From positions 1 through 25,170 of the IMG/VR virus record IMGVR_UViG_3300030451_003124: a stretch of DNA of 25,170 nucleotides, one strand, 5' to 3'. The stretch is from a virus. Both the position numbers and the translations under genes were made by a program. The notes under the pieces are model-generated. The model was not told where the DNA came from. It did not search any database and saw nothing but the letters and a program-made list of their open reading frames with translations. Positions 1 to 25,170 of this stretch are shown here, piece by piece; position 1 is the stretch's first letter, and each line of letters begins with the position of its first letter.

Positions 1-1
1 C

Positions 2-52
2 GCAGTCAATCGTTTTGTTCAGACAACATTGATATACCCACACCACCTCTGA
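2..52 (+). CDS. Possible 3' end of an upstream gene (partial)
   Basis: This frame is open from the window edge to a TGA at 50-52 and could be the last 16 codons of an upstream gene. The next gene would then begin after a 32-base gap, in keeping with the dense packing seen downstream. The frame of the 85-507 gene is also open to the left edge, so the assignment is uncertain. Too little is visible to suggest a product. Confidence 0.2.
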   Translation, partial: AVNRFVQTTLIYPHHL

Positions 53-78
53 GGTATGAGGACGTGTTCCTCGGAGGA
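30..78 (+). promoter_or_regulatory. Possible TATA-like element and Shine-Dalgarno before the first full gene
   Basis: An AT-rich GATATACC lies at about 31-38, roughly 50 bases before the ATG at 85. A strong GGAGGA at 73-78 sits six bases before that ATG and decides the start. The TATA assignment is weak because the element may lie inside the end of an upstream gene; the ribosome binding site is clear. Confidence 0.3.
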
Positions 79-84
79 AAAAAC

Positions 85-507
85 ATGAATGAAAAAAATG
101 AGAACAAAACGAAGAAAACGATGAATGCAAAACTGAAGTTGACGGGCTTCCAGAGGATGTGCATTGAACATGCCCTCGGAGTCGATTACGAGTATGAGGA
201 GTATGATGACAGAGGCGACCTCACTGCCGAGCAATGTGAGGACGCCCACGATTGGATATTGGGGAAGTTGATGAAATCACCTTATGAAGCAAAGTGGAAG
301 CCGATAACGATCACCATACCTGACGACATCCTTGAGTCCGTTGTCTATGTGTTGGATAATGCGGTTGATGCCAGCACGATATTGGCCGACGGCTACATGT
401 ATGGTTCGGAGTATGGAGTGTCTGAGGGATTGGCTGACTCCATCGTAGCGAGGACGAAGGACTTGATCGAGGAGAAGATCGAGGCTCTAATGGCGGTGAT
501 ACCATGA
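85..507 (+). CDS. Hypothetical acidic protein, 140 aa
   Basis: I do not recognise this family. The ATG at 85 was chosen because GGAGGA lies six bases upstream; a GTG at 64 in the same frame has no such site. The protein opens with a Lys/Asn/Glu-rich stretch of about 20 residues, then a predicted helical region with a cluster of acidic and tyrosine residues, a short ITITIPDD strand and a helical, acidic C-terminal half. No cysteine pair, signal peptide or membrane segment is seen. The stop overlaps the next ATG (ATGA at 504-507), so it is probably the first complete gene of a translationally coupled operon of small accessory genes. Confidence 0.65.
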   Translation: MNEKNENKTKKTMNAKLKLTGFQRMCIEHALGVDYEYEEYDDRGDLTAEQCEDAHDWILGKLMKSPYEAKWKPITITIPDDILESVVYVLDNAVDASTILADGYMYGSEYGVSEGLADSIVARTKDLIEEKIEALMAVIP

Positions 508-755
508 AGCGGATGAACATGGAGGAATTCCTAACCTATGTCAACAAGAATTTCGCATGGCCAGACTTCAATGAAGTTTCCATAAAGGAAACGTGGGAAC
601 CTTTGCTTCATGTCTGGTATGATGCTTATTGCGCAGGATTCAGTGCGTATCAACGACTTGATGCGGGGAATCTTGATCCGACAGGATTGGTGGATAATTG
701 CCTCGTCGCATACAATGCAGGGTTTGATGGAGCAGGCAAGGGGGAATCAGAATGA
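504..755 (+). CDS. Hypothetical protein, 83 aa
   Basis: The start overlaps the preceding stop by four bases (ATGA). The small protein is rich in aromatic residues (several Trp, Tyr, Phe) and Asp/Glu. Two similar short segments, YCAGFSAY around residue 41 and YNAGFDGAG around residue 70, suggest a helical hairpin with aromatic/glycine packing, as in many small phage proteins. No catalytic motif is visible. The function is unknown; position and overlap place it in the early accessory operon. Confidence 0.6.
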   Translation: MKRMNMEEFLTYVNKNFAWPDFNEVSIKETWEPLLHVWYDAYCAGFSAYQRLDAGNLDPTGLVDNCLVAYNAGFDGAGKGESE

Positions 756-1057
756 GTGACAGGTTCAAGTGCGTCAAACATGCAGAGTTCGACCTGTTGA
801 TGAATCTCCTTAGGGAGGTAGACATACAAGCATGGGCAGAGGCGGGAGTCCCCGGTGTCAGGTGCGAGGACAGGATCATCGTGAGCCATGACAAGGTTGC
901 CCTCAAGAGGGCGAGGACGGCTGTCCAGAACATAACCAAGGTGCTGTTCAACATGGCATCCAAGAGGACGGCGTTCCTGCCGGAGGGACATGAGTATCAG
1001 GGATGGGAGCCCCCGACTGACATGGCCTTAGAGGGCAATGCGTGGTGGTCTGAATGA
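752..1057 (+). CDS. Hypothetical protein, 101 aa
   Basis: The start is in an ATGA overlap with the upstream stop. The protein begins with a Lys/Cys/His-containing segment (FKCVKHAEFD), followed by amphipathic helices and a short strand (DRIIVSHDK), and ends in a Trp-rich acidic tail. Single cysteines near residues 7 and 38 do not form a CxxC pair. I do not recognise a family. It is coupled to both neighbours, so it is probably cotranslated with them. Confidence 0.6.
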   Translation: MSDRFKCVKHAEFDLLMNLLREVDIQAWAEAGVPGVRCEDRIIVSHDKVALKRARTAVQNITKVLFNMASKRTAFLPEGHEYQGWEPPTDMALEGNAWWSE

Positions 1058-1236
1058 GCAGCACACTATGCCTGCTGTGTGGCATCATCGAGATAACGAC
1101 TCCTAAGGAGGGGCGTCGTCGGGTGGGTGGCGTCTGGATCGACAACGTGTTCTATGAGCCTGATCAGATATGCACCGAGTGCATGGGCAAACACATTGCC
1201 TCGGTCATCAACAGGAGGTGGTCAAATGAGTCCTAA
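1054..1236 (+). CDS. Small zinc-ribbon protein, 60 aa
   Basis: Two CxxC pairs, C6/C9 and C40/C43, are separated by about 30 residues containing a Lys/Arg-rich turn (KEGRRR), the arrangement of a zinc ribbon. Such domains bind nucleic acid or protein partners; nothing here identifies the target. The ATG overlaps the upstream stop (ATGA), and the TAA at 1234-1236 lies 11 bases inside the next gene. It is one of at least eight proteins in the window with paired CxxC motifs. Confidence 0.65.
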   Translation: MSSTLCLLCGIIEITTPKEGRRRVGGVWIDNVFYEPDQICTECMGKHIASVINRRWSNES

Positions 1237-1732
1237 GGGAGAGACACCGAACATTCCAGCGTTGGACTACATGAAGGTGGTAAAACAGAGAGACTATAAC
1301 CCCCGACCTCCACGGAGTGACGCCCATAGTGGGCGGGAAATGATAGATATGAATGAGAAAACAACGAAAAGACAAGCGAAGAAATGGAAGTTATCGGACG
1401 ACAGGAGACTGCTCCATATGGCGGAGAACAGAGTGAGCAGGTCGGAGAGGGCAAGGGTTCTGGAAAGAACCGTGTCGGCTTGTGACCAGAGGCTGTTCAA
1501 CCTCAGGAAAGCAAGAGGGACGAATCCAATAAGGAAGGATCGGCCCAAGAAGACCGCTGCCATAAACAAGGTCGTTCCAGCAACCAAGGCGTCAGAGCCG
1601 ACACCGATGGACGAGATGCTGAGATCGGTGAAGAAGATATACAACCAGAACGTCAAGCAGAAGATCGTGATACAGGACACCATCGACAAGATGGAGGTCC
1701 TGATAGTCAGGCTCAGGAAGGTGTTGGAATGA
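1226..1732 (+). CDS. SANT/Myb-like DNA-binding protein with C-terminal coiled coil, 168 aa
   Basis: The ATG at 1226 was chosen because AGGAGGTG lies at 1213-1220, five bases upstream; the reading frame is open further back but that part is a shadow of the preceding gene. Residues about 53-98 follow a SANT/Myb pattern: a Trp, Asp-Asp-Arg-Arg-Leu-Leu in helix 1, a second helix, then RTVSACDQRLFNLRKARG as a recognition-like helix. A basic Lys/Arg-rich linker follows, and the last 30 residues form a probable coiled coil of Ile/Val/Leu heptads. A DNA-binding regulator or scaffold is likely; the target is unknown. Confidence 0.6.
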   Translation: MSPKGETPNIPALDYMKVVKQRDYNPRPPRSDAHSGREMIDMNEKTTKRQAKKWKLSDDRRLLHMAENRVSRSERARVLERTVSACDQRLFNLRKARGTNPIRKDRPKKTAAINKVVPATKASEPTPMDEMLRSVKKIYNQNVKQKIVIQDTIDKMEVLIVRLRKVLE

Positions 1733-2742
1733 GTAAGAAAAGAATCAAGGAAACCCTGAGCGATGCAGGTATCACCAGAGTCCCTGCTGATCTGGGACCA
1801 TCCCTGAAGGCATTGGCAGAGGTCTGTGAGGACATCTACAAGGAGCAGATTGGCGATGCCATGTATCTCCCTGAGAGCGAGCGTAAGGAGGCAGGTAGTC
1901 TGGAGGAGGTCCACAAGACCGACATCGAGATCCTCGTTGCAGGAAAGTCCCTGAGGCTCGTTAGGGACAACCCCGGAAAGCCAGCCATCGTGATACCCTA
2001 TGGTATGTCGGACAAGGTGACGACAGCAGCGATGCCATGGTCATGGGTATGCTCCATCCTATACCAGTCACTGGTGACTGCATTCGGGGAGGAGGGATTC
2101 GTCCAAGACCTCTCCAAGTGGATCAACGGCGAGATCAACAAGGCGACCAAGACCGACAATGGCAGGATCAAGATAGACACTGCCATGCTCCCAGCGCCAA
2201 AGAATGCGATAGCAGTGTCGGAATTCCTTGAGTCGCTCAAGAGGACATCAGTCAGCAAATCAAGAGGATCAACGAGGATAAACCTCGCTGTTTCCGTCAG
2301 CGATGCACAACAATCAGGGGGTAGAGCCCCCTCGATTGACGATATCGTGGCAAATACAACTCCAGAACCGACAGTGGGTGAAGATAGCGATGAGGTTTCT
2401 CATTCATCCTCACTTCCAGCAGATAAATCGGTGTCGTCACCCAGCACAGAAGCAAGTATGGCTACGAGCAACAGTGTATCGGGAACGGAGGGAACGGGAG
2501 GTGGAGGGGACTCATTCCCCCCTCCATCTTCCACCCTAAGGGAGGACATAGACAGCACGATCATAGGCGTCTTCACAGGAGAGCCACTGTCCATAGGGCA
2601 GATACGAAAGAGGATGCCAGAGAGCGTCTCAGAGGTCATCTGGAGGAGCCATCTGGACGGACTGGTCAATCAGGGCGTCGTCACCAAGGAGGGCGTCAGG
2701 AGATCCACCAAATACACTCTGAGCATGGAGATGGCCGCATGA
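1729..2742 (+). CDS. Protein with Ser/Thr-rich linker and C-terminal winged-helix domain, 337 aa
   Basis: The start is in an ATGA overlap with the SANT-like gene. Residues 1-190 form a globular mixed alpha/beta region with no motif I recognise. Residues about 195-265 are low-complexity, rich in Ser, Thr, Pro and Gly (including a GTGGGGDSFPPP stretch). Residues about 268-333 resemble a winged helix: helix, SIGQIRKRMP, a helix-turn-helix, then a GVVTKEGVRRSTKYTL wing. This suggests a DNA-binding regulator or replication accessory protein. Two strong inverted repeats lie in the DNA at either side of the linker (2311-2338 and 2496-2532). Confidence 0.6.
   Translation: MSKKRIKETLSDAGITRVPADLGPSLKALAEVCEDIYKEQIGDAMYLPESERKEAGSLEEVHKTDIEILVAGKSLRLVRDNPGKPAIVIPYGMSDKVTTAAMPWSWVCSILYQSLVTAFGEEGFVQDLSKWINGEINKATKTDNGRIKIDTAMLPAPKNAIAVSEFLESLKRTSVSKSRGSTRINLAVSVSDAQQSGGRAPSIDDIVANTTPEPTVGEDSDEVSHSSSLPADKSVSSPSTEASMATSNSVSGTEGTGGGGDSFPPPSSTLREDIDSTIIGVFTGEPLSIGQIRKRMPESVSEVIWRSHLDGLVNQGVVTKEGVRRSTKYTLSMEMAA
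2311..2338 (+). other. Inverted repeat inside the 337-aa gene
   Basis: CAATC+AGGGGG (2311-2321) can pair with CCCCCT+GATTG (2327-2338), with one unpaired C at 2333 and a 5-base loop TAGAG. That is 11 base pairs, six of them in a nearly pure G/C core. It lies at the start of the low-complexity linker coding region. Confidence 0.5.
2496..2532 (+). other. Strong inverted repeat inside the 337-aa gene
   Basis: Bases 2496-2509 (GGGAGGTGGAGGGG) can pair with 2519-2532 (CCCCTCCATCTTCC) as a 14-bp stem with two G-T wobbles and a 9-base loop at 2510-2518. It sits at the junction between the low-complexity linker and the winged-helix domain. There is no U-tract, so an intrinsic terminator is unlikely. 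Confidence 0.5.
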
Positions 2743-3242
2743 GTAATGAATCGGGCCAGCCAGAACAGGAGATATGGTATGCAGTCCATATGAGGGAGCC
2801 ACCGTATGTGAACATCATTGAGGAGATGGTCAACCCCTCCTTAGAGGAATTACAAGAGGCCGTCAAGGGATCGTCGCCTAGAGGGATGATTGAGAGAGTC
2901 CCCAACAAAGTCGGGTTTGAGGTATATTGCCATGAGGAGGGACTGATGTGGCAATTGCCACAGAATAACCTATTCGGTTCGATGGTGGGATGGAGAAACA
3001 TGGATTCAGTTTTTCACATGAGCATGTTTCCCAATCTAGGAACCATGATCATCAAGGACAACGAAGCCCTAAGGGAATGGGAGGGAGGTATGCTCTACAA
3101 TGATCTGGTTAGGATAGCGGAATGGGGAAAGACCCAATGCAAGGTATGTGGATCAGGAAGAGATATCGAAGAGATAGAGAACGAACACCTTTACAACAAC
3201 TGCGAAGTGTGTGACAGGAAAAGCAAGGGGGAAGAGGAGTGA
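2739..3242 (+). CDS. DUF3846-like domain plus C-terminal zinc ribbon, 167 aa
   Basis: The start is in an ATGA overlap. Residues about 20-82 follow the pattern I know from DUF3846-type viral proteins: PPYVNIIEEM, then a helix SLEELQEAVKG, a VP turn, and EVYCHEEGLMWQLPQNNLF, which matches the family's 'NEEGKLxGLPxNR' end. The middle part holds a MIIKDNEALREWEGG segment. C134/C137 and C155/C158 form a C-terminal zinc ribbon. The biochemical role of DUF3846 proteins is not established; they are common in phage early regions. The zinc-ribbon assignment is clearer than the DUF call. Confidence 0.6.
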   Translation: MSNESGQPEQEIWYAVHMREPPYVNIIEEMVNPSLEELQEAVKGSSPRGMIERVPNKVGFEVYCHEEGLMWQLPQNNLFGSMVGWRNMDSVFHMSMFPNLGTMIIKDNEALREWEGGMLYNDLVRIAEWGKTQCKVCGSGRDIEEIENEHLYNNCEVCDRKSKGEEE

Positions 3243-3484
3243 CTGGACCTAGAAAGGAGGCCATCAAGAACTTCTGTGTCAGGAAGATACATGAGAACGG
3301 GCCAATGAACATTCATTCCATCTACGATCTTATGATCGATTCATTGGGGACGAGGATACCATCAAGGAGAGTCGTCTCTGGATGGCTATCGACGGATACC
3401 AGATTGAGGAAGGACAATGCTCTCAACGTATGGGCCCTTAAGGACAGATCAAGAATCATCCAACACAGGTGGGATAGAAAATGA
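3239..3484 (+). CDS. Small winged-helix-like protein, 81 aa
   Basis: A GTG start overlaps the upstream TGA (GTGA). The sequence fits a winged helix of the HARE/restriction-associated type: helix AIKNFCVRKIHENGPMNIHSIYDLMI, then a helix IPSRRVVSGWL and a wing with RLRKDNALNVWALKD, ending in a basic tail. DNA or nucleoprotein binding is inferred. It is translationally coupled to the following 39-aa zinc-ribbon gene. Confidence 0.55.
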   Translation: MTGPRKEAIKNFCVRKIHENGPMNIHSIYDLMIDSLGTRIPSRRVVSGWLSTDTRLRKDNALNVWALKDRSRIIQHRWDRK

Positions 3485-3600
3485 CTTCCAAGATCATAGA
3501 TAGATGCAGGAAGTGCGGCGTCAAGCGTATCATGTGGGGGAGTCATGATGGCTCCCTCTACTGCAAGAAGTGCTTTGGAAACATGGAGTTGTCGAGATGA
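3481..3600 (+). CDS. Micro zinc ribbon, 39 aa
   Basis: This gene is easily missed because of its size. It starts in an ATGA overlap with the winged-helix gene and ends in an ATGA overlap with the next gene, so both ends are fixed by the operon's usual junctions. Two CxxC pairs, C9/C12 and C28/C31, are separated by 15 residues (KRIMWGSHDGSLY), a minimal zinc ribbon with almost nothing else. The function is unknown; it may be a nucleic-acid or protein adaptor. Confidence 0.6.
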   Translation: MTSKIIDRCRKCGVKRIMWGSHDGSLYCKKCFGNMELSR

Positions 3601-3791
3601 GATTCAAGGTCGGTGACATACTCATCAACAAGCATACAGGTAATTCCGTCAAGGTAATCAAATACGAACCTGAGTGGGCCATTCCCGTCTATGAGGTCGA
3701 GGACATCGATAGTGGCCATGTTGATAGGTTCAATCAGAGATACGCAAAGCATTGGGACCTCGTAGTGACAGAAGGAGGGGAGGATGAATGA
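3597..3791 (+). CDS. Small beta-barrel-like (SH3/KOW-type) protein, 64 aa
   Basis: The ATG at 3597 overlaps the micro zinc-ribbon stop (ATGA); an upstream TTG in the same frame would lie inside that gene. The start MRFKVGDILINKHTGNSVKVI, the YEVEDID segment and the closing KHWDLV resemble small SH3/KOW-like barrels of the 'FKVGDxVxN...' type found in many phage small proteins. No catalytic residues are evident. Function unknown. Confidence 0.55.
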   Translation: MRFKVGDILINKHTGNSVKVIKYEPEWAIPVYEVEDIDSGHVDRFNQRYAKHWDLVVTEGGEDE

Positions 3792-4087
3792 GTGACAAGA
3801 CATATCAAGTCGGTCCCAAGGATGTCATCTTCAACAAGCGTCCTAAGGGAAGGGATGCGAAGCAGGTATGGGTGTGGGCGTCTCAGGTGTTCGGGGCTCC
3901 CCCCGGATGGATGAGGATGATACCAGCACAGACATCATTCAATGGCAAGACGACCAAGACCACTAAGTGGCTGTTGGCTAGGGACGCTGATGATGAGAAG
4001 GCGGAGATAGAGATCAATGCCACGGCCAAGAAGGCAGCATCCATGCTGTATGATATGGCATGTGAGATACAGAGGGAAAAGAAATGA
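3788..4087 (+). CDS. Hypothetical protein, 99 aa
   Basis: The start is in an ATGA overlap. The protein has a basic N-terminal half (NKRPKGRDAKQVWVWASQVF), a Gly/Pro loop with two Trp, a Thr/Lys-rich segment and a C-terminal amphipathic helix (EINATAKKAASMLYDMACEIQREKK). No known domain is recognised. Net positive charge and Trp content would fit nucleic-acid contact, but this is only a guess. Confidence 0.55.
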   Translation: MSDKTYQVGPKDVIFNKRPKGRDAKQVWVWASQVFGAPPGWMRMIPAQTSFNGKTTKTTKWLLARDADDEKAEIEINATAKKAASMLYDMACEIQREKK

Positions 4088-4740
4088 TTGACATACCTAT
4101 GGCCCCTAAGGTCCCCGTCTTCATAGGGGTCGCTAGATGGGCTGAGATCTTGCTCATGGTCAATCCCGTCGGTGATGTTCCATTGAAGTCGGATGTGTCA
4201 GGAACTGAAGATGGCGTGGCATGGGACAAGAGGAATCCGATCATCATCTTCCCCATGCTTGATCCACCCGTGGGTCTGGGGGCAAGGAGTCATCCCATGC
4301 TCGCCTATGACCCTGTTTCAGGAAAGAGAGGATGGGTGTGCATCACGCTGTTCAGAGATAGGACGTTGCTGAACGTGTCTCCTTTGTCTGAGGATCCTGA
4401 TGATGATGCTCTCCTTAAGGAGATAACAGAACACTTCGCAGCATCGAATTGGGATGCAATCATCGGCATGATAGACATCGACAACATGTCTCGTATGATG
4501 CCAGATGACATAAAGGAGAGAATGGAGCGTGGTGAAAGGAGCGGATTCGATCCGTTGTCATCGGTATGGTGGGCAGGAGAGTCCTGTGATGCCTGTGGAG
4601 CCCCGACGTTGGATAGAGAAGATGATGATCCATGCCCTGTGTGTGGAGAGCCCAAGGTGTTCAAGAAGGAGCCTGTGGTTGACATGAACGAAGAGATGAG
4701 TGACGATGGCTCATTCGGCCTCGGTGATGAGTGGATATAG
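4084..4740 (+). CDS. Protein with C-terminal zinc ribbon, 218 aa
   Basis: The start is in an ATGA overlap. Residues 1-100 are rich in hydrophobic strands (PVFIGVARWAEILLMVNP, IIIFPMLDPPVGLG) and could be a beta domain. C168/C171 and C184/C187 (CDAC...CPVC) make a zinc ribbon near the C-terminus, followed by an acidic tail ending GLGDEWI. I do not recognise the N-terminal domain. The ribbon-plus-acidic-tail layout suggests a protein- or polymerase-binding adaptor, which is inference only. Confidence 0.6.
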   Translation: MIDIPMAPKVPVFIGVARWAEILLMVNPVGDVPLKSDVSGTEDGVAWDKRNPIIIFPMLDPPVGLGARSHPMLAYDPVSGKRGWVCITLFRDRTLLNVSPLSEDPDDDALLKEITEHFAASNWDAIIGMIDIDNMSRMMPDDIKERMERGERSGFDPLSSVWWAGESCDACGAPTLDREDDDPCPVCGEPKVFKKEPVVDMNEEMSDDGSFGLGDEWI

Positions 4741-5083
4741 AGAGAGGATATATCCTATTCCAGTGTGGAAGACAACCATGGCAGACGCAAGAGGGATGGC
4801 AATAGCCATTGAGAGGAGATACAGGATGCTCTCCAACCCATGGAGAGAGATCATCGCAGAGATAAGAGCAGAGCGTGGATCACTTCTGGCTTCAGCAGAG
4901 TTCTCAGATCTCGTTGGAGTCGAGAGATCAGACGCTCTTGATGCCCTTGACTCTCGTCTAAGGACGGCAGAGGATTGGGTTAGGAGATATGAGGATGAGA
5001 GACATCAACATCCATTCCTAGTGAGGAGATGGCTGAAGTCTCTGTCCACTATGACGGACGACGAATTGGAGGGAAACGCATGA
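4727..5083 (+). CDS. Hypothetical helical protein, 118 aa
   Basis: Three in-frame starts are possible: GTG at 4700, ATG at 4727 and ATG at 4778. I list 4727 (14-base overlap with the upstream gene). A TATA-like element directly after the upstream stop (4742-4755), together with a GGAAG before 4778, makes the shorter 101-aa form credible. The protein is mostly charged helix (RRYRMLSNPWREIIAEIRAERG, ALDALDSRLRTAEDWVRRYEDERH), so a coiled-coil or helical bundle is likely. Function unknown. Confidence 0.5.
   Translation: MSGYRERIYPIPVWKTTMADARGMAIAIERRYRMLSNPWREIIAEIRAERGSLLASAEFSDLVGVERSDALDALDSRLRTAEDWVRRYEDERHQHPFLVRRWLKSLSTMTDDELEGNA
4742..4755 (+). promoter_or_regulatory. GAGAGG + TATA-like element (copy 1)
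   Basis: GAGAGG at 4742-4747 is followed directly by ATATATCC. It starts right after the TAG stop at 4738-4740, the same placement as the copies at 8332 and 13998. It lies 23 bases before the ATG at 4778. It may be a promoter for that start, but it also lies within the longer 4727 reading frame. Confidence 0.35.
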
Positions 5084-5226
5084 CATCATCGACGGACGGC
5101 TACGATCATTCAGATGCATGGTATGATTACAAACGTAATAATCCAAATGCGGAGAATCCATTCACAGATTCAGAGGACAGGAAACGTGCGGAGAGGGTGG
5201 TGTATGAAAGACAGCAACGACGTTGA
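5080..5226 (+). CDS. Small charged protein, 48 aa
   Basis: The ATG at 5080 overlaps the upstream stop (ATGA), which fixes the start; an open frame extends upstream but only as a shadow. The sequence has a YDHSDAWYDYKRNNPNAENPF segment followed by a charged helix. The order 'AWxxYxxxxxNPxxxxPF...Rxxxx' faintly resembles the small ribosome-modulation-factor-like helical proteins of phages. That resemblance is too weak to name it. Confidence 0.5.
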   Translation: MTSSTDGYDHSDAWYDYKRNNPNAENPFTDSEDRKRAERVVYERQQRR

Positions 5227-5359
5227 GATAGTGTTGCATACATACTGCAACGATTGTGGCAGTAAGATGCGTCCATCAAAGCCTAGAAAGAACCTCGCAA
5301 CAGGAGAGGTATTGCCGACCCTTGAGTGTGCCATGTGCAGAAAGTGGGTGTTTGAATGA
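5204..5359 (+). CDS. Small zinc-ribbon protein, 51 aa
   Basis: The ATG at 5204 was chosen because a GAGAGG-type purine stretch lies just upstream and the cysteine domain follows closely. It overlaps the preceding gene by 23 bases. C15/C18 and C42/C45 form a zinc ribbon with a basic, proline-containing loop (KMRPSKPRKNLATGE) between the knuckles. The 'C-x2-C...TLECAMCRKWVFE' ending resembles ribbons of transcript-cleavage or TFIIS-like type, but no catalytic acidic pair is seen, so I do not assign that role. Confidence 0.6.
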   Translation: MKDSNDVEIVLHTYCNDCGSKMRPSKPRKNLATGEVLPTLECAMCRKWVFE

Positions 5360-5871
5360 GTATGGAGATAACAGAAGAACAAGTGCATTGGGCTTACAGG
5401 CTGTTCAACAGCCTCGCCCCACATGGAAGATGGACGCTGCCCGGAGTGGGGGTGTATGAGAGGACAGGAGATAGGACACTCACCTTCGTTGAGATGTTCA
5501 CCAGTAAGCCAAGGCCGGATGCCATGGTGTCGATATGGGATCAGCACGACTTCATCGTCGCCCTTGCCAACTCCTTGGATTGGGAGGTGCAGGTCAACAT
5601 CGTGTCAGCGTATGACATAGACCACAACCCCTTGAACATACCAGAGGATAGGATAGGAGAAGTTGCCGTATGCTCCAAGAAGTGCGGGACCATCGTTCGC
5701 ATCGAGCCCCCTGAGCCGGGCGTCGTCCTCCATAAGATAGAGAACAAGAAGTGTCCGATATGCGACAAGGTTGGATTCACTAAGGAATGGGATGGGCTGC
5801 ATGTCTATGTCGATTCCAGAGGTGCTGCCCTGCGGCAGGAAAGAGAAATGGACAGGAGAGAGGAGGAATGA
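5356..5871 (+). CDS. Hypothetical protein with cysteine cluster, 171 aa
   Basis: The start is in an ATGA overlap. An N-terminal mixed region (residues 1-100) contains a conserved-looking PHGRWTLPGVGVYER loop and a DQHDFIVALANSLDWEVQV segment. C106, C110, C133 and C136 (CSKKC...CPIC) form a probable zinc site. The C-terminus is charged and ends in Asp/Glu/Arg repeats. No family recognised. It is coupled to the next gene. Confidence 0.6.
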   Translation: MSMEITEEQVHWAYRLFNSLAPHGRWTLPGVGVYERTGDRTLTFVEMFTSKPRPDAMVSIWDQHDFIVALANSLDWEVQVNIVSAYDIDHNPLNIPEDRIGEVAVCSKKCGTIVRIEPPEPGVVLHKIENKKCPICDKVGFTKEWDGLHVYVDSRGAALRQEREMDRREEE

Positions 5872-6158
5872 GCAGGTCACATGACTTCAAAAATGAAGTT
5901 CACCATGTTTTGGAACCCTCTCTCCATGTGGGCGAGGAAATTCATATCATGACCACAAATGCCTATGCGGATCGTGTTATGAACATAAGGATGAATAGAG
6001 TCGTGCCGTCGAGAACGGGATATGTTGGATACACTAAGGTCGGATTTTTCATTACGAGGGATGAAGCGATCAAACTCAGGGACGCATTGTCAACAATCAT
6101 TGACAATGATGATGCATGGATCGTAGTTGAGGGGGACACGATAGATGGAGACTCCTGA
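5868..6158 (+). CDS. Hypothetical protein, 96 aa
   Basis: The ATG at 5868 overlaps the upstream stop (ATGA); the open frame upstream of it is a shadow. Residues 15-60 look like beta strands (EEIHIMTTNAYADRVMNIRMNRVV) and are followed by a FFITRDEAIKLRDALSTIID segment, a strand-turn-helix seen in many small phage proteins where an ITxxEAxxLxxAL helix packs on a sheet. Function unknown. It overlaps the next gene by 14 bases. Confidence 0.55.
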   Translation: MSRSHDFKNEVHHVLEPSLHVGEEIHIMTTNAYADRVMNIRMNRVVPSRTGYVGYTKVGFFITRDEAIKLRDALSTIIDNDDAWIVVEGDTIDGDS

Positions 6159-6540
6159 TTGGACTGACTTGTCGGGTTTCACTAAGCAACATTATGCAAT
6201 CATCGACAAAGCCTGCATCATCATAGCATCTGATCCAGAGCCCGTTGCCAAGTTGGCTAAGGACATCTGGACTGCATCTAGGAAGATAGCAAACAGGACT
6301 CCTATGTCCTTATGCTTCGATTGCGTCTATATCGCTGCGAATGCATTAGGAGTTCCAGCCTCCAAGTCATTCGTGAAGTTCGTCTCCAACAAGGTCGTTG
6401 GTAAGAGCATCACGCCCATGGTTTCCAACAAGGGCGCTAAGGGAGACAGGTGGTTCATCAGTAAGGAGGGCAAAGACGCCATCATGGATGTCATCGATGA
6501 CGAGGATATCTATGAGGACCTATTCAAGGAATGGTTGTGA
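6145..6540 (+). CDS. Possible TFB-like cyclin-fold protein, 131 aa
   Basis: Residues about 16-82 follow the pattern of a single TFIIB/TFB cyclin repeat: a helix (HYAIIDKACIII), a second helix (VAKLAKDIWTASRKI), then 'ANRTPMSLCFDCVYIAANALGVPASKSFV'-type spacing, which compares with the GRSPxSxAAAxxYxAxxxxGxxxT signature of TFB. The second repeat and the N-terminal zinc ribbon of a full TFB are absent. If real, it could modulate host transcription initiation. Other helical proteins could give the same look, so I hold this as a moderate-to-low call. The start overlaps the upstream gene by 14 bases. Confidence 0.5.
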   Translation: METPDWTDLSGFTKQHYAIIDKACIIIASDPEPVAKLAKDIWTASRKIANRTPMSLCFDCVYIAANALGVPASKSFVKFVSNKVVGKSITPMVSNKGAKGDRWFISKEGKDAIMDVIDDEDIYEDLFKEWL

Positions 6541-7952
6541 TGCTGCCATTCAGATCATTGGCAGAGTCGTGGAGGATACTCTCTCATAACAGGCTCAGGA
6601 AACGGAGCGAGGTCATCTGTGGAAACATCCTTGCTTGTAGGGATCCATATGTTGCAGTATCCTTTCTGTATCCCGTTGATGGTCGAAAGAGACTGTCGGA
6701 TGAGGACTTCAGGGAGATCTTCTTTCTCCTGACTGACGCATACCCAGAGGAGGTATATGATGATCCAGATCCGATACATCTCCTCTCCACGCTCTCAGAA
6801 ACTGAATTGACTCAGATCGATGCTGCCTCAGTGGTGAGAAGGATAGACTTGATCTTGGATGCAGAGGACAACGAGAGCAGGGCCAAGATGCTTCGGCCAT
6901 GCTTCGATAGGATATCGAGGATAGATCTCTTTGCCATGTTGATGAGATTGAGCGTGAGGGGCTCGCCTGTGACAAGGAGAGATGTGATGCAAGGGATGGC
7001 GAAGGCATATGATCAACCATTCCATCAGATCAGAACATCTGTCAATCTGTTCGGTATGCAGAACACCTTGAACACATTGTCCTTAGGGTCATTCGATTAC
7101 TCAAACATAAGACCGCTCCTTGGCAGTCCCCTAGTGATGCCATCTCCATCCATGGTCACGTCAATCGGGGATGTCAAATTCGGCAAGTGCTTCGCAGAAT
7201 CCTTGGAGGGTGTGTATGTCACATTGCACAACTCTCCTGCTGGCGTCAAGGTGTTCGACGTGGGTGGGGTGGAGATCGAGGATGTGGATTGGGCGGAGGG
7301 ATGGGTGTCGATAGCCTCAGTCCCACATGGCATATTCCTTTGCGACTATGCGGAGAACAGGGACAATCCAATGATGATGGTCGATTGGCTGTCCCCAGAT
7401 GACCCATCATGGACATTCTTCAGGCGTCGTAAGAGCATGGAGTCCATGCCACCATGGGCGCTGAAGCCGATGCAAGTCCTCGATGGCCCTCATCTCTCTG
7501 ATGGCTATGCAGCCATGGGACGGCCATACTTGCTAAGGAACAGCGCATCCATCCTCTCATACGAGAACACCATGCAAGAAGTCGTTCTAGTAGTGCCAGA
7601 GAGCCCCACGGAGCGCATCCTTAGGGTGATGAGTGGTAGGGTGGTCCCATCCACCACTGGAGGCCCTCCTCGGCTTCTATGGGCCCTTGGGGCGAGGGAT
7701 GGCTTCGATTACCTCAAGGTGGCTGAGTGTGAGTCCGCATTCGACTTCAACCACTACTGCGCCCCATACAAGAGACAAGATGGCGAGGCTATTAGGGTCG
7801 AGACGCCATTGTTCGTCAAGGCCAGCATCGCCTCATCTGGTTGGGGAGACATAGGACCGTATGCCGATGCCACCATTACGGGACTCGCACCATCGGCTGG
7901 GATCAATGACTGCTTGGGTGCGGAGGAGTTGGGCTATGCCGATCTTGACTGA
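6540..7952 (+). CDS. ATP-dependent DNA ligase homologue lacking the catalytic lysine, 470 aa
   Basis: I chose the ATG at 6540 (TGATG overlap; AAGGA ten bases upstream) over the ATG at 6531. The layout matches archaeal ATP-dependent DNA ligases. Residues 1-160 resemble the helical DNA-binding domain, with FRSLAESW at the start and 'ESRAKMLRPCFDRISRIDL...LMRLSVRG' near 112-141. 'IRPLLGSPLVMP' at 190-201 precedes the nucleotidyltransferase core, as 'xPMLA' does in ligases. The active-site motif ExKxDGxR reads as E220-S-L-E-G-V-Y, so the lysine that carries AMP is serine (S221) and the arginine is tyrosine. The protein is therefore probably not a working ligase but a DNA-binding or structural derivative. 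The C-terminal third may be the OB domain. Confidence 0.6.
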   Translation: MLPFRSLAESWRILSHNRLRKRSEVICGNILACRDPYVAVSFLYPVDGRKRLSDEDFREIFFLLTDAYPEEVYDDPDPIHLLSTLSETELTQIDAASVVRRIDLILDAEDNESRAKMLRPCFDRISRIDLFAMLMRLSVRGSPVTRRDVMQGMAKAYDQPFHQIRTSVNLFGMQNTLNTLSLGSFDYSNIRPLLGSPLVMPSPSMVTSIGDVKFGKCFAESLEGVYVTLHNSPAGVKVFDVGGVEIEDVDWAEGWVSIASVPHGIFLCDYAENRDNPMMMVDWLSPDDPSWTFFRRRKSMESMPPWALKPMQVLDGPHLSDGYAAMGRPYLLRNSASILSYENTMQEVVLVVPESPTERILRVMSGRVVPSTTGGPPRLLWALGARDGFDYLKVAECESAFDFNHYCAPYKRQDGEAIRVETPLFVKASIASSGWGDIGPYADATITGLAPSAGINDCLGAEELGYADLD

Positions 7953-8331
7953 GGAGGATAGACACCTCGTTGCCCTCGCCTCCTCCCTTAGGGCTGGCGT
8001 GAGATGCGAGAGAAGCAAGTCCAAGCCATCTGGGTATCTCATCAGGACTGAGATATGGTTTCCTAATGGAGCGTATCATAGAGTCAGGGATACTGCTGGC
8101 AAGATCATTGAATCCAAGGGGATACCATTCAGAAGAAGATACACCAAGGCCGATGAGATATCATCCATACTCATGATGATCGAGGGGCTGGAGTCGATCA
8201 ATCGTGACCCTACGGGGATTGAGACGGCCCGTGAGTTCAATGGCCGGATATCAAACCCAAAATCATACCGAGACGTTTTGAAGGCGATAACCATGTTGGA
8301 TGAATTCCACTGCTCGATCACTCAAGATTGA
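7936..8331 (+). CDS. Hypothetical protein, 131 aa
   Basis: The ATG at 7936 follows a GGAGG at 7922-7926 and overlaps the ligase-like gene by 17 bases; the open frame upstream of it is a shadow. The protein is basic in the middle (RCERSKSKPSGYLIR, PFRRRYTK) with amphipathic helices on both sides. No motif is recognised. It is the last gene before a 59-base intergenic gap that carries a promoter-like element. Confidence 0.6.
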   Translation: MPILTEEDRHLVALASSLRAGVRCERSKSKPSGYLIRTEIWFPNGAYHRVRDTAGKIIESKGIPFRRRYTKADEISSILMMIEGLESINRDPTGIETAREFNGRISNPKSYRDVLKAITMLDEFHCSITQD

Positions 8332-8390
8332 GAGAGGTTATATGTCAATCAAGTAGTCGTCTCAACCCAAGAATAGTTGGTGATCAAAAG
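8332..8390 (+). promoter_or_regulatory. Intergenic promoter candidate: GAGAGG + TTATATG (copy 2) and extended Shine-Dalgarno
   Basis: This is one of the few intergenic gaps on the + strand. GAGAGG (8332-8337) and TTATATG (8338-8344) follow the stop codon directly. GGTGATC at about 8379-8385 matches the 3' part of the extended AGGAGGTGATC ribosome binding site and lies five bases before the ATG at 8391. It could start a separate transcript for the replication genes. Confidence 0.5.
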
Positions 8391-9695
8391 ATGACATCGA
8401 ATGAACAACAAATAGATCGAATAATGAATGCAACAGGGTGGAGCAATGAGGAGTTCACACAGAAGTTCTCTGAGTTCGTCGCAGAGATGTATCCTGAATT
8501 ATGGGAGGCTGCTGGCAAATCGACAGCAGGCCTAGATGAAGAGGACTTTGACACGTTCATGGCAGCGTTTGAAGTCACCACCATAAGAAGGGGCGGCGGT
8601 GGAAACGCTGGAAAGGGACCAGATTGGGTCGGCATGATCGTCGGCTACATCGGAACGAGGGACCTCATGGAGAAGCAGAGGACTGCTGTCATAGAGGCAT
8701 CTGGAGACATATCTAGTCTCCTAAGATATGGCATCAGCACAGGCAATAAACCCGTTAGTGTTGGAAGGGTCGGCTGGAAAGATACGTCATGGACCGTCTA
8801 TGACCACAGTGACAAGCCACTATACCGACAGCAGGGCGTTGAGACTGAACCACCTGAGTGGGCTATCCCCGGAAAGACGGGAGTCTTGTTCGCTCTTATG
8901 GGTGCGAATGGGCCAAAGAAGGCATACTCGTTCAAGAGAGAATGGCTTGTAGTTGTGAATGAGAAGGATAAGTTCCTATCAGAAGGACCATTGCCACCTA
9001 TGACATTAGAATGTTCATGGGATGCTGCTGAAGTCGATATTAGGATGAACGTGCCTGTTATGTTCAAGGCAGAGAAGGACACTGCATGGTATGACTCTCA
9101 AGTCCCTGTGCTGAAGGCAGGAAACATAGCGCCACAGTATGGACTTGATTGGGTTGATGACAGCATCATGATGAAGGTGCAGGACATGTTCTCTCCTGAG
9201 CAGTTTCTACCGCAGTTCGTCCCCTATGAGCCAGACCTATCCAAACTGCATGAATACCATGATGAGAACCTAAGGCTCACAGACCAAGGCAGAGAGGTCG
9301 GCCCGACATTCCTGATCAGGGGTGTTGTCGATTACCTTGACCATGATGGGAAGGAGAGGGAATACTCAGAAGGAGGATACCAGCATTCACTGACTCTCAT
9401 GAGCAACTCGTTAAGGAATGCAGATTCCAATGCGTCGATATGGGTCGATGTATCTAGGAAACTCGTCACCATGGGTGCGTTCAATGTCATCAAGAACAAT
9501 GAGACGCACACCTATGCCAAGGGCTCACAGGTGTTCGCAGTCGTTCAGACCAGATCATGGACAGACAGCGTGGGTGACATCAGGCTCTCATTCGCTGCTA
9601 GGAACGTATGGGCATCGCCCCTAAGATCAATCATTGCTGAAGATGTCCCAGAGGATGCTGGTGACATGGGTGACTTTGGCGGGTTCAGGGGGTGA
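8391..9695 (+). CDS. OB-fold single-stranded-DNA-binding protein candidate (RPA-like), 434 aa
   Basis: The ATG at 8391 is preferred over the TTG at 8328 because GGTGATC precedes it and the region between holds a TATA-like element. An N-terminal helical domain with acidic character (about 1-65) is followed by a glycine-rich linker. Next come beta-rich segments, including 'FLIRGVVDYLDHDGKEREY' and 'VFAVVQTRSWTDSVGDIRLSFAARNVW', which look like OB-fold strands. The last 20 residues are acidic and end in an aromatic/glycine tip (GDFGGFRG), like the partner-binding tail of SSB proteins. The adjacent Sak4-like ATPase, nuclease and primase support a role in coating ssDNA. I could not align it to a named family with certainty. 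Confidence 0.5.
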   Translation: MTSNEQQIDRIMNATGWSNEEFTQKFSEFVAEMYPELWEAAGKSTAGLDEEDFDTFMAAFEVTTIRRGGGGNAGKGPDWVGMIVGYIGTRDLMEKQRTAVIEASGDISSLLRYGISTGNKPVSVGRVGWKDTSWTVYDHSDKPLYRQQGVETEPPEWAIPGKTGVLFALMGANGPKKAYSFKREWLVVVNEKDKFLSEGPLPPMTLECSWDAAEVDIRMNVPVMFKAEKDTAWYDSQVPVLKAGNIAPQYGLDWVDDSIMMKVQDMFSPEQFLPQFVPYEPDLSKLHEYHDENLRLTDQGREVGPTFLIRGVVDYLDHDGKEREYSEGGYQHSLTLMSNSLRNADSNASIWVDVSRKLVTMGAFNVIKNNETHTYAKGSQVFAVVQTRSWTDSVGDIRLSFAARNVWASPLRSIIAEDVPEDAGDMGDFGGFRG

Positions 9696-9700
9696 AATGA

Positions 9701-10960
9701 ATGGCTGGAACAGGATTCATTGACAATTGGGAGAAGGTTGACCCCAAAACAGGAAAGAAGGCAGATGGCACTTCTGCGCCTAAGCCATCTCCAAAGAAGC
9801 AGGAGGCCACAAAGAAGAACGTGTGGGGCGAGGACATCGATCCCAATGCTCCGACTGTGCAACAGTTGAGAGAGGAGGAGGAAGCGATGATAAGAGCGGA
9901 GGAGGAGGCGAGAAAGGCCAAGGCCAAGGCACAGGTCCCTGTCCCCGTTCCAAAGGACCTCAAGCAACCGAAACCAACGGCTCCAAAGGTCGTCACGACC
10001 CCAGAAGCAGGGCATGTGGATTGGAACCCCATAGAGACGGAGATAGCCGCAGCAAGGGCATCGAAGGAATGGAAGGGCAACTACATCCTCATGGGCATAG
10101 CAGGCCCTCCAAAGAGTGGAAAGACAGGATCCATCCTAGACAGCCTCACTAAGAAGGAGATAGACAATGGCGCTGAGATATGGCATCTTGACTTCGACCT
10201 TGGTGGCGAGACGACCAAGGCCGCACATCACCCCGGAAACAACAACATCGTTGTCCTCAATCCATGGGTGCTGAACAAGAACAAGAGCAGAGTGCCGTAT
10301 GACTTCCCAGCGACATACCAGAAGACACTTGACTTCCTATTGGCTGCTGTCGATCAGGCAGACAGGCAGGCTGCATACTTCGCAGAGCATGGGGAGATGC
10401 CAAAACCATACCTGAAGACGATATGCTTCGATGGCGCTGATCACTGGCTGAACATCTGTGAGACGACCATGAAGGTCGATGACCTGAAGTTGGGTCCAGA
10501 TGGCATCTCCGTGGCAGGAAAGGATGCCACGACCAAGATTGGCAGGTTCAACTGGAACATACGAAAGAACAGATACAACAGCGCACTGACGGTGTTGCAG
10601 GAATTGTGCAGGAGAGGTGTCCACTGCTACATCATTACGCACATGAAGCCTCAATACGACTCGACAGGTGCTGAGATCATCGGAGCAGGTAGCCCCCACT
10701 GGTTGAAGGACACAGAGGGATGGCTCCAGCAGACCGCCATCATCGAGGTCGATGAGGAGAGGGATGACAGAGGGGAGTTGACGGGCATCGTCAATTCCTA
10801 TGCTGTGGTCACGCAGAACCGAACGAGCCTCAAGTCCCCCGGAAGGATACATCTCTTCAGGAAGGACAAGGATGGCGGCGAATGGTATGGCTGGCCCGGA
10901 CTGAGGGATGGGTCAATTGACCATCCTGACAACGTGATCCAAGAAGATTCTAAAAACTGA
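9701..10960 (+). CDS. RecA-core ATPase, Sak4/AAA_24-like, 419 aa
   Basis: The ATG at 9701 follows GGGGGTGA six bases upstream. Residues 1-105 are a Lys/Pro/Ala-rich, charged, probably disordered and coiled region. The core starts near residue 125: Walker A G135-PPKSGKT142, an acidic strand WHLDFDLGG at 161-169, and Walker B-like KTICFDGADHW at 239-249. A segment VHCYIITHMKPQYD follows, as in RecA-core proteins. This is the organisation of phage Sak4-type single-strand-annealing/recombination ATPases (AAA_24). Such proteins act with SSB, and an SSB candidate is the adjacent upstream gene. A replication-loader role is an alternative. Confidence 0.65.
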   Translation: MAGTGFIDNWEKVDPKTGKKADGTSAPKPSPKKQEATKKNVWGEDIDPNAPTVQQLREEEEAMIRAEEEARKAKAKAQVPVPVPKDLKQPKPTAPKVVTTPEAGHVDWNPIETEIAAARASKEWKGNYILMGIAGPPKSGKTGSILDSLTKKEIDNGAEIWHLDFDLGGETTKAAHHPGNNNIVVLNPWVLNKNKSRVPYDFPATYQKTLDFLLAAVDQADRQAAYFAEHGEMPKPYLKTICFDGADHWLNICETTMKVDDLKLGPDGISVAGKDATTKIGRFNWNIRKNRYNSALTVLQELCRRGVHCYIITHMKPQYDSTGAEIIGAGSPHWLKDTEGWLQQTAIIEVDEERDDRGELTGIVNSYAVVTQNRTSLKSPGRIHLFRKDKDGGEWYGWPGLRDGSIDHPDNVIQEDSKN

Positions 10961-10978
10961 TATGGGGTGTATTGATGA

Positions 10979-11929
10979 ATGGCCGAATTGATGAAGATAC
11001 GAGAGCCAAGGGCATATGATGTCCCCGGCAAGCCCGGTTTGAAGTCAACCTATGGTTGGCATCCCGGTATGCCCCCTGACATCATACTCAGGGTGTCCAA
11101 GACATCTCTTGGCACTGCTGGGTTCTGTGCCCAGCAGTATTTCCTCAAGTATCCCTTGGGGATAAAGGAGCCTGCCAATGACAACATGATCAGGGGATCC
11201 AACGTCCACGATGCGATAGAGGAGTTCTATCAGAACATGAATCTATCATACGCACTGTCCATGAGGTCCTATGGGTATGATGAGGTGAAGAAGTATTTCC
11301 TCACTCACATATCCGAGGAGAAGGGATACGCATTGGGGGAGGAGGATCACCTCATCAAGTATCTCGATGCCGAGGCAAAGAGGTTCATGACCGCCGAGGA
11401 TGAATACTTCCTCCCTATCGGGAACGAGGTTTCCCTCGATGCCGTCGTTGAGGTGGATGGTGTGCTTGTCCACCTTACAGGAATCGTTGACAGGCTGTTT
11501 GCCGATGGAGATGGCATCCCTCATGTTCATGAGTTGAAGACAGGAGTCTGGAGCGGGAAGCCCAGAAAGTGGGAGTCAATGAGAAAGGAGATGGCATACT
11601 ATGTCTATCTCATCAAGAGGTGCGAGCATGAGGTCCTTGGGGGACTCGATGTTGAGTGGTGGGGATGGGACCACACAGGGGCAGACGAGATCTTCAGGCA
11701 CATCGAGGCGGTTAGGGTCAAGGAGGTTTCATCGATGATGAAGTCCTTGAAGGATCTTGTTGCCATGCATAAGCAATACACAGGAAACAAGAACGGGGTC
11801 ATGTTCCCCCTCAAGGACGAGGGGGCTGTGAAATACATATGCGAGCCATGGTGTGCGATCAAGGGATTCTGTCCTAGATACTATGAGGTTCTCAAACCAT
11901 CTAATTTGAGACAGGAGGCCTTCTCTTGA
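10979..11929 (+). CDS. Cas4/RecB-like PD-(D/E)XK nuclease with 4Fe-4S cysteines, 316 aa
   Basis: The ATG at 10979 has GGGGTG about nine bases upstream. Visible motifs in order are C50 (GFCAQQYFLKYP), H77 in RGSNVHDAIEEF, G168-IVD171, the nuclease motif E185-L-K187 in HELKTG, a Q/Y-type helix (EMAYYVYLIKR), and C288, C292, C298 in CEPWCAIKGFCPRYY. One distant plus three clustered cysteines is the Fe-S arrangement of Cas4 and AddB-type nucleases. The likely role is end-processing or exonuclease activity in viral replication or recombination. No CRISPR array or Cas1/Cas2 is nearby, so this is not evidence of a CRISPR system. It is followed by a TTGA overlap with the primase gene. Confidence 0.75.
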   Translation: MAELMKIREPRAYDVPGKPGLKSTYGWHPGMPPDIILRVSKTSLGTAGFCAQQYFLKYPLGIKEPANDNMIRGSNVHDAIEEFYQNMNLSYALSMRSYGYDEVKKYFLTHISEEKGYALGEEDHLIKYLDAEAKRFMTAEDEYFLPIGNEVSLDAVVEVDGVLVHLTGIVDRLFADGDGIPHVHELKTGVWSGKPRKWESMRKEMAYYVYLIKRCEHEVLGGLDVEWWGWDHTGADEIFRHIEAVRVKEVSSMMKSLKDLVAMHKQYTGNKNGVMFPLKDEGAVKYICEPWCAIKGFCPRYYEVLKPSNLRQEAFS

Positions 11930-13023
11930 GCCATCTCTTCGACCACTTCCCAAGAGAGGTCGATATGAGATTGAGGAAGGTCGTCAAGAGCATGGAAGAG
12001 TTGCAGAGTTATGTGTCCTCCATGAATGGAAAGGACAACCTGACGACGACTGTCTATGGTTTCAAGGAGTTGAAGCCCAACAGGACCAGATGCGAATACT
12101 CCACAGCCATCGTCCCTCACTTCGTCATCGACCTCGATAAGGGGAGGGCGAAGGAGATGATGGACATCGATGACCATGAGGCAGGAGAGAGATGCACCAT
12201 CGATACGCACAACCTCGTCAAGCACCTGAATGAAAATGACTTGCGTCATGCGACATGGTTCAGTGGTGGGGGATACCATGTTTGGGTCATGTTAGACACC
12301 ATCCATGATGTGTCTGCCATGGAGTTGAACGACCTGCTATTCTCCGGTAGGGCCATGTTGAACAAGTGGATTAAGGACATGGATCTCATCACAGTGGATC
12401 CCGTGGTTTCATTCAGGCCGGACAGGCACATAAGGATACCAAACACGTTCAACTTCAAGAGGGGACTGTGGTCTATCCCTGTGAACCAGAGCGACTTGGC
12501 CACAGGATGGGACAACATCACCAAGATGGCGACCAAGGCATCCAGCGGCATGAAGGTCAGTGGCACTAAGGGAGTCCACATAGACATCGTTCATCGGGAT
12601 CCGGGCAATCCCTTCATGCTCAACAACACAGCCATGAAGTTCGATAGCGATGACATCACGATATCCGCATCGAGCGTGTCTGGGATACCCATGCTCCCAT
12701 GCATAGAGGCATCTGCCTGTGTCAAGGGAAGCAACCCATCCCACATGCCGAGAGTGTATCTCCTGATGTATCTCTTGGACTACTTCAGGAAGTTCGCTAG
12801 GCCACCTAGCAGCACCGAGGTCCCACCATCAGAGATCCTCAATAAGACTCACAGTTTCATCCATGAGTTAGACTGGTCTGATTACAAACCGGATGTGACT
12901 CGCAAGATGATAATGCATGGCATGAGCCGGGAATACATGACTCCGACATGCCCAACCCTGTATGGTCAGGGTCTATGTGTTGGTAAGTGTCCTTTCTATG
13001 ATGGAAAAGGTGGTATATCGTGA
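11926..13023 (+). CDS. priS/priL-like: Archaeo-eukaryotic primase: PriS-like catalytic domain fused to a PriL-type Fe-S domain, 365 aa
   Basis: A TTG start overlaps the upstream TGA (TTGA). The AEP catalytic motifs are present: HFVIDLDKG with D69 and D71 for metal binding, WFSGGGYHVWV with S113 and H118 for nucleotide handling, and VDPVVSFRPDRHIRIP with D158 and R167/R170. The C-terminal part (about 255-360) has C259 in LPCIEA, a helical middle (HMPRVYLLMYLLDYF), a second helical block, and C342, C351 and C355 in TCPTLYGQGLCVGKC. This is the layout of the PriL C-terminal 4Fe-4S domain. Catalytic and Fe-S parts, normally on two subunits in cells, are thus on one chain. It should make primers for viral DNA synthesis. 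Confidence 0.75.
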   Translation: MSHLFDHFPREVDMRLRKVVKSMEELQSYVSSMNGKDNLTTTVYGFKELKPNRTRCEYSTAIVPHFVIDLDKGRAKEMMDIDDHEAGERCTIDTHNLVKHLNENDLRHATWFSGGGYHVWVMLDTIHDVSAMELNDLLFSGRAMLNKWIKDMDLITVDPVVSFRPDRHIRIPNTFNFKRGLWSIPVNQSDLATGWDNITKMATKASSGMKVSGTKGVHIDIVHRDPGNPFMLNNTAMKFDSDDITISASSVSGIPMLPCIEASACVKGSNPSHMPRVYLLMYLLDYFRKFARPPSSTEVPPSEILNKTHSFIHELDWSDYKPDVTRKMIMHGMSREYMTPTCPTLYGQGLCVGKCPFYDGKGGIS

Positions 13024-13295
13024 CGACAGATGATGAATTAGAAGAGATAAGAAAGAAGAAGGCACAGACCTTGTTGGGGTCATTGGATGAAATGGATGAG
13101 GAGGAGCGTAAGCAGGCCATGGAGTTCCTCCCATGGGCATTCAGGCTCAATCATGAGACTGGATTCATGGAAGTCCTTCAGAACGAGCAGTTGGTTGCCA
13201 TAACAGTGGATCCCAGATTCGCTGAGATGATAACCGACATGCTGAATAGGGCACAACTTTTCCAAGATGCCTATAACATGGGCGGGGATGACTGA
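13020..13295 (+). CDS. Small acidic protein, 91 aa
   Basis: A GTG start lies in a GTGA overlap with the primase gene, and the stop overlaps the next ATG (TGATG). The N-terminus (DDELEEIRKKKAQTLLGSLDEM) is a charged helix that recalls the start of PDCD5-type proteins, but the rest does not extend that match. A short FRLNHETGFMEVLQNEQLVAITVDPRF segment suggests two or three strands. Its position between primase and nuclease suggests a replication accessory or adaptor role, which is inference. Confidence 0.6.
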   Translation: MTTDDELEEIRKKKAQTLLGSLDEMDEEERKQAMEFLPWAFRLNHETGFMEVLQNEQLVAITVDPRFAEMITDMLNRAQLFQDAYNMGGDD

Positions 13296-13999
13296 TGACC
13301 AAAGTGATGTTCATCGATCATAGGGAGAAGTCCGGGCTTGAAGAGTTAGTGAGGAAGTATCTCGACAAGAACAACCTCTTCCACCAAACGAGGGAGAACC
13401 TCATCACGGACTATGCCTTCTCTAGCGTCGGCATAGAGGCTAAGTCTATACATGACTACATGCAATCATTGCAATCAGGCCATCTCCAAAGGCAGTTGCA
13501 GAACCTCGATGACAACTACAATACCATGATATTGGTCATACATGGAACCGTTGACAAGTATGTCGCTGATGCTCGTAAGGCAGGGAGGAGGATACCCTAT
13601 GCAAGAGCATGGGCATCATTCGTGGGATCCATTGCTAGGTTCATGACGGACTACGATGTCCATGTCGTGACGTTCCCAGATAGGTCATCTGCCGCTCGCT
13701 TCATCTGCAAGCGGTTTGAGAAGCATGGGACTCTTGGATCCTCCTCGACATACAGGATCATGCGAAAGACGGCATCAGAGGATAGGAGGGTGGACATCCT
13801 TAGGGCTGCTGGGTGTAGCCATGCCATAGCAAATAGAATGCTTGAGGAGTTCGGATCCATAGCGGAGATAACATCCGCCAGCCCCAAGGAGTTGCAGACC
13901 ATAGAAGGGGTCGGCAAAATAAGAGCAAAGAGAATATCACAGTGTCTGAACAGCGAGGAGCCTGTTGCAGATGAGAGGGTGAAGATGAGTCGAGCGTGA
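13295..13999 (+). CDS. XPF/ERCC4-type nuclease with C-terminal helix-hairpin-helix pair, 234 aa
   Basis: The N-terminal domain matches the ERCC4 nuclease pattern: FIDHREKSG (D8, R10, E11), TDYAFSSVGIEAKSIHDYMQSL with D39, E48-A-K50 and D54, then a GHLQRQLQNL helix. The usual ERKxxxD signature reads EAKxxxD, so the arginine is replaced but the acidic residues and lysine remain. A TMILVIHGT strand and a Arg-rich helical part follow. Residues about 167-216 hold two helix-hairpin-helix elements (AAGCSHAIANRML; IEGVGKIRAKRI). Cleavage of branched or flapped DNA is expected. There is no helicase domain, unlike archaeal Hef. Confidence 0.75.
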   Translation: MTKVMFIDHREKSGLEELVRKYLDKNNLFHQTRENLITDYAFSSVGIEAKSIHDYMQSLQSGHLQRQLQNLDDNYNTMILVIHGTVDKYVADARKAGRRIPYARAWASFVGSIARFMTDYDVHVVTFPDRSSAARFICKRFEKHGTLGSSSTYRIMRKTASEDRRVDILRAAGCSHAIANRMLEEFGSIAEITSASPKELQTIEGVGKIRAKRISQCLNSEEPVADERVKMSRA

Positions 14000-14047
14000 G
14001 AGGTCATATAGAATAGCGGCTTTGGAAAGATGTCGGAGGTGTTGTAG
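13998..14047 (+). promoter_or_regulatory. Intergenic promoter candidate: GAGAGG + TCATATAG (copy 3) and Shine-Dalgarno
   Basis: GAGAGG (13998-14003), overlapping the nuclease stop codon, is followed by TCATATAG (14004-14011). GGAGGTG at 14036-14042 lies five bases before a TTG start at 14048 and makes that start convincing. The element resembles the one at 8332. Confidence 0.5.
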
Positions 14048-15499
14048 TTGATTGGGGAATCTGTTGAGAATGCATCAAGGCGTAAGTGGAGTGACTACTC
14101 ATTCGTCAATGCTCCATCGGCTGGAAGCAACTTCATACGGCAATACGTCGAGAGATTCAATACAGTATCATACTTCAATGAATATGCAGGCCTGCTATCA
14201 TACTTCTATGTCTTGGGTCAGTATCTAGCACCATACATCAGGATACCAATACACGGCAGTCACATTGATTGCAGGACTCATGTATATTGGATTCAAGAGT
14301 CGAGGACTGGAAAATCAGTTGCATGGGACTTCACGGCTAAACTTCTCAGGGCGCTCGATATAGAGGCTGAGTCATTCACTGCTGGATCCGATGCCAAGTT
14401 GATAGGAACTGTCGAGAAGGTTCCGATCATGGGTGAAAACGGAAAGCCGACTGGAGAGCATGATGTTGAAGTCATACCGGGCTTGCTCAATGGATACAAG
14501 ACATTACTCTTCGATGAAGCGAGCGTATTGCTCAATGACCAGAAGGCATACTTCAGCGACAAGATACTGTATCTGCAACAGGCCATGGCTCCATTGGGTA
14601 GCGAGACGAACGTCTTGGTGAAGCATCTTGTGGGCGGATCAGTTCATACACCATCTGGAGTGTCCCTATGGATGACTACGTTCCCTCCAAAGGATATCAT
14701 GTCCCATGTTCTTGAGAAGGGTTTCTTCCAAAGAGTATTCCTATATCAGAACAGTGTGGACATAGAAACAAGACAAACCACCAGTGAGCATAGGATGAGT
14801 GGAGCATACGTTCCAGTCCCTGACAAGATATGGTCGTATGATGATCTTGCTAAATCTATCAAGCGGACTGGCGACATCATCCGTGGCAGGATTCTCACAG
14901 CAGCAGGAATGAGTGAAGAGGATTACTCAAAACTCAGTGATGTGGAAAAAGAGAGGCTGGCAATAAAGCACAGATATGATGTGTTTCAGGTATCATCCAA
15001 CTTCTATCCTGCATTGCTGAATGCGGTTGATGATTACTATGCCTTGGTTCGACAAGTTAGGAATGACAACATAAGAGAGACAGCCATGTCGTTCCTTCCG
15101 AACGTGGAGAATTACACGCTGATATTCACCAACTTAATCGCTGCCACCATGGGATCGACCAAACTGACTAGCGATCATGTCATGATGGCGACTGAGATCA
15201 TCTTCGACAACCTGAACAACCTGTTCATCTGGTTAGAGGAGAAAGAGTCGTACAAACAGGCTAAGAACACCGAGGGTGTAATGAAGCAATGGAAGAAAGC
15301 GTGGGGTAAATGCCACAAGATGGTCAACAACAGAGTGAACAGAGAGGTCGTTAGAAAGAGCCAGATCTTAGAGATATACTCCAGACAAACTGGTATTGCT
15401 GAAAGGACTGCTAGAAGGAGAATAGATGAGATGATAATGAGCGGGGTAGTCAAGACAGTCAAAGATGGAAGATTGGTCTTCGTGTATTTTGAGGTGTAA
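14048..15499 (+). CDS. AAA+/DUF3987-like ATPase with C-terminal winged helix (helicase candidate), 483 aa
   Basis: The TTG at 14048 is supported by GGAGGTG five bases upstream. Walker A appears as QESRTGKS (K89, S90); the usual first glycine is missing. Walker B is KTLLFDEAS (D156, E157). A sensor-like stretch (SGVSLWMTTFPPKDI) and an arginine-containing segment GFFQRVFLYQ near residue 230 are as expected of an AAA+ or DUF3987-type helicase core. The last 50 residues (QILEIYSRQTGIAERTARRRIDEM...) form a winged helix, as in MCM proteins. Next to the primase, a replicative-helicase role is plausible. A terminase or RecA-type ATPase is less likely. Confidence 0.6.
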   Translation: MIGESVENASRRKWSDYSFVNAPSAGSNFIRQYVERFNTVSYFNEYAGLLSYFYVLGQYLAPYIRIPIHGSHIDCRTHVYWIQESRTGKSVAWDFTAKLLRALDIEAESFTAGSDAKLIGTVEKVPIMGENGKPTGEHDVEVIPGLLNGYKTLLFDEASVLLNDQKAYFSDKILYLQQAMAPLGSETNVLVKHLVGGSVHTPSGVSLWMTTFPPKDIMSHVLEKGFFQRVFLYQNSVDIETRQTTSEHRMSGAYVPVPDKIWSYDDLAKSIKRTGDIIRGRILTAAGMSEEDYSKLSDVEKERLAIKHRYDVFQVSSNFYPALLNAVDDYYALVRQVRNDNIRETAMSFLPNVENYTLIFTNLIAATMGSTKLTSDHVMMATEIIFDNLNNLFIWLEEKESYKQAKNTEGVMKQWKKAWGKCHKMVNNRVNREVVRKSQILEIYSRQTGIAERTARRRIDEMIMSGVVKTVKDGRLVFVYFEV

Positions 15500-15501
15500 T
15501 C

Positions 15502-16200
15502 ATGGATAAGGGACTATACGACTGGATGACGGCCAACAACGTGGCCACATTCAAAGTGTTCACAACCACAGACCCGACTGGCCTCAAGAATGGATGGAGG
15601 TCGCTCCATGATGTAAAGATAGATGCAGTGATATTTTTCGATGGCAGGACCTTCGTCGTTTTCCTTGACGATCAAGTTCAGATAAAGCGGATGGAGGTTC
15701 TAGGTATGGAAGTCAAGCAGCACAGGATGAATCAATTACAGTCATGGCTGGACTCCGTGGCAGGAATCAAGTTGGTTGGATATGGTTCGACCAAGTTCGA
15801 TGGTCCTGTCCTCCTAAGAGAACACTATCTTGACATCAAGCATCAGGATGTCCTGAACATCGTCGGAGAAGCAACCGAGGTTCACTATGGCGACTTCCCA
15901 AGAAGGATAGAGTTGCAGGAACTGGCATATCTACAAGGACCATTCTCAAAGACTAGGCATGTCTTTTCCTATCTGTCAAGTCCACTTTCAATGATATCTA
16001 ACTGGAGAAACGGTTGGGTGCGGACAGCGATCAAGGAGTTATGTGGGGAGGTCGAAATGCTCGCAGGCCTATACAAGCACATAATGGTCAGTGAGGCTTT
16101 GACGATCAGGGACGAAAGGACGCATCGGAAGGTCGAGATACCATTCAGGATCGATAGGGCCAGCGACAGGATAGAGATAGGGCCAATGGAGGAAGAATGA
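15502..16200 (+). CDS. DEDD-exonuclease-like protein, apparently degenerate, 232 aa
   Basis: GAGGTG at 15491-15496, five bases before the ATG, supports the start. The segment VGYGSTKFDGPVLL (92-105) matches the Exo II motif of DEDD 3'-5' exonucleases (GYNxxxFDxPxL), as in YprB-like or family B polymerase proofreading domains. LCGEVEMLAGLY (180-191) matches the Exo III region (YCxxDVExTxxLY) with Asp replaced by Glu or shifted. The N-terminal DxE of Exo I is not evident; that region reads FKVFTTTDP. The fold is probably exonuclease-like but activity is doubtful. It lies between the ATPase and a zinc ribbon at the end of the replication block. Confidence 0.5.
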   Translation: MDKGLYDWMTANNVATFKVFTTTDPTGLKNGWRSLHDVKIDAVIFFDGRTFVVFLDDQVQIKRMEVLGMEVKQHRMNQLQSWLDSVAGIKLVGYGSTKFDGPVLLREHYLDIKHQDVLNIVGEATEVHYGDFPRRIELQELAYLQGPFSKTRHVFSYLSSPLSMISNWRNGWVRTAIKELCGEVEMLAGLYKHIMVSEALTIRDERTHRKVEIPFRIDRASDRIEIGPMEEE

Positions 16201-16385
16201 TGCCCTCCAAGACTCCATACAAGGACAAAGTGAGCCAAGTCTGTCCTAAGTGCTACAACAGGGTCCTCGCCATCAGGATAAACGGATTCTACTCTGGCTC
16301 CCGTGACAGGATCTTCCTCTGGGAGTGCCCACTATGCGAATGCGTCTGGAAGAAAACAAGGCCCAGATTGAAGATTGCAGGATAG
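16197..16385 (+). CDS. Small zinc-ribbon protein, 62 aa
   Basis: The start is in an ATGA overlap with the exonuclease-like gene; a second ATG follows at 16200. C16/C19 and C44/C47 (plus C49) form a zinc ribbon, with a basic start (KTPYKDK) and end (WKKTRPRLK). The 'WECPLCECVWKK' knuckle is typical of small nucleic-acid-binding ribbons. It is the last gene of the replication block before a 37-base gap. Confidence 0.6.
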   Translation: MMPSKTPYKDKVSQVCPKCYNRVLAIRINGFYSGSRDRIFLWECPLCECVWKKTRPRLKIAG

Positions 16386-16422
16386 AAGTTTCAATAAAGG
16401 ATTGACAACCTAGTGACGGTTG
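16386..16422 (+). promoter_or_regulatory. Short intergenic gap, possible late promoter
   Basis: The 37-base gap holds TTCAATAAAG at about 16390-16399, an AT-rich element 24-33 bases before the ATG at 16423. There is no good Shine-Dalgarno. If the element is a TATA box, the transcript would begin at or near the ATG (leaderless). The GAGAGG copies seen elsewhere are absent here. Confidence 0.25.
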
Positions 16423-16713
16423 ATGTCAGCATTCGACAAGGCTTGGGGTGTTGCGAAGGAATACACTCCCCCAGAATTCCGAGGCGATGCCGACCATGAA
16501 TTCTTTTCTCAACCGGAAGATGAATTAGAGAGAGAAAGCAGTTTTTCCAAACAGCCCTGTGATACTTGTCATCAGCACTTAGCAGGTGATAGATACAAGG
16601 TCACGGCGGCTAACAGGGGTACAAAACCAATAAACCTGAGTATATGTCAAGATTGCCTTATGCGTTTAGTCGGTGGTTATTCGTGGAATCAAAAAGATCA
16701 GGTGTATGAGTGA
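16423..16713 (+). CDS. FxKAW-tagged zinc-ribbon protein, 96 aa
   Basis: The ATG at 16423 directly follows an in-frame TTG and gives MSAFDKAWGVAKEY as the N-terminus, the first copy of the tag shared by five proteins here. An acidic linker follows (DELERESS), then a zinc ribbon with C46/C49 (CDTCHQHLAGDRYKV) and C75/C78 (CQDC). Base composition is AT-richer than the upstream block: about 40% GC in the line beginning 16501. The stop overlaps the next start (TGATG). Function unknown; a virion or assembly role is suggested by the neighbouring DUF5872-like gene. Confidence 0.6.
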   Translation: MSAFDKAWGVAKEYTPPEFRGDADHEFFSQPEDELERESSFSKQPCDTCHQHLAGDRYKVTAANRGTKPINLSICQDCLMRLVGGYSWNQKDQVYE

Positions 16714-16913
16714 TGACAACGGCTTTCGACGCAGCATGGGAGATTGTGAAGGGGGACAATGTTCCCACCAACCCCTCCCTATGGTCACAGGCCAAATCCA
16801 AGGCCAAATCCAAGTTCAAGGTCTATCCCTCTGCTTATGCCAACGGTTGGGCCGCTAAGTGGTATAAGTCCAAAGGCGGCGGTTGGAAGAAGAAGGGCAA
16901 GGGTAAGAAATGA
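16713..16913 (+). CDS. FxKAW-tagged basic protein, 66 aa
   Basis: The ATG at 16713 overlaps the upstream stop (TGATG); a GTG at 16710 would add one residue. The N-terminus MTTAFDAAWEIVKGDN carries the tag (AAW in place of KAW). A Lys-rich AKSKAKSK repeat follows, then FKVYPSAYANGWAAKWYKSKGG, a 'KVYPSAYANxWxxxxYKxxGGxW' element that I recognise from small basic proteins next to structural genes of marine phages. It ends in Lys/Gly repeats. A DNA-binding or packaging role is inferred from charge. Confidence 0.6.
   Translation: MTTAFDAAWEIVKGDNVPTNPSLWSQAKSKAKSKFKVYPSAYANGWAAKWYKSKGGGWKKKGKGKK
16791..16814 (+). repeat. Two tandem copies of a 12-bp unit
   Basis: GCCAAATCCAAG occurs at 16791-16802 and again at 16803-16814 with no mismatch. 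The unit encodes AKSK in the basic FxKAW-tagged protein. It is probably a small coding expansion. Confidence 0.7.
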
Positions 16914-17530
16914 TTGCCAGTCCTATCTCTAAGTCAGTTGACAAGGATCTCAGGCGATGGTTCAAGGAGAAGTGGGTCGATGTATCCCGTAAGGACAAGG
17001 ACGGTAAGCATCCTCCTTGTGGCAGGGATGAGGCCAAGACTGACAGCAGGGGATATCCCAAGTGCAGGCCATCCAAGAAGGTCAGTGAGAAGACTCCGAA
17101 GACATCGAGGAGCATGAGTGCCAAAGACAAGAAGGCGGCTACTAGAAGAAAGAGAAGCAAGCCTCAGGGTGTGGGGGGAAAGCCGACCATGGTCAAGTCA
17201 ACGATCTGTGATTGTGAGACATGCAACACACTGACCAAGGCCATGCTCATGAAGGGCAAGAAGAAAGAGAAACCGTTCCACGGCTACAATCCGAAGAAGC
17301 ACAGTCGGAAGGGTGGCCTGAATGCCGCTGGTCGTGCTAAGTTCAAGAGAGAGACTGGAGCCAATCTGAAGCCTCCTGTCACAGAGAAGCCATCTACATT
17401 GAAACCCGGATCGAAGAAGGCAAAGAGGCGAAAGTCATTCTGTGCTAGGATGTCTGGCGTCAAGGGACCAACAAGCAAAGGCGGAAAACTCACACCGAAA
17501 GGTGCAGCACTGAAAAGGTGGAATTGTTAA
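16910..17530 (+). CDS. Basic DUF5872-like plus DUF6321-like protein, 206 aa
   Basis: The start is in an ATGA overlap. Residues about 11-66 match the DUF5872 pattern I know from viruses: DLRRWFKEKWVDVSRK, GKHPPCGR, RGYPKCRPSKKVS, TPKTSRSMS. A basic linker and a small cysteine cluster (C100, C102, C105) follow. Residues about 124-206 match the DUF6321 pattern: HSRKGGLNAAGRAKFKRETG, ANLKPPV, RRKSFCARMSGVKGP and a closing KGAALKRWNC. The protein is very basic overall. Biochemical roles of both families are not established; association with virions or DNA condensation is inference. It lacks the FxKAW tag but lies between tagged genes. Confidence 0.7.
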   Translation: MIASPISKSVDKDLRRWFKEKWVDVSRKDKDGKHPPCGRDEAKTDSRGYPKCRPSKKVSEKTPKTSRSMSAKDKKAATRRKRSKPQGVGGKPTMVKSTICDCETCNTLTKAMLMKGKKKEKPFHGYNPKKHSRKGGLNAAGRAKFKRETGANLKPPVTEKPSTLKPGSKKAKRRKSFCARMSGVKGPTSKGGKLTPKGAALKRWNC

Positions 17531-17757
17531 TGACAAGTTTTGAGAAAGCATGGAACATATTGAAAGACGACGAAGGCATGGCATCAGCCAAGAAGAAATT
17601 GGTTGAATGCTTGAAAGAGAAAGGCGGGGCTTGCAGCATGAAAGAATGCTGTGATGCTTGTGGCTTGGGCATGGAGGAGTGTAAGAAACTCATCAACTCC
17701 ATGGACAATGTGAAGATACACAAGCATGGCGATGTCGTATTGATGGACGGACTCTGA
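17530..17757 (+). CDS. FxKAW-tagged winged-helix-like protein, 75 aa
   Basis: The ATG at 17530 overlaps the upstream stop (TAATG), giving MTSFEKAWNILKDDEG as the N-terminus. The remainder (KKLVECLKEKGGACSMKECCDACGLGMEECKKLINSM, then a VKIHKHGDVVLM wing) reads as a compact winged helix rich in cysteine (six Cys). Those cysteines could bind metal, but spacing does not give a classical zinc ribbon. The tag followed by an unrelated small domain is the same design as its neighbours. Confidence 0.6.
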   Translation: MTSFEKAWNILKDDEGMASAKKKLVECLKEKGGACSMKECCDACGLGMEECKKLINSMDNVKIHKHGDVVLMDGL

Positions 17758-17762
17758 TACAT

Positions 17763-18176
17763 ATGGCGAAGTCCGATGCCCCCAATTACAGAAAGGCCAC
17801 GACCAACAAGAAGTGTGGCAACTGTAAGGCATGGGACTCAAGCAAGACCGACGATCCTATGACTGGATACTGTGAGTGGTATGACTTCAATTGCAGGGCT
17901 GATCATGTATGCGATGCATGGGCTCCTGATGACTTTGAGAAGGCATGGGAGATCATTAGGTCCGATGAGAAAGGCAAGTTCCGTGGATACTCAAAGAACA
18001 CCATAGAGGGCAGGGCAGAGAGGCAGGGCAAGGCTCGCGCATGGAACAAGGCTCGCAAGGTGAAGAGGGGAAGAACCAGACTGAGGTATGCTAGGAACAA
18101 GACCCGTGGGAACGTCAGGCCGAAGATGCGAAGGCAACTCGGTGCTGGTGGCAAGAGGGAATCCGTCAGCAGATGA
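17763..18176 (+). CDS. Cysteine-rich domain + internal FxKAW motif + basic tail, 137 aa
   Basis: The ATG at 17763 follows the upstream stop by five bases. Residues 16-53 hold C18, C21, C37, C44 and C50 in a CGNCKAW...GYCEWYDF...CDAWAP pattern, a small metal-binding domain seen in phage proteins near structural genes. The tag FEKAWEIIR lies internally at 58-66, directly after that domain. The remaining 70 residues are strongly Arg/Lys-rich with few acidic residues. No in-frame start lies just before the tag, so it is not a separate gene. A tag-bearing fusion is the likely history. It is the last + strand gene before the convergent block. Confidence 0.6.
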   Translation: MAKSDAPNYRKATTNKKCGNCKAWDSSKTDDPMTGYCEWYDFNCRADHVCDAWAPDDFEKAWEIIRSDEKGKFRGYSKNTIEGRAERQGKARAWNKARKVKRGRTRLRYARNKTRGNVRPKMRRQLGAGGKRESVSR

Positions 18177-18177
18177 A

Positions 18178-19269
18178 TCACTGGTGTCCTGCATGGACAT
18201 AGGTTATCTTGGCGTTGGTCGGTGTCCCTGTGTATCCAAGGCTCGCATTGATGGTGACGGTCCTGCCGGAGATGGTGAAGTCGGATCCCTGCACTAGGTT
18301 CGCTATGAACCTCGGAGTGCTTGTCTTGTATATCATGACCTCAACGAGTTTGGTCGATGCCTCGTCCTGAGATCCAAGGGGCTCAAAGGCGAGGGTCACG
18401 TCCGTCGATGTCCCTGTGTATGCAGCGGTCTTGATGGATGTCCTGTGGACTGGCGTGATCTGGTATGCGCCCCCTGACGTGGTGGGGACGTTGGCGCTGG
18501 TCGTTTGATCGGACTGGAAGAAGAGGTGAGTCTCACCAGCGCCATTCGGGTATGACCCCAATCCAGTCGGGTCACGGGCGAACACGAATCCCATGTCGGT
18601 GATGGGGAGGTTGCCCGTGTTGTTGGTGATGAGGGTGTTGAAGGGGCTAGTGGGGTTATTGCCAGAGGAGATGAGGGCGGATAGCGGCAGGGGCCCCGGA
18701 CGTAGGAACACACGCTTGTCGTTCACATTGCCCACAGCGATGCCACTGCTGTATGTGAGCCTGACAGCGGCTAGAACGATGGTCTGCTTGTCGAGGTGGG
18801 CCGATGGTGATTGAGGATAGACGCCTGAGCCCGTGTTGACCTCGTTGCCGTATATCATGGCGATCTTGCCCGTGATGGCCGGATCGATGTAGACCAGCAG
18901 TATCCTCTCGTAGTTGGCCCCGGTCAGCGTTGGCAGGGTGCTGGAGTTCTTGGGGAACTTGCCAGTGTGGGACGACGAGGTGATGTCGATGGAGGCAGCG
19001 CCTATCGAGTGGAACACCCCATCGAGGAGAACCGTCCCCGCTGCGATGGACAGCGTGGTGGACGAGTGGCTCACAGCGCAATTGCCCACAGTGCTGCTGT
19101 TTCGATTGCTGTCATTGATATCGTTAAGTAGGATGGGAACGACACCATTCAGAAGTCCGCGTTCGTTGAAGTTCGTGAGGGTCGGGCTGGTCAGTATGTC
19201 CTGATCCAGAAGTCCGTCGTCCTGATAACTCTGAGCAGCCCTCTCATGTCCCTCACCTATTGTCGCCAT
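18178..19269 (-). CDS. Structural protein, probably tail fibre or baseplate component, 363 aa
   Basis: Read on the minus strand, the ATG at 19269 overlaps the stop of the preceding gene by one base (TAATG), with GGAGGT six bases upstream. The sequence is Thr/Ser/Gly/Asn-rich, with beta-type repeats and few charged helices. Segments such as TVLLDGVFHSIG, RILLVYIDPAITGKI and VVLAAVRLTY-like strands recall baseplate or fibre-base proteins. The C-terminus has a FTISGRTVTINASLGYTGTPTNAKITYV sandwich-like end. No enzyme motif. A virion-surface role is likely. Confidence 0.6.
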   Translation of the reverse strand: MATIGEGHERAAQSYQDDGLLDQDILTSPTLTNFNERGLLNGVVPILLNDINDSNRNSSTVGNCAVSHSSTTLSIAAGTVLLDGVFHSIGAASIDITSSSHTGKFPKNSSTLPTLTGANYERILLVYIDPAITGKIAMIYGNEVNTGSGVYPQSPSAHLDKQTIVLAAVRLTYSSGIAVGNVNDKRVFLRPGPLPLSALISSGNNPTSPFNTLITNNTGNLPITDMGFVFARDPTGLGSYPNGAGETHLFFQSDQTTSANVPTTSGGAYQITPVHRTSIKTAAYTGTSTDVTLAFEPLGSQDEASTKLVEVMIYKTSTPRFIANLVQGSDFTISGRTVTINASLGYTGTPTNAKITYVHAGHQ

Positions 19270-19610
19270 TACCTTACCTCCATCAGAACATCGACCCTGA
19301 CCTCATTGTTTGATGTCTTGTCGATAGGCATGAACGTGGCCCTGAATGCAGGGGTGTCGAGGGCGGTGTCGCCATGGAGGACGATCTCCTTGAGCGTCTC
19401 CGATGATGTCTCGGACGTGGTGAAGACGCCGGACACGGATACGGTCCTGTCGTCTATCTTGGTGACGGATGGTGTGATGGTTATCTGAGGGCTACCCGCA
19501 CCTCCATCCCTGCTGGACGCCTCTCCCCCACTCGACCCCAGCGTCATCCTTGTGACGAGTGTGGATAGGTGGTCCGCCAATGCTGACTTGAGGGAGTCGA
19601 GAACAGGCAT
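19269..19610 (-). CDS. Tail/baseplate-associated protein, 113 aa
   Basis: The start is in a TGATG overlap with the preceding minus-strand gene, and GGAGGA lies just upstream. After a helical start (SLKSALADHLSTLVTRMTLG) and a Gly/Ser loop, the segment TVSVSGVFTTSETSSETLKEIVLHG and the close AFRATFMPIDKTSNNEVRVDVLMEV match a pattern common in phage tail-tip or fibre proteins ('xATFxPxDKTxxxELRVxVxxxV'). It is coupled to the fibre-like gene downstream. Assignment to a tail module is fairly secure; the exact position in the virion is not. Confidence 0.6.
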   Translation of the reverse strand: MPVLDSLKSALADHLSTLVTRMTLGSSGGEASSRDGGAGSPQITITPSVTKIDDRTVSVSGVFTTSETSSETLKEIVLHGDTALDTPAFRATFMPIDKTSNNEVRVDVLMEVR

Positions 19611-20416
19611 CAGTATTCCTCCATATCACTAAGTTGAGTTGTCAAATATCCTCTTCTTTGTGGCTCAGGATATTTTGCCTCATGTTCCAGTAGCGACCTA
19701 AACCTCTCATTTTGATCCTGTTCATACTCCAAGATCCCCTCTGGTCCGATCCTGTATGTCTGTTCAGGGAACAAGGGAGGACCACTTACTTGCACCTGAC
19801 CCTTGCTGCGTTGACCCCTCGCACTTGCAGCAGCCGCTTCATCCAAAGCAGTTTCTAGTGTTTTACGATCTGTGATTCCTGCATCCCTAATTGCTCTAAC
19901 TAAACTTGCCCTTTCCAACTCATCTAACAGTTCATCCTTGCCAGATTGAAGAAAGGACGATTCAAAATCTCTTAGAGAATCTGAGAAGTCTCCAATTTCA
20001 TAATCCATTCTAGGAGGGACCATAATTTTTCCATCCCTTACATCTTTCTTGAACTTAGCAGCATCCATCAACGCTCTCATTGTTGGAATGTATTCTCCAG
20101 ACAGAGGGTCGTATTCAACTGAGGATCGGAACTTATCGTTGTAAAAATCATCTTCAGGGCCTCCCATTTCTCGATAGTTTGATGTCTCATAACCCCTACT
20201 TGAATCGATACCATATCTATCTCCTGTCCTTGGGTTAATGTTTGGATCACTGTCAAAAGGATACATAAAACTACTAAAGTGAGGGATCCTAGAACCTCTG
20301 AATGCCAGATTGGCATCTTCATCGAAATATGATGGTGGTTGTCCAATTGGACTTGGTATTTTGAAATCGACATCTTTGACGAGATCCCAAGCCTTATTGA
20401 ATACGTTCAATCTCAC
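19610..20416 (-). CDS. FxKAW-tagged, AT-rich protein of unknown function, 268 aa
   Basis: On the minus strand a GTG at 20416 overlaps the upstream TGA (GTGA) and has a near-perfect AGGAGGTGAT directly before it. The N-terminus MRLNVFNKAWDLVKDVDF carries the tag. The remainder is hydrophilic, rich in Asp, Glu, Arg, Ser and Tyr, with long charged helices (ELLDELERASLVRAIRDAG, TALDEAAAASARGQ) and disordered-looking loops. GC is about 40% in sampled 60-base lines, against about 60% in the genes on either side. No family recognised. It may be a recent acquisition or a scaffold/assembly protein. It is the only tagged protein on this strand. Confidence 0.6.
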   Translation of the reverse strand: MRLNVFNKAWDLVKDVDFKIPSPIGQPPSYFDEDANLAFRGSRIPHFSSFMYPFDSDPNINPRTGDRYGIDSSRGYETSNYREMGGPEDDFYNDKFRSSVEYDPLSGEYIPTMRALMDAAKFKKDVRDGKIMVPPRMDYEIGDFSDSLRDFESSFLQSGKDELLDELERASLVRAIRDAGITDRKTLETALDEAAAASARGQRSKGQVQVSGPPLFPEQTYRIGPEGILEYEQDQNERFRSLLEHEAKYPEPQRRGYLTTQLSDMEEY

Positions 20417-23400
20417 ATCACCTCCTTGAACAGGCTCTTGCTCTGACCGATGGGTTTGGCATAGCCGCCGCTCGCATTGACACCGATGTATCCCAATCCG
20501 CCTTGATTGTTTCCTATAACGAAGCCTTGGTTGTTTATGTTCCTGACTAGCATCTTGTATGCGGCGACGACATGCACCCTGCCGCCGACAGACATCTCCA
20601 CGACATCTACGATGGACCCAGCATTCTCCTCCAGTGGCTCGCTGTTCCCAGATACAGTCTGCAAGTCGGATAGTATGCCCTCTATGCCCTTCTCGTATTG
20701 TGCGATGATGAAGTCGGAGGTCAGTGTCGAGTAATTGTGGAGAGCCTCAAAGACTGCAAAGTCGCCAGATAGGTTGTGGGTTGGGAACTCCACGGAGACT
20801 ATCTCTCCGGGTTGTATCATGGTTGACCTCAATGCGCCCTTGACTGTGATGACTGGCGCACCGTTCTCTGTCCTGTGGAGTATGTTCTTGGCGAGCCTGT
20901 GTGCCTCTGCCTTGGTCTTTATTCCGGGGACCTCCTTCCTTAGGGTCCTGACGAGTTCTGAGTTCGCACCCCTGCTGGCGTCCGACTTCATCCTCTCCAA
21001 GTCCTTGATGACGACGAATGCCCTTTCATTGGCCGCTGACGAGTCTCCGACCACGATGATCTCATTGGGCGAATCGAGCATCTTGCTCACAGATATGTCC
21101 AATATGCCATTCGCCATGCCGAGGATGTTGCCCTTGTGGGTGAATGAGTCGGATGAGTAGATGAGTCCACCAGACCTCTCATTGACGAGTTGTTTGCCAT
21201 CTATCTGGCTCAATGATGAGATGACTTCCATAATGTTCAGTCCTATGCTCTTTCTGGCCGTGAATGTAGGAGAGTGATCGTTTATCAATCTCAGACTTGG
21301 ATGAGCATTCAGTGTATTGCTGACCTCCCTATCCTTGCCGACGAGATTGACGCTGGGCGTCACGTTGTATGCGGCCAACTCAGGCGAGGCGTCGTTGAGC
21401 ATGTGCATGACTGCATCCGATGTCCTGATGCCAACATGTCCCAACTGCCCCAAGAGAGCCATTCCGGGGGACATGCCGAAGTCAGACAGGCTGTCGGCAT
21501 CTATGTTCCTGAATCTCAGTATGGTGGATATGTCGTCGCTCTCCACACCAGCGACCCTTAGTCTCGTCCCTGTGCTATCGACTAGGTAAGGGGCAAACCT
21601 GTCCGCTGTGATCGTTTGCCCATCATGCCTCAGTGTCGATATCTGATCCTGAACAGACTTGATCTTGGCTGTGGTCGCACCATCCTCTACCATTACTGGT
21701 CGCTGACTGGTCATGTAGAAGTCAGATGGATCATACTCAAGCAGGCCCCTGAATGATAGGCTGGTCTGTCTCACAGCATCATTGGTGGCATCATAGCGCC
21801 TCCATGAGTCAGAAACCTGCTTCATGGCTACGACGGCGTTGTCAACGAAGGTGGGGGCAATCAGATGTGGGTGGGTCAGGGCTCTCATATCAGTCAGGGC
21901 AGATGGGCTTGAGACAGTTGTATATCGGGCAACGTAGCCCTTGAGAGATGATATTCCTGTGCTGTTCGTCACACCCGTTATACGGTTCCCAGACTTCCCG
22001 GTATATGCTATCTTACCAGCGTTCACGACGAATAGGCTACCGCTGGATGGGAGCATAGAGGCATCGTCCAAGAGAAGCGTAGTGCCGCTGTGTTCAACCA
22101 CAGTGAATGATGGATACAGCCTCGCAGCAGTGTCATTGTGCTTCCTGCTTATCTCCTCTGGCAGCGTGTGTCTGGCGAAGTCGCCACCGACACCTGTCCC
22201 GTCATTGGCGTATCTCGACTCAGACTGGTGTATAAACTCGCCACCACCGGGATGAGTGGTCTGAGAGTATCTGGGTTCTATCTCAGGGTTGAATGAGCCA
22301 TCTATGGTCTTTCTAGCAGCGTCTGACTTGAAGAACTGCAACATGGCTGTGGATGGTATCAGATGATAAACGACATCATGCTCATTGGCGTCTGGGTATT
22401 CGATCTGGAATGCACCATCTGCTGTGCTGATGAAGTCCAGTGTCCCTAGATTCATGTCCAGATTAGCCTCAAAGACGCCATATCTGTTGTCCCTAGTCAA
22501 TACCAGATCCTCGTAGTCACCACTCTCAAACTTCACACGGGCTCCATGGACCCAGCCATCCTGCAACTGCTGTGATGCGAATCCGAACATCTTCAGGGGC
22601 CTCACTAGGCGAACGTAGTAATCCACATGCTTCCTCCTTGGATGGGAGATCATGCCTGCGCCTGAGTTGCCATCTATCTCCGTTGATATCGAACCATCCT
22701 CTGTCCTGTTGAGATATGTCTTCCTGAGTATGTATGCTCCTCCCCAAGAAGGTAGATCAGCCGAACCTCTGACAGACCATGTGTCTTTGGCATACTGCTC
22801 CGCTGTGACGGATAGGGATGAGCCTCCCTTCGATGCATTGGTGTCAGGGCTCCACACTGGCTTGGTGTGTTGGCCGGAGATGGTCTGGGACGAGGGGGAG
22901 GAGGGGTCGAGGGTCATGCCCTTGGTCGTGAATCTGGTGTTTATCGTCCATGATGGCGTCACAGGGAACTGCTGCCCGATGCCAAGGTCGCTGTTGAGCG
23001 AGTATGCCTTCGTGCCCACAACGGCATACTCCACGTTGGCATTGCTGTTCCTCTCGCTCTCTGTCTCGATCACTAGACCGAGCCTTGGTTCGCTTCTTCC
23101 CTGCACGTTCCTGTGATCTGCTATCTCGGACAGTGGGATGGGCGTCAGTGAGTTGATCGTGCTGTTGGTGTGAGAGCCCTGTCCCCATCCGCTGGTGGGG
23201 TAGTGCGTGTTGGACGACGAGTGATCGACTGCGGAGGCGTTGACGTGCAGCGCATTGCCCCTCAGATGGAAGAAGCCACCAGTGATGCCGAAGTTCGTGG
23301 AACTGACCGCTGCCTTGGAGTTGGCTTGGCTGTATGACGAGGATCCTGTGTATTGGATCAGATCGATGTATGGGTCAGATCCCTTGTTCAAGGGGATGCC

Positions 23401-25170
23401 CTTCAATGGTTGATTGGCAGTTGCATTCGGATCCGCTATCGGCTCCCATGCACCAGATGCTAATGCCGTAGGCGTCACTAGGCCAAGAGATTCATTCTTC
23501 AATTTAGCACCGAAACCAATAGACTGCTCGGCTGAAGAGGGTCTGCTGTTGGATCTTCTGACAGCATTTGAGAAGACAGTTGACTCTGCTGTGTGCGCTG
23601 ATGAGACGAACCCAATGGGAACAGATCTCTCGACTCCAGAGTATGCAGATGGGAATCCCCATGATGCGCCATACGTCGTTGCATTGGGCATGACTTGCAT
23701 GGAATCGTGGATTCCACCATCAAATCTCGCTTTCCCATACACTGAGTCTTGTGATGCCTGTGTCTCTGTCGGATCGCCTGCGAGCATATCTAGCGCATCA
23801 CTAGATGTTCTGAAGCCGAATGCCCTCACAGGCAGTCTTCTGCTTGTATCATATGCTACCATATGATCAATGGATGCGAGGTATCTACTGACGTTTGCAT
23901 CATATGTGACACCACCATATGTTGACTCTGGGTTCACACCATCGCCTATACCCTCGCCTCGACTATACCTTGTCGAAGAATATGCGTCAAGAAGACGTAA
24001 TGTGCCCGATGCCTCTCTCACAGTGGTATGTCCCATCAAGACGCTGTTGGCAGACTTGAGCCCGGTTATGTTCCCATGACCGCCTGCATTCAGGCCGTTG
24101 TAGCCATAGTTCTGCATCCATTGGACCGCATAGAGCCTCTCAAAGGGTTGTGCGTTGGCAGGCGTCCCAGAAGTGCCTCCAGAGAAGTTTCTGAGCAGAA
24201 GACCCTTGGTAGCGGGGTAGTTGTAGCCTCTAGGCATCCCAGACTCCCTGTATCTGAAGGTCAAGAAGTGTTCTCTCGATGCGCCGAGGAGGGCTGGATG
24301 GCTGTATTCCGCCAGCCAAGTGCATAGGAACGCATCTGGAGTGCCACCAGAGGCGCAGTCCCCTGCTTTTATGAGTCCAAAGTCGGTATATACCGACGAT
24401 ATACTGCCTCCATTCGCCCCCAAAGCGGCCAAATTTGCGTATTCTGGATCGTGGACTAGGAGGGGTGGGACCGTCGCCAACTCCGTTGCGACTCTTGGAT
24501 AGATAATCCCCTCTTCCAGCCCAGAAACGAAGTAATCGCCGTTCTCCTCGTAAATCACTGGTGCGAAGGGCCTTCCTCCTCCCATGGTGTAGTCGTTGAG
24601 AATGAAGCCGTTGACCATAAACTCGCTACAAGCCGTGTCTGAGGCCATTGCAGCCGATAGAGTCAGTCTGGTAGCCCCAGCCACAGAGAGGCCGCTGTGG
24701 ACGCTTGGAGAGGCCCTCCTGACCGTCTGTGAGACTCCATCGACGTTCGTCTGCTCCTGACCCGGTGCGATCAGATAGTCAACGTCCATCGTCGTGGATT
24801 GACCAGATAGCCTGTAATTGTCCATTTCAAGGTCTGGGAGGCCATCTGAGGCGAAGGAACCAGTTGCCCTGTATGTTGACACCCCCTTGACCTCAAGCGT
24901 GTCCAGTTCAAGGATAGTCGTGCTATTCGTGGACTTTGCCGATGCGAAGCCGATGTGCTTGTGTTCCGACTCGCCCTCATAGAGAAGCGTGTATGCCGAT
25001 CCGTGGCTCCTGTGCAACTGTCTTCGCATGGCCTCTGGCGTCCCCCTGTGGGTCAGAGGGGTGACGAAGGAGTGGCCCTGTCGGGCGAAGCGGATGCGGT
25101 GGTGGGGGAAGGGGTAGCCCGTGGCTGTGCCGTTGTTGGTCTGCGTCAGCACCGATCCCCTCTCGGCGTG
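20413..25170 (-). CDS. Very large tail/baseplate hub-like virion protein, 5' end outside window (more than 1,579 aa)
   Basis: On the minus strand the frame is open to the right edge. A GTG at 25152 could be a start, but no stop lies between it and the edge, so I treat the gene as partial. The sequence is Ser/Thr/Gly/Asn-rich and beta-type for most of its length, with very few cysteines. Near the C-terminus, 'TVKGALRSTMIQPGEIVSVEFPTHNLSGDFAVFEALHNYS' compares with the end of phage tail-hub or Tal-like proteins ('xxPGxxVxVxxxxxxLxGxYxVxxVxH'). An adhesion or hub function is inferred. No endopeptidase or lysozyme motif was seen. The stop overlaps the AT-rich tagged gene. Confidence 0.6.
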   Translation of the reverse strand, partial: HAERGSVLTQTNNGTATGYPFPHHRIRFARQGHSFVTPLTHRGTPEAMRRQLHRSHGSAYTLLYEGESEHKHIGFASAKSTNSTTILELDTLEVKGVSTYRATGSFASDGLPDLEMDNYRLSGQSTTMDVDYLIAPGQEQTNVDGVSQTVRRASPSVHSGLSVAGATRLTLSAAMASDTACSEFMVNGFILNDYTMGGGRPFAPVIYEENGDYFVSGLEEGIIYPRVATELATVPPLLVHDPEYANLAALGANGGSISSVYTDFGLIKAGDCASGGTPDAFLCTWLAEYSHPALLGASREHFLTFRYRESGMPRGYNYPATKGLLLRNFSGGTSGTPANAQPFERLYAVQWMQNYGYNGLNAGGHGNITGLKSANSVLMGHTTVREASGTLRLLDAYSSTRYSRGEGIGDGVNPESTYGGVTYDANVSRYLASIDHMVAYDTSRRLPVRAFGFRTSSDALDMLAGDPTETQASQDSVYGKARFDGGIHDSMQVMPNATTYGASWGFPSAYSGVERSVPIGFVSSAHTAESTVFSNAVRRSNSRPSSAEQSIGFGAKLKNESLGLVTPTALASGAWEPIADPNATANQPLKGIPLNKGSDPYIDLIQYTGSSSYSQANSKAAVSSTNFGITGGFFHLRGNALHVNASAVDHSSSNTHYPTSGWGQGSHTNSTINSLTPIPLSEIADHRNVQGRSEPRLGLVIETESERNSNANVEYAVVGTKAYSLNSDLGIGQQFPVTPSWTINTRFTTKGMTLDPSSPSSQTISGQHTKPVWSPDTNASKGGSSLSVTAEQYAKDTWSVRGSADLPSWGGAYILRKTYLNRTEDGSISTEIDGNSGAGMISHPRRKHVDYYVRLVRPLKMFGFASQQLQDGWVHGARVKFESGDYEDLVLTRDNRYGVFEANLDMNLGTLDFISTADGAFQIEYPDANEHDVVYHLIPSTAMLQFFKSDAARKTIDGSFNPEIEPRYSQTTHPGGGEFIHQSESRYANDGTGVGGDFARHTLPEEISRKHNDTAARLYPSFTVVEHSGTTLLLDDASMLPSSGSLFVVNAGKIAYTGKSGNRITGVTNSTGISSLKGYVARYTTVSSPSALTDMRALTHPHLIAPTFVDNAVVAMKQVSDSWRRYDATNDAVRQTSLSFRGLLEYDPSDFYMTSQRPVMVEDGATTAKIKSVQDQISTLRHDGQTITADRFAPYLVDSTGTRLRVAGVESDDISTILRFRNIDADSLSDFGMSPGMALLGQLGHVGIRTSDAVMHMLNDASPELAAYNVTPSVNLVGKDREVSNTLNAHPSLRLINDHSPTFTARKSIGLNIMEVISSLSQIDGKQLVNERSGGLIYSSDSFTHKGNILGMANGILDISVSKMLDSPNEIIVVGDSSAANERAFVVIKDLERMKSDASRGANSELVRTLRKEVPGIKTKAEAHRLAKNILHRTENGAPVITVKGALRSTMIQPGEIVSVEFPTHNLSGDFAVFEALHNYSTLTSDFIIAQYEKGIEGILSDLQTVSGNSEPLEENAGSIVDVVEMSVGGRVHVVAAYKMLVRNINNQGFVIGNNQGGLGYIGVNASGGYAKPIGQSKSLFKEVM

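Follow-up and report, generated by a model that had tools for sequence, protein, structure and literature searches.

A DNA-ligase homologue lacking the catalytic lysine is conserved beside replication and recombination genes in a clade of probably archaeal tailed viruses

The DNA analysed here (the window) is a 25,170-nt stretch of an IMG/VR virus record. One gene on its plus strand, recognised from the list of open reading frames, a structural model, fold matches and relatives, encodes a protein that we call a pseudo-DNA ligase. It lies among genes for predicted replication and recombination proteins, and the features of the locus are as follows.

6145-6540, plus strand: upstream gene, 131 aa, whose stop overlaps the pseudo-ligase start
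6540-7952, plus strand: pseudo-DNA-ligase gene, 470 aa
6540-7100, plus strand: helical domain (residues 1-187), the counterpart of the ligase DNA-binding domain by secondary structure, conservation and profile alignment
6690-6716, plus strand: signature R-L-S-D-E-D-F-R-E at residues 51-59, which hardly varies across the pseudo-ligase family
7101-7601, plus strand: nucleotidyltransferase domain, residues 188-354, degenerate and shorter by about 40 residues than its ligase counterpart
7197-7211, plus strand: motif I remnant E220-S-L-E-G224, without the lysine
7602-7886, plus strand: OB-fold domain (residues 355-449)
7861-8331, plus strand: downstream gene, 156 aa, the next gene in 20/20 loci displayed
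8328-9695, plus strand: 455-aa protein with weak likeness to HVTV-1 gene 104, a hypothetical protein (hhalign probability 30.8, 114 columns)
9701-10960, plus strand: Sak4-like RecA-fold protein (phrog_124, E 2.5e-4)
10979-11929, plus strand: PD-(D/E)XK nuclease (PF12705, E 1.5e-15)
11926-13023, plus strand: primase-like protein (phrog_16345, E 1.6e-4; HVTV-1 gene 100, probability 97.3)
13295-13999, plus strand: ERCC4/XPF-type nuclease with HhH (PF02732, E 3e-16; HVTV-1 Hef, probability 93.4)
14048-15499, plus strand: well conserved 483-aa protein with a Walker-A-like TGKS seen by eye and no convincing Pfam match

The uninterrupted reading frame runs from 6531 to 7952 (473 aa) and carries an in-frame ATG at 6531, upstream of the one at 6540. 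We chose 6540, which is the better start because the starts of distant relatives align with it and because it overlaps the stop of the upstream gene by 1 base; all residue numbers are counted from there. The gene is under strong purifying selection, with dN/dS of 0.030-0.073 in four close pairs and 0.043-0.080 in seven more (11 of 15 pairs; synonymous sites were saturated in the remaining four). The gene order 6145, pseudo-ligase, 7861, 8328, 9701, 10979, 11926 is kept in 20/20 loci displayed. Together, the open frame, the selection and this seven-gene order bear out the original prediction of a full-length gene in an intact operon. Among the neighbours, the acidic tail of the 8328-9695 product suggests an RPA/SSB-like protein, and the 14048-15499 product may be a helicase or ATPase, possibly the replicative helicase or initiator.

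The likeness to ligases is invisible to sequence libraries, and fold and profile tests were therefore needed; it passed both. No ligase matched the pseudo-ligase when the E-value limit was set at 1 for Pfam and PHROGs, 0.1 for NCBIfam and 10 for PDB sequences, and PADLOC returned no usable match. Pfam ligase matches were likewise absent from all 33 family members searched, PF01068 being unmatched in the window and in all 33, and a faint match of member L051 to NCBIfam PRK03180 (E 0.03) fell far under the cut-off. The top Pfam match, a death effector domain (best E 0.022, 14/33 members), was rejected, as it was below the cut-off and is contradicted by the fold.

An AlphaFold2 model built from 33 sequences (pLDDT 86.5, pTM 0.62) predicts three domains, the first helical, the second mixed and catalytic, the third a beta-barrel. 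When it was compared with the PDB using Foldseek, archaeal ATP-dependent ligases filled the top six places, with E from 3.4e-18 to 5.7e-17, so that the predicted structure, which might have proved to be no ligase, has a ligase fold. VIA-align gave Z 23.5 to the Sulfolobus ligase 2hiv with 457 residues aligned and a whole-chain rmsd of 15.1, against an rmsd of 6.5 to 7rpx over model residues up to 357, suggesting that the OB domain is placed differently or uncertainly; at this pTM, the domain arrangement in the model is uncertain. The match list from viral predicted structures includes named DNA ligases, for example that of Halogranum tailed virus 1 (HGTV-1). Folded alone from 35 of 45 prepared rows (the remainder being near-identical), the catalytic domain reached pLDDT 92.7, and each of the 50 VIA rows listed for it was a ligase, at Z 12.4-14.0 and with rmsd 2.2-3.0. 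In archaeal and human ligases the matching segment exceeds the pseudo-ligase domain by about 40 residues.

Profiles were compared using hhalign in local mode, with a reference set of 32 ligases (one from HGTV-1, three from haloarchaeal plasmids and the others from genomes of one archaeal phylum). The viral family aligned collinearly with this set over 404 columns (probability 65.6, E 5.8e-5), and a 46-member version did so over 410 columns (probability 62.4, E 7.3e-5). As controls, eight neighbouring viral gene families scored probabilities of only 0.1-1.6 against the ligase set (8/8), and the pseudo-ligase family scored at most 0.7 against eight HVTV-1 proteins. The catalytic domains alone gave a probability of only 14.9, which indicates that the profile signal comes mostly from the full length. 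Foldseek, VIA and local hhalign therefore agree with the earlier proposal of an archaeal ATP-dependent ligase homologue with the same domain order, and the string RPLLGSPLVM that it had singled out is present at residues 191-200. Modelling and profile comparison thus support the pseudo-ligase as a full-length three-domain homologue of archaeal ATP-dependent DNA ligases.

Successive searches of viral contigs (4, 32 and 47 loci) yielded 47 relatives besides the window, with identity down to 32%. None was found in the phages collection. The genome-contig collection was searched by pattern only, where 81 pattern matches contained no relative, and no cellular homologue or provirus was found there. 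Including the window, 48 sequences were aligned, and 46 of these cover motif I; L053 and L054, fragments without the motif, were dropped from the alignment, and L042 was counted despite a single in-frame stop. Many of the 46 are near-identical, and they form 25 clusters at 90% identity, 14 at 70% and 6 at 50%.

In the translated window, residues 220-224 read E-S-L-E-G and residue 226 is tyrosine, exactly as first reported. The motif I lysine is present in 0/46 members, whereas KxDGxR occurs in 32/32 archaeal and haloviral ligases; the strings KxDG and KxEG are absent from all 46, and the family conserves no lysine elsewhere around the motif. As every member, window included, lacks the lysine, its loss is neither chance nor an assembly error. 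The rest of the motif persists, with E in 45/46 at the E220 column and E223, G224 and H230 in 46/46. At position 226, tryptophan occurs in 25 members and arginine in 13 (EGER, EGMR), the latter being, to judge by the sequences, a trace of a normal-ligase ancestor.

The original prediction held that S221 replaces the lysine. The lysine loss stands but the substitution does not, since a five-residue string had been set against a six-residue motif. Conservation of S221 among relatives, which had been put forward as a check, was not found: the column holds I in 20 members, S in only 6, T in 5, N and H in 4 each, P, E and R in 2 each and Y in 1, and the serine itself thus has no special role. In the profile alignment E220 pairs with the ligase glutamate and nothing fills the lysine column, and on this basis we believe, with moderate confidence, that the lysine was probably deleted as a single residue rather than exchanged for serine. 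The catalytic-domain match to Pyrococcus 2cfm, which starts at 241 with the lysine at 249, sets E220 against the glutamate and the lysine against the residue that follows S221; in the human ligase 1 rows the first aligned residue is 558 or 560, so that this first-aligned-residue check is not uniform with Pyrococcus.

Other ligase motifs are altered as well. RxDK, which defines ligase motif VI, is found nowhere in any of the 46 members. The position of the motif IV lysine holds arginine in 24 and tryptophan in 22, although local alignment confidence there is low. D282, at the motif IIIa position, is invariant (46/46), and the order of strands suggests that Y270 sits at the expected site of the motif III glutamate. 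The sole invariant lysine of the family, K309 (46/46), sits on a loop that follows a helix and precedes a later strand. In sum, the three-domain ligases of Sulfolobus (2hiv), Thermococcus (6wbo/3rr5), Pyrococcus (2cfm) and HGTV-1 share with the pseudo-ligase their domain order, a collinear profile, a motif I of the form E-x-x-E/D-G and the downstream histidine; they differ in having the motif I lysine, a catalytic domain longer by about 40 residues and RxDK, and the pseudo-ligase, unlike them, is missed by the Pfam, PHROGs and NCBIfam ligase models at their cut-offs.

Within the helical domain, R136, S138 and R146 are invariant across the family. The DNA-binding domain of ligases carries GxGE loops; inspected by eye, the pseudo-ligase showed no recognisable GxGE loop and no convincing PIP box or other clamp-binding motif. 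The acidic, family-specific RLSDEDFRE signature of this domain is a possible partner-binding site. The catalytic domain is acidic, its net charge being -6 to -17 in calculations for 12 members, compared with -22 to +8 in ligases (halophiles lowest), 14/32 of which are at 0 or above. DNA contact by this domain may consequently be weaker.

The related record G018 (108 kb) encodes a portal, a prohead protease and an SU10-like capsid, and its major capsid protein (MCP) shares 33% identity with the counterpart in Haloarcula virus HCTV-1. It also carries a full thermosome-type chaperonin (L059:16384-18015; Cpn60_TCP1, E 2.7e-136), as does a second long record, G012. The combination of chaperonin, head proteins and HCTV-1-like MCP points to archaeal Caudoviricetes, and the hosts are probably archaea; a marine habitat is suggested by the company of described relatives. 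The nearest described family may be Satyavativiridae of the Adrikavirales (Poseidoniales virus P01, PP497040), whose MCP is related to those of Druskaviridae haloviruses, for which no replisome of their own is reported and whose replication mode is listed as unknown (PMC13108676). Going by the published description only, its capsid relationship resembles that of the window clade. HVTV-1, a member of the Druskaviridae, has no pseudo-ligase homologue detectable by HMM in 100 kb or by hhalign among eight proteins. Elsewhere in the window, the 16910-17530 product matches DUF6321 (E 3e-18) and DUF5872 (E 3.8e-11), and its best stretch is 85% identical to a G018 protein (L059:3483), above the identity of its neighbours. 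The 1579-aa product at 20413-25152 on the minus strand is probably a tail protein (weak Phage-tail_3 match, E 0.04), a stretch of which is 55% identical to G018.

These viruses were also searched for a ligase or polymerase of their own. PF01068, the ATP-dependent ligase family, exceeded its cut-off in 0/26 records, the single weak match lying elsewhere in G012 (E 7.8e-4, under the cut-off), and the NAD-dependent ligase family PF01653 was found in 0/14. A custom ligase HMM was applied to the window, to the related loci and to segments of four long records and reached no better than E 0.049, but this HMM is blind to pseudo-ligases too, and a similarly degenerate true ligase would escape it. Given also that the records are possibly partial and that G012 has its weak PF01068 match, a true ligase may have gone unrecognised. 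Family B polymerase (PF00136) was found in 0/14 records, and Pfam scans of 61/80 called ORFs of G018 and 60/82 of G012 revealed no polymerase. A 1238-aa product of G018 (L059:6019-9732), which adjoins a UvrD-type helicase and has no Pfam match, is a candidate for an unrecognised replication protein. Published accounts credit magroviruses with an ATP-dependent ligase as well as a family B polymerase (PMC10768690, PMC10160649); neither was recognised above cut-off in the records searched for the window clade.

A non-catalytic function of the pseudo-ligase is well supported. Our preferred reading, to which we assign a probability of about 0.6, is that an archaeal-type ligase lost self-adenylylation in the ancestor of this clade and was kept as a non-catalytic, DNA-binding part of the replication or recombination apparatus. 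A three-domain ATP-dependent ligase of the archaeal kind would have lost its motif I lysine and motif VI, with motif IV altered, in the ancestor of one clade of marine tailed viruses, probably archaeal, and the dead enzyme would have been retained ever since inside the viral replication/recombination module. The protein would still clasp nicked or gapped duplex DNA, perhaps through the invariant R136 and R146, and may tether or place there the primase, the Sak4-like recombinase and the nucleases together with a host polymerase or ligase, while itself sealing no DNA. A DNA-bound scaffold is favoured by these two arginines and by the replication neighbourhood, and the acidity of the catalytic domain leaves room for a protein-adaptor role. 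The original prediction offered nick binding, end protection or competition with the host ligase as the non-catalytic role; a replisome or recombination scaffold seems at least as likely.

Could the protein nevertheless be active? That it is an ordinary ligase whose true lysine lies nearby and whose motif was misaligned is scarcely credible. K216 lies four residues ahead of E220 in the window protein, but it is a lysine in only 25/46 members (R, N, D, G, E or A in the others) and the profile alignment places no lysine there; no nearby lysine fills the active site across the family. We also consider it very unlikely that the protein is still an enzyme through another nucleophile, or that it performs step 3 without step 1 on nicks pre-adenylylated by another ligase. 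A ligase mutated at its lysine can, in principle, retain step 3, and the E and G of motif I, H230 and D282 are all invariant. Against this stand the loop position of K309, the only invariant lysine, ahead of a later strand, the arginine or tryptophan at the motif IV position, the missing RxDK and the tyrosine that probably occupies the motif III glutamate site.

Two non-catalytic alternatives seem to us improbable, and equally so. The protein may be a competitive nick-binder that shields nicks, gaps or ends from the host ligase, or blocks that ligase on the sliding clamp, so that intermediates of recombination-dependent replication or packaging ends stay open. The anatomy of an active ligase without its chemistry fits this idea, as does the proximity of the Sak4-like protein, the exonuclease-type nuclease and the ERCC4 nuclease; however, no clamp-binding motif was seen by eye, the catalytic domain is acidic, and the neighbours are replication and recombination parts among which no host-take-over protein was recognised. 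Alternatively, the ligase fold may serve purely as a protein-protein platform, possibly for a host polymerase, with no DNA contact. The nearly invariant acidic RLSDEDFRE and a second family-specific string, SGWGDxGxY, neither of them a ligase motif, would suit such an adaptor, and there is a precedent in poxvirus A20, the processivity factor of the E9-A20-D4 polymerase holoenzyme, whose middle domain is described as an inactive DNA ligase (PMC11142717). That domain consists of the catalytic subdomain and OB fold only, whereas the pseudo-ligase keeps the helical domain with R136 and R146 invariant.

A20 is the closest precedent. Going by A20's published description, both proteins are viral and have a dead catalytic subdomain followed by an OB fold. 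In A20, whose partners as a processivity factor are the viral polymerase and a glycosylase, the ligase part is joined to D4- and polymerase-binding parts and has a structural role in replication (PMC11142717); the pseudo-ligase differs in retaining a whole three-domain ligase, in viruses with no recognisable viral polymerase. A second parallel is DNA ligase IV, of which the inactive laboratory mutant K273A can promote joining through a structural role, inactive Lig4 favouring both repair and the activity of Lig3 (PMC9638927). That mutant is engineered, and the pseudo-ligase is a naturally fixed pseudo-enzyme. We found no comparable protein of archaeal viruses in the open-access literature, where a natural, lineage-wide dead three-domain ligase is undescribed, A20 and the engineered Lig4 mutants aside.

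More speculatively, and we think this somewhat doubtful, marine archaeal tailed viruses may have turned a whole ligase into a replisome scaffold independently of poxviruses, making it a nick-clasping processivity or hand-off factor. Such a factor would keep the polymerase and ligase of the host on viral DNA, alongside the viral primase, the single-strand-binding protein and the Sak4-like recombinase. If true, this would account for genomes as large as about 108 kb that do without a recognisable polymerase or active ligase. The finding also carries a warning, in that 'DNA ligase' calls made from fold alone in viral genomes can refer to catalytically dead proteins. The carriers appear to be uncultured marine viruses, whose possible nearest described family is listed with an unknown replication mode (PMC13108676); in them, the pseudo-ligase offers a direct test of what the ligase fold does without its chemistry.
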